Source of the DNA: Thalassotalea fonticola
GTDB lineage: Bacteria > Pseudomonadota > Gammaproteobacteria > Enterobacterales > Alteromonadaceae
DNA length: 64,000 nt
Assembly (NCBI RefSeq): GCF_032911225.1
Contig: NZ_CP136600.1
Span: forward strand, 434,001-498,000
Direction: 5' to 3'
Below are positions 1 through 64,000 of this stretch, piece by piece. Under the pieces are notes generated by a model, which made no database searches, was not told where the DNA came from, and saw only the letters and a list, made by a program, of their open reading frames with translations. Positions within the stretch are counted from its first letter, which is position 1; the number at the start of each line of letters is the position of its first letter. Both the position numbers and the translations under genes were made by a program.

Positions 1-857
1 AATGAATTACCCATGGCTTTTTCTTTCGCTAAGTTATAGGCAAAATCTTTATCTTTACACTCACCATTTTCAGTAAGCATGGCTGCAGTGATTACTGGGA
101 AGGTGAGAACCGCTTTTTCGCGTTCACTGTTTATCCAGGTCAAAAAGAAATTTTGCAGTTTATCAACACTTTGCCAACTTGGTTTGGAAAAATCAGGGAA
201 AACAAAATCTTCAAACATTGATTGAAAGTAAAACTGATCAAAAATTGAAATATTCCAAAATACGCTCTGATATCCACGCGCTGCTGCCGGTTGATTCAAC
301 GCGTAAACAACATGTTGTAAATGGTTTTCAATTGCTTTGCTATGAGTATCCAGGTAGTCATCACCAAACTCTTTACGGGCAAAATAATCAAAGTAAGTTA
401 AAAACTCTACCGAGGCGACAGCCCCTGCAAACTGTGCTGATATGGCAAAAATCAAATTAACAAACGAACCACAAAACGATTCTATATGTTGTGGTGCTTT
501 CGACTCTCCGCCAAGCTTGGTTAAACCATCAAGTAAAAATGGGTACATGCTAATTGATGTACAATACGGTTTAATACTGGTCTCGTCATGAACATAAATT
601 TCATGATCTTCAATTTGACGTTGATATTCAGCGGCTAAATCAGCATCAAAAATTTCACTGATTTTGTTTTTTACCAATGAGCGGTTAATTTGCACATAGC
701 AATCTTTAAGCAACTCCGCTTCCAAGGTAGCAATATTCTTTTGTGTTACATTGGCATTGGCATCCATTTTAGATCCATCTGCAGCGTTTTTTGCTGCAAA
801 ATATTCTTCAATGTAAGCTGTTTTATTATTAATTTGTTCTTCGCTAAGCCGCAACAT
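1..857 (-). CDS. nrdD: Anaerobic ribonucleoside-triphosphate reductase NrdD (3' part outside window)
   Basis: Class III ribonucleotide reductase, which makes dNTPs without oxygen using a glycyl radical installed by NrdG. About 285 N-terminal residues are inside the window; the glycyl-radical C-terminus is off the left edge. The visible part starts MLRLSEEQINNKTAY and has the family stretches VHDETSIKPYC and FWNISIFDQF. It begins directly in the catalytic-domain region; I do not see the N-terminal ATP-cone (about 90 residues) that the E. coli enzyme carries. The start overlaps the nrdG stop by 14 bases, so translation is probably coupled. A GGA sits upstream of the ATG. Gene order is nrdG then nrdD, the reverse of E. 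coli. Family assignment is confident; absence of the ATP-cone rests on reading the N-terminus by eye. Confidence 0.9.
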   Translation of the reverse strand, partial: MLRLSEEQINNKTAYIEEYFAAKNAADGSKMDANANVTQKNIATLEAELLKDCYVQINRSLVKNKISEIFDADLAAEYQRQIEDHEIYVHDETSIKPYCTSISMYPFLLDGLTKLGGESKAPQHIESFCGSFVNLIFAISAQFAGAVASVEFLTYFDYFARKEFGDDYLDTHSKAIENHLQHVVYALNQPAAARGYQSVFWNISIFDQFYFQSMFEDFVFPDFSKPSWQSVDKLQNFFLTWINSEREKAVLTFPVITAAMLTENGECKDKDFAYNLAKEKAMGNS

Positions 858-1320
858 GTTGTATTCCTTTTTTTATAAATAGATGATTTAGAGTGTTACC
901 AGTGGTCAAATCAATGAATTTTTGATTTGTGTCAGGGCTATTTAATCCGCCCTTAGTAGGATCCCATTTTCCAATTTTTACATAATTTAAATGTTTGCTG
1001 ATTTCATCATTAACAGTATTTTCCCCAGTATATAGGCAGGTTTTTAGTCCCAGGTTTTGGGCTAAAATGAGCTTCTCTATAAGAGTTTCTTTTTGCCATT
1101 CTCCCCCCATAAATAACACCGTGGAAATTAGCCCTTGGTATTTGTTAATCCATTGTTGAAAATTTGTGTTTGTTAACGCCTGGCCGAAATTTTTATTCCA
1201 AAGCTCCGTGCTATGGCAACCTTTGCAACCAACTTGGCAACCAGTAATGCTAAAGCACAAACTAATCTCATTTGGCACCTCTTGAAACACTATTGTTGGT
1301 GGTAAGCAATTAAAAGTCAT
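844..1320 (-). CDS. nrdG: Anaerobic ribonucleotide reductase activating protein NrdG
   Basis: Radical-SAM activase that generates the glycyl radical on NrdD. It has 158 residues, normal for the family. The 4Fe-4S ligands are Cys28, Cys32 and Cys35 (CX3CX2C, read as GCQVGCKGCHS), and there is a glycine-rich FMGGEW segment around residue 90. The ATG at 1320 has no clear ribosome-binding site and lies directly beside a candidate NrdR box, so translation may be weak or from a short leader. The last 14 bases overlap the start of nrdD, indicating a two-gene operon. Expression is probably controlled by NrdR and FNR through sites at 1321-1398. Confidence 0.92.
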   Translation of the reverse strand: MTFNCLPPTIVFQEVPNEISLCFSITGCQVGCKGCHSTELWNKNFGQALTNTNFQQWINKYQGLISTVLFMGGEWQKETLIEKLILAQNLGLKTCLYTGENTVNDEISKHLNYVKIGKWDPTKGGLNSPDTNQKFIDLTTGNTLNHLFIKKGIQHVAA

Positions 1321-1369
1321 AAACTATATATTGGGTATTTATTGTTGTTAGACACACTATATAGTGTTT
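1321..1369 (-). promoter_or_regulatory. Tandem NrdR boxes upstream of nrdG
   Basis: Two palindromic sites match the NrdR consensus (acaCwAtATaTwGtgt). Box 1 at 1321-1336 reads aaactatatattgggt (14 of 16). Box 2 at 1354-1369 contains the perfect palindrome ACACTATATAGTGT (14 of 16 in the 16-base frame). The centres are 32 bases apart, about three helical turns, the spacing usual for cooperative NrdR pairs. Box 1 touches the nrdG start codon. The assignment is by consensus and spacing only. Confidence 0.75.
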
Positions 1370-1384
1370 TGTGGGTGGTAAAGT

Positions 1385-1398
1385 TTGATCTAGATCAA
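1385..1398. promoter_or_regulatory. FNR box upstream of nrdG-nrdD
   Basis: The sequence TTGATCTAGATCAA is a perfect match to the FNR consensus TTGAT-N4-ATCAA. It lies about 65 bases upstream of the nrdG ATG and just beyond the NrdR boxes, suiting anaerobic activation of a class III reductase. The nearest plus-strand gene starts at 1670, so nrdG is the likelier target. Confidence 0.75.
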
Positions 1399-1658
1399 AG
1401 TTTTGCGGCTTTAATATCCTCAAAATATTTAGGGAATAACATTTAAACAAAGTTTGGTTAATAAAAAGCAGAGCAAGAAATAAAGTGTAATAAGTCGTAA
1501 TTAACTGCTGCAGACCTAAGTAAATAAAGGTTTATAAGTTGTTAATTTATGGTTTCTTGAAAATATTTATTTGCTGATATTTAGTTCGCAAATTGGCAAT
1601 TACTCAACTAAATTTAATTAAAAGAAATATACTTATTCACACTGATATAAATATCGGC
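1399..1658. other. AT-rich intergenic stretch between nrdG and the DUF2235 gene
   Basis: About 260 bases of very AT-rich divergent intergenic DNA. It must hold the promoter of the DUF2235 gene, but I cannot pick -35/-10 boxes with confidence. No open frame, repeat or RNA-like structure was recognised. Confidence 0.4.
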
Positions 1659-1669
1659 AAGGAGGCAAA

Positions 1670-3262
1670 ATGCAGCGATTGATTATTTGTTTTGATGGTA
1701 CTTGGAATAATCCTGAGCAAGAAGAAAATGGCGTCACCACACCAACTAATGTTTATCGTTTAAAAAACTCTATAAATGTCACAACAACAAAATCGAAGAT
1801 TACGCAAAAGGTATTTTATCATCCTGGGGTTGGCGGTGAAGAAATTGGTTTTGTTGATGAGTTGCTGGGCGGGGCCCTTGGGTTTGGTATCAATAGTCAT
1901 ATCTCTAGTGCCTATCACTGGTTAGGTTTAAATTACGCTGAAGGTGATGAGGTTTACTTATTTGGTTTTTCTCGAGGCGCATTTTCAGCAAGGAGTTTAG
2001 CTGGTTTTCTAGGCAAAGGTTTATTGAACCTCAAAGATATTTCAGCTAAGCAAAGTTGGCAAAGAGTCGATAAAGCTTTTGTCAGTGGCTATAAGAACAA
2101 GCTCCCACAAAATAGTTGGGCAAAGACTGATTGGCAGTTTTTCCATGATAAAGGACCTGTTCCCATTACGTTCTTAGGTGTCTGGGATACGGTAGGAGCC
2201 CTTGGAATCCCTGATGATTTAGAGATCATAAATTTATTCGATCGTAAAGAAACCTGGCAATTTCATGACACTAAATTAGCAGAGCATATTAAACATGCAC
2301 GCCATGCTATGGCTATGGATGAAAAACGTACCAGTTTTACTGTTACTCGTTGGAGCAATGCTGAAGAACACTCTGACGCCATTGAATTATGGTTTCCTGG
2401 CGTACATTCAGATGTAGGTGGCGGTTATCAAGACAGTGATTTATCAAACGGTGCGCTTAAATGGATGATCCAGCAAAGCAGCGGTTTTGGCCTGGAGTAT
2501 CGACAAGATATTGAGCAGATAATTTCGGACAGTGCTGTTGGCGTTTTACATAACTCTTTTAAGGGAGCATTTTCTAAATTACGCTCTCGACCAAGAAATA
2601 TACCGGCGTTAATTAAAGCCAATTCTTCGCTCTTTCATGATAGCGCCTTTATTCGTCAGCGCATATCACCAATAGAGCATGAGCCTTATTATCCCTCGCA
2701 AATATTAGCGAAAAATGAAAGTATAACGATACAAGTATTTGCTAAATGTCGTTGGAACAAGACATCAGTGTATTTAGAGCAGGGTAATGAATATGTATTT
2801 GATGCGTACGGTGAATGGCAAGATGGCGTAGAAAGTTGCGACTGGCTTGGTACTGAGCACAATAAGCAACGAACTACAGGCGATTTAATTCGGGCAACAT
2901 CAAGCTTTTTAGGGAAATTTGAATCGTTAATTAAACGGTTTAGTAAAAATGTATCCACCGATTTTTTTGGTAGCAAACGGGTTGAAAATAAACCTTGGTT
3001 CGCCTTAATCGGGGCAATAGCAAACGACAGCGGACAAACCCATAAAGGCTTTACATTTAAGCATAGTAACGATTATCAACAAGTGGTAAAACACGATGGC
3101 AGTGCTATTCCGCATCAATATTTGCAACTCGCTGATCATCAAAAAAATAGACCATTACTTATCAATCATCCCGGATATTTATATTGCTTTGCCAACGACG
3201 CTTGGAGTTTTTATGAAAATAATAAAGGCTATATTGAATTAACTATAACTCGGGTAAAATAA
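1670..3262 (+). CDS. DUF2235 (Tle1-like phospholipase fold) alpha/beta hydrolase
   Basis: A 530-residue protein with the DUF2235 domain, the catalytic fold shared with Tle1 type VI lipase effectors. The N-terminus LIICFDGTWNN is the family signature. The nucleophile elbow is GFSRGA with Ser101. The segments FLGVWDTVGALG (about 165-180) and WFPGVHSDVGGGY (about 243-255) carry the expected Asp and His of the triad. The last 200 residues are a separate region I do not recognise. There is no signal peptide or membrane helix, so the product starts out cytoplasmic. A strong ribosome-binding site (AAGGAGG) precedes the ATG. No VgrG, PAAR, Hcp or immunity-like gene lies nearby, so role and substrate remain open. 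Confidence 0.85.
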   Translation: MQRLIICFDGTWNNPEQEENGVTTPTNVYRLKNSINVTTTKSKITQKVFYHPGVGGEEIGFVDELLGGALGFGINSHISSAYHWLGLNYAEGDEVYLFGFSRGAFSARSLAGFLGKGLLNLKDISAKQSWQRVDKAFVSGYKNKLPQNSWAKTDWQFFHDKGPVPITFLGVWDTVGALGIPDDLEIINLFDRKETWQFHDTKLAEHIKHARHAMAMDEKRTSFTVTRWSNAEEHSDAIELWFPGVHSDVGGGYQDSDLSNGALKWMIQQSSGFGLEYRQDIEQIISDSAVGVLHNSFKGAFSKLRSRPRNIPALIKANSSLFHDSAFIRQRISPIEHEPYYPSQILAKNESITIQVFAKCRWNKTSVYLEQGNEYVFDAYGEWQDGVESCDWLGTEHNKQRTTGDLIRATSSFLGKFESLIKRFSKNVSTDFFGSKRVENKPWFALIGAIANDSGQTHKGFTFKHSNDYQQVVKHDGSAIPHQYLQLADHQKNRPLLINHPGYLYCFANDAWSFYENNKGYIELTITRVK

Positions 3263-3329
3263 TTCCTTTTTATCATTATAAAATACAGTATGATTACCCT
3301 AATAATTGGCTCATACCTTTAAGGCCTCA

Positions 3330-4523
3330 ATGCGTTTTATCCATACTTCAGACTGGCACATCGGCCGGCTATTTCAAAACATCTCATTACTTGACGATCA
3401 ACTGTTTGTATTAAAACAAATTAAGCAGTACGCCAAAGATTACAAAATAGACGCTTTAGTGGTATCCGGAGACATTTTTGATCGCTCAGTTCCACCAAGC
3501 GATGCGGTTGATGCTTTAAACCAGTTTATTAAAAGTATAGAAATTTTAGCTATTCCCATCATTATGATCAGCGGTAATCATGACAGTGCCAAGCGCTTAC
3601 GTTTTGGTGCCCAGCAAATGCAAAAGGCTGGTTTGCATATCCTCGCTGATTTAAATGATATTGAGCAAGGCATAGTGATAAACAGCGAAACCGGGCCGGT
3701 TACATTTTACGGCATCCCGTATCATGATCCGGTGGAAGTACGCGAAGCGTTCAACACAGCTGAGCAGGGGATAGAAATTAAATCCTACGATCAAGCCCAT
3801 ACCTTTGCTGCCAAAAAAATATTAACTCACAAGGCGGCTAATTATCCAAAGCAACCCGCGGTGTTGCTTAGTCATTGCTTTATTGATGGCGCCAGTGAAT
3901 CTGACTCGGAAAGACCTTTATCAATAGGCGGAGCCGATAGAGTGTCGTGGCAACCATTAACCGAGTTTGATTACGTTGCTTTAGGTCATTTACATGCACC
4001 TCAGTTCAAAGGTGAGCAGCATATTCGATATTCTGGATCATTACTTAAATACTCTTTTTCTGAATATAAGCAGAATAAGGGCGTGACTTTGGTTGAAATG
4101 GACGCTAAAGGCTTAGTGTCACACCTGCACTTACCATTAACGGCTAGGCATGATTTACGTGTTATTGAAGGCACATTGGAAGAGTTAATTGCCAAGGGCC
4201 AAGCGAGTCTAGGTAACAGTGAAACAGCGAATGAAGATTATTTATTGGCAAAGCTTACTGACACGCAGGTGATCTTAGACCCTATGGGCCGACTGCGAGC
4301 GGTATACCCGAATGTATTGCAAATAGAACGGACTAACTTTGAGCTGCAAAGTGGTAGTAAATTAAGCCAAAATACCACATTGTCTAGCGCAAATCAGCGC
4401 AGTGAAGAAGAAGTATTTACTGATTTTTTTAGCCAAGTAATGAATACTGAGTTATCAAAAGAGCAAATTGCAATATTGCAATCAACTATTACCGATGCCC
4501 GAGCTAATATGGAGGGTGAGTAA
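3330..4523 (+). CDS. sbcD: Exonuclease SbcCD subunit D (Mre11-like nuclease)
   Basis: Nuclease subunit of SbcCD, which cuts hairpins and processes double-strand ends. It has 397 residues. Metallophosphoesterase motifs occur in order: DWHIG (Asp8, His10), SGDIFD (about 48-53), GNHD (about 85), SHCFIDG (about 185) and ALGHLHAP (about 222). I chose the ATG at 3330 because the family begins at the MRFIHTSDWH stretch; a TTG 24 bases upstream is in frame. The stop codon shares one base with the sbcC start (TAATG), the usual coupled arrangement. Confidence 0.95.
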   Translation: MRFIHTSDWHIGRLFQNISLLDDQLFVLKQIKQYAKDYKIDALVVSGDIFDRSVPPSDAVDALNQFIKSIEILAIPIIMISGNHDSAKRLRFGAQQMQKAGLHILADLNDIEQGIVINSETGPVTFYGIPYHDPVEVREAFNTAEQGIEIKSYDQAHTFAAKKILTHKAANYPKQPAVLLSHCFIDGASESDSERPLSIGGADRVSWQPLTEFDYVALGHLHAPQFKGEQHIRYSGSLLKYSFSEYKQNKGVTLVEMDAKGLVSHLHLPLTARHDLRVIEGTLEELIAKGQASLGNSETANEDYLLAKLTDTQVILDPMGRLRAVYPNVLQIERTNFELQSGSKLSQNTTLSSANQRSEEEVFTDFFSQVMNTELSKEQIAILQSTITDARANMEGE

Positions 4524-7500
4524 TGAAACTCCATAAGTTAACTATTCAGGCATTTGGCCCGTTCGCTCAGACCGAGAACATAGATTTTTCTGACTTAGGC
4601 GATAATCCATTATTCTTAATCGACGGCCCAACCGGAGCAGGTAAATCATCAATATTACATGCGGTTTGTTACGCCTTGTATGGCGAAACAACGGATGAAG
4701 ACAGAAAAGACATGAGCGTGCGCTGTGACAATGCCGCAGATGAAACGCTAACCCAATTAAGCCTGGAGTTTTCAATTCGAGGCCAACATTATCGCATTAC
4801 CCGCATCCCAACACAGCAACGCAAAGCCAAACGTGGCGAGGGTTTTACCGAACAAAAATCTGAAGCTCATTTGGTAAAATTACTTGATGATAATGAAGAA
4901 CAAACTTTAGTCACTAAAAAGGTTAAAGACGCTAACGAGCAAATAAAAATAATTGTTGGTTTATCAGCACAGCAATTTCGACAAGTTATGGTATTACCGC
5001 AAGGAAAATTCAGAGAGCTTTTACTGGCTAATTCCAGTGAACGACAAGCCATTTTATCAACCTTGTTTCAAACTGAAATATACCAGCGTATAGAACAATT
5101 GTTAAAAACCAAAGCCGGTAATATTGAACGCGAATATGCTCGTTTTAAAGAGCAAATTAATGAAGCACTCAGTGAAGTATTCGTTGATGGTAAAGAAAGT
5201 TTAATTGCGGCAGTGAGTGCTGCTGAATCAAAACAAGAAGAGTTAAATAAGGCTAAACTCGCAGTAGAGCAACAACGCCAACATAGTAACAACAAAGTAG
5301 AAGCTGCCCAAGGTTTAGCGAAATTATTCGCCAGTAAAGCGATGAAGCATAACAGCTTAGCGCAACATGTTAGTCAAAAAGAGGTTGTTGAGCAAAAGCG
5401 TAAACAGCTGACTTTGGCAAAACAAGCTAGCTTTATTGCGCTTAAATATAATGTTCTAAAGCAGAGTGAAGTTGATTTAACCAGTAATGCTGAGCAACAT
5501 CAATTAGCCATGCAAAGTCAGCAACAATTAGCTTTGCACCTTGCACAAACAACGAAACAACTAGAAACGGTAACAAGCCAATATCAACAACGGGATCACC
5601 TGGTTAATCAAGGAACTAAGTTGCAAGGTTACAAACAGACCTTGGCAGGTCTTGAACAGTTATACCAGCAGTCAAAACATTGCCAAGAGCAAGAGCAATA
5701 CTCGGTTACAAAACACAGTGAACTAAAACTGCAATTTAACCAATACACTCAACGGAGTGAAAAAGGCTTACAGGTAATACATGACCTGCATCAAGAGTTG
5801 CAGGGCAAAGCACAAATGGTGCGCATTCAGCAAGAATTGCAGCAACAATCGAATAGTTTAGTTGCATTGCAACTACTTAATAAAAACATAGCCAACCAGC
5901 AAGTTAAAATTAACCAGCTAGCGAGCTCATTTGAGCAAGCAAAACAACAATTTTCGCAAGCAACGTATAATGCAAACCATATTGAGATGCTATGGCATTC
6001 AAACCAGGCAGCTCTTCTTGCACAAACACTACAGGCAGACGCGCCATGTCCTGTTTGTGGCTCAATTGAACATCCACAGCCGGCAACCAGTTCAGCCGAA
6101 ATGGCGAACGCCAATAAAGAGCATGTAGATACGGCTAGAGCAGAACAACTAAAGTTAAATCAAATCCAAAGTGACGCTGATAAAAAGCTAAGTGCAACGA
6201 AACAAGAGCTAGCTCAATTAGAGCAACAAAAACAACAGTTAATTAATGAACTTGGTGCAGATTTTGATAAAACATTGGCGCAGATAAACGAGGCGCTTAA
6301 CGTTGTGAATACACAAATTTTTGAGTTAGAAACGAAAGAAAGCAACTTGCCTAAATGGCAACAAAAACAGCAAGAAATGCAAGAGCAGTTAGCTCCAATA
6401 AGTAAAAATATCACCGAGCTAGAACACAGTATTCCTACATTGCAGGCCAATACTGTTGCAGCAAAGACAAAGTTGCAAACAGCAGAGCAGGCACTACCTG
6501 AGCAATATAGAAACGCGGCAGAGCTCGAAATTGCAATTACCAACAACAAGGCCCAGGTTGAACATCTAGATATTAATCTACGTAATGCTCAGCAACACCA
6601 CCATAAAGCAAGCAACGACAGTAGTGCTATAGATGCCACCATTGAGCAAATAACTGCAAGCAAAATATTAATATCTGAAAGACTTAAATCACATACAACA
6701 AACTGGCAGCAAGCTTTAAGCGCCAGTATATTTGATAATGATGCCGCATTTAAGCAAGCAATAATGCCAAATGAAATAATTGAACAGATAGCAGGCGAAA
6801 TTGAATTGTTTGATAATACCTTGCAGGGCTTAAACAGTGGGATATCGGTACTGGCAGAGCAGTTAAAGAATAAAGTTGAGCCAAATTTAGCGCAACTCAA
6901 TGCGCACTTAACAGAACAACAAACCCTATATAAACAAGCTGAAGAAGCTTGGGCAATCGCTCAAAGTCAACACCGCAAACTACAAGATACGTTAACTAAA
7001 GTAACCCGTATTGAAGCCGAGCAAGAAGATAATAAAAAGCAGTTTGAAGTCATTGGCACCCTAGCCAGCGCAGCTTCAGGCAAAGGTAATGTAAAAGTTT
7101 CTCTAGAGCGTTTTGTCTTAGGAGATTTGCTGGATTCCGTTTTGGCTATTGCAAGTAAACGATTGCATATAATGAGTAAAGGCCAATATCGACTTGTTCG
7201 CCAAGATGAAGGCACACAAAAGCGTAATGTTACCGCAGGATTAGATTTAGCAATAGATGATGCTTACACCGGTAAAACACGACCTGTTGCTACACTTTCT
7301 GGTGGTGAATCATTTATGGCTTCGCTTTCATTAGCTTTAGGCTTAAGCGATGTTGTGCAGCAGCGCTCAGGTGGTATTCAATTAGATACCTTGTTTATTG
7401 ATGAAGGTTTTGGCTCTCTTGATCAAGAGTCATTGCAACTTGCCATTCAAACCTTAATTGATTTACAGGCAACCGGTAGAACTATCGGTATTATCTCGCA

Positions 7501-7588
7501 TGTGTCAGAGCTGAAAGAACAAATGGCACTACGTATTGATGTACAAAGTAGCAGAGTGGGCAGTTCAATAACGACGATTGGAGTATAA
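4523..7588 (+). CDS. sbcC: Exonuclease SbcCD subunit C (Rad50-like ATPase)
   Basis: SMC-like ATPase partner of SbcD, 1021 residues. The N-terminal Walker A is GPTGAGKSS (about residue 36). A long Gln- and Glu-rich coiled coil follows, broken by a zinc hook CPVCGS with Cys509 and Cys512. The C-terminal lobe has the ABC signature TLSGGESFMAS and the Walker B LFIDEGFGSLD. All parts needed for an active dimeric SMC-type ATPase are present. It overlaps sbcD by one base and is the last gene of the operon. Many open frames on the opposite strand here are coding shadows. Confidence 0.95.
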   Translation: MKLHKLTIQAFGPFAQTENIDFSDLGDNPLFLIDGPTGAGKSSILHAVCYALYGETTDEDRKDMSVRCDNAADETLTQLSLEFSIRGQHYRITRIPTQQRKAKRGEGFTEQKSEAHLVKLLDDNEEQTLVTKKVKDANEQIKIIVGLSAQQFRQVMVLPQGKFRELLLANSSERQAILSTLFQTEIYQRIEQLLKTKAGNIEREYARFKEQINEALSEVFVDGKESLIAAVSAAESKQEELNKAKLAVEQQRQHSNNKVEAAQGLAKLFASKAMKHNSLAQHVSQKEVVEQKRKQLTLAKQASFIALKYNVLKQSEVDLTSNAEQHQLAMQSQQQLALHLAQTTKQLETVTSQYQQRDHLVNQGTKLQGYKQTLAGLEQLYQQSKHCQEQEQYSVTKHSELKLQFNQYTQRSEKGLQVIHDLHQELQGKAQMVRIQQELQQQSNSLVALQLLNKNIANQQVKINQLASSFEQAKQQFSQATYNANHIEMLWHSNQAALLAQTLQADAPCPVCGSIEHPQPATSSAEMANANKEHVDTARAEQLKLNQIQSDADKKLSATKQELAQLEQQKQQLINELGADFDKTLAQINEALNVVNTQIFELETKESNLPKWQQKQQEMQEQLAPISKNITELEHSIPTLQANTVAAKTKLQTAEQALPEQYRNAAELEIAITNNKAQVEHLDINLRNAQQHHHKASNDSSAIDATIEQITASKILISERLKSHTTNWQQALSASIFDNDAAFKQAIMPNEIIEQIAGEIELFDNTLQGLNSGISVLAEQLKNKVEPNLAQLNAHLTEQQTLYKQAEEAWAIAQSQHRKLQDTLTKVTRIEAEQEDNKKQFEVIGTLASAASGKGNVKVSLERFVLGDLLDSVLAIASKRLHIMSKGQYRLVRQDEGTQKRNVTAGLDLAIDDAYTGKTRPVATLSGGESFMASLSLALGLSDVVQQRSGGIQLDTLFIDEGFGSLDQESLQLAIQTLIDLQATGRTIGIISHVSELKEQMALRIDVQSSRVGSSITTIGV

Positions 7589-7647
7589 CTATTGATGGGG
7601 CCAATGGTATAAACCACATCGCGATTTAATAAACCCAATACCATGTA

Positions 7648-7740
7648 CTGAACTCGATGCATTAGCATCGCCCTGAACTTGTTTCAGGGTCTTAAATCAG
7701 TATCTGCTTTTTTTATACGAGATCCTGAAATAAATTCAGG
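7648..7740. repeat. Dispersed hairpin repeat (GATGCrTTAGCATCG / cctgaa family), copy 1
   Basis: Three small inverted repeats in a row: CGATGC-atta-GCATCG, CCCTGAA-cttgt-TTCAGGG, then CCTGAA-ataaa-TTCAGG. Related copies occur at 16525, 19089, 32427, 32581 and 58356, always between genes. It follows sbcC by about 60 bases and could help end that transcript, but there is no clean T-tract. I see no gene in the 7589-7837 gap. Confidence 0.7.
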
Positions 7741-7793
7741 AAGGGGGAATACGGTTCAGGAAGGGGATGGAGTAAAGAGCAATTGCAAATAAA

Positions 7794-7818
7794 AAGGCCA
7801 ATGTGATGCATTGGCCTT
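7794..7818 (-). terminator. Rho-independent terminator of the 7838-8605 gene
   Basis: A 10-bp stem (AAGGCCAATG / CATTGGCCTT) with a 5-base loop. On the minus strand it is followed by tttttattt, 20 bases after the stop codon of the secreted-protein gene. Confidence 0.85.
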
Positions 7819-7837
7819 GTAGTCTCTTTTAAAAATA

Positions 7838-8605
7838 CTATTCACTTGCAGATAAATCTTCCCGTATTCTATAAACCGTATACGTCGTAGAATGAAAATT
7901 ATCGGTCCAGCTTTTAAGTGCATCCTCGGCTTTTTGTTTATCGCCTATTTGTTCAGCAAAGGCTGCCGCAAATGATTTTTCCGGTGGCGCCATACCTGCA
8001 TAACCTTCATAAGGAATAACCAAGCTTAATCCACCATCGCCACCAATTTGCCAAGTCCAAGCCCAAGAATATGGCCACTTCATGGCTTTCGCGGTATCGC
8101 TAAGCATTTTTTTACCATCACTTATGCTTTTTCCTGTGCCCATTTTGTCTTTATAGTCAGTGACCGCAAAGTATTTAAAGTTATTTTCGCCTTCCGGCCA
8201 GTTGCCGTTGGCAAAGTCCACACGTGAGTAATAATGTTCATAACGAGCAACATATTGATGGACTGTGCTGTTCCAATGATCATTAACTTTATTGTCATTC
8301 TCCCATTTGATGTAATTTTCTATATCTTTAAAAGCAGTACAACAAAAGCGTACAACATAAAAGTTTAAGTCATTACCAACAACCGGTACATAAGTGTTCC
8401 AATTACGTGGGTCACCTTTTGACACTCTAAATTTGAGGTGTTCTTTAAATGCTTGCTCAAATTGAGCTTGTTGACCTGCATTAGGTACCATGACCCATGA
8501 ATCAGCCAGTGAAGGGGGCTTTTCATCAGCGGCAAACGCTGAAAAGCTAAATTGAATAATTGCCAGCAAGCTGACAATGAAAGTTTTTAGTATTACTTTG
8601 CTCAT
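7838..8605 (-). CDS. Secreted protein of unknown function
   Basis: 255 residues with a clear Sec signal peptide (Lys-rich start, hydrophobic core, cleavage after AFA near residue 25), so periplasmic or exported. I do not recognise the family. The mature part looks like two related halves: each opens with a Trp-containing strand, then a helix with acidic and Phe residues, then a segment of the type GDPRNWNTYVPVVGNDLNFY or SYAWTW-like aromatic strands. This resembles a duplicated alpha-beta fold of the dimeric-barrel kind, but that is inference. Mature Cys are only a CC pair near residue 88. Single gene with its own terminator. The neighbours suggest no role. Confidence 0.75.
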   Translation of the reverse strand: MSKVILKTFIVSLLAIIQFSFSAFAADEKPPSLADSWVMVPNAGQQAQFEQAFKEHLKFRVSKGDPRNWNTYVPVVGNDLNFYVVRFCCTAFKDIENYIKWENDNKVNDHWNSTVHQYVARYEHYYSRVDFANGNWPEGENNFKYFAVTDYKDKMGTGKSISDGKKMLSDTAKAMKWPYSWAWTWQIGGDGGLSLVIPYEGYAGMAPPEKSFAAAFAEQIGDKQKAEDALKSWTDNFHSTTYTVYRIREDLSASE

Positions 8606-8852
8606 TATGTTTTCCTTAATGAATTGGCGTGCTTAGCTCAATCCTTTGAAACGACTCATAACAACAAAACACTTAAAACTATGAATTCAAATGGCATTAA
8701 AGCCAGCGCGATTACCGTTAAAGCGTAGCAAAAATTATAGAAATCACAATTTTTGACTTTTAAGTTATAACTTCTAAACTTAACTTTTGTACAAAAAACT
8801 AGCATTTTCAGCTACTGAGTTGAATGGTTTATATAAGTCAGCGGACGGTTGA

Positions 8853-10271
8853 ATGCTATTTAATTCTTTTTCATTTATCTTTTTCTTTTTAATTGTTCTT
8901 GCTTTGCACAACATGCCATTTAGCTGGCGCATTAAAAAATCCAACCTGCTCATTGCCAGTTACTTATTTTATGCAGCCTGGAACCCTCCCTTTGTAATAT
9001 TACTATGGATCTCAACGGTTGTAGATTGGCATGTGGCAAAACGAATGTTTAGTGAACAAAGACCGCATGCGCGTAAAGTGCTATTGGCAATAAGCGTTGT
9101 GGTTAACCTAGGTATGCTTGGCTTCTTTAAATATGGCCAATTTTTGCTCGAAAATTTCATCACCTTTATCGCGGTATTTGGCATTGAGTACCAACCTGCG
9201 GCTTGGGAAATAATATTACCGGTAGGTATTTCGTTTTATACATTCCAAACCATGGCGTATTCGCTTGATGTGTATTTAAAGCGAGCTGAGCCGGCCAAGT
9301 CGTTATTAGACTTTTCTTTATTTGTTACGTTTTTCCCACAATTGGTCGCTGGGCCTATCGTTAGACCAACGTATTTAATTCCACAATTTTCCAAGCCTCG
9401 GGTAGCATCTATTAATCAATTATTTTGGGGAATAGGGTTAATGGTTATCGGTATGTTCTCTAAAGTGGTCGTGGCTGATGGCCTATTAGCACCAGCAGCA
9501 GAAGCCGTATTTGCCGCGGATGAATTACTTAACCCTGTAGACGCCTGGCTTGGCACATTGGCATTTTCCGGACAAATATTTTGTGATTTTGCCGGTTATT
9601 CCACTATCGCGATTGGTGTGGCGTTAACATTAGGCTTTTCTTTGCCTAATAACTTTAACTACCCCTATGCGGCTATTGGTTTTTCAGATTTCTGGCGTCG
9701 CTGGCATATATCGTTATCAAGCTGGTTGCGCGATTACTTATACATTCCGCTGGGTGGCAATAAAAAAGGCTCAAGGCGTACTTTTATTAATTTAATGCTT
9801 ACCATGCTACTGGGCGGCTTATGGCATGGTGCCGCTTGGACTTTTGTTGTTTGGGGTGGGTTACATGGTTTGTATTTAGCTGGCGAGCGAATATTAAGGC
9901 AAAAATATCAACAAGTTGCTTTTTGGCAATCAACCAGAGGAAAAATCATACTCGCCTTTATAACGTATTTTTTAGTAAACATTACCTGGGTATTTTTCCG
10001 AGCGCCGGATTTTGCCACCGCATGGCGCATGATGCAATCAATGTTACTATTTAGTGGTGATAAAAACGTGCTATCAAGTCAATATATAATTCAAACTGTC
10101 GTTACCATAACTATTATGCTCGGTGTTCATTGGTATATGCGTAACCGGAAAATGGAAGACGTAGTAAGTAACATTTCATTACCTGCGATTAGTGCAACTG
10201 GCGCTACATTAATGTTTTTAATTGCCATTACTCAAGGAGGAAGCAATGCCTTCATTTACTTCCAGTTCTAA
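8853..10271 (+). CDS. MBOAT family O-acyltransferase (AlgI/DltB-like)
   Basis: Polytopic membrane acyltransferase of 472 residues, in the family that moves acyl groups across the inner membrane onto polysaccharide or cell-wall acceptors (AlgI, DltB, PatA). Seen are many hydrophobic helices, the family stretch LVAGPIVRPTYLIPQF (about 165-180), the block FWRRWHISLSSWLRDYLYIP (about 280-300) and the active-site histidine in GGLWHGAAW (His325). It overlaps the next gene by 26 bases, so the two are co-translated. No polymerase or glycosyltransferase is nearby, so the acceptor cannot be inferred. Confidence 0.9.
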   Translation: MLFNSFSFIFFFLIVLALHNMPFSWRIKKSNLLIASYLFYAAWNPPFVILLWISTVVDWHVAKRMFSEQRPHARKVLLAISVVVNLGMLGFFKYGQFLLENFITFIAVFGIEYQPAAWEIILPVGISFYTFQTMAYSLDVYLKRAEPAKSLLDFSLFVTFFPQLVAGPIVRPTYLIPQFSKPRVASINQLFWGIGLMVIGMFSKVVVADGLLAPAAEAVFAADELLNPVDAWLGTLAFSGQIFCDFAGYSTIAIGVALTLGFSLPNNFNYPYAAIGFSDFWRRWHISLSSWLRDYLYIPLGGNKKGSRRTFINLMLTMLLGGLWHGAAWTFVVWGGLHGLYLAGERILRQKYQQVAFWQSTRGKIILAFITYFLVNITWVFFRAPDFATAWRMMQSMLLFSGDKNVLSSQYIIQTVVTITIMLGVHWYMRNRKMEDVVSNISLPAISATGATLMFLIAITQGGSNAFIYFQF

Positions 10272-11322
10272 TATAATTGAGCGAGACATTCCTAGCAAAA
10301 GCTGGGGCAAGATAGTCGTTAATAGCATAGTCTTGTTTTCATTGTTAATTGCCGGTTGGGAAATGTATTGGCGCAGTCAAGGCGCTGAACCAGCCTATAT
10401 AAATTCTGACAGTTTATGGGCAATTGAGCGCCGTAAAGTGGGTAAGGATTCAGTGGTGTTTACTGGCTCTTCACGAGTACTGTTTAATATGCAAACTGAT
10501 ATTTGGCAACAACAAACTGGCATTAAACCAATTCAGTTAGCACTTGAGGGCACAACACCGTTAGGTGTTTTAGAAGACCTGGCGGACGATGAAAATTTTC
10601 AAGGCACGGTGTTTTCTGGTGTTGCTCCCGGGCTATTTTTCTCTGGTTTTGAATACCGTAAAAATGCTCGAAAAGCTTACCAACAAGAAGCACCATCGCA
10701 ATGGCTTGGCCAACAACTGGCGATGTTTATTGAGCCGCTGTTTGCATTTATGGAGCCTGACTTTGCTTTATTTACCGTTCTTAAAAGACAACACTGGCCA
10801 GAGCGTGAGCAGATTAAACCTTATCTTGATGTTCGCGCGTTAGCGGTTATGTCAGAAGATAGAAATACACAAATGTGGAGCAAGGTAGTTAATGATGAAC
10901 AATATCGCAAATTAGCCATTAAAATATGGATGCAGGGTTTTGAACCTATAGATAAAAAAACGCCTGAACAAATAGCAAAAATGCAGAAAAACAAAGAGGA
11001 GCAAATAGAGCGAGCGGTGGCGGTAAACCAAAAAATGCTCGCTAAGGGCGCAAAACTTATTTTTGTTAGAATGCCATCTCAAGGTTTTTATACCATGGAA
11101 GAGGGCATGTATAACCCAAGAGAAAGTCACTGGGATGTACTATTACAAGAAACTGGTGCCGCTGGCATTCATTTTCAAGACTACCCAGATTTAAGTAAAT
11201 ATACATTGCCAGAAGATTCTCATTTAGCCGCGCAAGATGCGATAACCTTTACCAAAGATTTTGTTAGTATTTATCAAAATCTTAACAGTAAAACTGATTA
11301 TGGTTCTATTTCTGCTCAATAA
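10246..11322 (+). CDS. SGNH-like (DltD/AlgX-type) partner of the MBOAT acyltransferase
   Basis: 358 residues with one N-terminal membrane anchor (about 20-38) and a periplasmic domain. The stretch VVFTGSSRVLFN has the block-I serine of SGNH esterases, and PEDSHLAAQDA near the C-terminus supplies the Asp-x-x-His pair. Such proteins sit beside MBOAT proteins and complete O-acylation outside the membrane, as AlgJ/AlgX and DltD do; its role here follows from that pairing. The ATG at 10246 is chosen because AAGGAGG lies six bases upstream; an in-frame TTG at 10222 has none. No stronger subfamily match is claimed. Confidence 0.75.
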   Translation: MPSFTSSSNIIERDIPSKSWGKIVVNSIVLFSLLIAGWEMYWRSQGAEPAYINSDSLWAIERRKVGKDSVVFTGSSRVLFNMQTDIWQQQTGIKPIQLALEGTTPLGVLEDLADDENFQGTVFSGVAPGLFFSGFEYRKNARKAYQQEAPSQWLGQQLAMFIEPLFAFMEPDFALFTVLKRQHWPEREQIKPYLDVRALAVMSEDRNTQMWSKVVNDEQYRKLAIKIWMQGFEPIDKKTPEQIAKMQKNKEEQIERAVAVNQKMLAKGAKLIFVRMPSQGFYTMEEGMYNPRESHWDVLLQETGAAGIHFQDYPDLSKYTLPEDSHLAAQDAITFTKDFVSIYQNLNSKTDYGSISAQ

Positions 11323-11340
11323 AAATTAAACAGTTGTAGT

Positions 11341-12123
11341 TTATTCTTTATCCTTATTTAAACTTTTTGTCAGGCTGCTTATTAAGTCCAGCGGCAGTGG
11401 AAACACAATGGTCGAATTTTTCTCACCAGCGATTTCGGTCAAGGTTTGTAAATAACGCAGTAAAATAGCATTTGGCTCTTGCGCTAATTTATTCGCGGCT
11501 TCAACTAATGCTGACGATGCTTCGTTTTCACCACTGGCATGAATAACTTTTGCTCTTCGGGTACGCTCAGCTTCGGCTTGCCGGGCAATTGCTCGTACCA
11601 TGGTTTCATTTAAATCAACGTGCTTGATTTCAACATTCGATACTTTTATGCCCCAGGCATCTGAACGAGTATCCAGTATTTCTTGAATATCATCATTAAG
11701 CATTTCTCTATTGGCTAACATTTCATCCAGTTCATGTTGGCCCAATACTGAGCGTAGTGTGGTTTGTGCCAGTTGCGAGGTAGCTTCTAAAAAATTTTCA
11801 ACATTGATGATCGCTTTTTGTGGGTCAATTACGCGAAAATAAATTACTGCGTTCACGCGTACCGACACGTTGTCTCGGCTGATCACATCTTGACTGGGTA
11901 CATCCATAACTACAGTACGCAAGTCTACTCGCACCATTTGTTGGATAAGCGGAATAACTATGATGAAACCAGGCCCTTTAACTTTGTAAAACCGACCAAG
12001 TAAAAATATGACACCACGTTCATATTCGCGCAAAATTTTAAACATGCTTAACAATATAAGCACAACTAAAAATATTACGCTTGCCCAGAAAATTTGTGGA
12101 CTATAAACAAGAAATTCCATCAT
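11341..12123 (-). CDS. Slipin (stomatin/SPFH family membrane protein)
   Basis: 260 residues: an N-terminal membrane anchor (about 8-30), then an SPFH/band-7 domain with the family runs [32 protein letters not shown] and [15 protein letters not shown], and a C-terminal region with [17 protein letters not shown]. This is the slipin branch normally paired with NfeD in membrane microdomain organisation. The start is one base past the NfeD stop. GAGGAG inside the end of the NfeD gene serves as ribosome-binding site; a second ATG at 12120 has slightly better spacing, and one at 12135 overlaps NfeD. Confidence 0.9.
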
Positions 12124-12124
12124 T

Positions 12125-13474
12125 TCACTCCTCATTTTTATGCTCGCTAACTCGTAAAGTTAAGCCATCTATGCTGTTAACTTGCACATGTTGGCCCTTA
12201 ATTAACTCTTTTTGCGACTCGGCGGCCCAGCGTTCACCATTAACAATAACGTAGCCCAAGCCGTTAAAATTATGTTCTACCAGAGCATTAGCGCCAATAA
12301 GCTCTTCTTGGCCACTCACCACTTTATTATTCCGGGTACGCCATAAAAAGCCGAGCGAGAATACAAGAAACAACGTAGACAAAAACGCTACCGCAGCAAT
12401 TAACGGAATTGAAATTTGAAAATGAGCCTGTTCGGTATCTATTAAAAATATTGAGCCTAAAACAAAAGCGATCACGCCGCCAAAGCCTAAAACACCAAAA
12501 CTGGGAGCAAATGACTCTGCAATTAACAGCACCAACCCCAAAATTAACAAACCGGCACCAACAAAACTAACGGGTAAAAGTTGAAATGCATATAACGCAA
12601 TAAGTAATGAAATACCACCTGTTACACCTGCTATGCCAATGCCTGGGCTGTAAAACTCAAGCAGTAAACCATAAATACCGATCAACATAAGAATATAAGC
12701 AATGTTCGGGTCGGTGATAGTGGCAATAAAATTGTTGCGCCAATCAGCCTTTATTTCTGTTAACTGGGCATTAGCTAAGTTTAATTGTTGATTTTCTTTA
12801 TCGATCGTTACGTTATAGCCATTTAATTTTTGCATTAAATCGCTAGGGGATTGCGCGATTAGGTTAATAACGTTTTTATCCAGCGCTTCTGCTGCGGTAA
12901 GAGTTGCCGCCTCGCGCACGGCTAATTCGGCCCATTTTTCATTTCTGCCACGTAACTGCGCTAATGAACGAATATAGGCGATGGCATCGTTCAGCACTTT
13001 TTTTTCCATGGCTGTTGGTGTGCTGGGCTCTTTCTGCTCTTTATCACCACCGGTTGGAGCCCCTATACTGACAGGCGTTGCAGCGCCAAGCGTTGTTGCC
13101 GACGACATCGCGGCAATATGGCAGGCATAAAGAATATACGTTCCAGCACTGGCAGCTCTGGCGCCTTGTGGGTATACCAAACAAGCAATTGGCACAGAAG
13201 ACGCCATAATTGCCATGTTGATATCGCGTAAACTTGAGCTTAATCCGCCTGGGGTATCTAGGGTAATAATCAGTAAAGGAGAGTTTTTATTAATATTGGC
13301 GTTGTTGATTCCGCTGACGAGATAGTCGCTGACCGCAGGCCCAATGGCGCCTTTAATTGTAAGCACCGGCACTGTTTGAGAGCCTGTAGAAATATCGTTT
13401 AATTTGGGCGGCTCGGTATGAGCTTTGCCAACAAAGCTAAAGATTAACAATAAGCCTACCAACCAGCGTAACAT
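12125..13474 (-). CDS. NfeD family serine protease (stomatin operon partner)
   Basis: 449 residues. A signal peptide ([20 protein letters not shown]) is followed by a ClpP-like protease domain with LDTPGG and the nucleophile region [11 protein letters not shown], where Ser is followed by a conserved Ala-Gly. A membrane block of four or five helices (about 240-370) comes next, and a C-terminal OB-fold NfeD domain ending in [10 protein letters not shown]. The long form with the protease domain is the type coupled to slipins, which it is thought to process or anchor. I chose the ATG at 13474 because it places the signal peptide at the N-terminus; an upstream in-frame start at 13504 adds ten residues. 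Confidence 0.88.
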
Positions 13475-13590
13475 AAGGAAAACCTCATACTGAACTAATA
13501 ACAATTAGACCTGTTATAAAATAAGTTTAGTTCAATTGTGTAAGTTTTTCTTCTCTGCTACTTAGCGCTGGTTATCGGTTATTAAGGGGG

Positions 13591-15816
13591 TTACTTATAA
13601 AATGTAGGGTCGGGCGTACCTTTAAAACAATTTAATACATAAGGGAAACCGTCTGTTATGTAATAGCCGTACACACCGTCTACCGTCATGCCATTACACT
13701 CATCTAAATCACCAAGCCCTTCTACATATTCATTATCGTCTCGGTAGGTACCATCATAGACCCCGCCTGGACTACCATTGGTAGTAGGGCGGCTGCCGCC
13801 TATTACTTGATAACTAGACAGCGCTTTTCTTATATTGCCATTATCATCGAAGTAAGGTCCAAAAATCGGGAAACCATCGGCAGCAAAGCCAACTACAGGA
13901 GAAGCGTTACCGTTATTTTGTGCATGATAAAATGCATTAGGAGTACCATGATAGTGATATGTGCCATCAGGCTGGGCGTGGGCATTATGGCTGTCTACTC
14001 GAAAACCGCTCAGTGGTGACATCGGATCATAACGCCACGCTTGATTCATATCATTACAGCCAACTTTGCCATTACCAACGCCAAAACAACCCGCGGCTAG
14101 TAAATCAACTTTGACCCCATTGAGCAATATGGCGTTGTCTACTTGCAAGCTAATTTGTGTTGCTGTGTTGGCAAAACTTGGAGTATTGGTGATCTCAAAG
14201 GTGTCGTTTTGTGCGGATACATTATTTGGGAAGCTGTTATCACCATCGTTAAAATCGTGATTGGGAATGGCGTTGGTGTTAAAAATGCATTTTTCTGCGT
14301 TGCTGGTTATGACTAAGTCACCAACAAATACCAAGGCGTTATTTACATCTAAAACATTTGATCTGTATTGCTCAACATAGTCACTGCAATTTGCATTTCT
14401 GTTTTCAAATATTTGATTGGTAATATCTAAAGCCGTACCTGTTGTTTCGTTACGAACAGAGTTGGCGATATCTTCAAGTGCGTGCACAATGTCATGACTG
14501 TCAAAGGCAGTAAGCAGTAGGTCATTTGTTTCTGCTAGATCATGTTCAACATCAAATAACTGCTGCCCACCATCGGCAAATTCAATTAATTTATAATCGC
14601 CTTCACGCACGGCCCAACCAGTTGTTGAATTACTTTCAAACTCAGAATAATTATACTCTCGAGTTTGTTCTGTGGTGGTTAACGTTGGCACAAAACTTTG
14701 ACTATCAAACACGCTAGACTTATTACTGCCCGCAAGCTCAGCTATGGTGGCAAATAAATCAACGCTGTTAACAAGAGTACTATCAATGGCATTTGAACGA
14801 CCTACGCCTGTACCTGAAATTACCAATGGCACTCTAATTCCACCTTCATATAAGGTGCTTTTACTGTGGGTTTTGTCAAATACGCTAGTATCTATCACTT
14901 GTGCTGGAGTGCCGTTATCACCCATAAAAATAATTATGGTATTGTCTTGAACTTCTACTGGGAGTGATGAAATTAATCGGCCTATTTCACTGTCCATGGC
15001 TTCTATGGCTGCCAAGTAGTAATCACGCTTATTAGTATTTATATCTGTATCACTACCTAATAACTCAGTACGGTTGTGTAAAGACGATGGTGGTAGATGA
15101 AACGGTGAATGTGGTGCTGAATAAGCAAGCCAAACAAACCAGGGCGACGGTTGCTTTGTTATCCAGTCAATGGCCAAGTCAGTGATTTTAGTGGTGTGAT
15201 ATTCATTAACAGTACTGGTTTGCCCGTTAACGGTTAGCTCCCAATTGTAATAATCATCAAGGTTACCTAAATTTCCTGCATAATGTTCTATACCACTGTC
15301 GTTCGGGTGGGTAGCACTTGCCTGACCGCCGCCTAAATGCCATTTACCAAACACCGCAGATTGGTAGTGTGATGTTGCCATATCTGCTTTTAAGTATTCC
15401 GGTAAGGTTTGTAAAGTTGTATCAAGTACCGCTGGCACGTAAGTTACACCACTATTAACACCATACTTACCGGTTAATACAGAAGCTCTGGTGGTAGTAC
15501 AGGCCGGTGTTGCCCAAGTGTTTGTATAGGTTATGCCATGCTCGGCTAAATTATTGAGCGTTACTGTATTTGGTAAGTCAGTAGAATATGAATACTGAGC
15601 GGAAGCATCTAATCCCTGATCATCACTGAGAATAAATAAGATATTAGGAGAGTTTGAAGACGCATCATTATTGCTAGTGTCATCTTCATTGTTAGTTCCT
15701 TCATCAACGGGGGCTGTTTCAACTTCTGGGCTAACTGCTTCTGATTCGTCTGATGAGCCTCCACCGCCGCAACTTACGAGTAATAAAACTGAAAAAACTG
15801 ATAATAATTTATGCAT
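13591..15816 (-). CDS. Sulfatase lipoprotein fused to a C-terminal YHYH domain
   Basis: 741 residues. The lipoprotein signal has lipobox LVSC with Cys16, followed by a Gly/Ser/Glu linker. Residues about 55-500 are a type I sulfatase: metal residues in NILFILSDDQG, the formylglycine segment TPACTTTRASVLTG (Cys106), GKWHLGG and MGDNGTPAQV. The modified-Cys motif reads C-T-T-T-R, where the usual third residue is Pro or Ala. Residues about 530-741 form a YHYH domain (HNAHAQPDGTYHYHG, AADGFPIFGP). The sulfatase predicts removal of sulfate esters outside the cell; the YHYH domain has no settled function. The ATG at 15816 is chosen for the lipoprotein signal; the open frame extends upstream. No maturase or carbohydrate gene is adjacent. 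Confidence 0.85.
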   Translation of the reverse strand: MHKLLSVFSVLLLVSCGGGGSSDESEAVSPEVETAPVDEGTNNEDDTSNNDASSNSPNILFILSDDQGLDASAQYSYSTDLPNTVTLNNLAEHGITYTNTWATPACTTTRASVLTGKYGVNSGVTYVPAVLDTTLQTLPEYLKADMATSHYQSAVFGKWHLGGGQASATHPNDSGIEHYAGNLGNLDDYYNWELTVNGQTSTVNEYHTTKITDLAIDWITKQPSPWFVWLAYSAPHSPFHLPPSSLHNRTELLGSDTDINTNKRDYYLAAIEAMDSEIGRLISSLPVEVQDNTIIIFMGDNGTPAQVIDTSVFDKTHSKSTLYEGGIRVPLVISGTGVGRSNAIDSTLVNSVDLFATIAELAGSNKSSVFDSQSFVPTLTTTEQTREYNYSEFESNSTTGWAVREGDYKLIEFADGGQQLFDVEHDLAETNDLLLTAFDSHDIVHALEDIANSVRNETTGTALDITNQIFENRNANCSDYVEQYRSNVLDVNNALVFVGDLVITSNAEKCIFNTNAIPNHDFNDGDNSFPNNVSAQNDTFEITNTPSFANTATQISLQVDNAILLNGVKVDLLAAGCFGVGNGKVGCNDMNQAWRYDPMSPLSGFRVDSHNAHAQPDGTYHYHGTPNAFYHAQNNGNASPVVGFAADGFPIFGPYFDDNGNIRKALSSYQVIGGSRPTTNGSPGGVYDGTYRDDNEYVEGLGDLDECNGMTVDGVYGYYITDGFPYVLNCFKGTPDPTFYK

Positions 15817-16013
15817 CGAAATAGGACTCAACAGTAGATGTAAACTAACTATACTAATTTTAAGGTATTTCACCGTCAGCGATAAGTAATAGTTTTGTAA
15901 ATGTATTGTAAAGCCAAGAGTTTTACGCTGTTTTCGTTGATAAATTTTGGATACCCGAACGAGCCGGGTATGACGTAGGGTTATATTGTCATTCCCGTGC
16001 ACCATCATTCATT

Positions 16014-16125
16014 CCTACGCTCTCTACGTCAAACACCTACGCTCTCTCCGTCAAACACCTACGCTCTCTCCGTCAAACACATTCGCTCTCTCTCTGTCTT
16101 TTACATTCGCTCTCTATCTGTGTCA
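16014..16125. repeat. 22-bp minisatellite (about five units)
   Basis: Three near-perfect tandem units of a 22-base motif beginning CCTACGCTCTCTCCGTC (16014, 16036, 16058), followed by two diverged units starting CATTCGCTCTCT. The block lies upstream of the sulfatase. Open frames across it on both strands are repeat artefacts, not genes. Confidence 0.8.
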
Positions 16126-16156
16126 TTCCTACGTCACACGCATTCTCTCTTTCATT

Positions 16157-16224
16157 CCCGCGGACGACACCATGGATGGAGGAGGTAGAGCGAAGCAGGA
16201 TGCCAGAGCCGAGGCGGGAATCCA
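16157..16224 (+). repeat. Dispersed repeat module, copy 1
   Basis: A 68-base block containing ACACCATGGATGGAGGAGG, AGCGAAGCAGGATGCCAGAG and CGGGAATCCAT. An inverted, longer copy lies at about 20173-20288 and a diverged copy at about 29210-29298. No coding sense is apparent. Confidence 0.7.
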
Positions 16225-16250
16225 TTTTATGATGGATACCCAAACAAGTT

Positions 16251-16322
16251 GGGCATGACAGTTTCGATGGGTATGACGGTTGCGTTGGGTATGACGGTTG
16301 CGTTGGGTATGACGGTTTCGAT
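16251..16322. repeat. 18-bp minisatellite (four units)
   Basis: Four head-to-tail units of GGGTATGACGGTTGCGTT with minor changes (16251, 16269, 16287, 16305). It abuts the dispersed module just upstream and looks like expansion of that module's edge. Confidence 0.8.
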
Positions 16323-16364
16323 GGGGACTGCGAGGCGGAAATCTATAATATAAAAAGCAAAAAA

Positions 16365-16385
16365 AAACCTCCAAAATGGAGGTTT
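16365..16385 (-). terminator. Strong hairpin with T-tract on the minus strand
   Basis: A 9-bp stem (AAACCTCCA / TGGAGGTTT) with a 3-base loop, followed on the minus strand by eight or more T. It lies about 370 bases downstream of the TolB-like/TPR gene. The flank cccagggagaaaacta resembles the repeated element seen at 27711 and 29292, which also begins with a hairpin of this kind. Confidence 0.7.
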
Positions 16386-16524
16386 AAAAAATAAAAATAT
16401 AGGTCCCAGGGAGAAAACTAAATTTTGTTTACGTTATATATGACGCAACTAAACGAATAAAGTTCAAATATTGAAGTAAATATTCTAAATAAATTTAAAT
16501 AATGCCAATAGATGAATAATTAGA

Positions 16525-16730
16525 CCCTGAAATAAATTCAGGGAATGGTTAGGAGCAGGGAACAGGGAATAGTTAGGCAAATGGAATAGTTGGGAACATG
16601 GAATGGTAGGGAACATAAAATAGTTGGGAACTGGTAACGGCAGGCACACGAAATAGCAGTGTGAGAACTCAATTCTATCTTGCTGAACTTATTCTCACCA
16701 TTTGCTGAAGTTGTTTCAGTATCTATATTT
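16525..16730. repeat. Degenerate copy of the cctgaa hairpin repeat with short internal duplications
   Basis: It begins with CCCTGAAATAAATTCAGGG and continues through loosely repeated units of the kind ggaatagttgggaaca, ending in a tgctgaagttgtttcagtatct tail typical of the family. With the minisatellites and terminator it fills the 15817-16758 gap, in which I see no gene. Confidence 0.55.
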
Positions 16731-16758
16731 TTCTGTAATAGCCTGCCCTGTTAAGGAA

Positions 16759-18531
16759 TTATAAGCCAAGGTTTTTACGACGAAACGTTATAAATTTAGC
16801 CAATGGGTCTGTGTTAAGTAGCCGCTTTATGCCCGGATGCTCGATCTCAGTTCTAGGGTCGGCGATCCTTAAGTCGATAAATTCAAAGTAATTCAAACCT
16901 TTAGTTAAAGCCTTCTTAAGCCATACTTCAGTTTGTTCAAAATCACCATTTTCAAAATACAAGTTGGCAATAAATAATGGGTATATATCGGCATAAGAAT
17001 AGTCATATATTTTCGAACCCATCAATCGCTTTAATGCAGCTTCATCACCTGCACGGGCAGCAACGACTAAATTGGTAAATTGGCTTTGCAAACCCCAGTC
17101 AGCAAGAAAATTAATATGCTCCTGATTTGCTGCAATGAGCCTTATGCCGTAATAATTTGGTAAATTATTGATGTTACTATTATTGGTTTTAAATCGATTA
17201 TCATTAGCTAGAACTGTTAATACCTCAACGCCTTCAGAGTTACGTCCAGCTGAGATTAATACTTGTCCATATTCGCTGTTATTTATGTAAGAATTAGGCT
17301 CAAGTTTGAACGCCATAGCTTCAATTTCAATGGCTTTATCATAAGCCATAACGGTATTTAAATAGTCACCATAAAAATTATAAACCTCGGCATCTTTGGC
17401 TGAGGTACTGATAATTGCTTCAAAGTCTTGTTTGGCACCGACAAAATCACCTTCAAATTGAAATTTAATAATGGCTGAAGCCAAAAGAGCCTCAATATTT
17501 TTACGATCTAAACTTAATGCTTTGTTAGTTGCTTCTCGGGCTAGTTTTTTTTGCTTTTTAAGATCAACCATTAAGCCATAATTCATTAATAAGGCGTAGG
17601 TTCTGCCAAGGCTTGCATAAGCATTGGCATAATTCTCATCTAGAATTATGGCTTGTTTAAAAAGGTTTATCGCTTTAAACAACGCTTGCGGATTATTATA
17701 ACGTTTAGCATATTCAAACTTTCCTTGCAGGTAAGTTGAGTACGCTTCTATATTATTCGTTTGGCTGTACTGAATTTGCTCATAGTGCAGGGTGATCTTT
17801 AATGAGCCAACAATGGCATGAGCTATTTCATCTTGAATAGTAAAAATATCATTAAGCTCACGCTCATAAGTATTACTCCACACAGAACTGTCGTCTTTTA
17901 CATTAATCAGTTGTGCGGTAATGCGTACCTTGTTGCCAGATTTTCGTACGCTGCCTTCAAGTACATGATTCACATTTAACGCTTTGGCTATATGACTAAT
18001 ACTTTGAGCACTTCCTTTAAACACAAATGAAGAAGTACGTGAGCTTACCGTTAAATCATTTATCCGTGCCAAGCGGTTTAAAATCTCTTCTGAAATGCCA
18101 TCTGAAAAATATTCTTGTTCGGAGTCTGAAGACATATTTACAAAGGGCAATACGGCAATCGAACGAGTTTCTGAAGCAACGTTTTCAGATGAAAAGTATT
18201 GGTTATATACCATGCCGCCAATAATTAATAACAATGCAGCGATAATGACAAAGTCGATATATCTGCTGGTTTGATGGCTTATGGAATCATCGGGCAATAC
18301 CTCTTTACTGCGCTTTAAACCTTCAGGAGTAAGTTCAAACGCCCAGGCAAATAGACAAGCTATAGGAAAACCTGCCAACAACATAATGAATACAAACTTA
18401 GCGACCCAATCCGGCGCTAAAATAATGGGTACAATTGAATTCACTACCTGCACAATGAGCCAAGCAACAATCACATAAGCAATAGCTACTTTAAAAACGT
18501 TACGGCGTTTAAGCTCTTTAATTAAGGTCAT
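16759..18531 (-). CDS. Membrane protein with TolB-like N-terminal and TPR domains
   Basis: 590 residues. The N-terminus KELKRRNVFKVAIAYVIVAW and helices at about 15-35 and 45-65 form the membrane region usual for this family, ending at ELTPEGLKRS. A third helix lies at about 90-110. The periplasmic part begins SIAVLPFVNMSSDSEQEYFS, the TolB/FlgO-like domain often found beside adenylate cyclases or after DNA-binding domains; neither catalytic nor DNA-binding parts are present here. TPR repeats fill about 270-450. Function unknown; probably a protein-interaction scaffold. ATG 18531 is preferred over the upstream TTG at 18543; neither has a good ribosome-binding site. Confidence 0.8.
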   Translation of the reverse strand: MTLIKELKRRNVFKVAIAYVIVAWLIVQVVNSIVPIILAPDWVAKFVFIMLLAGFPIACLFAWAFELTPEGLKRSKEVLPDDSISHQTSRYIDFVIIAALLLIIGGMVYNQYFSSENVASETRSIAVLPFVNMSSDSEQEYFSDGISEEILNRLARINDLTVSSRTSSFVFKGSAQSISHIAKALNVNHVLEGSVRKSGNKVRITAQLINVKDDSSVWSNTYERELNDIFTIQDEIAHAIVGSLKITLHYEQIQYSQTNNIEAYSTYLQGKFEYAKRYNNPQALFKAINLFKQAIILDENYANAYASLGRTYALLMNYGLMVDLKKQKKLAREATNKALSLDRKNIEALLASAIIKFQFEGDFVGAKQDFEAIISTSAKDAEVYNFYGDYLNTVMAYDKAIEIEAMAFKLEPNSYINNSEYGQVLISAGRNSEGVEVLTVLANDNRFKTNNSNINNLPNYYGIRLIAANQEHINFLADWGLQSQFTNLVVAARAGDEAALKRLMGSKIYDYSYADIYPLFIANLYFENGDFEQTEVWLKKALTKGLNYFEFIDLRIADPRTEIEHPGIKRLLNTDPLAKFITFRRKNLGL

Positions 18532-18657
18532 CGCGTTTGGCAAAATGATTAATTATCGTTTATAAAGAATAGTTTAATTGTGCAATTAGTAAAATTAGAT
18601 GAGCATTGTTTTTAAATATCTGTACACTGATGTTCAAATCATCTTAAGAGACTCCCA

Positions 18658-19077
18658 ATGGATAAGAATTTGCAACAAGCCTATTTAAACACTGACTACA
18701 TCATTGATGATGAATTAGGTTTTTGGCAAATCAACATTGGTGATACAGACCGCCCACTTAGCCGTTATTTAAATACTTTTGAAAATCCAACCGCAGCGTT
18801 TATTACTGCTTATAACCCAATGAGCAAACGTCTTAAGGAAGGGCAAAATAAACAGCGTCTGCAACAACTTCAACAAGCAGTAGGTAAACTTGGTTTAGCT
18901 TCCTGTAAAGGTTATGGATTAAGCCAGCAAAATGATTGGCCCCAAGAGCACAGTTTGTTGATTACCAATATCACCAAACAACAAGCCAGCCAATTAGCCA
19001 AAGACTTTCAGCAAGCAGCTTATGTGTGGATAAACGAGCATGGCCTAGTCTCTCTGGTTGGCCAGCAAGATTATTAA
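18658..19077 (+). CDS. DUF3293 domain-containing protein
   Basis: 139 residues, small and cytoplasmic. Matches the DUF3293 pattern: AAFITAYNPMSKRL (about 44-57), a short helix with asparagine and glutamine, and WPQEHSLLI (about 95-103). Function unknown. It stands alone, divergent from the TolB-like/TPR gene, and is followed at once by a cctgaa hairpin repeat. Confidence 0.8.
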   Translation: MDKNLQQAYLNTDYIIDDELGFWQINIGDTDRPLSRYLNTFENPTAAFITAYNPMSKRLKEGQNKQRLQQLQQAVGKLGLASCKGYGLSQQNDWPQEHSLLITNITKQQASQLAKDFQQAAYVWINEHGLVSLVGQQDY

Positions 19078-19088
19078 TTCTATTAATA

Positions 19089-19158
19089 CCCTGAAATAAA
19101 TTCAGGGACTGGCCGTTGAATCAATCCCACCACTTGCTGAACTCGTTTCAGCATCTCA
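19089..19158. repeat. cctgaa hairpin repeat copy after the DUF3293 gene
   Basis: CCCTGAAATAAATTCAGGG followed 30 bases later by ttgctgaactcgtttcagcatctc, the two halves of the dispersed hairpin repeat. It may double as the 3' end of the DUF3293 transcript. Confidence 0.65.
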
Positions 19159-19427
19159 AATGATCAAAACAAGAATACTGTAATAATTTACATTGTTAGA
19201 TAAAGGTAAGCGTATAGACATCTCAGGGTTAAATATATGTAAATATAAAATTACCTTTAAATATCAAGCACTAACAAACAAACACTGCAACATAGCATTA
19301 GCATTGAATGAACATAAAATTCACACACCTTTCAGCTTTGTAACGGCCACTTCCAAAAGTTGTAATTGTTACTTATTGTAACCAAGTTGTTTTTAATTAT
19401 TGCCAGTAAGGCAGTTAAGAAGGTTTT

Positions 19428-19499
19428 ATGACCATATTTTTAGTGTGCATGTTAAGCGTACTTGGCATTGTAGTTTGTAATGAAATTAAATGGTTTTAA
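19428..19499 (+). CDS. Possible 23-residue membrane peptide
   Basis: A short frame starting MTIFLVCMLSVLG and ending NEIKWF, with one hydrophobic stretch of about 17 residues and a charged C-terminal end, the pattern of small single-helix membrane proteins. AAGAAGG lies about five bases upstream of the ATG, and a strong terminator follows at 19651, so this may be a complete small transcription unit. No similarity is recognised and translation is unproven. A non-coding RNA is the alternative. Confidence 0.4.
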   Translation: MTIFLVCMLSVLGIVVCNEIKWF

Positions 19500-19650
19500 C
19501 CAGTAATTAGTTATTTATAAAGCGCAATTACACAAGCTCGCAATGAACTAACAAAGTAATTCTTGGGGAAGAAATAACGAGGGGAAACCTGAGTTACATT
19601 AAATAAAAAACAACAATAACAAAAAACAGGCAAGTTCACCTTGCCATTAT

Positions 19651-19675
19651 TACCGAGCTCGCTCGGTATTTTTTT
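19651..19675 (+). terminator. Rho-independent terminator
   Basis: TACCGAG-CTCG-CTCGGTA followed by seven or more T. A second small hairpin (GGCAAG/CTTGCC) sits just before it at 19629-19645. No annotated long gene ends here; the only upstream candidate is the small frame at 19428. Confidence 0.8.
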
Positions 19676-19712
19676 GTCTAAAATTTCTCACCGTCATTCC
19701 CAACACCCAGTC

Positions 19713-20190
19713 GTCATTCCGTACTTGTTACGGAATCCATAAACCATGAAATAACCCTACATAATAGATTCCCGCCTTCGCGGGAATGACGGATAGTTAT
19801 TGTAACTCCAACGCCTAGCCGTCATTACCAAACGCCCAGCCGTCATTCCGTGCTTGTTACGGAATCCATAAGCCATGAAATAACCCTATGTAATAGATTC
19901 CCGCCTTCGCGGGAATGACGGTTAGTTACTGTAACTCCAACGGCCAGTCGTCATTACCAAACGCCCAGTCGACATTCCCAAACGCCCAGCTGTCATTCCG
20001 TGCTTGTTACGGAATCCATAAGCCATGAAATAACCCTATGTAATAGATTCCCGCCTTCGCGGGAATGACGGATAATTATTGTAACTCCAACACCCAGTTG
20101 TCATTTCCAAACGTCCAGTCGTAATTCCGTACTGTTACGAATCCATAAGCCATGAAATAACCCTATGTAATAGATTCCCGCCTCGGCTCT
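19713..20190. repeat. Tandem array of four ~129-bp units with ATTCC hairpins
   Basis: An 80-base core is repeated at 19713, 19842, 19992 and (degenerate) 20121, starting GTCATTCCGTGCTTGTTACG and ending TTCGCGGGAATGACGG. The start-to-start distances are 129, 150 and 129; the long one holds a local 21-base duplication. Each core carries two inverted repeats: ATTCCG-N-CGGAAT and TTCCCGC-cttc-GCGGGAA. The ATTCCC-N-GGGAAT form resembles the neisserial dRS3 repeat in shape. No gene is seen. Confidence 0.85.
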
Positions 20191-20288
20191 GGCATCCTGC
20201 TTCGCTCTCAGCACAAGTTCCCGACAGTGCTCTACCTCCTATATCCATATCGTCGTACCTCCTCCATCCATGGTGTCGTTTGCGGGGA
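20173..20288 (-). repeat. Dispersed repeat module, copy 2 (inverted, expanded)
   Basis: Reverse complement of the 16157 module, interrupted by about 45 extra bases containing a partial duplication of GGAGGTA-type sequence. It joins the last unit of the tandem array directly. The remaining bases to 20484 are AT-rich and hold a TTGGCGTGAC block shared with 23762. Confidence 0.65.
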
Positions 20289-20484
20289 TGACGGTTAGTT
20301 ATTCTATGAGCAAAGTTATGATGTTCGGTTGGCGTGACTTTTAAATCATGGATGATTTAACTTAGAATTGCCACGGATGGTATTAATTCTGTAGTCGCGC
20401 GTAATTAATACCTAGTATTAAAAGTTAATATCTAACTGCAACCATGTTAATGTGCTGCATAAATCATTCTTAGCTGCCGTTGTA

Positions 20485-21246
20485 ATGCTCGAACACTTAT
20501 TACTTTTTATCATCAGTTTACTCGCTAACACTTTATCGTCACTAGCTGGCGGCGGAGCCGGGCTTTTACAATTACCTGTGTTAATATTTCTGGGTTTACC
20601 TTTTGGCGTAGCACTCGTCACCCATAAAATAGCATCTGTGGCTTTAGGTATTGGAGCGTCATTAAAGCACCTTAAGCACGGTGGATTTCAATGGCAGCTT
20701 GTTACCATCATGATAGTCGCTGCACTTCCAGGCGTTGTACTTGGCGCCAACGTTATTTTAAATATACCCGAGCATATTGCGATGTTCTCGCTTGGCTGCT
20801 TAACCATATCTTTAGGTATTTACTCTTACTTTAAACCAAATTTAGGCATGCACGACAGCTTAAAAAACTTAACCCTTAGAGGTTACCTTATCGGCGGCTT
20901 TGGCTTATTCCTGTTAGGTATTCTTAATGGCTCATTAACGTCAGGCACTGGTTTATTTGTCACCATGTGGCTTATTCACTGGTTTGGTATGAACTACTCA
21001 CGCGCCGTTTCTTATACTTTAGTTATGGTAGGTATTTTATGGAATGGCGCTGGCGCCGTTACTTTATCGTTATTGGGAACTGTGCAGTGGTCTTGGTTAC
21101 CGGCACTTATTTTAGGATCATTAATTGGCGGTTACTTGGGGGCCCATTTAGCCATTGAAAAAGGAAATACTTTGGTAAAGAGGGCCTTTGAGATCATGAC
21201 TGTGGTTACGGGGTTGGCTTTATTGATAAAAGCGTTTAATGGATAA
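20485..21246 (+). CDS. TSUP family (TauE/SafE) membrane transporter
   Basis: 253 residues with eight or so hydrophobic helices, typical of the sulfite exporter TauE/SafE family (DUF81). The first helix ends in LAGGGAGLLQLPVL and a second internal copy reads LTSGTGLFVTMWLI, the paired signatures of the family. The substrate may be a sulfur oxyanion or organic anion; the sequence does not decide. ATG 20485 is chosen; an in-frame GTG at 20452 would add eleven residues, and neither has a good ribosome-binding site. Convergent with the OsmC-YcaO gene. Confidence 0.85.
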   Translation: MLEHLLLFIISLLANTLSSLAGGGAGLLQLPVLIFLGLPFGVALVTHKIASVALGIGASLKHLKHGGFQWQLVTIMIVAALPGVVLGANVILNIPEHIAMFSLGCLTISLGIYSYFKPNLGMHDSLKNLTLRGYLIGGFGLFLLGILNGSLTSGTGLFVTMWLIHWFGMNYSRAVSYTLVMVGILWNGAGAVTLSLLGTVQWSWLPALILGSLIGGYLGAHLAIEKGNTLVKRAFEIMTVVTGLALLIKAFNG

Positions 21247-21250
21247 ATAA

Positions 21251-21284
21251 AAAAGCTAACTCCAAACATAAGGAGTTAGCTTTT
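21251..21284. terminator. Bidirectional terminator between TSUP and OsmC-YcaO genes
   Basis: A 13-bp stem (AAAAGCTAACTCC / GGAGTTAGCTTTT) with A and T runs on both sides, serving both convergent genes. Confidence 0.9.
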
Positions 21285-21302
21285 ATTGTACCAATTAATG
21301 CT

Positions 21303-23489
21303 TTATTTAGCTGCTTTCGACGCTCGTGCCTGGTGAAGCTTTTTATAGCTGTCTATTAATCTTAGGTGCTTGTCTAAGCCTTCCAAATTCATGCTGGTAG
21401 GAGTTAAACCAAAGAACTTAACGTCACCGGTTATTGAGCCAACAACGTTCTCCATGGTGTCTTTGCTGAACATTCGCTCTAGGTTATTAATAAAGTGTTC
21501 CAGCTCTAAATCATCGTTTAAGGCAATTTCAAGAGTGGTATGCAGGGCTTGATAGAACAAACCACGTTCAACAGTATTATCATTATACTGTAAGAATTCT
21601 TCCACTAGCTCCATCGCTTCTTCAAGCCCACCCAAGGCAAGGTAAATAAGCGTTTTAAGCTCAAGAATGGTCAGCTGGCCCCAAACAGTGTTTTCATCAA
21701 ACTCAATACCAATAAGAGTTCTTATATCAATGTAGTTATCAAGCTGGCTTTCTTCTAAGCGTTCAAGCAAACCTTCTAAGGCGTCATCACTTAAAGAATG
21801 AAGATTTAAGATATCTTCACGATAATCGAGTGCTTTGTTGGTGTTGTCCCAAATTAGGTCTTCAACCGGGTACACTTCTGAATAATCTGGTACCAGCATG
21901 CGACAAGCGGTAGCGCCCAAATCATCAAATACGGCGATGTACACTTCTTTGCCCATATCTTTTAATATATTTAATAAGCACTCATTTTCTTCTTCGTTGC
22001 TGCCTGAAAAATCCCATTCGCTAAATTCATAATCATGATCGCTACTAAAGAAACGCCAAGAGATCACCCCGGTTGAATCAATAAAGTGTTCAACAAAGTT
22101 TTCTGGCTCAGTAACCGCAAGGCTGTTAAAGGTTGGCCTTGGTACATCATTTAACCCTTCAAAGCTGCGACCTTGCAATAGTTCTGTTAGGCTGCGCTCC
22201 AGTGCAACTTCAAAGCTTGGGTGAGCACCGAACGATGCGAAAACACCCCCGTTTTTTGGATTCATCAGCGTTACACACATAACAGGGAATTGGCCGCCTA
22301 AAGAAGCATCTTTAACAACGATAGGAAATCCTTGCGCTTCTAAGGCGTTAATACCCGCTACAATGCCTGGGTACTTATCCAACACATTTTGTGGCACGTC
22401 AGGTAACACAATTTCTTCTTCAATGATCTGTCTTTTTACCGCACGTTCGAAAATTTCTGACAGACATTGTACCTGCGCTTCAAACAGGTTATTACCGGCA
22501 CTCATGCCATTACTTAAGAATAAATTTTCGATTAAATTTGATGGGAAATAGACCGTTTCTCCATCGGAATGACGCGTATAAGGGATAGAACATATTCCGC
22601 GCTCAACCAAACCTGAGTTAGTATCAATTAAATGTGAGCCGCGCAGTTCACTGCTTGGGTTGTATATGTCTAAGCAATAGTCATCTAAAATGCCTGATGG
22701 TAACTCGTCATTAGCGCCTGGCTTAAACCACTTCTCATTTGGGTAATGCACAAAGTCACTATTGGCGATGTCTGTACCTAGATACTGATCGTTATAAAAG
22801 AAATTACAGTTAAGACGTTCAATAAACTCGCCTAACGCTGAGCACAGTGCACTGTCTTTGCTCGCGCCTTTACCGTTGGTAAAACACATAGGCGATGCCG
22901 CATCACGAATATGTAATGACCACACATTTGGCACAATATTACGCCAAGACGAGATCTCAATCTTCATCCCAAGCTCAGCCAAAATGCCAGTCATATTAGC
23001 GATGGTTTCTTCAAGGGGCAGATCTTTACCTAAAATGTAGTGATTGGTTTCACCATCTGTTTGACCCATAAGCATGGCTTGTGCGTCTTCCTCAAGGTTT
23101 TCAACTGTGTCTATTTTAAACTCAGGACCCGTTTGTACGACTTTCTTCACCGTACAGCGGTCAATGGAGCGCAAAATTCCTTGACGATCTTTATCCGAAA
23201 TACTTTCAGGCAGCTCCACCTGAATTTGAAAAATTTGGTTATAACGGTTTTCAGGATCAACAATATTATTTTGCGACAATCTGATGTTTTCAGTCGGAAT
23301 GTCACGAGACAAACAATACACCCGTACAAAGTAGCCGGCACAAAGGGCAGAGGAGGCTAAAAAGTAATCAAACGGACTTGGGGCTGAGCCATCGCCTTTA
23401 TAGCGAATAGGCTGGTCAGTGATGACAGTAAAGTCATCAAATTTAGCTTCAAGTCTGAGGTTGTCGAGAAAATTAACTTTGATTTCCAT
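21303..23489 (-). CDS. OsmC-YcaO fusion protein
   Basis: 728 residues in three parts. Residues about 1-140 are an OsmC/Ohr-like domain, with SPFDYFLASSALCAGYFV carrying one Cys and a second Cys in DRCTVKKV. Residues about 165-580 are a YcaO domain, the ATP-dependent cyclodehydratase/amide-activating fold, with NGKGASKDSALCSALGEFIERL and the Glu-rich LFEAQVQCLSEIFERAV. The C-terminus (about 590-728) is helical and acidic, TPR-like. E. coli YcaO has been linked to modification of ribosomal protein S12; this fused form is probably a YcaO relative using a peroxiredoxin-like module. It is a monocistronic gene with no RiPP precursor or dehydrogenase nearby. Confidence 0.88.
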   Translation of the reverse strand: MEIKVNFLDNLRLEAKFDDFTVITDQPIRYKGDGSAPSPFDYFLASSALCAGYFVRVYCLSRDIPTENIRLSQNNIVDPENRYNQIFQIQVELPESISDKDRQGILRSIDRCTVKKVVQTGPEFKIDTVENLEEDAQAMLMGQTDGETNHYILGKDLPLEETIANMTGILAELGMKIEISSWRNIVPNVWSLHIRDAASPMCFTNGKGASKDSALCSALGEFIERLNCNFFYNDQYLGTDIANSDFVHYPNEKWFKPGANDELPSGILDDYCLDIYNPSSELRGSHLIDTNSGLVERGICSIPYTRHSDGETVYFPSNLIENLFLSNGMSAGNNLFEAQVQCLSEIFERAVKRQIIEEEIVLPDVPQNVLDKYPGIVAGINALEAQGFPIVVKDASLGGQFPVMCVTLMNPKNGGVFASFGAHPSFEVALERSLTELLQGRSFEGLNDVPRPTFNSLAVTEPENFVEHFIDSTGVISWRFFSSDHDYEFSEWDFSGSNEEENECLLNILKDMGKEVYIAVFDDLGATACRMLVPDYSEVYPVEDLIWDNTNKALDYREDILNLHSLSDDALEGLLERLEESQLDNYIDIRTLIGIEFDENTVWGQLTILELKTLIYLALGGLEEAMELVEEFLQYNDNTVERGLFYQALHTTLEIALNDDLELEHFINNLERMFSKDTMENVVGSITGDVKFFGLTPTSMNLEGLDKHLRLIDSYKKLHQARASKAAK

Positions 23490-23662
23490 TGAATAGTTTC
23501 CTGAGTCGTACGCTGCAATTTACGGATTGTTCTTAATTGTAGTAATTATCTGTTTTTTCGCGGCAATAGTCTTGAATTAATTGTAAAAACTGGCGAAATA
23601 GCTGCTTTTAGATGAAAAACATTGAAAAGTGGTAGGTGTGGTTTCAATCGCACAGAGCTAAG

Positions 23663-23700
23663 TGTCATTCCGTACTTGTTACGGAATCCATAAATAGCAG
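23663..23700. repeat. Single ATTCCG hairpin repeat
   Basis: GTCATTCCGTACTTGTTACG-GAATCCATAAATAGCAG, one solitary copy of the motif arrayed at 19713 and 27348. Confidence 0.7.
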
Positions 23701-23737
23701 AATAAAAGCCACTTGCAAATATAAGCTGGCAAAGAAT

Positions 23738-23868
23738 TTTAGGGAGGAAAACTATGAAACGTGGTTGGCGTGATTTTAATTGCGCGTAATTAATACGGAG
23801 TATTGAAAGTTAATCAAATTGGTTAATACAGCGTAGAAATCACATGTAAAACCTTGAAATAATTTGTT
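23738..23868 (+). repeat. Diverged copy of the ribosome-binding-site/mini-ORF element
   Basis: Shares AGGGAGGAAAACTATGAAA with the elements at 27711 and 29292, and downstream the stretch ATGTAAAACCTTGAAATAAT matching their ATGTAAAACACTGCAATAGT. Here the frame after the ATG (23754-23789) is eleven codons, MKRGWRDFNCA, not three. The rest of the 23490-23986 gap is AT-rich and must hold the promoter of the protease gene. Confidence 0.55.
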
Positions 23869-23986
23869 GTAAGCGAATGTTAATCAGGGCTATGAAAAAG
23901 CAACATGAATTGCTACCATTTTCTTGAGTTATCAATATTCTCTATTACACTAAGGTGTTGAAAAATAATAAATAACGGATATAACA

Positions 23987-26900
23987 ATGAAAAACATATA
24001 CGGAATAATAGTTTTATCTTTAATCATCATATTTCAAGCACATGCCAGCAACCATCAAGGTACTTTATTACTGAGGCAACCTGATATCCAAGGTAACGTT
24101 GTAGTATTTACCTATGGCCAAGAAATTTGGAAAGCCGAGCTGGATAACTTAAATGCCAAGCGTATAACCAGCTTTCAGGGGCAAGCACAAAACCCAAAAA
24201 TATCTCCGGATGGTAAATGGATAGCATTTACCGGCCAATACAATGGTAATAGTGATGTTTACATCGTGAATGTCAATGGCGGTATGCCTAAGCAACTTAC
24301 CTGGCACCCTGGCGCTGATATTGTAAAAGGCTGGAGCAATGACTCACAAAGTGTGTTGTTTGGCTCGGGCAGAGATCAAGCGCCACGTGCGCAATCACGT
24401 TTTTATCAAGTAAAAATTAGTGGTAATACCCCCACATCATTACCTATGATCAGATCGCAATCCGGCAGTTATTCAGATGACTCAAGCCAGTTTGTTTACC
24501 AAAAGGTATCGCCATGGGATGACGGTTGGCGTAAATATAGAGGCGGACAAAACAACCCTTTACGCATTGTTAACTTAAAAACCTTAGCAGAGCAAAGTTT
24601 GCCATTTAACGGCGAAAAAGTAACAAATCCTATCTGGCATGGTGACGATGTTTATTATCTGTCAGACATAGAAGATGTTGTAAATGTGTATAAGTACAAC
24701 TTAGTGAGTAAGAAGACCACTAAAATCACCAGCCATAATGATTATGACGTTAAAGGTTATGGCAGTGACGGCACAAATATTGTGTATGAACAGCACGGCA
24801 AATTATTATTATTAAGCGAAGGTAAAACTCAAGCGTTAGCCATTACCATTAATGCCGATTTCCCTTGGGCGGCAGCAAGTTGGAATAAAGTAAACGAACA
24901 CATTGAAGCAATTGCAATATCACCAAATGGTAAGCGCGCGCTATTTACCGCTCGTGGCGAAGTGTTTTCAGTACCGGCCAAGCATGGTGATATTCGTAAC
25001 CTGTCTAAAAGCAGCGCTAGAGAAACATCTGCTGTATGGTCTGCAGATGGCCAAAAAATAGCTTGGTTTTCAGACGAAAGTGGTGAATATCGATTAGTTA
25101 TTAGCGATCAACATGGCCAAAGCAGAAGCGAAATAAAATTACGCGAGCAAGGGTTTTACGCCAATTTAACCTGGTCGCACGATAGCAAAAAACTAACCTA
25201 TACTGATGAAAAACAACAATATTGGTTAGTCGATCTGGATAAAGAGCGCAGTACCTTAATTGATCAGGACACCAGAGTTATTGTCGAAAACCTGGTGAAA
25301 CCGATATTCTCGCCGGACGATAACTACATTGCTTATGTAAAAACAGAAGCTAACTTTTTACGTAATGTATATGTGTACTCAGTGAAAGAAAAAACCTCTC
25401 ACCTTATTACCAGCAATATGGCCGATAACAACGCCTTTGCCTGGGATATTAATGGCAAATATTTATATGTAACGGCCAGTACGAACTTTGCCAGTAAAGC
25501 ACCATGGCTAGACTTAAGTATTGAAGGTAAGGCGCTAGAGACCTATGAAATTTATGCGGTGTTACTAGCAAAAGATACACCAAGCCCAGTGCCCTTAAAA
25601 CAAGAAGATGAAGAGGCAAAATCCGATAAAAGTAATGGCGAAAAAGACGATGATGAAAACGATGAAAAAGACGGGGAAATCATTGTTAACATCGATTTCG
25701 ACAATATTATTAATCGCTTAATTCCAATACCGCTTGATACAGGATATTACTCAAATTTAACCAGTACCGAGCAAGGATTATTGTATGTTGCAACCAGCAG
25801 CGACGGCACTTATAAATTGCATATGTTTGACTTTAAAAAGCAAGAGTCAGCACTAATTAAGGATAATGTACAAAATTATGTTGTCGCCGATGATAATAAC
25901 CATGTATTGGCCAAGCAAAAAGGTAACTGGTTATTAGCCGGTACTCCTGCCGATCTAGAAAAAGCTGAGCCACTAAACGTAGCTCTTAATTTATGGATAG
26001 ATCCGAAAAAGGAATGGCGCCAGAAATTTCATGATGCCTGGCGTTTTCAGCGTGACTATTTTTATGTAACTAATATTCATGGCGCCAACTGGAACAAGGT
26101 TTATAAAGACTACTTACCATTAGTAGAGCATGTCAATCACCCGAGTGATTTAACCTACCTGTTAGACAATATAGGTGCCGAAACATCGGTAGGGCACTCG
26201 TTTACCCGTAATGGTAAATTGCCAAGTATTCCAAAATCGACAATAGGCCTATTGGGTATAGATGTTGGTATTAAGGGCAAATACTTTGTGATCAATAAAA
26301 TTTACGACGGCGAGCAATGGAATTCGCAAGTGACCAGTAATGCGCCGCTGGCCAGCCATAAAGAAAAACTGAACGTTGGTGATTTTATTCTTGCAGTAGA
26401 TGGCGTCACACTTGATAGCACACAGAACTTTTATCAATACTTCAATGGCACTAAAGGCAAACAAACCAAACTAACCATTGGCATTAATGGCTCAATACAA
26501 AAACCAATAGAGCTTTGGGTAAAACCTACCGGTAATGAATACGAGCTGCGAATGCATGCATGGATAGAGAATAACCGTCGTTATGTTAATGAAGCGTCTA
26601 ATGATCAATTAGCCTATGTATGGGTGCCTGATACTACAACTGAAGGGTACGAGTACTTTAACCGATACTTCTTTGCGCAAGCAGACAAACTAGGAGCAGT
26701 AATCGATGAGCGCTTTAACCATGGAGGCTCTATTGCTGATTACTTTATTGATGTGCTTAATAGAAAATTAAGCGGTTATTTTAACAACACTCTAAAACCA
26801 GGTCAGCCACTGACTAGCCCAGGTTCATTAATTAACGGCCCGAAAGTGTTACTGATTAATGAAATGGCAGGCTCTGGCGGAGATATGTTTCCATACCTGT

Positions 26901-27232
26901 TCCGTTTTCATAATATTGGTAAGCTTATTGGCAAAACCACTTGGGGCGGCCTGGTTGGCATATGGGGCGTACCGGCATTAATTGACGGCGGCTATATTAC
27001 CGCACCGAGAAGTGGCTTTTATGATTTAAATGGCCAGTGGAAAGTTGAAAATGAAGGCGTAGCACCAGATATTGACGTGGATGAAAACCTGCAACTTGCC
27101 AGCCAAGGCATAGACAGCCAATTAAAACGAGCAGTTGAAGTAGCCATGGCCGAGCTTAAAAACCAAAAAAATAACAGACAACAACCAGCACCTGCTGAAC
27201 CAATACGAGCGGTAACTGCGGCAATGGAATAG
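23987..27232 (+). CDS. Tricorn-like S41 family peptidase
   Basis: 1081 residues with a Sec signal peptide (cleavage after AHA near residue 20), so periplasmic. The N-terminal half is two beta-propellers with WD40/PD40-type repeats (for example PKISPDGKWIAFTG, AISPNGKRALFTARGEVFSV). A low-complexity acidic Lys/Asp/Glu insert (about 535-560) separates them from the C-terminal half. That half has a tricorn C1 domain, a PDZ domain (about 755-850) and the S41 catalytic core; the nucleophile is Ser963 in NEMAGSGGDMF. The family degrades peptides. It is followed by its own terminator. Confidence 0.92.
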   Translation: MKNIYGIIVLSLIIIFQAHASNHQGTLLLRQPDIQGNVVVFTYGQEIWKAELDNLNAKRITSFQGQAQNPKISPDGKWIAFTGQYNGNSDVYIVNVNGGMPKQLTWHPGADIVKGWSNDSQSVLFGSGRDQAPRAQSRFYQVKISGNTPTSLPMIRSQSGSYSDDSSQFVYQKVSPWDDGWRKYRGGQNNPLRIVNLKTLAEQSLPFNGEKVTNPIWHGDDVYYLSDIEDVVNVYKYNLVSKKTTKITSHNDYDVKGYGSDGTNIVYEQHGKLLLLSEGKTQALAITINADFPWAAASWNKVNEHIEAIAISPNGKRALFTARGEVFSVPAKHGDIRNLSKSSARETSAVWSADGQKIAWFSDESGEYRLVISDQHGQSRSEIKLREQGFYANLTWSHDSKKLTYTDEKQQYWLVDLDKERSTLIDQDTRVIVENLVKPIFSPDDNYIAYVKTEANFLRNVYVYSVKEKTSHLITSNMADNNAFAWDINGKYLYVTASTNFASKAPWLDLSIEGKALETYEIYAVLLAKDTPSPVPLKQEDEEAKSDKSNGEKDDDENDEKDGEIIVNIDFDNIINRLIPIPLDTGYYSNLTSTEQGLLYVATSSDGTYKLHMFDFKKQESALIKDNVQNYVVADDNNHVLAKQKGNWLLAGTPADLEKAEPLNVALNLWIDPKKEWRQKFHDAWRFQRDYFYVTNIHGANWNKVYKDYLPLVEHVNHPSDLTYLLDNIGAETSVGHSFTRNGKLPSIPKSTIGLLGIDVGIKGKYFVINKIYDGEQWNSQVTSNAPLASHKEKLNVGDFILAVDGVTLDSTQNFYQYFNGTKGKQTKLTIGINGSIQKPIELWVKPTGNEYELRMHAWIENNRRYVNEASNDQLAYVWVPDTTTEGYEYFNRYFFAQADKLGAVIDERFNHGGSIADYFIDVLNRKLSGYFNNTLKPGQPLTSPGSLINGPKVLLINEMAGSGGDMFPYLFRFHNIGKLIGKTTWGGLVGIWGVPALIDGGYITAPRSGFYDLNGQWKVENEGVAPDIDVDENLQLASQGIDSQLKRAVEVAMAELKNQKNNRQQPAPAEPIRAVTAAME

Positions 27233-27256
27233 TAAAACCAAGTAAAAATAACGAAT

Positions 27257-27280
27257 GAGCCTGCAACTGCAGGCTCTTTT
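27257..27280 (+). terminator. Rho-independent terminator of the Tricorn-like gene
   Basis: A 9-bp stem (GAGCCTGCA / TGCAGGCTC) with a 2-base gap and TTTT, 24 bases after the stop codon. Confidence 0.85.
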
Positions 27281-27347
27281 GTTAACGCCATAAAATCTAC
27301 ATCCCTGCTGTCACTTCCACCGCACAGTGCCATTCCCACCGTACAAT

Positions 27348-27720
27348 GTCATTCCCACGAAGGTGGGAATCCATAAATCGCAGACAAAAAAAAGCCCCGA
27401 TCCATCGTCTTTCCATACTTGTTACGGAATCCATTAACCGCAAACAAGAAAATGCCTATTTTGTCATTCCCACGAAGGTGGGAATCCATAAATCGCAGAC
27501 AAAAAAAAACGATCCTTCGTCTTTCCATACTTGTTACGGAATCCATTAACCGCAAACAAGAAAATGCCTATTTCGTCATTCCCACGAAGGTGGGAATCCA
27601 TAAATCGCAGACAAAAAAAAACCGATCCTTCGTCTTTCCGTACTTGTTACGGAATCCATAAATTACAAACAAGAAAATACCTATTTCGTCATTCCCACGA
27701 AGGTGGGAATCCATAAATCG
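27348..27720. repeat. Tandem array of ~113-bp units with ATTCCC and ATTCCG hairpins
   Basis: Units start at 27348, 27463, 27575 and 27688 (spacing 115, 112, 113). Each begins GTCATTCCCACGAAGGTGGG and has AATCCATAAATCGCAGAC and then CTTGTTACGGAATCCAT. The open frames through this block exist because the units are near-identical and lack stops in some frames; they are not genes. The last unit runs into the 27711 element. Confidence 0.88.
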
Positions 27721-27866
27721 CAGACAAAAAAAAGCCCCATTAAATAGTGGGGCTAAAAATTACATTTCAGGGAGGAAAACTATGAAAAGTTAACTGTGTT
27801 TAATTATACATCGGACCAGAAAAAATACCGTTAACCAAATGTAAAACACTGCAATAGTTTGTTGTT
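27711..27866 (+). repeat. Repeated ~155-bp element with hairpin, strong RBS and MKS-stop frame (copy A)
   Basis: Nearly identical to 29292-29446. It contains a hairpin, CAGGGAGGAAAACTATG, a three-codon frame (27782, Met-Lys-Ser-stop) and a conserved tail ending TGCAATAGTTTGTTGTT. On the minus strand it forms the 3' end of the roxA transcript. Confidence 0.75.
27733..27754 (-). terminator. Terminator downstream of roxA
   Basis: AGCCCCA / TGGGGCT stem followed on the minus strand by nine T; about 145 bases after the roxA stop. Confidence 0.85.
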
Positions 27867-27897
27867 AATATTACTTTAATAGCGTTTTAAGCCATAA

Positions 27898-29043
27898 CTA
27901 CTCGCCAAAATACCAATAACCAACATCAAGTTGCTCACCTAAAAAACTAATGAAGTTTTCATTGTTGGCAAAATCATTCATTAATTCATGCCTAACTGTA
28001 ACATTGTCACACAGCAGTTTTACTGCAGGGATAATATCTGCGCTTACTGTATGCTCTTCACCATTAATGTAAAACAGCCCTTGGGCAACCGAATCACTAA
28101 AATAGAAAGCTTTTAAGCCGCCAAGGCGCTTAAGCTTGTTAGATTGTAATAATTCAGAAATTACATCATTACTGTATTGCTCATCATCGGTTTGTAAATC
28201 TAGTTCATGTTTTGCCTGACTTAAAAAACTGCCGGCAAATTGACGCATTAATGGCTCGTTATCTATCAGCTGTTGCAGTTGGCTTTTAATGAGTTGAAAA
28301 TCATTGCCGTTAATTTCACCACTGTTGCTGCTAAGTACGCGCTGTGGATCACTTAGCAATTGTGGCGCGAGTTCTTTATCGGTTAAATGATCAGCTAAAC
28401 CGTTGACCATAGTTGCGGTTGAATTAGCTCTAAAACCTACTGAGAAACTTAATGACGCATCAATGGTTACACCATCGTGAGGAAACCCTGGTGGAATATA
28501 TAAAATATCTCCGGGTAATAGCTCGGTATCAATTATTGACTCAAATGGCTCTACGTGTAACAGCGCATCATGGGCTGCGAATTCAACATGATTACCAAGT
28601 TCACCAACACGCCAATTACGTTTACCTGAGCCTTGGCAAATAAATACATCGTATAAATCGATATGTGGGCCAACACCGCCACCCGGGGTAGCAAAGCTAA
28701 CCATTAAATCATCAAGACGCCAATTCGGAATAAAGCGAAACGGCTCAATCATTTCTGCTGCTTCTTCACTCCAGTGATCCAGCGCTTGCACAATTAACGA
28801 CCAGCCGTTGTCGCCAAAACGTTGAAAATCGTCAAAAGGGCCAAATTCAGCCTGCCAGTTTTCATCTTTACGATACACCATACGAGATTCAACATCGCTT
28901 AAACCCGCTAAGCCGGCAATTTCGTCAGCATCAATTGGATCTACAAAGTTTTTAAACCCTTGACGGATCACCACCGGTTTTTTCTGCCAGTAGTCACGCA
29001 AAAATGTTTGGTGATTAAACTCAGTTAAATTCAACTCGAACAT
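27898..29043 (-). CDS. roxA: Ribosomal oxygenase RoxA (50S L16 arginine hydroxylase)
   Basis: 381 residues, cupin-4/JmjC 2-oxoglutarate and iron oxygenase of the YcfD type, which hydroxylates an arginine of ribosomal protein L16. The iron triad is visible as His127 and Asp129 in VGPHIDLYDVF, and His189 in PPGFPHDG. The N-terminal YWQKKPVVIRQ is the usual family opening. Length and C-terminal winged-helix-like extension match E. coli RoxA. Monocistronic. It ends in a long 3' region that is repeated downstream of the next upstream gene. Confidence 0.9.
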   Translation of the reverse strand: MFELNLTEFNHQTFLRDYWQKKPVVIRQGFKNFVDPIDADEIAGLAGLSDVESRMVYRKDENWQAEFGPFDDFQRFGDNGWSLIVQALDHWSEEAAEMIEPFRFIPNWRLDDLMVSFATPGGGVGPHIDLYDVFICQGSGKRNWRVGELGNHVEFAAHDALLHVEPFESIIDTELLPGDILYIPPGFPHDGVTIDASLSFSVGFRANSTATMVNGLADHLTDKELAPQLLSDPQRVLSSNSGEINGNDFQLIKSQLQQLIDNEPLMRQFAGSFLSQAKHELDLQTDDEQYSNDVISELLQSNKLKRLGGLKAFYFSDSVAQGLFYINGEEHTVSADIIPAVKLLCDNVTVRHELMNDFANNENFISFLGEQLDVGYWYFGE

Positions 29044-29209
29044 AAATAGCCTTTCATATATAGAACAAATAATTATGAGCGCTATGTTAACCGCAGACAG
29101 ACCTAGTTTTATTGATCCAGTCGTTGTTTGTATCCCTTATATGTAAATTACCTGAAGAACTCAGCAATTGTTTTTCCAGCTTTCAGCCGTCACTGCAACT
29201 ATCTCTTCT

Positions 29210-29298
29210 TCACTCCAACACTTACTGCCGCGAACGACTAAATGGATTTAGGAGTTAGAGCGACGCAGGATGCCAGAGCCGAAACGAGAAACCATAAA
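29210..29298 (+). repeat. Dispersed repeat module, copy 3 (diverged)
   Basis: Contains GAGCGACGCAGGATGCCAGA and GCCGAAACGAGAAACCAT, a degenerate match to the modules at 16157 and 20173. It leads straight into copy B of the 155-bp element. The rest of the 29044-29290 stretch shows nothing recognisable beyond the roxA promoter region. Confidence 0.55.
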
Positions 29299-29446
29299 TC
29301 GCAGACAAAAAAAACCTCCAAAAGGTAGGAGGCTAAAAATTACATTTCAGGGAGGAAAACTATGAAAAGTTAACTGTGTTTAATTATACATCCGACCAGA
29401 TAAAATACCGTTAACCAATTGTAAAACACTGCAATAGTTTGTTGTT
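29292..29446 (+). repeat. Repeated ~155-bp element (copy B)
   Basis: Second copy of the 27711 element, differing mostly in the hairpin (CCTCC / GGAGG here). The frame after the strong RBS is again Met-Lys-Ser-stop (ATG 29362). On the minus strand it forms the 3' end and terminator of the YeeE-like gene. Confidence 0.75.
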
Positions 29447-29458
29447 TAGCAAATGCGA

Positions 29459-30364
29459 TTAAGTCTTCATTAATTTATGAACGAACAAACCTAACCGTAT
29501 ACCAACTAACATCCCTAATACCGAAACAAAGCCTGCAGGCGAAAAGCTAGGCAGTGAAATTAACAGCTGAGAATCATTACCGCCCATTGCTAAAGCTGCG
29601 CCTAACCCCATAAGCGAGCCGGCAAATAAATGAGTAGCAACAGCTGTTAAACTTATGCCTTGTAATTCAAACTTTTTAGACCGCCAGGCTGCCAAAAACA
29701 TACCGCTAATTAACGCGATAAAAAGTATATAACGCTCGAGCTTTGGCCAAGCTTGTTGATTTTCATGCAATAGGGTATCGATAACATGGTGTAGTAAACC
29801 GCTAGGTGTCCAATGTCGTTCATATAAAAATAAAAAGCCGGCAAGCAACCCTATACCTAACATTGAAAACCAAAGTCGTTTGCGTTTGTTATCCCCAAAT
29901 AGAGACCAAACCAAAATAGCCAAAGACAATATAATTAAACTGCCATTAACAATAGTACTATTATGCTTAACTGCGATTAGTTCTATTTGTGGTTGCCAAT
30001 AATATAAAACCGACCAGCCGACTAACCAGCCTAATATAGTCACTATCATCTTTAAGTCGCCCCGAGCGAGCTTACTTAACGTAGATACACCACAACCATG
30101 ATTTAACGCCGTACCAAGACCAAAAACAACACCGCCAAATACAAACCACCAACTTGCAGAGTAGGTAGGTATATCAACTGGTGTATTTAAATAATTGGAT
30201 AATAAAATAGCAACCCAAAAAAATACGCCGCTAAGTAAAATTGCAATTAAAAACTCATGGTTACCATCCACACTTTCGTTTACGCCACGCACCATACAAA
30301 GGCCCGTGGTTTGAGCCAAGTAACCAATAAAGCAAACTAAAATAATCGCAACAAGCAATAACAT
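29459..30364 (-). CDS. YeeE/YedE family membrane transporter
   Basis: 301 residues, nine or so hydrophobic helices, of the YeeE/YedE (DUF395) family that includes the thiosulfate importer TsuA. The conserved cysteine motifs are present: TTGLCMVRGV near residue 22 and LNHGCGVSTLSKLARGD near residue 90; these Cys relay thiosulfate in the characterised member. A third segment reads GGNDSQLLISLPS instead of a Cys motif, as in the shorter branch. Substrate is probably a sulfur compound, inferred from the family. Single gene. Confidence 0.82.
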   Translation of the reverse strand: MLLLVAIILVCFIGYLAQTTGLCMVRGVNESVDGNHEFLIAILLSGVFFWVAILLSNYLNTPVDIPTYSASWWFVFGGVVFGLGTALNHGCGVSTLSKLARGDLKMIVTILGWLVGWSVLYYWQPQIELIAVKHNSTIVNGSLIILSLAILVWSLFGDNKRKRLWFSMLGIGLLAGFLFLYERHWTPSGLLHHVIDTLLHENQQAWPKLERYILFIALISGMFLAAWRSKKFELQGISLTAVATHLFAGSLMGLGAALAMGGNDSQLLISLPSFSPAGFVSVLGMLVGIRLGLFVHKLMKT

Positions 30365-30416
30365 TAAAAAACATTATAGAAATGATCTGTGTTCTTTAAT
30401 TAAAGCAAATTACTCG

Positions 30417-30548
30417 TTATTTGCTGGAAAAATATAAAAAGAGTGCGGTAGTATTTTTGTTTATATTAATAATTAAAAATATCAGCGATATCACAACCGC
30501 AATGTTGGTACACATTTCAATAGATAAAGCTAAGTTCTTTTTATTCAT
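30417..30548 (-). CDS. Small 43-residue membrane protein, possible remnant
   Basis: An open frame starting 22 bases after the methyltransferase stop, on the same strand. One hydrophobic segment reads NIAVVISLIFLIININ. This matches in style the IISAAAIVLSLIFVGVQLQD segment of the 166-residue protein at 31914, so it may be a truncated paralogue. No clear ribosome-binding site. Confidence 0.35.
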   Translation of the reverse strand: MNKKNLALSIEMCTNIAVVISLIFLIININKNTTALFLYFSSK

Positions 30549-30570
30549 AATGTTCTACTGTATCTAATGT

Positions 30571-31398
30571 TTAAGGCTTTTCAGCAATAATTTCAACAGG
30601 GGCTATTAAATTATTACCAATGTTTTCGATCATGTTTTTTACTTTGCCTGCTGCGCTTTGTTGCATCAAGGTATGCAGGCCTAATGGTGGTGGGCCACCA
30701 TCTGCTTCTATTTTTGCTTTTAGTTGCTGAAAAAATTGTATGGCAAATTCATGTCGGTTGTTTATGGTTTTAATACTAAAACCGGCATCGGTTAATGCTT
30801 TTTGGTATTGTTCTGGTGTTGCCAGTTTGCTGGTGCTGTTTGTTGTTGCCCATGGTACCGGATAGGTTAATTCGCCATCTTTTTGGCGCATAATGTCGTA
30901 AACGCCAAAGCTTGTGCCAGGTTTTAATACGTTATAAATTTGCTTAAACAGTGATACTTTATCTTCTATGTTCATTCCTACATGCAACATGTAGGCGCCA
31001 TCAAAGGTATTCTCGTTAAAAGGTAAATCAAGGGCGCTTCCTTGTATCAACTTAACGTTCGTAAGATTTAACCAATTACATAGCTCCTTGCCGGTTTCAA
31101 TGTATTCGGCGGTTAAGTCTATGCCGCTTACTTTGGTTTTATATTGTGATGCCACATACCTTGCTGCGCCCCCTAGGCCACAGCCTACATCAAGGATATG
31201 CTGGTGCTTTTGAAAGCGCATTTGTTCAAGCAAGTGATCGGATGCTATGCGGCCGCCAATATGAAACTCATCTACCGGCGCTAAATCTTCAATAGTGACT
31301 GTTTGTGTGGTTTTATCCAATGCCACAAGGGCTGCTTTTATGGCGTTAAGCAAGTTGCCGTGCAGGTAGTGATCAGAGACCGATTTATCGTATGACAT
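30571..31398 (-). CDS. Class I SAM-dependent methyltransferase
   Basis: 275 residues. The SAM-binding motif I is ILDVGCGLGGAARYVA (about 69-84), followed by an acidic residue in VSGIDLTAEYIE, the post-I motif FDGAYMLHVGMNIED and motif III LKPGTSFGVYD. This is the Methyltransf_11/ubiE-like group; the GG-rich GLHTLMQQ C-terminus suggests a small-molecule methyltransferase. Substrate not determinable. Ribosome-binding region is weak. Upstream DNA holds a truncated HNH gene in the opposite orientation. Confidence 0.85.
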   Translation of the reverse strand: MSYDKSVSDHYLHGNLLNAIKAALVALDKTTQTVTIEDLAPVDEFHIGGRIASDHLLEQMRFQKHQHILDVGCGLGGAARYVASQYKTKVSGIDLTAEYIETGKELCNWLNLTNVKLIQGSALDLPFNENTFDGAYMLHVGMNIEDKVSLFKQIYNVLKPGTSFGVYDIMRQKDGELTYPVPWATTNSTSKLATPEQYQKALTDAGFSIKTINNRHEFAIQFFQQLKAKIEADGGPPPLGLHTLMQQSAAGKVKNMIENIGNNLIAPVEIIAEKP

Positions 31399-31451
31399 TG
31401 GTTTTATCCAACTAATTGATGATTAGTAAATATAGCACATTCGAAATGTAG

Positions 31452-31796
31452 CAAAACTTAAGGGGGAGTGGGTTTGTTGCCCAATCTGTTGGTCCGGTTC
31501 ATTTCAAAGGGTTAGGCAAATGTTCAGTACGCTCTGGTAAATGGACTTCATCGTTTACTGGTGAAACTATCTATGATGCTTCATCTATTGATATAGACCA
31601 CGTTGTACCGATTAAATGGGCTTGGGAGCATGGAGCAAGATCTTGGGGGGTTAAAAAACGTGTTGCTTTTGCTGACGCCCCGGCTAATTTACTTAGTGTT
31701 GAAGCAAGCCTGAACAGATGTAAAGGTGCGAAAGGCGTAGATGAGTGGTTAGAGCCTAAAAACAATGTCAGTATATTACGCGCTTTAAGCGAATAA
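31452..31796 (+). pseudogene. N-terminally truncated HNH endonuclease (DUF1524-type)
   Basis: An open frame of 114 codons preceded in frame by TAG (31449) and lacking any usable ATG. It has the conserved HNH core DIDHVVPIKWAWEHGA, FADAPANLLSVEASLNRCKG and KGVDEWLEP, typical of the C-terminal nuclease of secreted HNH proteins and GmrSD-like DUF1524 domains. The catalytic part is intact, but the N-terminus with any signal peptide is missing. The preceding stop argues for a decayed gene, although a non-ATG start is possible. The opposite-strand frame here is a shadow. Confidence 0.7.
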
Positions 31797-31913
31797 TTAA
31801 AAAATATCCACTTAATGCTAATCCAACCAAACTTGATTCTATTGGCAGCCTTAAAAGTACTTATTGCTCTTAGTCTATACTGAAAAGTTATTTAGTATAA
31901 AAGTGTATTGCCA

Positions 31914-32414
31914 ATGAATGATAAATTATCAGATTATTCAAGTATTGCTGAAATAATCAGTGCTGCTGCAATAGTATTGTCACTGATTTTTGTTGGTGTA
32001 CAGCTGCAAGATAATACCAAGGCAACTCGCTCAAACTCCGCTATTTCGGCCAGTACCGCAACAGCGCAGTGGTATATTACTTTGGGCAGCAATACCGAAA
32101 ACAGCACCTTGTTTCGTAATTTTATAATAAAGCCAGAAACGTTAACGCAAGAGCAACGCTTTCAAGCGATTATGAATTTGCACGGTATTCTTATTATTTT
32201 TCAAAATAATTTTTATCTTGCTAATGAAGGAACGCTTGACGCAAAGATGAAAGACTCCATTGCAGAAGCTGTTGTAGTGATAAAAGACCAACCGGGCTGG
32301 CGGTTATATTGGCAAGAAAGAAGAGGGCTATTTCTTCCCGAATTTCAAACATATATTGATCAATTAACCAAGGCAGAGCGTAAAGTATCACTGGGTATTT
32401 ATGGTGATAACTAA
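31914..32414 (+). CDS. Small membrane-anchored protein of unknown function
   Basis: 166 residues. One N-terminal hydrophobic helix, IISAAAIVLSLIFVGVQL (about 11-28), is followed by DNTKATRSNS and a helical soluble part rich in Gln, Phe and Trp. This is a recurring but uncharacterised family in marine gammaproteobacteria as far as I can recognise. The charge pattern around the helix suggests the soluble part is cytoplasmic. No catalytic motif. ATG 31914 is used; an in-frame TTG lies six bases upstream. Confidence 0.7.
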   Translation: MNDKLSDYSSIAEIISAAAIVLSLIFVGVQLQDNTKATRSNSAISASTATAQWYITLGSNTENSTLFRNFIIKPETLTQEQRFQAIMNLHGILIIFQNNFYLANEGTLDAKMKDSIAEAVVVIKDQPGWRLYWQERRGLFLPEFQTYIDQLTKAERKVSLGIYGDN

Positions 32415-32426
32415 ATTCGAAATTTT

Positions 32427-32518
32427 CTGAACCCGATGCGTTAGCATCGCCATGAACTTGTTAAGGGGCTATTCAATATCTCATTGTTAGTTTTATAGAC
32501 CCTGAAATGAATTCAGGG
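32427..32518. repeat. Dispersed hairpin repeat copy (32427)
   Basis: CTGAACCCGATGCGTTAGCA-TCG unit with a mutated second arm, followed by CCCTGAAATGAATTCAGGG at 32500. Directly after the 31914 gene. Confidence 0.65.
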
Positions 32519-32580
32519 AATGGGAAGTTCTGGATTCTGGGAATGCTAATCGTTATTCAGGGAATATTATTCATATCACA

Positions 32581-32647
32581 CCACTTGCTGAACTCGATGC
32601 GTTAGCATCGCCCTGAGCTTGTTTCAGGGGCGATTCAGTATCTCACT
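32581..32647. repeat. Dispersed hairpin repeat copy (32581)
   Basis: Complete unit: CTGAACTCGATGCGTTAGCA-TCG followed by CCCTGAGCTTGTTTCAGGG. The remaining bases to 32840 are AT-rich and hold the promoter of the lipoprotein operon. Confidence 0.7.
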
Positions 32648-32840
32648 GAGAGTTCTTCTTTCAGCAATAATGTGCACTTTTGTATGTATTAAAGGATTTA
32701 TGTACTTAAAAAACTACTTCTGAAAACCCTTACTTTATTATTTTACCCAACGAAACAATAGCTTACAGGTTAATGTGTTTTGGCATATTACCTGCAACAT
32801 ACATTAGTGATGTTTATTAAATAAATGTATGGAGGTTGAA

Positions 32841-33290
32841 ATGAATGCTTTTTACAAATTAACCTTACCTGTTTTGCTGCTTATCTCCCTTACTGGTTGT
32901 ATGACTGCACAAGAGCACCGACAAGAAATTGCCGATGATTCGGCAGATAAAATGACCGTGGGAGTTGTACAAAAAGAGATCAAGGTAGGTATGTCAGGTG
33001 CCGAGGTTGCAGCTATTTTAGGCTCGCCTAATATCGTTTCTACCGACGAAAATCGAAATGAAGTATGGATTTACGACAAAATTTCTACTGAGTTTGTGCA
33101 CTCTAGCAGCAGCGGCGGCCTATCTTCACTTATTTTAGGATTTGGCAGTGAAGTATTAGGCGGTGTTGGCGGCAGTTACAATAAACAAGCGGGTGCATCT
33201 TCTAAATCACAGAAAACCTTAACAATAATATTAAAATTTGATGATGAAGGGCTTATTCGAGATTTTGCTTACCACGCGTCTCGCTTTTAG
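32841..33290 (+). CDS. BamE/SmpA-like lipoprotein, first gene of a lipoprotein trio
   Basis: 149 residues with lipobox SLTGC near Cys18, so an outer-membrane lipoprotein candidate. The middle VVQKEIKVGMSGAEVAAILG, followed by NRNEVWIYDK, matches the BamE/SmpA/OmlA fold used in barrel assembly. A Gly/Ser-rich insert (SSSSGGLSSLILGFGSEVLG) sits between the last two strands. It is probably not BamE itself because it is longer and has this insert. Start chosen at 32841, where GGAGG lies six bases upstream. The next lipoprotein follows 16 bases later. Confidence 0.75.
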   Translation: MNAFYKLTLPVLLLISLTGCMTAQEHRQEIADDSADKMTVGVVQKEIKVGMSGAEVAAILGSPNIVSTDENRNEVWIYDKISTEFVHSSSSGGLSSLILGFGSEVLGGVGGSYNKQAGASSKSQKTLTIILKFDDEGLIRDFAYHASRF

Positions 33291-33306
33291 ACGTTAAGGA
33301 AATATC

Positions 33307-33837
33307 ATGTTAACTAAAAACGTATTAATAATGATGGTGGTAGTTGTGATCGCAGGTTGCTCAAATAACCCACCTAAAGATGCATTTAAACTAACTCCAA
33401 CTTCACTTGAGGATAAAGAAATGCAAACCCGGTCATTTGATACCTTAAATCAAGCTAATTTACTCTCTGCCAGTGGTAGTGTGTTACAAGATTTGGGTTA
33501 TACCCTGGAAGAGTCTGACTCAACGATAGGGGTATTGTCGGCATCTAAAGATATTGACGCAACCGATGCTGGTCAAGTTGCTGGTGCGATAATTTTAGCC
33601 ATTTTTACTGGCAGTATGACGCCAGTTGATGATCATCAAAAAATTAGAGTTTGCCTAGTGATTAATCAAAGTTTAACTAATGAAAATGCATCCCTTGCTC
33701 GTATAACCATTCAACGCATTGTTTGGAATACCGAAGGAAAAATAAGCAGAGTTCAAGTCATTAAAAACCCTGAGCTGTACAGTGCATTTTTTAGCAAGCT
33801 GTCGAAAGCTGTATTTTTAGAGGAGAATAACATATGA
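33307..33837 (+). CDS. Lipoprotein of unknown function, second gene of the trio
   Basis: 176 residues, lipobox VIAGC at Cys18. The mature part includes MQTRSFDTLNQANLLSASGS, VLQDLGYTLEESDSTIGVLS and SAFFSKLSKAVFL. The same landmarks recur in the next gene, so the two are paralogues. It has an extra hydrophobic GQVAGAIILAIF segment in the middle. No known domain recognised. TTAAGGAA precedes the ATG; the stop overlaps the next ATG by four bases. Confidence 0.75.
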   Translation: MLTKNVLIMMVVVVIAGCSNNPPKDAFKLTPTSLEDKEMQTRSFDTLNQANLLSASGSVLQDLGYTLEESDSTIGVLSASKDIDATDAGQVAGAIILAIFTGSMTPVDDHQKIRVCLVINQSLTNENASLARITIQRIVWNTEGKISRVQVIKNPELYSAFFSKLSKAVFLEENNI

Positions 33838-34256
33838 ATACCGTCAATAAATCATGTATGGCAATAATTGTGATCTGTTTTGTTTGTAGTTGTAGTAACA
33901 AACCTAAAAGTGCCTTTGATATGAATGAGAGTCAAGTTGAGGTACGTAGCTATCAAACCAGAGCATTTGATACCACAGACAGGGTGATATTGTTGCGCTC
34001 TATTGTCGCAACGTTACAAGACTTGGATTTTGTCATTGATAAAGTCGATTCGGAATTCGGTGTTGTTTCTGCCACTAAATTAAGTGGATATTCTATCAGA
34101 ATGACGATTACTATTAGGCCAAGAGGCGATAAGCAATTGTTAGTTAGAGCCAGTGGTCATTACAATTTAAAAACTATTGAGGATCCTGCTATGTATCAAG
34201 ATTTTTATAGTGCTTTGAATAAGTCTACTTTTTTAACCAGTCATGAAGTGGATTAA
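33834..34256 (+). CDS. Lipoprotein of unknown function, third gene of the trio
   Basis: 140 residues, lipobox-like VCSC near residue 20. It aligns by eye with the gene before: YQTRAFDTTDRVILLRSIVA, LQDLDFVIDKVDSEFGVVSA and YSALNKSTFL. It is the shorter of the pair and lacks the hydrophobic insert. ATGA overlap with the previous gene implies coupled translation. Function unknown; the pairing with a BamE-like lipoprotein points to the outer-membrane inner leaflet. Confidence 0.75.
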   Translation: MNTVNKSCMAIIVICFVCSCSNKPKSAFDMNESQVEVRSYQTRAFDTTDRVILLRSIVATLQDLDFVIDKVDSEFGVVSATKLSGYSIRMTITIRPRGDKQLLVRASGHYNLKTIEDPAMYQDFYSALNKSTFLTSHEVD

Positions 34257-34300
34257 GTCATACTTAAATTGTTCGGGTTAAATGCATGTGTTGAAATTAA

Positions 34301-34615
34301 TTAATGAACCACATCATGGTTATTTTCAGCACAAGTATGACAAATGAAGTGATCATGCATGCGGCCACGTAAGCATGCGTTTTTACACTCAGCACACCTA
34401 GCAAAATATCGGTTGTCGCTGATCAAATTTTTAAGCTCTTGTTCAAGCTGAACATCGCTGGTATTTAATGGTAACTTTTTCACGATGCGATATTCCAACT
34501 TAGGCTCATGTGGGCCTAACCATTCAACAATTTCTACTGATATATCAATTGCGCCATTGGTTTTATCTAGCCAAATGTATTTTTTGAAATCATCAATGTT
34601 ATTGCTATCAGTCAT
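34301..34615 (-). CDS. Small protein with C-terminal zinc-ribbon-like cysteines
   Basis: 104 residues, cytoplasmic. Beta-rich N-terminal half (IDISVEIVEWLGP, LEYRIVKKLPL) and a cysteine cluster CAECKNACLRGRMHDHFIC-HTC that can make one metal site. No family recognised. ATG at 34615 preceded by weak purine-rich sequence. Convergent with the lipoprotein operon and not part of it. Confidence 0.65.
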   Translation of the reverse strand: MTDSNNIDDFKKYIWLDKTNGAIDISVEIVEWLGPHEPKLEYRIVKKLPLNTSDVQLEQELKNLISDNRYFARCAECKNACLRGRMHDHFICHTCAENNHDVVH

Positions 34616-34785
34616 TGTTTTCTGCCTTTTATTTTTATTGTAAACATTACTTTTATATTATTACTGCTTTTCTTGGTTTAGCAATTGTTCTGAGTCGTTA
34701 TTATTGGTAGTTAAAATGATTAACTATTCAAATCGTCCTTGTCGTAGTTCAAAAGGTGCCTGTAAATACCGTAGTACCAAGTAAA

Positions 34786-34818
34786 AAAGCCCTTAAGAGT
34801 TCTCATCTTAAGGGCTTT
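34786..34818 (-). terminator. Terminator of the subtilisin gene
   Basis: A 13-bp stem (AAAGCCCTTAAGA / TCTTAAGGGCTTT) followed by a T-tract on the minus strand. A second hairpin (ACCATGGTTCAC / GTGAACCATGGT, 34826-34859) lies between it and the stop codon. Confidence 0.9.
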
Positions 34819-34869
34819 GCTTGGTGACCATGGTTCACCTTGCTACGTGAACCATGGTTAAATTAACAT

Positions 34870-37800
34870 TTATTTTGCTAATGTTAATTTTTTACGTCTA
34901 AGCAAAACAACTGGCAGTAATGTTAGTGCTAACCAGCCCATTGAGCCACCAGAAGATTTCTCTGTAGGTTCAACAATCGGATCAGCATAGGTACAACTAC
35001 CGTCGTCACTGTTAGCACTTGCAACAAAATTGGTTGCTGTAGTATCCATACAGCCTAAGATTGTTTGCTCTTCACCTTCACCTTCTTCATTCGCAGGGTA
35101 AGTACAACTGCCATCATCCGTATTAGCTGTTGCATCAAAGTTGTTAGCTGTAGAGTCGATACAACCCAGGTCAATATCATCAGAAACAACCGATAACATA
35201 AACTTGGTTGCGGCTAAATCGTTGCCAAAGATATTATCGGTAACTGTTACGGTAACTTGTGTCGTACCGTGCCAGTTAGTTTCAGGAGTAATAGCAATTA
35301 CAGAGCCTGAAGTATGTTCATTTACCGCTGCAACAATATTGTCACCGGTCACGGTAATAGTATTGGCAGAAATGCCGCCGTCAGAATCGCTGTAACTTAC
35401 CATGATGTTTTCAAGGCTGGTATTTTCAGCAATGCTTTGATCAGCAATTGCGGTAATATTGATATTTGAAGCAACCACAATATCGGCTTGTTCAGTTATT
35501 TCAGAAGTACCGTCAACACTACCGTTAATAGCAATAGATTGGGTTGTTGAAATTGCTGCACGAGTCACTTGTGCTTTAAAGTTAACCATAATCGCAGTCG
35601 ATTCTGGGCCTTTAATATCATAACAAATCACTAAACCATCTTTGATCACATCATCAAGGTTGTTGTACGCTGCCGATACACCGGTGTGGCCGTTTAATGG
35701 CCAGAATCCTGCTCTTGGGCCGTTATAACCACGAACACCAATAGAGCCAGAACCGGTTTGAGTACCAAAATCAACATTGTTGTAGGCCATTACTACTTCA
35801 TATTTACCTGGCACATTTGAGGTGTTACTGCGCATAAACATTTGATGATCATAACTGTCATCACGAGCATCAAAAGTAGTATTCCAGTTTAAGTCGGTAC
35901 CTTTGTCATGGGTTTTTGCATTGTCCCATTCAAGTAATACGTAATCACCAAGATATGCCATAGTTACACCTGAGTCGGCGCCATACTTGGCCAACGTCAT
36001 ACTTTGGTTCCAGTTGTTATCTTGCGTGGCATTCCAAAGTGGGGCAAACAAGTAATCTGGTGGTGTTGAATAGCCGGTAAATGGTAATTCAAGATGAATT
36101 TGCTGTGGCACAATATCCCACGGGTTATAGTTACCCATATCAAGTTGCACCCAACCTCTTGAACTTAATACCATTTGGTTGGTTTCAAAATACGCTTCGT
36201 TATCAAAAGGTGCTAACGTAGTACTGCTGTCGGTAAGTACTGGAATAGTCAGTTCATGTACCCAGTTACCCCAGCCCCATTCGTTAACTTCAAAGAATGA
36301 GCCCCAGCTTGGTACTAAACCATAAGCGCGCAAGTCTATATAACCACCGTCAACTTCCGGTAAATACTCATCCCAAGGAGTACGACACATGGCATCAGTT
36401 TCATTGGTTGAAAGCTCATAGTTGGTCGCCCAATCGGCAGAGTTTATTTGCTCAGCATTAATGCTAAAGCCATTCTCATTTAGAGTAAGACCTTCTACGG
36501 CATTGATTGAACCGGGAACTATGGTTAAACCGTCAGTCAATTGCGCTTGTAAATTAACCATACGGTCGCTACCAGAGCGGTTTGCTTGTACCATTACACT
36601 CATGTCAACCACATCGCCTACTCGTGCATCTGTTTGAGAAGCTGTAATGGATACCGTGTTGGCACCGCGAGTGATTTTCATTGGAATGAAGGTTAATGAG
36701 CCTTGTTCATTGTCGCCAGCCTGTACTGCAATAGCGGAATGATAGATGCTGTTTGCTGCCAGTTCTTTATTCCAGCTAATGTTCATGTCTGATGTTAATT
36801 CATCGTCAGCCGATTGATTAAACTCAAAGCTGAATTCATTACTTACTTGTTTCGATACAACGCCATAACTCACGCTAATCGTATCAATGCTTTCCCACGG
36901 GTACATTAAACCGTTGGCGACAATAATTGTATAGTCACCAGCTTCAGGGTTTTCGATGGTACAAAATTCCCCTTTGGTGGTTTGCGGTAAAAATGAGCCA
37001 CAAATTGCTTCGGTAAAGTGCAACTTACCGTCACCGTTAAAATCTTTAACGATGTAAATATCAGCATTAATGTATGAATTGGTTGAAAATTCTTTACTGG
37101 TTGTAGCGCTAACACCTGTTAACTCTGCAGTAAATATTGCCGAATTTTCAGCGACTGTTACTGGGATGGTGGCAATAAAATCGGCCTTTACGGTATTTAA
37201 CTCAGCATCGTCTTGAATATTGAAATAACCGGCAACATTAAATAGCTGATCATTAAAACCCTGTCGAGAAAGTGCGAGTTCATCATTACTCAATTGTACC
37301 GGGGCATAAGCAACTGCGTTAATAGCAGCGGCAGGCACACCAAATGGCACGTTAGCAACAAAGGCGCTGGCGTTATCATCGGTTGCCATAATGTTTACCG
37401 TATTTGGTAGCGTTTTTCCGGTGTAAAGTGATGAATATGGCCAAATTGCCATTGGCATCGCTTCATCTTCAGCAATAAACTGAATTTCACCTTGATCGGC
37501 ATGAATAGTACCATCGTACCAGGCAGAATCTACTTCGTTAAAGCTACTGTTAATCGTTAACGTAATTGATTCACCGGCTTTTAAAGTAAAAGTACTTGGC
37601 AGCACCGTCATTTTAGCGGTTGGATCCAGTGTCCAGTCATAGCTCATATGGTTTTGTTGCAGTTTTTCAACGTTCACGTTCCAAGTGCCATCTTGAGTAG
37701 CTTTCACTGTTCGAGTCCAGCTACATACACGGCCACAGTCGCGGTTAATTAACTGCGGTAAGTTCAAGTCTCGAACTCGGCCACCGTTGTGAGGGTTGGC

Positions 37801-40095
37801 GCGGCGAAAGTTTTCCGCGGTTTCGTCCATCACTAAACCAGAATCGATAGCACGTGCCACATTTATCAAACCATGACCGGCACGATAAGGTCCGGCAACA
37901 ACTACTTCATCATAATATGGGTGTTGCATTTTAATGGCTTTTGAATCAGCACTCATCTGTAACGCCGATTGTACTTCTGAGGCACTCCATTCAGGGTGTG
38001 CTTGTCGTACTAAAGTCATTACCCCGGCAACATGCGGGCTCGCCATTGACGTACCACTGATGCGGTTCCAGTCACGGGTATCAGAAAATTCTTCGAAAGG
38101 GTTTTCTTCCGTCCAAGCAGCAAAAATATCAACCCCAGGTGCAGCAATACCCGGCGAGAATAATTCATCAACGGTAGATGATGGTCCACGCGATGAGAAT
38201 ACCGCTAACCAATCAGCGTCTTCATCGTTTATTTCACGAGAAACTTCAGATGCGGTAATGGTACCGGTTAATCCTGTTCCTGATGCAAGCCAAGGTTTTA
38301 ACGCTTTAATTTTCCAACTTGGGCCTTCCCATTGAGCATTACTAATATGAATGCCTGGTATCACATAAGGGTCGTCATTAACCTGGTCGCCTTCAAGCGA
38401 TGTATTGTAAAGCACAAAGGCTCCGCCGCCACCGAGCTGTACGTTCACTGCTTTTTGGAAGCGGGCAATATCACCACGTTCACAAACCACAATTTGATTG
38501 GCACTAAAAGTATCGGCAGCAAATGGGCTATTACAACGGGCATCACCGTAATCGGCGGCTAATACAAACTCACCGGTAAATTCGCCGGAAATTCCGGCTC
38601 CCTTTAAGGTTAGTGGCGTTAATGCGCTGTCTCCGCCGTTAAAGTTGGCTAACTCTTTACCATCAATTTTAATCGAGCGAGCGTGTGTGGTTGCGGCTAC
38701 GTTTAATACCCAGGGTGATGTATGATCAACCGTGTATAACGAGTCAGTACCATAAGCCGCTCCCGAGTTACCGGCAGATAATGCTACGGCAACACCAGCT
38801 TCGCGTGCCGATAAAAATGCCATTTCAAACGCATTATCCCAAGGGAAGCTTTCACCACCACCAATCGACATATTAATAACATCGACACCATCTTTTATTG
38901 CTTGTTCTATGGCAAACAGCATGGCTTCACCGCCACAGCCGCCGGTAGGCATACACACTTGATAAGAAATAATGTTGGCTCTTGGGGCAACACCAGACAC
39001 TTTGGGCATTTTTACACCAACGGGTTGGCCGTGACCATCACCAACTAAATCAGGCAACAAGTCGTCTACTTCGTATAATGTGTTTCCGGCAACGGTACTT
39101 GCTACATGCGAGCCATGGCCATTAAAGTCTTCACCAAATTCAGGCGCTAAACGCTCCGCCGGAGTCCAGTCATTTGGCGGTATCGAAAAGAATGTATCGG
39201 TAACCGTTGGATGCGTGTAAACACCAATTAACTTGTCGTTACAGCGCTCGGCAAAGTCGTCTGTTGCACAATCTCCGAGGAAATTTCCTGAGCCTAACGG
39301 GTTGGTATGTTCATAACCATCGCCATCTACCGGCGCAAAAGAAGGATGTTGAGTGTTAATGCCAGTATCTATGATACCCACTAACATGCCTTCACCCTTG
39401 TAACTGCCACCTTCAGTGGTGCCTGAGCCATTCCATACACCACCTGCACCTACATGTTCAGGGCCTACGTCAGAGTGTAACTGATACACTTTCGAGCGTT
39501 GTACGTAGGCCACTTCCGACATTTCGGCTAATTTCAGCGCTTGTGCCTGTGTAACATTTACCGTTATGGCATTAATTGCGGTGGTAAATTGTTGACGAAC
39601 ATCAAGGGGTAAGCCTTTGTTCGTTGCTTTGTCTACAAAGTGTTGTTGTTTATTTAACAAGTGCTTGGTGTAAGCATCAACAGCAGCTTGAGGTGCGCCA
39701 ACCGCTTTTGAAGCAGAAAATAATTTTACATTATTACTTTTTCTGTTGCTAAGAACGCTGGCTTTGGTTGCTTGTAAACCGGTAATGTTACCGTCATAAG
39801 TAGCTACCGGTTGATCGAGTAACCGTACTATGTAGGTATGTGCACCGGTTAAGTCTTTCTCGAGTTTTATTTTGTCGCTAACCGATTTTGGTGTGAATTG
39901 AACATTACTTAAAGAGCCGTGGCGTAACGGTGAAAGAAATTCACTGTTAGTTTGTGCGGCCAGTTGTTTTTGCAAATTATGCAGTTTCATCATGTCAACA
40001 GCTTGTGGTAAAGAGCCACTAGCTTGAACATTGGCAGCAATGCTTGCGGCATATAATGCCGAGGTGATTGCTAATATCGTTGTTTTAATTTTCAC
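34870..40095 (-). CDS. Very large S8 subtilisin-like protease with GlyGly-CTERM tail
   Basis: 1741 residues. Signal peptide (1-26), I9-like propeptide (about 80-205), and a subtilisin domain with the triad Asp243 (VGIIDTGINT), His327 (FNGHGSHVAS) and Ser683 (SGTSMASPHVAG). A PA domain is inserted between His and Ser (about 500-610). Long beta-sandwich regions follow, then two 36-residue units with NFDATANTDDGSCTY and NFVASANSDDGSCTY. The tail SSGGSMGWLALTLL followed by LRRKK is a GlyGly-CTERM sorting signal, which a rhombosortase cleaves after export through type II secretion. So it is a surface or secreted protease, likely for nutrient capture. Monocistronic. Confidence 0.93.
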   Translation of the reverse strand: MKIKTTILAITSALYAASIAANVQASGSLPQAVDMMKLHNLQKQLAAQTNSEFLSPLRHGSLSNVQFTPKSVSDKIKLEKDLTGAHTYIVRLLDQPVATYDGNITGLQATKASVLSNRKSNNVKLFSASKAVGAPQAAVDAYTKHLLNKQQHFVDKATNKGLPLDVRQQFTTAINAITVNVTQAQALKLAEMSEVAYVQRSKVYQLHSDVGPEHVGAGGVWNGSGTTEGGSYKGEGMLVGIIDTGINTQHPSFAPVDGDGYEHTNPLGSGNFLGDCATDDFAERCNDKLIGVYTHPTVTDTFFSIPPNDWTPAERLAPEFGEDFNGHGSHVASTVAGNTLYEVDDLLPDLVGDGHGQPVGVKMPKVSGVAPRANIISYQVCMPTGGCGGEAMLFAIEQAIKDGVDVINMSIGGGESFPWDNAFEMAFLSAREAGVAVALSAGNSGAAYGTDSLYTVDHTSPWVLNVAATTHARSIKIDGKELANFNGGDSALTPLTLKGAGISGEFTGEFVLAADYGDARCNSPFAADTFSANQIVVCERGDIARFQKAVNVQLGGGGAFVLYNTSLEGDQVNDDPYVIPGIHISNAQWEGPSWKIKALKPWLASGTGLTGTITASEVSREINDEDADWLAVFSSRGPSSTVDELFSPGIAAPGVDIFAAWTEENPFEEFSDTRDWNRISGTSMASPHVAGVMTLVRQAHPEWSASEVQSALQMSADSKAIKMQHPYYDEVVVAGPYRAGHGLINVARAIDSGLVMDETAENFRRANPHNGGRVRDLNLPQLINRDCGRVCSWTRTVKATQDGTWNVNVEKLQQNHMSYDWTLDPTAKMTVLPSTFTLKAGESITLTINSSFNEVDSAWYDGTIHADQGEIQFIAEDEAMPMAIWPYSSLYTGKTLPNTVNIMATDDNASAFVANVPFGVPAAAINAVAYAPVQLSNDELALSRQGFNDQLFNVAGYFNIQDDAELNTVKADFIATIPVTVAENSAIFTAELTGVSATTSKEFSTNSYINADIYIVKDFNGDGKLHFTEAICGSFLPQTTKGEFCTIENPEAGDYTIIVANGLMYPWESIDTISVSYGVVSKQVSNEFSFEFNQSADDELTSDMNISWNKELAANSIYHSAIAVQAGDNEQGSLTFIPMKITRGANTVSITASQTDARVGDVVDMSVMVQANRSGSDRMVNLQAQLTDGLTIVPGSINAVEGLTLNENGFSINAEQINSADWATNYELSTNETDAMCRTPWDEYLPEVDGGYIDLRAYGLVPSWGSFFEVNEWGWGNWVHELTIPVLTDSSTTLAPFDNEAYFETNQMVLSSRGWVQLDMGNYNPWDIVPQQIHLELPFTGYSTPPDYLFAPLWNATQDNNWNQSMTLAKYGADSGVTMAYLGDYVLLEWDNAKTHDKGTDLNWNTTFDARDDSYDHQMFMRSNTSNVPGKYEVVMAYNNVDFGTQTGSGSIGVRGYNGPRAGFWPLNGHTGVSAAYNNLDDVIKDGLVICYDIKGPESTAIMVNFKAQVTRAAISTTQSIAINGSVDGTSEITEQADIVVASNINITAIADQSIAENTSLENIMVSYSDSDGGISANTITVTGDNIVAAVNEHTSGSVIAITPETNWHGTTQVTVTVTDNIFGNDLAATKFMLSVVSDDIDLGCIDSTANNFDATANTDDGSCTYPANEEGEGEEQTILGCMDTTATNFVASANSDDGSCTYADPIVEPTEKSSGGSMGWLALTLLPVVLLRRKKLTLAK

Positions 40096-40324
40096 TGGAT
40101 TTCCCCTAGTTATTTTAAGGCTGATAAATAATCAGACGCCTTGATACTAATGCAGGAGATTGAAAAACTCTGGTGGATTCGTGTGCCAATTTGTCGGCGG
40201 AAACCTCGATAAATGTGCGAATTTGTGTGAGCTGTGTTTTAATTTATGATAACAAGGTATTGTTAGCACATTGTTATAGCGCTCTCTAAGTTAGTTTTTA
40301 TGTTGTTTAGTAAGGTACGTATTA

Positions 40325-41170
40325 GTGTTTAGAAGTCATCTGCCACTTGCGGTTATATTTTTAATCTCCAGCTTGCTAGTTAAACCGGTACAAGCTTGCG
40401 AGGTCGACTGTGTTGAACAACATAGTTGGGCCGTTGGTGTTGGTCTGGGAGTAGGTGAGTTCGAAAACCCGCTATTTGACGGCAAAGATCGAAATGTCGT
40501 GGTTTTACCTTCTTTTTATTATTATGGCGAAAAGTTTTATATTGAAAATACTGAACTTGGTTATGTGTTTGTAGAAACCGATGACTGGTTGTTCAAATTT
40601 AAGGGCAAGTTCAATAACGATGGTTTGTATTATAATGATTCAATAGTCGATGACCTAATTGTTGCTGGTGCGTTTGGCCCAGGTAATTTTGAAGAGCCTG
40701 AAGAGTCAGTTTCCAGTGGCGATGTTGACCGAGACTTATCTTATATGGCCGGCATTGCCGGTGATTATTTTGTTTATGATAATTTCAAACTCTCTGTTGG
40801 TGTTTATCATGATGTTAGTGGCGTTCATGATGGCTATTCAATCAGCGCAGGTAGCCAATATGTGTGGCAGCAAGATAATTGGTTTTTGGCGGCAGGTATT
40901 GGCGCTGAATTTTTAGACTCAGATTTAAACCAATACTATTATGGGTTGCGACCTGAGGATGAAACTATCTATGGCAGTTTCAATGTTGGCTCTAATAGCA
41001 ACGTTATCGGAAACTTCTCTTTATCTTACAAGATAAATAAACACTTTTCAGTTATTGGTCGTTACCAGTATAAATGGTTGGGCTCACAGATGACTGTTAG
41101 CCCCTTGGTGGAAGACGATAGTACTTCATTTTTCTTTATTGGCATTAGCAGCCAGTTTGGGTCAAACTAA
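40325..41170 (+). CDS. MipA/OmpV family outer-membrane protein
   Basis: 281 residues with a signal peptide (cleavage after VQA, about residue 24) and alternating beta strands to the end. WAVGVGLGVGEFENPLFDGKD near the mature start and VLPSFYYYGEKFYIENTELG are MipA/OmpV signatures. The last strand FFFIGISSQFG ends near an aromatic, as barrel proteins need. GTG start; AAGGT lies eight bases upstream. The next gene overlaps none but follows in one base. First gene of a four-gene operon with DUF3019, response regulator and kinase. Confidence 0.85.
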   Translation: MFRSHLPLAVIFLISSLLVKPVQACEVDCVEQHSWAVGVGLGVGEFENPLFDGKDRNVVVLPSFYYYGEKFYIENTELGYVFVETDDWLFKFKGKFNNDGLYYNDSIVDDLIVAGAFGPGNFEEPEESVSSGDVDRDLSYMAGIAGDYFVYDNFKLSVGVYHDVSGVHDGYSISAGSQYVWQQDNWFLAAGIGAEFLDSDLNQYYYGLRPEDETIYGSFNVGSNSNVIGNFSLSYKINKHFSVIGRYQYKWLGSQMTVSPLVEDDSTSFFFIGISSQFGSN

Positions 41171-41171
41171 A

Positions 41172-41570
41172 ATGAAGAACTTAGGCCTAATGTCACTTAT
41201 CCTGCTACTGCCATTATTGTTGCTAACACTGGCAAACGCACCAGTACAAGCGGCTGAAGCAAACATATCAATTACCCCACAAAGCTGTATGGCAAAAAGT
41301 GGCTGGTGTGAAACCGAGTTGCAAATAACTTGGCAAATGAGTGAAGAAAGCTCGGTTTGTATTAAAATAGAACACCATAAAAAACGTTATTGTTTTGACA
41401 AAGGGCAAGCGCATAAATTGCGCGTACCAGTAAAAATTGAAGGCCCCATTAAAATAGTTTTGCTGCATGGCACTAGCGAGCATGTATTGGCAACTGAAGT
41501 GTTGAATGTATTTGTTAGTGAATACAAAAAACGCAAAAGGCAGCGCCATGCCTGGAGCATAATATTATGA
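41172..41570 (+). CDS. DUF3019 secreted protein
   Basis: 132 residues with a signal peptide (cleavage after VQA). The mature part ISITPQSCMAKSGWCETELQ and VCIKIEHHKKRYC show the cysteine and strand pattern of DUF3019. Proteins of this family commonly accompany MipA/OmpV and an RstAB-like pair; the function is unknown. Start taken at the ATG one base after the mipA stop; the open frame continues upstream inside it. ATGA overlap with the response regulator. Confidence 0.82.
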   Translation: MKNLGLMSLILLLPLLLLTLANAPVQAAEANISITPQSCMAKSGWCETELQITWQMSEESSVCIKIEHHKKRYCFDKGQAHKLRVPVKIEGPIKIVLLHGTSEHVLATEVLNVFVSEYKKRKRQRHAWSIIL

Positions 41571-42274
41571 GCAATATAAAGCATGTGGTATTGATTGAAG
41601 ACGACACCATGTTAGCCGACTTAACCCAAAGTTTCTTGCAGCAGCACAACTATAAGGTATCGGTATTTAACAGCGGTATTGCCTTTTTAGCGAAAGCAAA
41701 ATCGCTAGCTATCGATATTATTGTGTGCGACATCAATATGCCTGAAATGAACGGTTTTGAGTTGTGTGCAAAAGTGAGAGAAGAATATAACGGTCCCTTT
41801 ATCTTCCTTACCGCCCGTAAAGACGAAGTCGATCATATCTCTGGCCTGGAAATTGGTGCCGATGATTATATCAACAAACCGGTAAAACCCGCATTGTTAT
41901 TAGCCCGCATAAAGGCCACCCTAAGAACACGTGAACGCTTGCAAACTCAAAACCCGCAAAAACGTATCGATCTCCCTGGGGTGGTTATTGATAAAGATAA
42001 GCGCTTATTGGAAGTTGCCGGCAAGCCTGTAACACTTACCTCTGACGATTTGGATTTATTATGGTTTTTAATTCTTCATAAAGATCAAACCTTAAGTCGT
42101 GATGACTTGTTCATGGAAATGATCGGCCGTAAATATGATGGCCAGGACAGAGTGATTGATGGCCGAATTAGTCGCCTTAGAAAAAAATTCAACGCCTTGG
42201 ACAATAACCCTTATGAAATAAAAACGGTATGGCGTTTGGGCTATGTTTTTTCATCCCGTGAAATAGGTCAGTAA
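41567..42274 (+). CDS. OmpR-family response regulator
   Basis: 235 residues: receiver domain with phosphoacceptor Asp55 (CDINMPEMNG), acidic pocket EDD (11-13) and Lys in KPVKPA, then a winged-helix DNA-binding domain (GRISRLRKKF and WRLGYVF). Closest in style to RstA/CpxR-type regulators. It overlaps both neighbours (ATGA before, TAATG after), so regulator, kinase and two envelope proteins form one translational unit and it probably controls its own operon. Confidence 0.92.
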   Translation: MSNIKHVVLIEDDTMLADLTQSFLQQHNYKVSVFNSGIAFLAKAKSLAIDIIVCDINMPEMNGFELCAKVREEYNGPFIFLTARKDEVDHISGLEIGADDYINKPVKPALLLARIKATLRTRERLQTQNPQKRIDLPGVVIDKDKRLLEVAGKPVTLTSDDLDLLWFLILHKDQTLSRDDLFMEMIGRKYDGQDRVIDGRISRLRKKFNALDNNPYEIKTVWRLGYVFSSREIGQ

Positions 42275-43494
42275 TGAAACGTCAGTTTATTAAGCTGTTT
42301 TTACTCATATTAGTAAGCCTGGTATTTATATCCTGGTTGACTGAAAGTTTTATTGAGCGTGAACAAGTTCGCTCAGCATCGATTGATATTAGTTCATTAG
42401 CAGGCATTATTGGCCGCAATTCTGATCAATCACTTAATTTATCAAGTGGTAGGGTGATAGCCATCAGCAAGCTTACCTGGCCAGACGATATTAAAGATAA
42501 ATTGAGCCGTGGCGAAGTTGTCTCACTAAGTAATATTGACAATCAGGTGTTTTATTACTGGTTATTTGCAGGTGATAACCAGCAAGTTGTCGAACTTGGG
42601 CCATTTGCGTTGGAACAAGATGAGAGCAATCTTTATCTTAGCTTAACAGTGCTGTTTTATAGCGTCTTTGCGCTGGTATTATTCATTTGGTTATGGCCAG
42701 TTTTTAGTGACGTGCGACAACTTATTGAATTAACCAATTTATTTTCAAAAAAGCGGCAAAAAATTCGCAGTTCTATTAAATCTACCTCGGTGATGTCGCC
42801 ATTAGCCGACAGTGTTGAGAGTATGTCTCGACAAATTGTTCGGTTTTTATCATTACAACGTTTTCTCGCCAGTTCTATTTCACACGATATCCGTACTCCG
42901 TTAGCTCGCATTGGTTTTTTATTAGCGATGACAAACCCGGAAAATATCAACGAATCAAAAGACAGAATTGAAAAAGAGCTGGACGAAATAGACCGGCTTA
43001 CCGATGATTTTATCGAGCTGGCTAGAATCGAAGAGTTTCATTATCAATTGAACATTCAAGCGCAAAATTTACAACCTTGGCTAGTGGAATTAATAGAAAA
43101 AATACAACATGGCACCACAATTAGTATAAATATTGCCGTAGAAGATGAAGTGTTAATTGCTCACGATGCAAAATTTTTACAACGCGCAGTGCAAAACTTA
43201 CTGGCTAATGCGGTTAAATACGCTGAACAACAAGTAAATGTTACGGTTTGCCAGGTTGAAAAACAATTAGAGATACGAGTTGAAGATGACGGTACCGGCA
43301 TAAATCCTGAAGAACAAGAGCGACTTACCGGCTTGTATGAACGCGGGAAATCGTCAAAAAATGGTGGTAGTGGTTACGGAATTGGTCTGGCATTTGTTAA
43401 TGTAATTACCGAATGGCATGGTGGTAATGTGACCATTAAAAAATCAGCGTTGTTAAATGGCGCCTGTATCTCTGTTTTTTTACCTAACAGTTAA
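42274..43494 (+). CDS. Sensor histidine kinase (RstB-like)
   Basis: 406 residues: N-terminal helix (8-24), periplasmic region of about 100 residues, second helix (about 125-145), HAMP-like linker, then the phosphoacceptor box SSISHDIRTPLARIG and an HATPase domain with N box NLLANAVKYA, G1 VEDDGTGI and G2 GGSGYGIGLAF. A small periplasmic sensor fits envelope stress or antimicrobial peptide detection, but the signal is not known. Last gene of the mipA operon. Confidence 0.92.
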   Translation: MKRQFIKLFLLILVSLVFISWLTESFIEREQVRSASIDISSLAGIIGRNSDQSLNLSSGRVIAISKLTWPDDIKDKLSRGEVVSLSNIDNQVFYYWLFAGDNQQVVELGPFALEQDESNLYLSLTVLFYSVFALVLFIWLWPVFSDVRQLIELTNLFSKKRQKIRSSIKSTSVMSPLADSVESMSRQIVRFLSLQRFLASSISHDIRTPLARIGFLLAMTNPENINESKDRIEKELDEIDRLTDDFIELARIEEFHYQLNIQAQNLQPWLVELIEKIQHGTTISINIAVEDEVLIAHDAKFLQRAVQNLLANAVKYAEQQVNVTVCQVEKQLEIRVEDDGTGINPEEQERLTGLYERGKSSKNGGSGYGIGLAFVNVITEWHGGNVTIKKSALLNGACISVFLPNS

Positions 43495-43584
43495 TATCTA
43501 TTATCTATCCTTATATGGTTAAGGTAACGTTATGCATTGGAATGTGAACAGGCTCATAGGCTCATTATTTTCCAATATTGCAAT

Positions 43585-44856
43585 TCAAGTTTCAGTTTCG
43601 GCTAGCGGCCAAGACATAAATATTTTGGCCCCTTGAATGTCTTGGTTTGCTACGGTTAATTGTCCACCATGGTTGCGAATGATTTCGGCACATAACGATA
43701 AGCCAATGCCTGAACCATGCTTTTTGGTGGTATAAAATGGCGTTAGTACGTTGCTTAAATTGGCAAAGCCGGGACCGTTGTCTGTTAATTCAAGCACTTG
43801 TTCTTGTTGGTGATAATAAGCTTTGAAATTTATTTTAGTCGTTGTATGTTCGCACGCTTCTTGCGAATTTTTTAATAAATTAATCATCACTTGGGTAATT
43901 TGTTCGACGTCGCCGAAGCATTGTTCATTGCCTTTAAAATCTATTTCACAATTACTTTCGTCTATCATCGCAGTCGCTTCAGCTAGCACATCGTGAATAT
44001 TGAACCATTTTATTTTTGGTGGCGGCAATTGGGCAAGCTTGCTGTATTGACCAACAAACGACAGTAGTCGCTCGCTACGCTGATGTATTCTTGTTAACAC
44101 TAAGCGGGTACGTTGTTCATCTAAGTGCTCACTGCCAAGTAAAGTATCTGTCATGGAAGACATCGGAGTTAATGAATTACGCAGCTCGTGGCCCAATACT
44201 CTGATCAGGTTTTGTTGCGTAACGCTTTGATTTTTGTGCAGCAGCTGAGAAATATCCAATGCTGAAAACAGCCAATGTTTCTCGCTTAGGTGCAAGTAAT
44301 TGATGCTTTGGCATTGCCAGTTATCAGCAAATTTGGGGTGGCTTAATTGGCCATTTTCTAAGGTGAAACCCAATTCAGTTGCCTTACTGCCTACTAACAT
44401 CGGCTGTTGTAGTTGCTCATTCATGGCTGAATTTCGATAGGTTAATTTAAGCTGTTGATCGAATAAACAAACAGGCACCGACCATGAATCCAGCATGCCA
44501 GAGAGTAAATGCGACAAGCTGGTACTTTGAGCATTTTGCGTTGATTTTACCAAAGCTAATGCTTCAACTTCATTTTGTAATTCAGTCAGTAAATTGTCTT
44601 TGTGAGATTTTTTTAAATGTAAGTTTTGCTCGCCCTCTTTTAGCATTTGCGTATAGGTAGTGAGCTGCATGATACTTTGACACCAAAACCAATAACAACG
44701 CCACGCCAGCCAAATAAGAGGGTGCATGACGACAAATAAGGTGGTACTTATCGCCAATAAACTCCAGTTTAAACTTAGCGTTAATGCCGCAATAAGCGCC
44801 ATAATTACGACAACGATTGAGCTTAGGCCCGTAATAAGCCATTTTTCATGATTCAT
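43585..44856 (-). CDS. NtrY-like sensor histidine kinase of the exporter operon
   Basis: 423 residues: two N-terminal membrane helices (about 8-55), a PAS-like segment (about 115-200), then VLGHELRNSLTPMSSM (His box) and an HATPase domain (MINLLKNSQEA, LTDNGPGF, GSGIGLSLCAEII). The HELRNSLTPM box is the NtrY/PgtB type that partners NtrC-family activators. It starts five bases after the activator gene's stop. The short periplasmic loop means the signal is likely sensed in the membrane or cytoplasm. Confidence 0.9.
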   Translation of the reverse strand: MNHEKWLITGLSSIVVVIMALIAALTLSLNWSLLAISTTLFVVMHPLIWLAWRCYWFWCQSIMQLTTYTQMLKEGEQNLHLKKSHKDNLLTELQNEVEALALVKSTQNAQSTSLSHLLSGMLDSWSVPVCLFDQQLKLTYRNSAMNEQLQQPMLVGSKATELGFTLENGQLSHPKFADNWQCQSINYLHLSEKHWLFSALDISQLLHKNQSVTQQNLIRVLGHELRNSLTPMSSMTDTLLGSEHLDEQRTRLVLTRIHQRSERLLSFVGQYSKLAQLPPPKIKWFNIHDVLAEATAMIDESNCEIDFKGNEQCFGDVEQITQVMINLLKNSQEACEHTTTKINFKAYYHQQEQVLELTDNGPGFANLSNVLTPFYTTKKHGSGIGLSLCAEIIRNHGGQLTVANQDIQGAKIFMSWPLAETET

Positions 44857-44861
44857 TAATA

Positions 44862-46259
44862 TTACTCATAGTGAATATTAAATTTTTCCAGGCGTCGGTA
44901 TAAGGCATTTCGCGATATATCGAGTATTTTTGCGGCTTCTATTACTTGCCCATTTGTTACTTGCATCGCCTTTTCTATAAGTTGCTGCTCAGCTTGTTCA
45001 AGGGGTTGTAGGGTAACTCCTGTACTTTCGATATCGGTTGTATCTAGGAGGAGTTGTTGTATGCCTATTTCTGTCGTTGTTGCTAATAGTACGGCACGCT
45101 CAATCACATGGCTCAGCTCTCTGATATTGCCGGGCCAGCTATGCTGCTGCAGTTTTTTTAATGCGCCTGAGCTAAGTGTTAAGCTTGATTTTTGATACTT
45201 TTGGCCAAAGTGCTGGAGAAAGTTTTCACTCAATGGTTGCATGTCAGCTAATCGTTCACGCAGTGGCGGCATGGTGATCACTAAGGTGTTTAACCGGTAC
45301 AACAAATCTTGGCGGAACTCGCCATCTTTAAGTAGTTGATTTAAATTGGCATTGGTCGCACTAATTAACCTGACGTTAGCGTGCTCTGTCTGGCTTGACC
45401 CCAATATTTCATAATGACCTGTTTCCAGTACTCTTAATAATTTCGGTTGTAGGTTTAATGGTAATGAGCCAATTTCATCGAGAAACAAGCTGCCTTGCTC
45501 GGCCAATTGAAAGCGGCCAACCCGGTGTTGTTTGGCATCGGTAAAGGCGCCTTTTTGATGACCAAATAATTCACTTTCAAACAGGTTATCTGGAATGGCA
45601 GCCATATTTACCGCAATAAACGGATTATCTTCTCGGCTTGATAATTGATGAATGCGTTCGGCTAACAAAGATTTTCCGGTGCCGTTTTCACCCAAAATAA
45701 GAACATTGGCGTCGGTTGGTGCTATTTGCATCACTAACTGCTCGATAGCTTGCATTGCTGCTGATTCTGCTATCCAATTTTTATTTTGTAGTTTGCTCTG
45801 TGGCTTACTGCTTAAAAGTTGTCGATAACCTTGGTGTTCTTGTTTTAAACGATTATGACTTAACTGCTGGCTAATACTGTTTAGTAGCTTTGCTTTATTC
45901 CAAGGTTTTTCGATAAAATCGCAGGCACCTTGTTGTAAGCCTTTTACCGCTAATTCTATGCTGCCCCAAGCGGTCATTAATATAACCGGAATATTACTTT
46001 GTTGCAGTTGTTTTAAAATGTCCAGACCTTCTTGGCCGCTGGTTGTGTCGCGACTAAAGTTCATATCAAGTAGCACCAAATCGGGCTTTTGTCGTTGAGT
46101 TTGTAACACCACTTGTTTGGCATCACTGGCTTCAATGACTTTAAAACCATTGGCACTAAGTAATAAGTCTAGTGCTAAACGAATATCTTCATCGTCATCG
46201 GCAATTAATACGGTGGCGTTGTTGGCATTGCTTCGAGTGTTGTTGTTGGCAGTATTCAA
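44862..46259 (-). CDS. Sigma-54-dependent NtrC-family response regulator
   Basis: 465 residues: receiver (Asp65 in LVLLDMNFSRD), AAA+ domain with Walker A LGENGTGKS and Walker B GSLFLDEIGSLP, the sigma-54 contact loop GAFTDA, arginine-finger region and a Fis-type HTH (EAAKILDISRNALYRRLEKF). The contact loop reads GAFTDA in place of GAFTGA, a substitution seen in a number of this group. It should activate a -24/-12 promoter; a candidate lies in front of this same operon at 50879. Confidence 0.92.
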   Translation of the reverse strand: MNTANNNTRSNANNATVLIADDDEDIRLALDLLLSANGFKVIEASDAKQVVLQTQRQKPDLVLLDMNFSRDTTSGQEGLDILKQLQQSNIPVILMTAWGSIELAVKGLQQGACDFIEKPWNKAKLLNSISQQLSHNRLKQEHQGYRQLLSSKPQSKLQNKNWIAESAAMQAIEQLVMQIAPTDANVLILGENGTGKSLLAERIHQLSSREDNPFIAVNMAAIPDNLFESELFGHQKGAFTDAKQHRVGRFQLAEQGSLFLDEIGSLPLNLQPKLLRVLETGHYEILGSSQTEHANVRLISATNANLNQLLKDGEFRQDLLYRLNTLVITMPPLRERLADMQPLSENFLQHFGQKYQKSSLTLSSGALKKLQQHSWPGNIRELSHVIERAVLLATTTEIGIQQLLLDTTDIESTGVTLQPLEQAEQQLIEKAMQVTNGQVIEAAKILDISRNALYRRLEKFNIHYE

Positions 46260-46279
46260 AAAAAGTCCTATAAAATGAA

Positions 46280-46314
46280 AGGGCTAACACCGGTTTACAC
46301 TTGGTGATAGCCCT
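46280..46314 (-). terminator. Imperfect hairpin between permease and activator genes
   Basis: AGGGCTA/TAGCCCT outer stem with inner CACC/GGTG and one mismatch, in the 87-base gap. Only short T runs follow, so attenuation or RNA processing is as likely as termination. Confidence 0.4.
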
Positions 46315-46346
46315 GAGTTTACTTTATTGTTTGGCGTTATACCAAT

Positions 46347-48842
46347 TTACTCTTCACGCAATGCTTGCATAGGATCAGAGCGAATTACCCGCCAAGCCGG
46401 CATCAGTACAGACAACACTACAATAGCAATTAAGCCACTATCTAATGCGGTCATTGCCAACCAATTAAATTCAGGCAGCATTTCCAGTTGTTGTTGAATT
46501 TGCTGATAACCAACAACTGAAATAATAAAGCCTAAACCAAGGCCTATTACTAACATCCATAACGCATCTTTTAAAATAAAGCGCACTAAACGCGACTGTT
46601 TAGCACCGGTTGCCATGCGTACTGCCAGTTCATATTTACGATGATTGGTGGTCATTTGCGTTAACCCGGCAACCCCAATAGCGGCTAATAGTAATGTTAA
46701 TGATGTCAAGGTGAGTACCACCCATAAGCTCACTCGTTGATTAAGTGTTTGTTGTTGCCAAATTTCAACGACTGGCATCACTTGTAAGTTACTCAAACGT
46801 GGAAATTTTCGTTTCAGTTCACTATCGATCATCTCGCTTGTTACTCTTTGCCCCTCAGGCATCATCACCGTAAATTGTAACGTTCCTCCGGTGTCTATGC
46901 GATGTGAATAAACCACAGGTAATCCTAACGGGTCGGCAATGCCGGTTTGGCTTATGGTATTGGCGACAATACCCGTTATTATCCTTACTGGAGTGTCACT
47001 GACAGGGCTTATCTGAATGGTTTTGCCAATAATTTCTTCATTAGATAAGGTTGGGAACATGGTTGTTGCCATGTTCTGATCAATCACGATGCGTTCTTCG
47101 TCATTGTCAATTTGCTCCTGGGTTAAATTGGACCCGGCGAGCATTTTAATATTGAAGGTACTAAAAAAGTCGGCACTTAAACTTCTGACCTGAAAAATTA
47201 CACGCTCGTTATTATTGTTTTCATTTAGAAATACTTGAACTCGCAACGAGTCAGAAAGAGGCCCATTGTCTGCTATGATAACCTTACTGTCAGTAATGTT
47301 AGTTTCGATCGTAGTACTAACATCGTGCAGCAGTGTGCTTATTTCGTTTTGCTTGTATTGTTCGTAATCCTGCAACTTAGCAACATATTCTTCATCGGCA
47401 ATCGTCAAAGAAACATTGTAAGAGTTACCAATGTCATAACCTAAGTCTTGATATACCGATTGATAGCTTTGCAGGGTGATCATCACCGAAGCCGTTAATA
47501 ACATAGAGGCTATAGATAGTTGCAGTACCATTAGCACTCGACTTAACCATTGATTACTCTGCGCTTGAATACCTTTACCACTACTGTTCAGGTTATTTGC
47601 TAATGCTTTTTTATCAATATCAACTAAGGCGAGAGCGCTAAACAGTATGCTTAATAGCACTATAATGGCAAACGATGTAGCGATAGTGACGCCATTTAGT
47701 CCTATGCTATCAATCATTGGTAAACTGTCACCGGCAATTAATGGTAAGCTTTTTAGGGCCCAACCAGTTACTAATAAACCCGCAGTAGCAGCAAGTAAAA
47801 AACTTGGTAAGTTTTCAAGCAATACTAGCAATCTAACTTTCAATAAACTTGCACCTAAACTTAATTGGATAGAAAATTCTTTAGTACGGCTTTGATAATG
47901 CGCGATAAAAAGATTTAATAAATTTAAAGTCGCCATAAGGAGTAAACCAAGGGAAGCGCAAAACAGTGCAATAATTAACCCTTCAGTCTCACCCAGCATA
48001 TTGCTGCGATAAGGTGCAACAATAACGTCTTTGTTAGTATTGTTGAGAAAGTTTAAAAACATTTGTAGATTATCACTGTCAACATTTGCGGTGGTGTAGT
48101 TGTTTAACCATTCATCAGTTTGCGCAATGGTTGGTAACACGGCTTCGCCATTGGTACTTTTAACGATCAGGAAATCAATTTCATTACTGATATTACCAAC
48201 ATTATCTTCTTGCGTGGCAACAGTGGTAAGGTTTTTTATAAACCAAACTTGTTGTGGCAAAATGGCCTCGTTACTCTTTATTGCCATTACATCTTCAATA
48301 ACACCGGCAATAATAAACGACTGATTATTTACGTTCAGTTGTTTACCTATTACTGATTCTGCACCCGCGTAGGCATATTGCCAAAGACTCTCTGAGATCC
48401 ACACATACTTTTGAGGCGCAGCAATGCTAACATCATCGCCTAGTAATAAGCGCGTGCCTAATACTTGTAAAATGTTATCTGATGCTTCAAACCTGGTTGT
48501 CGGATATATGCCATTGTTTATTTCAACATCTTGCTCTGTCGGGGAGATACCTGCCCATTCACCAAGATCGGCAAACTGTTGACCAAATGCAGCTAAACGG
48601 TTCATATTCCAATACGACACACTTAAGGTGTCTGACATCTTGAAACGATATTCATAAGTTTGTAATTTAGCCTCGTTTGGTACACCTTGTAATGGCTGGT
48701 ACAGCAAGGTTGATGAAATAGCGGTAACACTTAACACTGCGCCTAAAGTCAGGCCTAAGGTTAAGATCAGTGGAAGACTAAGCCTTGGTAAAGCAAAAAC
48801 TCTTGCTATGCCATGATAGAAGGCTTTTTTGTATAAGCTCAT
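46347..48842 (-). CDS. MacB/FtsX-type ABC transporter permease
   Basis: 831 residues, with the duplicated architecture: helix (about 24-45), MacB periplasmic domain, three helices (about 288-420), a helix near 436, a second periplasmic domain, and three C-terminal helices (about 705-820). Such long permeases have no fused ATPase; the separate ATPase gene overlaps it by four bases. Proteins of this group export peptides, lipoproteins or antimicrobial compounds with a MacA-like adaptor, present upstream. Confidence 0.9.
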   Translation of the reverse strand: MSLYKKAFYHGIARVFALPRLSLPLILTLGLTLGAVLSVTAISSTLLYQPLQGVPNEAKLQTYEYRFKMSDTLSVSYWNMNRLAAFGQQFADLGEWAGISPTEQDVEINNGIYPTTRFEASDNILQVLGTRLLLGDDVSIAAPQKYVWISESLWQYAYAGAESVIGKQLNVNNQSFIIAGVIEDVMAIKSNEAILPQQVWFIKNLTTVATQEDNVGNISNEIDFLIVKSTNGEAVLPTIAQTDEWLNNYTTANVDSDNLQMFLNFLNNTNKDVIVAPYRSNMLGETEGLIIALFCASLGLLLMATLNLLNLFIAHYQSRTKEFSIQLSLGASLLKVRLLVLLENLPSFLLAATAGLLVTGWALKSLPLIAGDSLPMIDSIGLNGVTIATSFAIIVLLSILFSALALVDIDKKALANNLNSSGKGIQAQSNQWLSRVLMVLQLSIASMLLTASVMITLQSYQSVYQDLGYDIGNSYNVSLTIADEEYVAKLQDYEQYKQNEISTLLHDVSTTIETNITDSKVIIADNGPLSDSLRVQVFLNENNNNERVIFQVRSLSADFFSTFNIKMLAGSNLTQEQIDNDEERIVIDQNMATTMFPTLSNEEIIGKTIQISPVSDTPVRIITGIVANTISQTGIADPLGLPVVYSHRIDTGGTLQFTVMMPEGQRVTSEMIDSELKRKFPRLSNLQVMPVVEIWQQQTLNQRVSLWVVLTLTSLTLLLAAIGVAGLTQMTTNHRKYELAVRMATGAKQSRLVRFILKDALWMLVIGLGLGFIISVVGYQQIQQQLEMLPEFNWLAMTALDSGLIAIVVLSVLMPAWRVIRSDPMQALREE

Positions 48843-49534
48843 GCTACACCTCTTAACTTTTGCTCTGTTACTATTTGGCCATCAAGTAACTGAATTTGAC
48901 GGTTTGCACATTGTGAGTAACGGGTGTCGTGCGTTACCATTACAATGGTTGAGCCATCTTTGTTTAATTGCTCAAGCAATGCCATTACTTGATCACCATT
49001 TTTACTGTCCAGGTTACCGGTTGGTTCATCCACTAAGATAAGATCTGGCTTACCGACTAATGCACGAGCAATGGCAATACGTTGTTGTTGACCACCAGAT
49101 AACTGGTTAGGGCGGTAATTTTGTCGATGCCACATATCTACTTGCGTAAGTACTTCTTCAACCCGTTGTTTTATTTCGGTTTTGTTAACGTTTCTGTGCT
49201 CAAGCGGCAGGGCAACGTTTTCAAATACAGTCAAGCTGTCAATTAAATTGAATGATTGAAAAACATAACCTATGTGCTGGTTTCTAATTTGCGTACGTTG
49301 GTCAACTTTAAGTCCGGCAGTGTTAATGTCGGCTATTTGATATTCTCCTTCACTGGCACTGTCCATTAACCCCATAATTGATAATAACGTTGACTTACCA
49401 CAGCCTGAAGGGCCGGTAATTGCAACAAACTCGCCTTGGTGAATTTCAAGTGAAACGCCTTGCAATGCATGAGTTTCTATTTGTTGGCCGTCGTAACGTT
49501 TGTGTACATTGTTCATTTCAACTACTTTTTTCAT
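48839..49534 (-). CDS. ABC transporter ATP-binding protein (MacB/LolD type)
   Basis: 231 residues: Walker A GPSGCGKST, Q-loop YVFQSFNLI, signature LSGGQQQRIAIARAL, Walker B LILVDEPTGNLD and H-loop VTHD. LolD/MacB-type ATPase. The start at 49534 is chosen because MKKVVEMNNV fits the family and AAAGGA precedes it; the longer frame upstream is not likely used. Stop overlaps the permease start (ATGA). Confidence 0.93.
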   Translation of the reverse strand: MKKVVEMNNVHKRYDGQQIETHALQGVSLEIHQGEFVAITGPSGCGKSTLLSIMGLMDSASEGEYQIADINTAGLKVDQRTQIRNQHIGYVFQSFNLIDSLTVFENVALPLEHRNVNKTEIKQRVEEVLTQVDMWHRQNYRPNQLSGGQQQRIAIARALVGKPDLILVDEPTGNLDSKNGDQVMALLEQLNKDGSTIVMVTHDTRYSQCANRQIQLLDGQIVTEQKLRGVA

Positions 49535-49601
49535 GGTCAAATCCTTTCTGTAAATTTGTAATTTATTTAATATTTTAATTAATGTGTATTCGTTAACGTC
49601 T

Positions 49602-50840
49602 CTAGTCTTGCAAAGATAACTGGCTGAACTGGGTATATTTACTGGTGTCGCTACTAACAATGTCTTCACCGGCTAAAAGACCTTCAACAACAACTAATTT
49701 ATTTTGTGAAAGCTCGCCAAATGTTACGTTACGTTGCTCTAATAAGTTGCTTGTGGTGCGTACAAATACGGCTTGTTTAGAACGGGGTCTTAATCCGGGA
49801 ACTTGTTTAATAAATATTGCTTTTTCGTTATGTATTACAAATACTTGCGCAGATATTGCGAGAGAAGGGCGAGCATTTGAGGTTAGCTCACCATCTAACA
49901 CGGCTTCTGCTAATACAGAGCCATTGGCAACAACGCTTTCTATGCGAGTAATATGGGCAGCTATTTTGCCTTTTTGGGTGTCTATGATCACCGGGGCATT
50001 AATGTCTACTTGGTCTGCTTGATGTTGTGGTAACCGCAAACGAGCAATGAGCTCTTTATCGCTACCAACTTTTGCTAATGACTCACCTAGCTGTACACTT
50101 TGTCCTAATTCAACCTCAAGCGTTTGTAATGAACCGGTTATCCCGGCTTTTACTTGCATGTCGGCCAACTGCTGCTCTAAAAGAGTAACTTGTGAGGCTT
50201 GTTGAACAATAGTGATATCGCGCTGGGTTAGCTGGTAACCTTGCATTTCAATAAACTGTTGGTATTTTTGTTTTTCAAACTTCAACCGTTTACTTTGTTG
50301 TTTTACTGCTAACTTGGCACGTTGTAATTCAATTTTTGACGATACCCCCAAGTTCATTAAATTTTCATTAACTGATAATTCAAGTTGGGCTTTTTCAATC
50401 TCCGCTTCAATGTCGGCAATTCTGCCTTGATAATTTAAGCGTTCACTTTGTTGCTCGTATTTAAACGCTTCTAACTGTGCTTGTTGTTGTGCCAGCTGGC
50501 CTTGCGCCTGGCTAACTTCTTGCTCAAGCTTAGGATTGTTGAGATGCAAAATAACGGTCTCTGGCGTTACTTGAGTTCCTGGACGAACCAAAATTTCAGC
50601 TACTTTACCTAATGCCGGTGCCGTTAATAACCGCTCCTTTGCCGAGGCAAATTCACCGTAGGCGTTACTGTAAATATCTAATGGCCCACTACTAACTGTT
50701 TGAAAGGACAGGCTGGCAATGTCTACTGTTTTGCTTGCTTTGCTGCTAACGGCAAACGTGGCGTAACCAAGCAAACTGATAAACAGGGCAATTGCTGTAA
50801 TTTTCTTCCAAGGTTTATGCTGGGCTAGTTCAATTTTCAT
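49602..50840 (-). CDS. MacA-like periplasmic adaptor (HlyD family)
   Basis: 412 residues: one N-terminal anchor (about 13-30), a long coiled-coil hairpin (about 105-230, rich in Gln and Glu), split lipoyl-type domain (LTAPALGKVAEILVRPGTQV and AGITGSLQTLEVELGQSVQLG) and a beta-barrel C-terminus. Links an inner-membrane exporter to an outer-membrane channel; no TolC gene is in the window. First gene of the operon, 27 bases after the predicted sigma-54 start site. Confidence 0.9.
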   Translation of the reverse strand: MKIELAQHKPWKKITAIALFISLLGYATFAVSSKASKTVDIASLSFQTVSSGPLDIYSNAYGEFASAKERLLTAPALGKVAEILVRPGTQVTPETVILHLNNPKLEQEVSQAQGQLAQQQAQLEAFKYEQQSERLNYQGRIADIEAEIEKAQLELSVNENLMNLGVSSKIELQRAKLAVKQQSKRLKFEKQKYQQFIEMQGYQLTQRDITIVQQASQVTLLEQQLADMQVKAGITGSLQTLEVELGQSVQLGESLAKVGSDKELIARLRLPQHQADQVDINAPVIIDTQKGKIAAHITRIESVVANGSVLAEAVLDGELTSNARPSLAISAQVFVIHNEKAIFIKQVPGLRPRSKQAVFVRTTSNLLEQRNVTFGELSQNKLVVVEGLLAGEDIVSSDTSKYTQFSQLSLQD

Positions 50841-50878
50841 AATTACTCATTTGTATTAACATATTATTAACTTTTTAA

Positions 50879-50895
50879 TGAAATATACGTGCCAA
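50879..50895 (-). promoter_or_regulatory. Candidate sigma-54 (-24/-12) promoter of the exporter operon
   Basis: Read on the minus strand: TTGGCACG-TATA-TTTCA, against consensus TTGGCACG-N4-TTGCA. The -24 element is perfect; the -12 element has T in place of the first base of the GC pair. It is 39 bases upstream of the adaptor ATG. The operon itself encodes a sigma-54 activator. Confidence 0.7.
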
Positions 50896-50957
50896 CTTTA
50901 AAAGTTGTTTATTTACAATGGGTTACTGGTTTGTGGTGAGGTGAGGGGAGTTACTTG

Positions 50958-50989
50958 TGTTCGGTTTTAAACTGACTATGTTCGGTTTT
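50958..50989. promoter_or_regulatory. Twin 11-bp repeats, candidate upstream activator sites
   Basis: TGTTCGGTTTT occurs at 50958-50968 and again at 50979-50989, 21 bases (two helical turns) apart on the same side. They lie about 105 bases upstream of the expected start site, the normal place for an NtrC-type activator to bind. They could also serve the DUF457 gene on the other side, but that gene's promoter is much farther away. Confidence 0.6.
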
Positions 50990-51047
50990 GAATTTTGCCG
51001 GTAAGCTAAGACTCTAGGCTTTTTATAGCGGGGGACAGGTTAATTGG

Positions 51048-52100
51048 CTATTTTAGCGTTACTTGCTGTTTACTAAAGTACTTCATTCGTTGTAATTGCC
51101 AAGTTTGCAAATTGGCATCCTGGTTTTGTCGGCACATTCCATAGCGAAACGACGGCGAGATATTTGGCCAGTGATAACGCAAATCACTAAACCATACACA
51201 AGTTTGTTGTGCTGTGTGCTGGTAGTCATAAAAAATGGGGTAAGTACTAAAGCGCTGAAATGCCTTGAACTTGGGGTGTTGCCAAACTTGCAGTGCCGGC
51301 CTTTTTATTTTTGTCTGTGTAGGCAGGGTGTTATGGTTTTGCCATTGTAATTGCTCGTGTAGTTGATAGTTTGCCGATTGCTGTTGCAAACCCATTGTAC
51401 TACTAACCCATTGAGCTATCTGATCATCACCCTGTTTAATGTATGCCTGAGCAAAGCCATCCTCTGTTGGTATTATGGCTTGCCAGTATAAAGGTGAAAA
51501 TGGTTGCGGCAGCAGGGTAATTGGTTGATGAACAGCACTGACCGACTGCTCAATTTCATGCTTGATGTTAATCACCAAGAGCAGATAGCAACAGGGCAGC
51601 AATAATACCAATAGCTTCATGACTTGCTGGTTTAAAACAATGACTAATAGCAAAGTACACAGCACAATTCCACTAAAGTAGGCATCAATTACAAACAATA
51701 GATTAAACGTAACCGGGTAACGACTGACGGGAGCAAACCATTGAGTGCCAAATGTAGTAAGACTGTCTAATAACGGGTGAGAAATTAAGGCCAGCAAACA
51801 TAGCCCATATAGTAATTGTGTTGGCAGTTGCCAACGGCTTAACCGCTGCCAACTTTGCATGATCAACCAAGCCCACAATGGCGCCAATAACAATGAGTGG
51901 GTTTCAGCCCTGTGCCAATAAGCAAGAAAGTCTAACGGGTTTATAAAAAATAGCAGATAATCTATGTCAGGAAACAGTGCCGCACTGGCGCCTATAATGA
52001 TCCGTTTTTGCCAAGTTATAATGCCTTGTTTGTTATTGCTGCGAGAGCGGGGCAATTGAGCTAGAGTGGCGCCAACAATAGCATGAGTTAGTGCATCCAT
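51048..52100 (-). CDS. DUF457/YdjM-like membrane-bound metal-dependent hydrolase
   Basis: 350 residues with several helices. MDALTHAIVGATLAQL and LFPDIDYLLFF with AYWHRAETHSLLLAPLW carry the His/Asp residues of the YdjM (DUF457) family, thought to be zinc-dependent hydrolases. The C-terminal soluble half (about 195-350) is variable and Trp/Gln-rich. It starts eight bases after the TetR gene and so is the third gene of the amrS operon. Confidence 0.82.
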   Translation of the reverse strand: MDALTHAIVGATLAQLPRSRSNNKQGIITWQKRIIIGASAALFPDIDYLLFFINPLDFLAYWHRAETHSLLLAPLWAWLIMQSWQRLSRWQLPTQLLYGLCLLALISHPLLDSLTTFGTQWFAPVSRYPVTFNLLFVIDAYFSGIVLCTLLLVIVLNQQVMKLLVLLLPCCYLLLVINIKHEIEQSVSAVHQPITLLPQPFSPLYWQAIIPTEDGFAQAYIKQGDDQIAQWVSSTMGLQQQSANYQLHEQLQWQNHNTLPTQTKIKRPALQVWQHPKFKAFQRFSTYPIFYDYQHTAQQTCVWFSDLRYHWPNISPSFRYGMCRQNQDANLQTWQLQRMKYFSKQQVTLK

Positions 52101-52107
52101 TGACTAC

Positions 52108-52716
52108 TTACTTATGCTGCCGAACTGGTCGGCTTATTGCCTTTAATAGATGATACACCTGCCGGTTTCTATTAAGCATACGTTGTAAAAATGCCCGGGT
52201 TTTATTATGTTGCTCACTTTTATCAACGAAATAAAAGCCCAAACTCAGTAAATAGGCCGACGTTACCGATAGTTCATCGCCAACGCGCTTTAGGCCAGAG
52301 TAATCGCGCTTGGCAGCATGTAGAAACCATTGTACTGTGCGGCTTACTCTGGTAATGCCGTGAGCTTGCAGGTGCAAATGGCCCAGTTCAAATTTATAAG
52401 CAAGGATTTCTTTAACCAAACTCTTATAAGGGCTAAGAAAGTTTAGCCAAGCCATTATGCAATTAATCAGGCGTTCGTCACTGGTTAACTTATCGTTTGT
52501 TTGTTGAGTAGCAAAATGCAGCATGGCGGCATCTGCTTGGTCGAACAATGCTTCGGCCATATCGTCTTTTGAGCGAAAATGACTACGAATGATGCTCAGA
52601 TCGCAGTTTAAACTATCGGCCAGTGTTAACAGGCTAAAGCTTTCCCAAGAGCTTTTCTGCGCCAATGCAAGCGCCTTATTTAGAATTGATTGTGGGGTTA
52701 TCGTAGACTCAGCCAT
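52108..52716 (-). CDS. TetR-family transcriptional regulator
   Basis: 202 residues. The N-terminal HTH has the pattern ILNKALALAQKSSWESFSLL and TLADSLNCDLSIIRSHFRSK, with the recognition helix SIIRSHFRSKDD typical of TetR proteins, and the C-terminal helical ligand domain is divergent. It follows amrS by 11 bases and precedes the DUF457 gene by seven. A candidate operator lies in the amrS/amrB divergent region. Confidence 0.8.
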   Translation of the reverse strand: MAESTITPQSILNKALALAQKSSWESFSLLTLADSLNCDLSIIRSHFRSKDDMAEALFDQADAAMLHFATQQTNDKLTSDERLINCIMAWLNFLSPYKSLVKEILAYKFELGHLHLQAHGITRVSRTVQWFLHAAKRDYSGLKRVGDELSVTSAYLLSLGFYFVDKSEQHNKTRAFLQRMLNRNRQVYHLLKAISRPVRQHK

Positions 52717-52727
52717 TAATTTTCCAT

Positions 52728-53810
52728 TTAAATAATCGCAATAGGTATACGTTTTCTACCGAAGCTGTTGCTAAATTCTGAGAAGCGCCCCGGTATTTGC
52801 TGGCCGCAGTGCTGGCAATTACCGTTTTCGGTTAAGTGATATTCGCTGATTTCATACCAATTTCTTGCTATTACGGGATGTTGGCAATTGGGACAATGGG
52901 TAGAATCTGAATCGACATCAAATACATTACCGCAATAGACGAACTTTAAACCATAACTTTGGGCAATTTTTCTTGCTTTTAACAGTGTGGCAATTGGCGT
53001 TTTGCCCTTGTCGAGCATTTTAAAGTCTGGATGAAAAGCACTGAAATGTAACGGTACCTCTAGGCCAATATTTTCAGCGATCCATTGGCACATTTCATTT
53101 AACTCTTGCTCTGAGTCGTTTTCATCTGGAATGAGCAATGTTGTTATTTCAAACCATACCTGGGTTTCATTTTTTAAGTAAAGCAGAGTCTCTAATACCG
53201 GCTGTAAGTGGCCATGGCATACTTTGTGATAAAAGCGTTCAGTGAAGGCTTTTAAATCAATATTTGCAGCATCCATATGTTGATAAAACTCAATTCTTGG
53301 TTCATCACAGATATAACCGGCACTTACGGCAACACTTTTTATTCCTACCTCTTTTGCGGCAATAGCGGTATCTATTGCGTATTCCATAAAGATGACCGGG
53401 TCGTTATAGGTAAACGCCAAACTTTTACAATTGCGCTGTTTGGCGCTTATTGCCAGTTGTTCGGGGATAGCTGTGGCGCAGAGTGTATCGAGCTGTCTTG
53501 ATTTGCTCATGTCCCAGTTTTGGCAAAACTGACAGCTTAAATTACAACCCGCTGTACCAAAAGATAAAACGCTGCTGCCAGGATAGAAATGATTAAGTGG
53601 TTTTTTCTCAATAGGATCAATACAAAAACCAGAAGAGCGGCCATAACTGGTCAGCACAATTTCGCCTTTATGATGCATGCGCACAAAACAGCTGCCACGT
53701 TTTCCTTCTCGTAAAGTGCAGTGTTGCGGACAAACATCACAACAAACCCTGCCATCATCTACCTGATGCCAATACTTAGTAGGAAAATGTTCAACCAAAG
53801 TATCTGCCAT
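52728..53810 (-). CDS. amrS: AmmeMemoRadiSam system radical SAM enzyme AmrS
   Basis: 360 residues. N-terminal cysteine cluster CCDVCPQHCTLREGKRGSC, then the radical-SAM motif GCNLSCQFCQNWD with Cys89, Cys93 and Cys96, and family runs GRSSGFCIDPIEKKPLNHF and FTYNDPVIFMEYA. It ends with a zinc-ribbon pair (CPNC, CQHC) and SFGRKRIPI. The AmrS family belongs to a three-gene system of unknown function with AmrA and AmrB. First gene of a minus-strand operon with TetR and DUF457 genes, divergent from amrB. Confidence 0.93.
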   Translation of the reverse strand: MADTLVEHFPTKYWHQVDDGRVCCDVCPQHCTLREGKRGSCFVRMHHKGEIVLTSYGRSSGFCIDPIEKKPLNHFYPGSSVLSFGTAGCNLSCQFCQNWDMSKSRQLDTLCATAIPEQLAISAKQRNCKSLAFTYNDPVIFMEYAIDTAIAAKEVGIKSVAVSAGYICDEPRIEFYQHMDAANIDLKAFTERFYHKVCHGHLQPVLETLLYLKNETQVWFEITTLLIPDENDSEQELNEMCQWIAENIGLEVPLHFSAFHPDFKMLDKGKTPIATLLKARKIAQSYGLKFVYCGNVFDVDSDSTHCPNCQHPVIARNWYEISEYHLTENGNCQHCGQQIPGRFSEFSNSFGRKRIPIAII

Positions 53811-53825
53811 ATTTTTAACCGCCTG

Positions 53826-53871
53826 TATTAAGTATAGGAAAATTATTGCTATTCGTTATCTATACTTAATA
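53826..53871. promoter_or_regulatory. 12-bp inverted repeat in the amrS/amrB divergent promoter
   Basis: TATTAAGTATAG (53826-53837) is matched exactly by CTATACTTAATA (53860-53871), with 22 bases between. It lies in the 93-base region between the two divergent operons, where a regulator would control both. The TetR protein of the same locus is the natural candidate. Confidence 0.65.
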
Positions 53872-53903
53872 AATATGGTATGTGATTTGTCGCAGGAGGA
53901 AAT

Positions 53904-54680
53904 GTGATTGTACGAGAGCCTGCCGTGGCGGGCAGTTTTTATTTTGAAGATCCTATAGAGCTGGCTGATAGTGTTAAGCATTGCATTGGTGAGTTTGTTG
54001 ATGCAGGCGTACATGCCAGAGCATTAATTGTACCGCATGCTGGCTATATGTATTCTGGAGGAGTTGCTGGCGCTGCTTATCGCTTGTTGGCAAATTGCGC
54101 GCAAAACTTTAACCGAGTGGTTTTATTAGGGCCTTGTCATCGTATGGCTTTACGCGGTTTAGCGGTTGCCAGTTACGATGCATTCGCTACTCCTTTAGGC
54201 GAAATAAGCGTTGATGTGAATGCTTGCCAGGATTTACTCGATAAAGGCTTAGTGCAAAGTTCAAATGAAGCGCATCAGCATGAACATTCCTTGGAGGTAC
54301 AGTTGCCATTTTTACAAGCCTGTTTAAGAAAGTTTACTTTGATACCTATTGTCGTAGGCTCATGCATGCCTGATGAGGTATATAAAGTCATCAACGCGCT
54401 TAATGTTGAGGGTACTTTGTTTTTAATCAGCACCGACATGAGCCATTTTCATACTTACCAACAGGCAAACGCGATTGATAACTTTAACATAGTACGGATG
54501 CTCAATTTTGACACCGATTTGAGTGGCGAAGATGCGTGTGGCAGTAATGTTTTAAATGGTTTTTTTAAGTTTTGTGATCATGCCAAATGGAAAATACGTA
54601 TGGTTAAATATGAAAATTCAGGTGATACCGCAGGTGATAAAGACAAGGTGGTGGGTTATGCCAGCTTTATCTTGTATTGA
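53904..54680 (+). CDS. amrB: AmmeMemoRadiSam system protein AmrB (MEMO1 family)
   Basis: 258 residues. MEMO signature REPAVAGSFYFED at the start, metal-site histidines in VPHAGYMYSG and STDMSHFHTY, and KDKVVGYASFILY at the end. Related to LigB-type extradiol dioxygenases and to human MEMO1; bacterial function unknown. GTG start with CAGGAGGA just upstream. It overlaps amrA by 23 bases. Confidence 0.92.
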   Translation: MIVREPAVAGSFYFEDPIELADSVKHCIGEFVDAGVHARALIVPHAGYMYSGGVAGAAYRLLANCAQNFNRVVLLGPCHRMALRGLAVASYDAFATPLGEISVDVNACQDLLDKGLVQSSNEAHQHEHSLEVQLPFLQACLRKFTLIPIVVGSCMPDEVYKVINALNVEGTLFLISTDMSHFHTYQQANAIDNFNIVRMLNFDTDLSGEDACGSNVLNGFFKFCDHAKWKIRMVKYENSGDTAGDKDKVVGYASFILY

Positions 54681-55233
54681 GTTATCAAAATCTACACAAA
54701 ACATTGCCATAAACCTTGTGTGGCAGGTGTTGACGCATGCGGTAAAGGAAAACTGCTTTGTAAAGCCTACAGCGCCTAAAGATATGTCACTACTTTCGCC
54801 TTTCGCCTGTTTTATCACTTTATATATTAATGATGAGCTTCGTGGCTGTATAGGAACTATGCAAAGTGATCGACCATTATGGGAAAATATTTGCAAGTAC
54901 AGTTATAGCAGCGCGTTTGAAGATCACCGCTTTGAGCACTTAACTGCAGATGAACTTGCCGATTTGAGTTTTCAAATATCAATACTATCGCCTCTCGAAT
55001 CTATGGTTAATCAAGGAGAGATGCAACTGCTTGAAGGGCTAGAGCCAGAGGTTGATGGTTTAGTGATTAAATATCAGCGTCATAATGCGTTATTTCTGCC
55101 CTCTGTTTGGGAGGCATTACCTAACCCCAGAGATTTTGTTGGCAAACTTAAAGTTAAGGCCGGTTTACCTGAAGATTACTGGCATACAGATATAAAATTA
55201 AATCGCTTTCATACTTTTGTGATCGAAAGCTAG
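54658..55233 (+). CDS. amrA: AmmeMemoRadiSam system protein AmrA (AMMECR1 family)
   Basis: 191 residues. AMMECR1 hallmarks are present: SPFACFITLYINDELRGCIGT, then SYSSAFEDHRF, and LPSVWEALPNPRDFVGKLKVKAGL at the C-terminus. The LRGCIG motif is the family signature. Start at 54658 inside amrB, with AAGGTGG upstream, because earlier in-frame residues do not fit the family. Completes the system with AmrS and AmrB. Confidence 0.9.
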   Translation: MPALSCIELSKSTQNIAINLVWQVLTHAVKENCFVKPTAPKDMSLLSPFACFITLYINDELRGCIGTMQSDRPLWENICKYSYSSAFEDHRFEHLTADELADLSFQISILSPLESMVNQGEMQLLEGLEPEVDGLVIKYQRHNALFLPSVWEALPNPRDFVGKLKVKAGLPEDYWHTDIKLNRFHTFVIES

Positions 55234-55264
55234 AAAGCTACAAGCGTTGAGCCTCTAGCTTTCT
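55232..55264. terminator. Bidirectional hairpin between amrA and the S46 peptidase gene
   Basis: AGAAAGCTA / TAGCTTTCT stem, 15-base loop, between convergent genes; T-tract is short. Confidence 0.55.
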
Positions 55265-55280
55265 TGCTTCACGTGTACCG

Positions 55281-57488
55281 TTATTCAGCTACAGTACTTG
55301 TTATTTCACTGTTAGCTGTTATTTCAACAATATCCATTTCATCGATCAGGTTAGTTGCGCCATCAATGTGCTCCATAACCCAAAGCATGTAACGTACGTC
55401 GACATGAATTGAACGGTTTAATTTCGCATCGTAATCCCAACCGCCAATAATGCTTTCATACACGCCGTCAAATACCAGACCAACAAATTCAGCTTTACTG
55501 TTTAATGTTGGTGAGCCTGAGTTACCGCCAGTAATATCTAGGGTGCCTAGGAAGTTAACAGGAACTGTATTTAAGTCATCTTTAGTGTACGAGCCGTATT
55601 GTCTTTTGTTGATCAATTCGAGTTGCTTTTTAGGGGCATCAAATGGGAATGCACCAGTGTCTTTTGCCACAATACCTTCAACGGTAGTAAACGGTGTCGC
55701 AGTAATACCATCTTTAGGTGAATAGCCTTTTACGTTGCCGTACGTTACGCGTAATGTACTGTTTGCATCGGCATACACGGGCAAGTTCTTCGATTTATTA
55801 AAAGCAATCAATGCTTCCATAAATTTAGGGCGATAAGCTTGAATATTACCTGCTAGCTCTTTGCCACTGTCTTCAATGGCTTTACGCGCTTTAAACGTAT
55901 GCACTGCTAGCTGAATGAATGGGTCAGTAGAGTTATTAAACTCTTCAGTACTTTTATCCATCCAAGCTAAACGAGTCGCTTCGTCGGCTAGTTTGGTATT
56001 TTTGTATATGTCATTAAGTTTTTTGGTTAATGCTGTTTCGTTTAAACCGTTCTCCAGACCAAAAAATTGATCAAGCTCTTTAATGCGTTGCTTGGCAGGC
56101 AAGGCAGCGTAATGCGTTAACATATGTGACAAGATTTTTTGATCAATATCTAAATCTAAACGACGATTAATGGTTTTCATGCCTTGGGCGAAACGGTCCA
56201 TATCACGCTCTTGATAACCGCGTTGACGCTCAAGATCTGGTTTAGTTTTTTCAATGGCTAAACGATGCAGTTTGTTTGCAGTGGTCAGTAATTGGCTTCT
56301 ACCCATATAACTTAACACATAGCTGCGTGGTGAAAACTCTTGGCTACTTGCTATCAGTTTATTTAAACCAGGCAGGGCATTGCCGTATTTAGCTTTACGT
56401 TTTGCATCACTGTTAATCCACGCGGTTAAATCGCTTTCAAGTTGTTGCTTGCGCTCTAGGGTAGTACCTTTGTTGTAGCTTTCAACTAATGAACCGTAGT
56501 TTTTGGCGTAGTTTGCCAGGCTTGCTAACTCGTTTTGATACTTAATGCGCTTTTCGCTACCTACTGCTGAGTTTTCATGGATCAAATTAATGATCTCTTC
56601 TCGGTAAGATTTAGCGGCAGGGTAAGCCCAAGTAAATTGATGCTCAACTTCACTGGCTACACGGTAGCGGTTAGTTCTACCCGGGTAACCCAATACCATA
56701 ATGTAGTCGTCTTCATCAACAGATGCTTTATTCACTTTTAAGTGATGCTTAGGTTGATAAGGCACATTGTCTGTAGAGTAGTCGGCAGGTTGGCCATCTT
56801 TACCTACGTATGCTCGGTAAAAGCCGTAATCGCCAGTATGACGTGGCCACATCCAGTTATCAATATCACCGCCATACTTACCCACACTTGATGCTGGTGC
56901 GTGCACTAAACGTACGTCACGGATCATTAATTGTTTAAATAAGTAGTACTCAAGGCCGCCATGAAAATTAACTACGCTACAACGGTAGTTTTTATCTTGC
57001 TCACACTCACTTACCAGTGTTTTGCTATTTGTATCAATAAACTTATAACGATCATCGCCTTTCATGGTTGTAGTAATCCCCGCTTTTATAAGCGGTGTTA
57101 CATCAGTAATTTCTTCGGTTACGTAAATACGCTGACCTGGTGCTGCGGGCAATTCATCACTAAATGATTTTGCTAAAAATCCATTTTTAAGCAGGTTGTT
57201 CTCTTCTGTTGAATTATATTGCACAGAGCCATATACACAGTGATGATTACTTACGACTAGCGCTTGGTCTGATACAAACGATGCAGTACACCCGCCTAAG
57301 CTTACAATGGCGCCCATAGGAAATTCGGTAAGGTTAGTTAAGTCAGTCGGATTTAACTCTAAACCGGCAGCAGTTAATTCTTTACTAATGCTAGGTAATT
57401 GATGTGGTTGCCACATGCCTTCATCGGCAATTGAAACGGCGCTTACTGCACTAAATGCACAAAGCAGTAATGATGATAATTTTTTCAT
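55281..57488 (-). CDS. S46 family dipeptidyl-peptidase (DPP7-like)
   Basis: 735 residues with a signal peptide (cleavage about 20-21). N-terminal block GMWQPHQLPSI, catalytic His in VSNHHCVYGS (82-83), the stretch GDIDNWMWPRHTGDYGFYRA and nucleophile GGNSGSPTLN near 655. The residue after the following LVFD is Gly, as in DPP7, where DPP11 has Arg; so preference is probably for hydrophobic or small residues rather than acidic ones. Releases dipeptides from the N-terminus in the periplasm or at the surface. Confidence 0.92.
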   Translation of the reverse strand: MKKLSSLLLCAFSAVSAVSIADEGMWQPHQLPSISKELTAAGLELNPTDLTNLTEFPMGAIVSLGGCTASFVSDQALVVSNHHCVYGSVQYNSTEENNLLKNGFLAKSFSDELPAAPGQRIYVTEEITDVTPLIKAGITTTMKGDDRYKFIDTNSKTLVSECEQDKNYRCSVVNFHGGLEYYLFKQLMIRDVRLVHAPASSVGKYGGDIDNWMWPRHTGDYGFYRAYVGKDGQPADYSTDNVPYQPKHHLKVNKASVDEDDYIMVLGYPGRTNRYRVASEVEHQFTWAYPAAKSYREEIINLIHENSAVGSEKRIKYQNELASLANYAKNYGSLVESYNKGTTLERKQQLESDLTAWINSDAKRKAKYGNALPGLNKLIASSQEFSPRSYVLSYMGRSQLLTTANKLHRLAIEKTKPDLERQRGYQERDMDRFAQGMKTINRRLDLDIDQKILSHMLTHYAALPAKQRIKELDQFFGLENGLNETALTKKLNDIYKNTKLADEATRLAWMDKSTEEFNNSTDPFIQLAVHTFKARKAIEDSGKELAGNIQAYRPKFMEALIAFNKSKNLPVYADANSTLRVTYGNVKGYSPKDGITATPFTTVEGIVAKDTGAFPFDAPKKQLELINKRQYGSYTKDDLNTVPVNFLGTLDITGGNSGSPTLNSKAEFVGLVFDGVYESIIGGWDYDAKLNRSIHVDVRYMLWVMEHIDGATNLIDEMDIVEITANSEITSTVAE

Positions 57489-57790
57489 CTAATTCTCCCT
57501 AATAAATTCTTTTTCTAGATATGGACGGGATTTTTGCAAAAATTGCTAAGCGTAGTCAAATTGAATAATTCAATAATTGTTATAAAAATTATCTAGAAGT
57601 TAATAAAGCTTTACAGACATATATCTTCTTAATATCTATATTTAAGTTTTATGGTTATTTTTCAATGTATTAGACTTTAAATAAGTTTCAATGGTTACCT
57701 GAAGTTGCAACTTATTTTATTGATTGAAATTACGACAGTTTAACCATTTGCAACTATACTTAACTAGGTGAATTAGCATTTACATAACAT
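57489..57790. other. AT-rich intergenic region, nothing identified
   Basis: About 300 bases between divergent genes, A/T runs and no hairpin, repeat or frame that stands out. Promoters for the S46 peptidase and YbaK-like genes must lie here. Confidence 0.4.
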
Positions 57791-57804
57791 GTTTGGAGGT
57801 GCTT

Positions 57805-58284
57805 ATGTCTGTTGCAACCCGACTGGATTCTTACCTGAACCAACATCATATTAATTATCAGGTGATCCCACATTTTCATAGCCTTAATTCTGTAAGCAGT
57901 GCCATATCAGCCAATGTTCCCCTGCATAAAATTGCAAAAGCAGTGATGCTGGAAGATCATGAAGGGCGAAAATTGATGGCAGTATTGCCTGCAAATAATA
58001 AGGTGAGTATGTCATTTATCAATGACGAATTACTTGGCAGTTATCATTTAATTAAAGAAAGCCAAGTGTATGAGTTATTCAAAGATTGTGAGCATGGTGC
58101 TGTGCCACCTGCAGGTGACGCTTATAACATGACCATGATTTGTGATTCGTTACTTGATGAGTTAGATGAAGTGTATCTTGAAGCTGGAGATCATGAAAAT
58201 TTAATATGTGTTGATCATGAGGGCTTTAAAAAGCTAACCGAAAACTCTAAGCATATGCGCTTTAGTAAACAAGTGTTTCATTAA
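57805..58284 (+). CDS. YbaK/ProX-type aminoacyl-tRNA deacylase domain protein
   Basis: 159 residues. YbaK/prolyl-tRNA-editing domain features: KIAKAVMLEDHEGRKLMAVL with the conserved Lys, GAVPPAGDAYNM and ENLICVDHEGFKKL. Single-domain, so a free-standing editing or related hydrolase. Start at 57805 with GGAGG upstream; an in-frame TTG at 57793 is less likely. Confidence 0.82.
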   Translation: MSVATRLDSYLNQHHINYQVIPHFHSLNSVSSAISANVPLHKIAKAVMLEDHEGRKLMAVLPANNKVSMSFINDELLGSYHLIKESQVYELFKDCEHGAVPPAGDAYNMTMICDSLLDELDEVYLEAGDHENLICVDHEGFKKLTENSKHMRFSKQVFH

Positions 58285-58355
58285 AATAGAAACGAGAAAC
58301 AAGGCTTGTGAAGTGACCGCTTAAGTGGGCAACTTGATGGGTTAACTCATACCAC

Positions 58356-58376
58356 TTCCTGAAACAAGTTCAGGAA
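58356..58376. repeat. cctgaa hairpin repeat, short copy
   Basis: TTCCTGAAACAAGTTCAGGAA, a perfect stem from the dispersed family. A second hairpin (AGCTACAAG / CTTGTAGCT, 58401-58424) lies just beyond the YegD gene's end, without a T-tract. Confidence 0.6.
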
Positions 58377-58435
58377 ATGGCTAGAAAGCTAGAACCTAAT
58401 AGCTACAAGCAAAGCCTTGTAGCTATGGCCGTGTT

Positions 58436-59764
58436 TTAGCCAAATTTACGTCCCGCATCTATAGCCAAACCCATGCCTACACTACCGAATTTGTCACCAT
58501 CGACAATCTCTGTGTTTGGGAATAAATCAGTAATAGATTGTCTAACCATAGGTATTGCGGTTGTACCGCCGGTCATAAATACTTTGGTAATGTCGGTGTA
58601 TTTTACGCCCGCATCAGCAATAGTCTGTAATGCCTGTTTCTTAATATTATTTACTTCAGTTTGAATTGCGTCATGTAATTGATTTATTGTTAAATCAACG
58701 TTTAATTTTGACTCAACATAATCTAAATCAATGTTTGCGCTAGCGTGAGTCGTTAAATCAATTTTTGCTTGTTCAACATCAATGGCTAACAAGTGGCCTT
58801 CACGTTTATTAATCAGGTTTAATAAACGGTCTATCAGCTGCTTTTTCTCAACTCTAAAGGCTAGATCCTTTAACGTTATGAGTGTGTTTTTTTCATATAA
58901 ATGATGGATCTTGTGCCAGGTTGCTAACTCGTGATAGTAGCTTGATGGCATAAACATTTGCTTGGTTTCATTATGGGAGACATTGGCTATTGAGCTGCGG
59001 ATGCTAAATTGGCTGTCAGTATTGCGAATTTGTTTGCTTTCTTTAAGTTTACTCTTATAACCCAAGTGTGGCATAACCGTTTCTAAACTTAATTTACGAT
59101 CAAAGTCGGTACCACCAATATGAATACCGCCGTTCGCTAAAATGTCGTCTTCACGATCGCTTCTAAGCGCACGTTCAGGTGACAAGCGCACCACTGAAAA
59201 GTCTGAGGTACCACCACCAATATCGACAATTAAAGCGATTTCTTCTTGATTAATGCTTTGTTCAAAATCAAGCGCCGCAGCTATTGGCTCGTATTGAAAT
59301 AACACATCACTAAAGCCTGCTCTTAACGCTGCAGTTTCCAGTGTATCTTGTGCTAATAAATCGGCTTGTTTGTCATTATCGACAAAATGTACCGGTCGGC
59401 CCAGTACCACTTGCTCAAATGGACGGTTACCACTATGTTCAGCACGCGCTTTTAAGTGGCTTAAAAAACTGGTAACAATATCAGCAAAGGGCACTTGCTC
59501 AGATTTTATTTGAGTTTTCTCTTCCATTAACGGCGTACCTAGTACGCTTTTTAATGAACGCATAATGCGGCCGAATTCACCGTCAATGTATTCATTAATT
59601 GCCGCTCGTCCTAAAAATGTTTGGTTCAGTTCAAAGTGAAAAAATATTGCGCTGGGAATGGTCAATTTATCGCCTTCTAACGGCAAAAGTATCGGGTTAC
59701 CTTCTTCGATGGTACCAAAGGTAGAATTAGAAGTACCAAAGTCTAAGCCGCAATATGTATTCAC
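58436..59764 (-). CDS. yegD: Hsp70-family chaperone-like protein YegD
   Basis: 442 residues, an actin/Hsp70-type ATPase domain: phosphate 1 GLDFGTSNSTFG, phosphate 2 VDIGGGTSDFSVV and adenosine motif VFMTGGTTAIPMVRQS. It lacks a substrate-binding domain and lid, so it is the short YegD type and not DnaK. An inserted segment (about 270-370) varies in this family. Its role is not well defined. Single gene. Confidence 0.88.
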   Translation of the reverse strand: MNTYCGLDFGTSNSTFGTIEEGNPILLPLEGDKLTIPSAIFFHFELNQTFLGRAAINEYIDGEFGRIMRSLKSVLGTPLMEEKTQIKSEQVPFADIVTSFLSHLKARAEHSGNRPFEQVVLGRPVHFVDNDKQADLLAQDTLETAALRAGFSDVLFQYEPIAAALDFEQSINQEEIALIVDIGGGTSDFSVVRLSPERALRSDREDDILANGGIHIGGTDFDRKLSLETVMPHLGYKSKLKESKQIRNTDSQFSIRSSIANVSHNETKQMFMPSSYYHELATWHKIHHLYEKNTLITLKDLAFRVEKKQLIDRLLNLINKREGHLLAIDVEQAKIDLTTHASANIDLDYVESKLNVDLTINQLHDAIQTEVNNIKKQALQTIADAGVKYTDITKVFMTGGTTAIPMVRQSITDLFPNTEIVDGDKFGSVGMGLAIDAGRKFG

Positions 59765-59962
59765 AAAGGATCCTATTTGAATATAGTTAAGGACGGCAAT
59801 TTTACGCGGTGTTGGTTAACTTGGCTAGAGAGTTGTTTAAATACTTTTAAATAAATGATTTAGTTGAAAAGTGAGATAAATTCGATGATTATCAATAATA
59901 CTGCAACGAGTAAATTTAAAAACTGTAAGATCTAATTAATTATTGATAAGTAAGGAGTTAAA

Positions 59963-60601
59963 GTGCGTGTAAAAGGAACTCTCACTAAATGGGATGACGA
60001 TAAAGGATTTGGATTCATTAAACCGTTAACACCAGGTAAAGACGTTTTTGTTCATATTAATAGTTTTCAAACTAAATCAAAACGGCCGATTTTGAACCAA
60101 CTTGTTACTTATACTTTAATAAAAGATCAGCAAGGAAGGTTATGTGCTCAGCAAGCAACTCATGCAGGAGAACGTTTAAATAAGTTAACCGAAAAATATT
60201 CAAAGCCAAGACGCAAAAGTAAAAATGAGACTTCAATGGGTATCTCTTTATATGTGGTCTGCCTTTTTCTTACAACTCTCGCTTGGTTAGTTTTATCAGG
60301 TAAGGTTTCGTTTCATTTTTTTGCGGGCTATGTATTATTAAGCTTAGTTACAGTGATGTTTTATGGTTGGGATAAAAGATCAGCACAAACTGGTCGTTGG
60401 CGAATTCCTGAGTCAACCCTGCATCTGCTCGCCTTAATTGGAGGTTGGCCTGGAGCTGTTTGGGCGCAACAGAGATTTCGTCATAAATCTAAAAAGCTTT
60501 CCTTTAGAATTCAGCTTTGGTTAATGATCTTTACTAATATATCAGCATTCTCTTGGTTTTTTATTCCTCAAACGAGTGATTTTATTAAATCCATGTTTTG
60601 A
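59963..60601 (+). CDS. Cold-shock domain fused to DUF1294 membrane domain
   Basis: 212 residues. N-terminal cold-shock domain with RNP-like GFGFIKP and DVFVHINSF (about 15-35), a basic linker, then a membrane DUF1294 with helices at about 95-140 and 175-205 and motifs YGWDKRSAQTGRWRIPE and LLALIGGWPGAVWAQ. A membrane-tethered nucleic-acid-binding protein of unknown role; the fusion is common in gammaproteobacteria. GTG start with AAGGAG upstream. Confidence 0.88.
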   Translation: MRVKGTLTKWDDDKGFGFIKPLTPGKDVFVHINSFQTKSKRPILNQLVTYTLIKDQQGRLCAQQATHAGERLNKLTEKYSKPRRKSKNETSMGISLYVVCLFLTTLAWLVLSGKVSFHFFAGYVLLSLVTVMFYGWDKRSAQTGRWRIPESTLHLLALIGGWPGAVWAQQRFRHKSKKLSFRIQLWLMIFTNISAFSWFFIPQTSDFIKSMF

Positions 60602-60674
60602 TTTGGCAAGAAAAGCATTTATTGCATAAACTTAGAAGAATAATAGATGTGCAAACTCTTTTAAGGCGAAAACA

Positions 60675-60857
60675 ATGGTTAAATCTTTGTGTAAATGGAA
60701 AAAAAAAGAAGTTGAAAATCATTTACATGAACTTTGGCATATTGTTGATAAACCGCGTCATATTTGTAAAGATTGCGCTCGTTCATCACATACCAAAGGC
60801 TATTTGTGTAAACCACTAAAATTGCCACACGATAGCCACAGCGGTAACAGAGATTGA
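60675..60857 (+). CDS. Small protein with paired cysteines
   Basis: 60 residues, basic and Cys-containing: MVKSLCKWKKKEVENHLHEL, then PRHICKDCARSSHTKGYLCKP with CxxC and a further Cys. It resembles a short conserved family of marine gammaproteobacteria, possibly zinc-binding. Starts 74 bases after the cold-shock gene with AAGGCGAAAACAATG upstream. Overlapping frames on both strands look like shadows. Confidence 0.65.
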   Translation: MVKSLCKWKKKEVENHLHELWHIVDKPRHICKDCARSSHTKGYLCKPLKLPHDSHSGNRD

Positions 60858-60875
60858 CCAAGATTGTTTTAGCTA

Positions 60876-62411
60876 TTAAACGCCTCGATAACTTAATTTA
60901 ATTCCTAATTTAAGCATTTGTTTTTTCTCAGTATCCAGATTGGCTGTAAATAATGCCTTATCAATCAACCACTTTTGTGGAAATTCTAGTTTAACGTCTG
61001 CTTTGTTCACTTTTATTAGCCAGCTTGGCAGAAAGCCATGTTGACGTTTTTGATTAAATAATATCGCTAATCTAAATATTACAATGAGCCGAATAACAAA
61101 CGTAGACTCGAATAGTGACATGGCCGGGATTAATTCTTTGCGGATTTTTTTTCTGTGTAACAATAATAGGGTTGTTAACAAAGCAAGCTCATCTTGATTG
61201 AAGCCGAGCATGCTAGCATTTTCTACGATATAAGCTGAATGTTTGTGATAACTTGATGAATTTATGTGTAAGCCAACTTCATGCAGAACACTTGCCCATT
61301 GTAAGTACAATTTAGTTTCTGGCATTGCTGTAAAGTTCCAGCCAGTTTGACATTGCCTTAACAATTGCATGCAAGTTTGAGTAACATGATCGCTCTGTTG
61401 TTGATCAACACTTACCCGCTTAATCAGGCTGGTAATGCTTCTTTCTCTAATGTCTTCATGTTGTAAGTGTTCTTCCATTTCATAGAGTACACCTTCTCTT
61501 AGGGCTTTGTCGCAATACTCAATCTGGTCTACATCAAACAGCTCAAAAATAGCTAACATTATAATTAAGCCACCAACAATAACATGTTGCCTTTCTAGTG
61601 CTAATCCCGGTATTTTTATCTGTTGTAGTTGCTCGAATTTTAGCAGAGCATTTTTAATGTCATTTAACGCCTGATACGTCAGCGAACCTTGACAGAAGTT
61701 GTTGGCATGGGCTATTTCAATTAATGCTGACACGGTTCCTGATGTACCAATAGTAGATTGCCATGATACCTTTTTATATTGGTCAACAATAGGTTCGAGC
61801 TCTTGCTCTGCAGCCAGCAATGCATTTTTAAAGAGTTTTTTGTTGATCTTACCTTGGCCAAAATGCTTTTTAGTTAAGCTTACACAGCCAACATTTCGAC
61901 TACTAAGCGTTAGGGTTTCAAACCCTTTGCCAATAATAAACTCGGTACTTCCACCACCAATATCGATGACTAAGCGATTACGCTGATAGTGCATAGAGTG
62001 TGCGACACCCTGATAGATAAGACGCGCCTCTTCTTGACCCGAAACAACCTTAATGGGGTAGGGAATTATAGTCTTGGCTTGTTCTAGAAATTCATGCGCA
62101 TTAATTGCTACCCGCAATGTGTAAGTGGCGATGATGTTTACTTGATCGGGATGAAAGCCTTTTAATGTTTCTGCGTATATGGCTAATGTTTTTAAACCAC
62201 GTTCAATGCTCTCTTGTGTTAACTTTAAATTATGATCTAATCCCTGCGCTAAACGAACTCTGAGTTTTTCCTTTAATAAAATTTGTACATCTTGTTCAAC
62301 AATTCGGGCAAGCACTAAATGGAAACTGTTTGAGCCTAAATCAACCACGGCCAGTTTTTGTATTTTGCTGTTTGATTTTCCTATTACAGGCTTTGCAATT
62401 AATTTATTCAT
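60876..62411 (-). CDS. ppx: Exopolyphosphatase / Ppx-GppA phosphatase
   Basis: 511 residues. Actin-like phosphatase motifs AVVDLGSNSFHLVLAR, IATYTLRVAINAHEFL and VIDIGGGSTEFIIG, plus GTSGTVSALIEIA, with an HD-like C-terminal half as in E. coli Ppx and GppA. It hydrolyses polyphosphate or pppGpp; pairing with ppk favours polyphosphate. The ATG at 62411 lies eight bases inside the ppk stop. Confidence 0.93.
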   Translation of the reverse strand: MNKLIAKPVIGKSNSKIQKLAVVDLGSNSFHLVLARIVEQDVQILLKEKLRVRLAQGLDHNLKLTQESIERGLKTLAIYAETLKGFHPDQVNIIATYTLRVAINAHEFLEQAKTIIPYPIKVVSGQEEARLIYQGVAHSMHYQRNRLVIDIGGGSTEFIIGKGFETLTLSSRNVGCVSLTKKHFGQGKINKKLFKNALLAAEQELEPIVDQYKKVSWQSTIGTSGTVSALIEIAHANNFCQGSLTYQALNDIKNALLKFEQLQQIKIPGLALERQHVIVGGLIIMLAIFELFDVDQIEYCDKALREGVLYEMEEHLQHEDIRERSITSLIKRVSVDQQQSDHVTQTCMQLLRQCQTGWNFTAMPETKLYLQWASVLHEVGLHINSSSYHKHSAYIVENASMLGFNQDELALLTTLLLLHRKKIRKELIPAMSLFESTFVIRLIVIFRLAILFNQKRQHGFLPSWLIKVNKADVKLEFPQKWLIDKALFTANLDTEKKQMLKLGIKLSYRGV

Positions 62412-64000
62412 TACGCTCTGATAACTTTAAGTATTGGTAAATCTCCCGTTGCGAGCTCTGTTTTTTATGTTTATCTCGGGTAACATAATTATTTTGTTGC
62501 TGTTGATCAATTACTCTAGCTTTACAGTTATCACCCATTTGTAATTCGAGCATGTCGATGATTTGTTGCTTTAAAGGGGGGAAATAAATTGGTAAACCTA
62601 CTTCTACTCTGTCTTCTATATTGCGAGCCATCCAATCTGCAGATGTGATAAATACTAATGGGGCGCCATTATTATGAAACAGCATCACTCTTGCATGCTC
62701 TAAATATCGGTCAACAATACTGGTTACTGTTATTCGCTCGCTAATACCGGCCAAACCTGGTTTTAAGCTGCACATACCACGAATGATCAAATGAATATCT
62801 ACGCCGGCATTACTGGCATCATAAAGTTTATCGATTAGTTTTTTATCAACCAGGTTATTTAGCTTTAAAATGATTTTTGCCGGTAAGTTTGCCTTAGCAT
62901 TTTTGATTTCGTTTTTTACTAATTGATTAAGCCGTTTTCTCTGGTTTATTGGAGAAATAAGCAGATGATCAAAATGAAAGTCTTTATAGCTATGCTCAAT
63001 AAATTTAAATACGTTATCAACTTCTTCAGCAATTAACTGGTTTTTAGTGAACAGGGCTAAGTCTGTGTATATTTTGGCGGTGTCTTCGTTGAAATTACCA
63101 GTACTGACTTGAGCATATTTAACAATGCTGCCATTTTCCTGGCGATTTATCAGACATAGTTTTGAATGTACTTTGAGTGAGTTAATGCCAAATAATACTT
63201 TAATACCAGCATCGGTCATTTTTTTAGACCATTCAATGTTATTACTTTCATCAAAGCGCGCTCGAAGTTCTACGTTTACGGTTACTTTTTTACCATTTCT
63301 AACCGCATCTAATAATGAACCAATAATTTGAGATTTTTGGGCCACTCGATATACATTTAATTTTATTGACGTTACTGCAGGATCAAACGAAGCTTGGCGG
63401 ATAAATTCTTTAAAATGGTGGAACTTATGGTAAGGGTAGTGCAGTAATATATCTTGCTTGCTAATTGCTTCAAAAGTGGTGTTGTATTTGCGAAACTGCT
63501 TACTGTCTAACGCTCGCCACTTGGTATATCTAAGGCTTGCCTTGCCAACATTGGGGAAATTAATAAAGTCTTTAAAATTTCGATAACGGCTACCGGGTAA
63601 CGTGCTGTCATAAGCAGTAAATCCTAATAACTTCTTCAATCTTTTTTCCATGCGCTGTGGCATTTCTTCATCACACACCACTCGGACAGGGTCTGCATGC
63701 AGACGTTGCTTTAAGCTTTTCGTCATTTTCATCAAAATTGAATCGTCTAAGTCTTGTTCACTCAGCAAGTATTCTGCATCTCGGGTCATTTTAAATGAGT
63801 AAGCAATAATACTGTCAAACGCGAATAACCCTTTGAATATGTCTGTTAATGAAAAACAGACAACATCATCGAGCAAAATGATTTTTTGCACATTGTTGTC
63901 TTTTTCTTTTGGCAATAACACAAAGCGATTGGTTTCAGTGCAGGGTACTTCAATTGCCGCATATTGGTATTTTTCCTGGTTACTTAATTCAACAAATAGA
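62404..64000 (-). CDS. ppk: Polyphosphate kinase Ppk1 (5' part outside window)
   Basis: The 531 C-terminal residues are present; the frame runs open off the right edge through LFVELSNQEKYQYAAIEV, so the start is not visible. The two autophosphorylation-region histidines appear in LKVHSKLCL and YLEHARVMLFH, and RARFDESNN and STGNFNEDTAKIYTDL are conserved. Makes polyphosphate from ATP at the membrane. Co-transcribed with ppx by an eight-base overlap. Confidence 0.95.
   Translation of the reverse strand, partial: LFVELSNQEKYQYAAIEVPCTETNRFVLLPKEKDNNVQKIILLDDVVCFSLTDIFKGLFAFDSIIAYSFKMTRDAEYLLSEQDLDDSILMKMTKSLKQRLHADPVRVVCDEEMPQRMEKRLKKLLGFTAYDSTLPGSRYRNFKDFINFPNVGKASLRYTKWRALDSKQFRKYNTTFEAISKQDILLHYPYHKFHHFKEFIRQASFDPAVTSIKLNVYRVAQKSQIIGSLLDAVRNGKKVTVNVELRARFDESNNIEWSKKMTDAGIKVLFGINSLKVHSKLCLINRQENGSIVKYAQVSTGNFNEDTAKIYTDLALFTKNQLIAEEVDNVFKFIEHSYKDFHFDHLLISPINQRKRLNQLVKNEIKNAKANLPAKIILKLNNLVDKKLIDKLYDASNAGVDIHLIIRGMCSLKPGLAGISERITVTSIVDRYLEHARVMLFHNNGAPLVFITSADWMARNIEDRVEVGLPIYFPPLKQQIIDMLELQMGDNCKARVIDQQQQNNYVTRDKHKKQSSQREIYQYLKLSERNE

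Follow-up and report, generated by a model that had tools for sequence, protein, structure and literature searches.

A five-gene ABC exporter and NtrC-type two-component module behind a conserved sigma-54-type promoter and twin operator sites in Thalassotalea fonticola

Results and discussion

Gene organization of the module

As seen in Table 1, five genes lie on the minus strand in the order adaptor, ATPase, permease, NtrC-type regulator, and kinase, within the window, the whole 64-kb stretch of Thalassotalea fonticola DNA that was analyzed. The single direction and the domain assignments proposed in a sequence-only reading of this DNA agree with the ORF coordinates and Pfam matches. The coupled starts of that reading hold for the ATPase and permease genes, which overlap by 4 bp, and for the regulator and kinase genes, separated by 5 nt, but not for the adaptor and ATPase genes (67-nt gap) or the permease and regulator genes (87-nt gap). 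The last gap contains a terminator-like hairpin dividing the exporter from the regulator genes, a feature missing from the earlier picture of a self-contained operon. The presence of a five-gene module, preceded by a -24/-12-type site and paired half-sites, is confirmed. The source genome carries one rpoN gene and TolC-type genes. PADLOC found no defence system, its matches being limited to AAA+, receiver, and ATPase domains of a general kind.

Table 1. Features of the module
Feature	Position in window	Strand	Details
Operator dyad A	50979..50994	-	AATTCAAAACCGAACA; 9/12 to TGTTCG-N4-CGAACA; 100 bp upstream of T of TGG
Operator dyad B	50958..50973	-	AGTTTAAAACCGAACA; 9/12; 79 bp upstream of T of TGG
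-24/-12-type promoter	50879..50894	-	TGGCACGTATATTTCA; non-canonical -12 (TTTC for TTGC); one mismatch to TGGCACGNNNNTTGCW; conserved in relatives
Periplasmic adaptor (HlyD/MFP)	49602..50840	-	412 aa; PF13437, E=1e-12
ABC ATPase	48839..49534	-	231 aa; start ATG 49534; PF00005
Double permease	46347..48842	-	831 aa; two FtsX/MacB-type halves in a single chain
Terminator-like hairpin	46280..46314	-	TTCATTTTAT comes directly after it; lies in the permease-regulator gap
NtrC-type response regulator	44862..46259	-	465 aa; start TTG; PF00072, PF00158, PF02954
Histidine kinase	43585..44856	-	423 aa; PF02518 passes its cut-off; PF00512 scores 25.2 bits, slightly short of its cut-off of 26.9

Relation of the exporter to known transporters

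The exporter had been described as MacAB-like, which is correct for the FtsX/MacB fold but not for the permease as a whole, which is of double length and is not MacB itself. The permease has two MacB_PCD stretches, the model places its two periplasmic parts at about 50-285 and 465-690, and the closest solved sequence is MacB. The HlyD/MFP adaptor and the MacB-fold periplasmic domains are shared with MacAB-TolC. In MacB, however, the ATPase domain is fused to a 4-TM permease, whereas the ATPase is here a separate protein; the MacB model NF007826 gave 54.1 against a cut-off of 966. No linkage of MacAB to an NtrC-type pair is known to us. The best NCBIfam match of the permease is ADOP (TIGR03434), covering nearly the full length at 331.7 bits against a cut-off of 622.3. 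A likeness to the darobactin exporter DarBCD (NF038007, NF038008, NF038010) is also seen, with DarD the nearest model for the ATPase and DarC the second-best for the adaptor. Unlike the ADOP duplicated permeases and DarBCD, every score falls under the curated cut-offs (DarD 265.7 bits of 375, DarB 52 of 700, DarC 59 of 450).

YbbAP of E. coli, with only 12% identity, differs from the module in that an adaptor and a two-component system are linked here. The complex could alternatively be an envelope machine of the YbbAP, LolCDE, or mechanotransmission type, extracting lipids or lipoproteins under a regulator of the envelope-stress response, with no drug pump involved. This explanation is considered unlikely: most regulator-anchored loci include a linked HlyD-type adaptor, although none was seen in seven loci (L089, L094-L096, L102, L104, L106; some cut by contig ends or the flank), and some cassettes lie within or next to biosynthetic genes.

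The sigma-54-type promoter

The sequence TTGGCACG was located at 50895-50888, and the TGGCACG of the -24 element occupies 50894-50888, thus including the TGGCA of sigma-54 promoters. At the -12 position, where GC is expected at a fixed spacing, the C is present and the G is replaced by T, the sole mismatch to the consensus. A transcription start near 50868 is predicted. The window contains 11 sites with two mismatches or fewer where shuffles predict 11.2, although only two sites have one mismatch; therefore, the promoter site alone is weak evidence, and scoring it by window statistics alone proved uninformative. These counts would suit the explanation that the promoter match and the repeats arose by chance and that a sigma-70 promoter drives the genes, for which a 9/12 sigma-70-like match overlaps the region at 50911-50882, of a kind found 20 times against 20.5 expected in shuffles. 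The explanation is extremely improbable, given the conserved distances between the sites in a set of 59 upstreams of adaptor relatives.

In 57 of these 59 upstreams, the highest score belongs to a -24/-12-type site (TGG[CT] with C at -12), which bears out the promoter proposed ahead of the adaptor, although its -12 element is non-canonical. Of the 57, 55 have T or C at position 13, indicating that the site, with its -12 G replaced, is a variant of the consensus. The upstreams derive from 60 adaptor places, one of which (in G063, a partial match with an internal stop) was left out; in an ungapped, position-wise comparison, 53 upstream stretches of 160 bp stay below 75% pairwise identity, and the shuffle controls do not model shared ancestry. 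In the wider set of related cassettes, scores of at least 13, under weights set by the authors from the consensus TGGCACG-N4-TTGCW, were reached by 24/44 adaptor upstreams compared to 3/162 for other genes of the same loci. This set left out adaptors of 150 bits or less, those preceded by less than 140 bp of DNA or sharing an identical upstream, and L082, a duplicate of L063. All 19 other cassette sites scoring at least 13 carry the -12 G, a base that the score rewards. The remaining 20 of the 44 adaptors fall below the threshold, some having a mis-set start or an operon that begins elsewhere.

Twin operator sites and the recognition helix

The twin repeats reported earlier, 21 bases apart, were recovered: TGTTCGGTTTT is exact at both 50958-50968 and 50979-50989, and the two copies are the conserved right halves of two 16-bp dyads. 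Both dyads score at least 6/12 at fixed distances in 50/59 upstreams of adaptor relatives, 20-21 bp apart. At least 8/12 is reached in 46/59 at the position of dyad A, a level that shuffles reach in 1.3%, and in 38/59 at that of dyad B. The sequence-only reading had named conservation ahead of homologous operons as a test that could refute it; found for the promoter and the dyads alike (57/59 and 50/59), it makes the promoter and twin sites secure.

On sequence comparison, the operator changes with the recognition helix of the linked regulator. TGTTCG half-sites accompany 46/46 regulators with an SR[N/M]A helix but only 1/5 with [S/T]R[H/F]A (Fisher 2e-5), while TGYGCG half-sites accompany 5/5 of the latter and 2/46 of the former (Fisher 9e-6); the test includes only 5 variants, three from one genus, and its table left out seven rows with no matched helix and one with SKSA. 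Across the 4.9 Mb genome, the exact TGTTCGGTTTT pair has a single occurrence; allowing up to 3 mismatches adds one other place, and a reversed control pattern likewise yields one. A search of the same genome for single half-sites produced 9 matches in the forward and 19 in the reverse orientation, compared to 17 and 15 with the reversed control, and thus revealed no regulon. Among the more distant cassettes, some carry palindromic dyads with sequences of their own close to these positions. Against the proposal, only 14 of 32 cassettes with a promoter score of at least 12 (L082 left out; four of them close relatives of the window's cassette) have a TGTTCG-like dyad at p<=0.05 against shuffles.

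The co-variation and the genome-unique exact twin site suggest that the linked activator is the likely driver. Together with the conserved sites, they support the earlier proposal that the activator drives its own exporter, and such control through the sigma-54 promoter is highly probable. An exporter promoter that depends on sigma-54 but is driven mainly by another activator, with the linked pair regulating something else, is very unlikely: the genome does contain matches to the AAA+ part of the regulator at E<=1e-30 in 12 places, counting the present locus, but it is the helix of the linked regulator that co-varies with the operator, whose exact twin form is unique in the genome.

Regulator, hairpin and kinase

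The regulator consists of a receiver, a Sigma54_activat AAA+ domain, and a Fis-type HTH, the architecture of NtrC-type proteins and shared with the NtrC/AtoC/ZraR family. Unlike in that family, its sigma-54 contact loop reads GAFTDA in place of GAFTGA. This variant is common to most of 100 cassette regulators compared (L063 and its duplicate L082 both counted), and is counted among the variants expected to stay active in PMC4641369.

Terminator-like hairpins were found in 44/63 related permease-regulator gaps, against 5.9 expected from shuffles, and in 0/43 adaptor-ATPase gaps. The count covers gaps of 40-350 nt with L082 left out, and the window's own gap, examined apart, was positive. A looser energy-based rule, run with no shuffle control and with L082 included, gave 56/73 gaps. 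It is fairly likely that the hairpin lowers regulator output.

The kinase is indeed a histidine kinase with an NtrC-type partner; the label NtrY-type, however, misses its almost absent periplasmic part. The model displays helices at 2-28 and 33-74 joined by a loop of 4 residues (29-32), followed by a PAS-like domain, DHp, and catalytic domain, and from sequence and model the protein is predicted to lie almost entirely in the membrane and cytoplasm. Two TM helices with a loop of at most 20 residues (strict rule) were found in 39/52 cassette kinases and in 47/47 from operons fetched by adaptor, compared to 2/38 non-cassette kinases adjoining NtrC-type regulators. The 52 include the window's own kinase and omit L082, which an earlier set of 52 had included; the 38 exclude L155, kinases beside regulators of at least 484 bits, and any protein no longer than 300 aa. 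Of the 13 cassette kinases outside the strict rule, eight show an additional, third hydrophobic segment within the PAS region, one has a 32-residue loop, one a mismeasured second helix, and three fewer than two helices found. A fold search with the kinase gave, in its top 50, general kinases and PAS/LOV-kinase chimeras, with no insight on the sensor.

With the same promoter logic, the PAS-like domain could sense a cytoplasmic or redox signal, the short loop reflecting merely the lack of a periplasmic sensor and the exporter standing outside sensing. The domain, at about 129-201 in the AlphaFold model, and its residue N142, invariant in both kinase alignments, speak for this possibility; however, kinase-exporter linkage is kept in distant bacteria and the two-helix membrane part has near-fixed spacing in most kinases, and we regard it as improbable. 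A signal read in or at the membrane is somewhat favored.

Distribution of related modules

Sigma-54 control of such pumps had been considered unusual, which the comparison contradicts: strong -24/-12 sites recur before adaptors of related cassettes, including those of other phyla. All 29 regulator relatives at E<=1e-100 retrieved from 59 related genomes adjoin at least one exporter gene, and related cassettes with sigma-54-type sites were also found in Opitutia, Acidobacteria, and Burkholderiales. Modules of the same design in several phyla indicate a widespread kind and not an oddity, although the contig scan drew on the best 80 of 589 stretches and its taxonomic counts are not frequencies. 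A tblastn search of plasmids with the permease at 1e-20 gave one record only. Inspection by eye of the gene neighborhoods at six close loci revealed no shared partner that would name a substrate. A literature search did not find the five-gene module described. The wider link is already in print, as a 2025 survey predicted sigma-54 promoters before FtsX-type/COG0577 permeases (PMC12316311).

Proposed mechanism and comparison with Bce-type modules

An intramembrane-sensing-type kinase (by its 4-residue loop in the model and the class comparison) beside an FtsX-type transporter is also what characterizes the Bce-type modules of Firmicutes (BceAB with BceRS). Their regulators are of the OmpR type, whereas here an NtrC-type regulator is combined with a sigma-54-type promoter. 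Also unlike Bce modules, a HlyD adaptor is present, the permease comprises two MacB-like halves with two periplasmic parts in place of one large extracellular domain per chain, and the kinase has a PAS-like domain. By analogy, the module appears to work like Bce modules, yet it is no member of them.

As a whole, a self-controlled export module is likely. The membrane-embedded kinase would detect cargo or a membrane disturbance, possibly by contacting the permease of its own exporter, as happens in Bce modules, and phosphorylate the regulator. Dimers of NtrC-family activators assemble into an active oligomer; here, dimers bound to the dyads, which are separated by two helical turns, would do so and remodel sigma-54 polymerase at the promoter, raising exporter synthesis, while the hairpin would keep regulator and kinase lower through partial read-through. 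The exporter may then move an amphipathic or peptide-like compound from the inner membrane or periplasm via the adaptor and an unlinked TolC-type channel. The chances that the cargo is a membrane-active compound are about even, and a signal read specifically through the permease is possible but falls short of that.

What began as a single promoter guess is now a family open to test in its operator with helix correlation, promoter position, hairpin, and kinase class. If the kinase does read the exporter, need-based exporter control as in Firmicutes Bce modules has an independent Gram-negative form, and the regulators could serve as markers for exporters whose natural products are unknown. More tentatively still, the module might be the NtrC/sigma-54 Gram-negative counterpart of Bce need-sensing, a multi-phylum family in which the exporter acts together with its intramembrane kinase as a single sensor and every paralogue has a diverged palindromic operator of its own, insulating the copies within one cell.

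Organization of the exporter module

As seen in the table, the adaptor, ATPase, permease, NtrC-type regulator and kinase genes all lie in one direction (50840-43585), as the sequence-only reading had it. Its "coupled starts" proved half right: the ATPase and permease genes overlap by 4 bp and the regulator and kinase genes are separated by 5 nt, but the two remaining gaps, adaptor/ATPase and permease/regulator, measure 67 and 87 nt. The genome itself carries one copy of rpoN, and TolC-type genes are present, unlinked to the module.

Features of the exporter module and its upstream region
Feature	Position	Strand	Remark
Promoter-like site TGGCACGTATATTTCA	50894-50879		upstream of adaptor; one mismatch to consensus, at the -12 G
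Twin repeats TGTTCGGTTTT			upstream of adaptor; two exact copies, 21 bp apart
Adaptor gene	50840-49602	minus	
ATPase gene	49534-48839	minus	
Permease gene	48842-46347	minus	
Terminator-like hairpin AGGGCTATCACC...GGTGTTAGCCCT, then TTCATTTTAT	46314-46280		permease/regulator gap; fold z-score -2.5
NtrC-type regulator gene	46259-44862	minus	
Kinase gene	44856-43585	minus	

Terminator-like hairpins were found in 44 of 63 permease-regulator gaps (only gaps of 40-350 nt counted, median 109 nt), where shuffles expect 5.9, and in none of 43 adaptor-ATPase gaps, which are shorter (median 71 nt; 0.2 expected). Additionally, the regulator and kinase genes are divergent from the exporter in seven loci of the set fetched around regulator relatives. 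The hairpin and these divergent loci make weaker expression of the regulator genes probable, whether by read-through or from a promoter outside our view.

A second two-component system (OmpR-type regulator and RstB-like kinase, 41567-43494) is convergent with the module. A MipA-family gene (40325-41170) lies near this pair, and a 1741-residue open frame (34870-40095) encodes a putative subtilisin-type secreted protease with, by eye, a C-terminal sorting-type tail.

Promoter and operator conservation

The sequence-only reading took a -24/-12 promoter and twin repeats to suggest that the activator drives its own exporter. Both sites were compared ahead of homologous operons, in 59 upstream regions of adaptor relatives (here close relatives, the window's own included), of which the lowest, at about 32-43% identity, may be paralogs. 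The top-scoring site is of the -24/-12 type in 57 of the 59. Position 13, the usually invariant G of the -12 GC, is occupied by T at 40 of the 57 sites, by C at 15 and by G at 2. The filter demands TGG and the -12 C, and these bases are thus fixed by that selection. Across the window's site and relatives L192-L244, 55 of 57 carry T or C instead of that G, a conserved departure among close relatives.

Among cassettes (exporter genes with linked regulator and kinase) more widely, 24 of 44 adaptor upstreams score at least 13, versus 3 of 162 for the remaining genes of those loci; with wider regions the count is 26 of 43. Five of the 24 belong to the close relatives, window included, and the 19 other-cassette sites at this score all have G at position 13, which the score itself rewards.

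In the whole 4.9 Mb genome there is no second exact TGTTCGGTTTT pair. An unpaired third copy, within the RstB-like kinase gene (42837-42847), is probably due to chance. At least two CGAACA/TGTTCG half-sites lie within 200 bp upstream of the -24/-12-type site in 50 of the 59 close relatives, forming two 16-bp predicted operators, dyads A and B (TGTTCG-N4-CGAACA), with starts about 100 and about 79 bp upstream of the TGG. Scores of at least 8/12 were reached by dyad A in 46/59 and dyad B in 38/59, and both dyads reached 6/12 in 50/59 (shuffles get to 8 in 1.3% and to 6 in 27%); some relatives, such as L067, L200 and L206, have perfect 12/12 dyads. By sequence, the twin repeats correspond to the right half of each predicted operator, which is conserved. 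One relative, L197, has six TGTTCG half-sites in direct orientation at 12 bp spacing upstream of the operon.

TGTTCG half-sites accompany the recognition helix SRNA/SRMA in 46 of 46 relatives and RHA/RFA in 1 of 5 (Fisher 2e-5), and TGYGCG half-sites were found in 5/5 RHA/RFA versus 2/46 SRNA/SRMA relatives (Fisher 9e-6). This co-variation strongly supports, and does not prove, binding of the predicted dyads by the linked regulator, because the RHA/RFA variants number only five, three from one genus. The original observation is right and conserved, and self-control of the exporter was correctly interpreted; operon structure and sensing had been incompletely described.

Kinase and regulator

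The kinase model has helices 2-28 and 33-74 with a four-residue joint (mean pLDDT 78), followed by a PAS-like domain, DHp and catalytic domain. By hydropathy, the first two helices are at most 14 residues apart in 47 of 52 cassette kinases. Under a stricter rule 39/52 qualify, as do 47/47 from adaptor-fetched operons, against 2/38 kinases adjoining non-cassette NtrC-type regulators. In 91 of 100 cassette regulators GxFTDA stands in place of GAFTGA as the sigma-54 contact loop, versus 11 of 59 other NtrC-type regulators, which include some whose exporter is possibly out of view. GAFTDA is listed with variants expected to work in the text available of PMC4641369.

BceS is described in the accessible part of PMC7828314 as an intramembrane-sensing kinase under transporter control. 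The window's module would be alike in working to the Bce transporter/two-component modules of Firmicutes, but is not a member.

Distribution of the cassette

The adaptor search (E <=1e-60; 395 genomes of the family, 52 genera) gave 60 places in 59 genomes and 20 genera; all but one were fetched to give the 59 upstream regions, with the window used for its own. Thalassotalea sp. ND16A (G007) is a congener of the window's organism. In the 53 fetched stretches that were long enough, the order adaptor-ATPase-permease-regulator-kinase is retained in all but two: L240, without a recognised regulator pair, and L237, whose permease frame is broken and in which no ATPase was found. The regulator gave 29 matches (E <=1e-100) in 59 related genomes, own copy excluded, seven of them within a single genome. 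All 29 adjoin one or more exporter genes; a kinase gene adjoins 28, and the remaining one is cut by a contig end.

Among the best 80 of 589 matching genome stretches, at least 23 loci are cassettes by rule, from Opitutia, Bryobacteraceae, candidate division KSB1, Bacteroidota (among them Bacteroides fragilis and Aquimarina), Sphingomonadales, Dyella, Massilia, a Burkholderiales genome, Pseudoalteromonas and Thalassotalea itself. This spread over several phyla, with the adaptor promoter scores, contradicts the claim that sigma-54 control of such pumps is unusual. According to the part available of PMC12316311, predicted sigma-54 promoters are enriched ahead of COG0577 permeases in Gammaproteobacteria, Opitutia and Bacteroidia, which is presented there as first evidence; that part has nothing on the linked pair of regulator and kinase, on operators or on an intramembrane kinase. 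The available part of PMC9629497 mentions MacAB and makes no mention of its sigma-54 control.

A TGTTCG-like dyad (p <=0.05 against shuffles) occurs in 14 of 32 cassettes, close relatives included. Some more distant cassettes have palindromic dyads of other sequence near the same positions, such as ATCCCA-N4-TGGGAT and ATCTCG-N4-CGAGAT. In the window's own genome, a second, divergent cassette (L055, C1:1834000-1848000) carries TGGCACAACGTTTGCA together with three TGTTC[G/A]-N4-CGTACA/CGGACA-type dyads and may cross-talk with the window's module. Plasmid relatives of the cassette (L248 on CP042358.1, L247 and L250) lie within or adjoin biosynthetic genes; in two cases the gene directly 3' of the kinase gene encodes a phosphopantetheinyl transferase.
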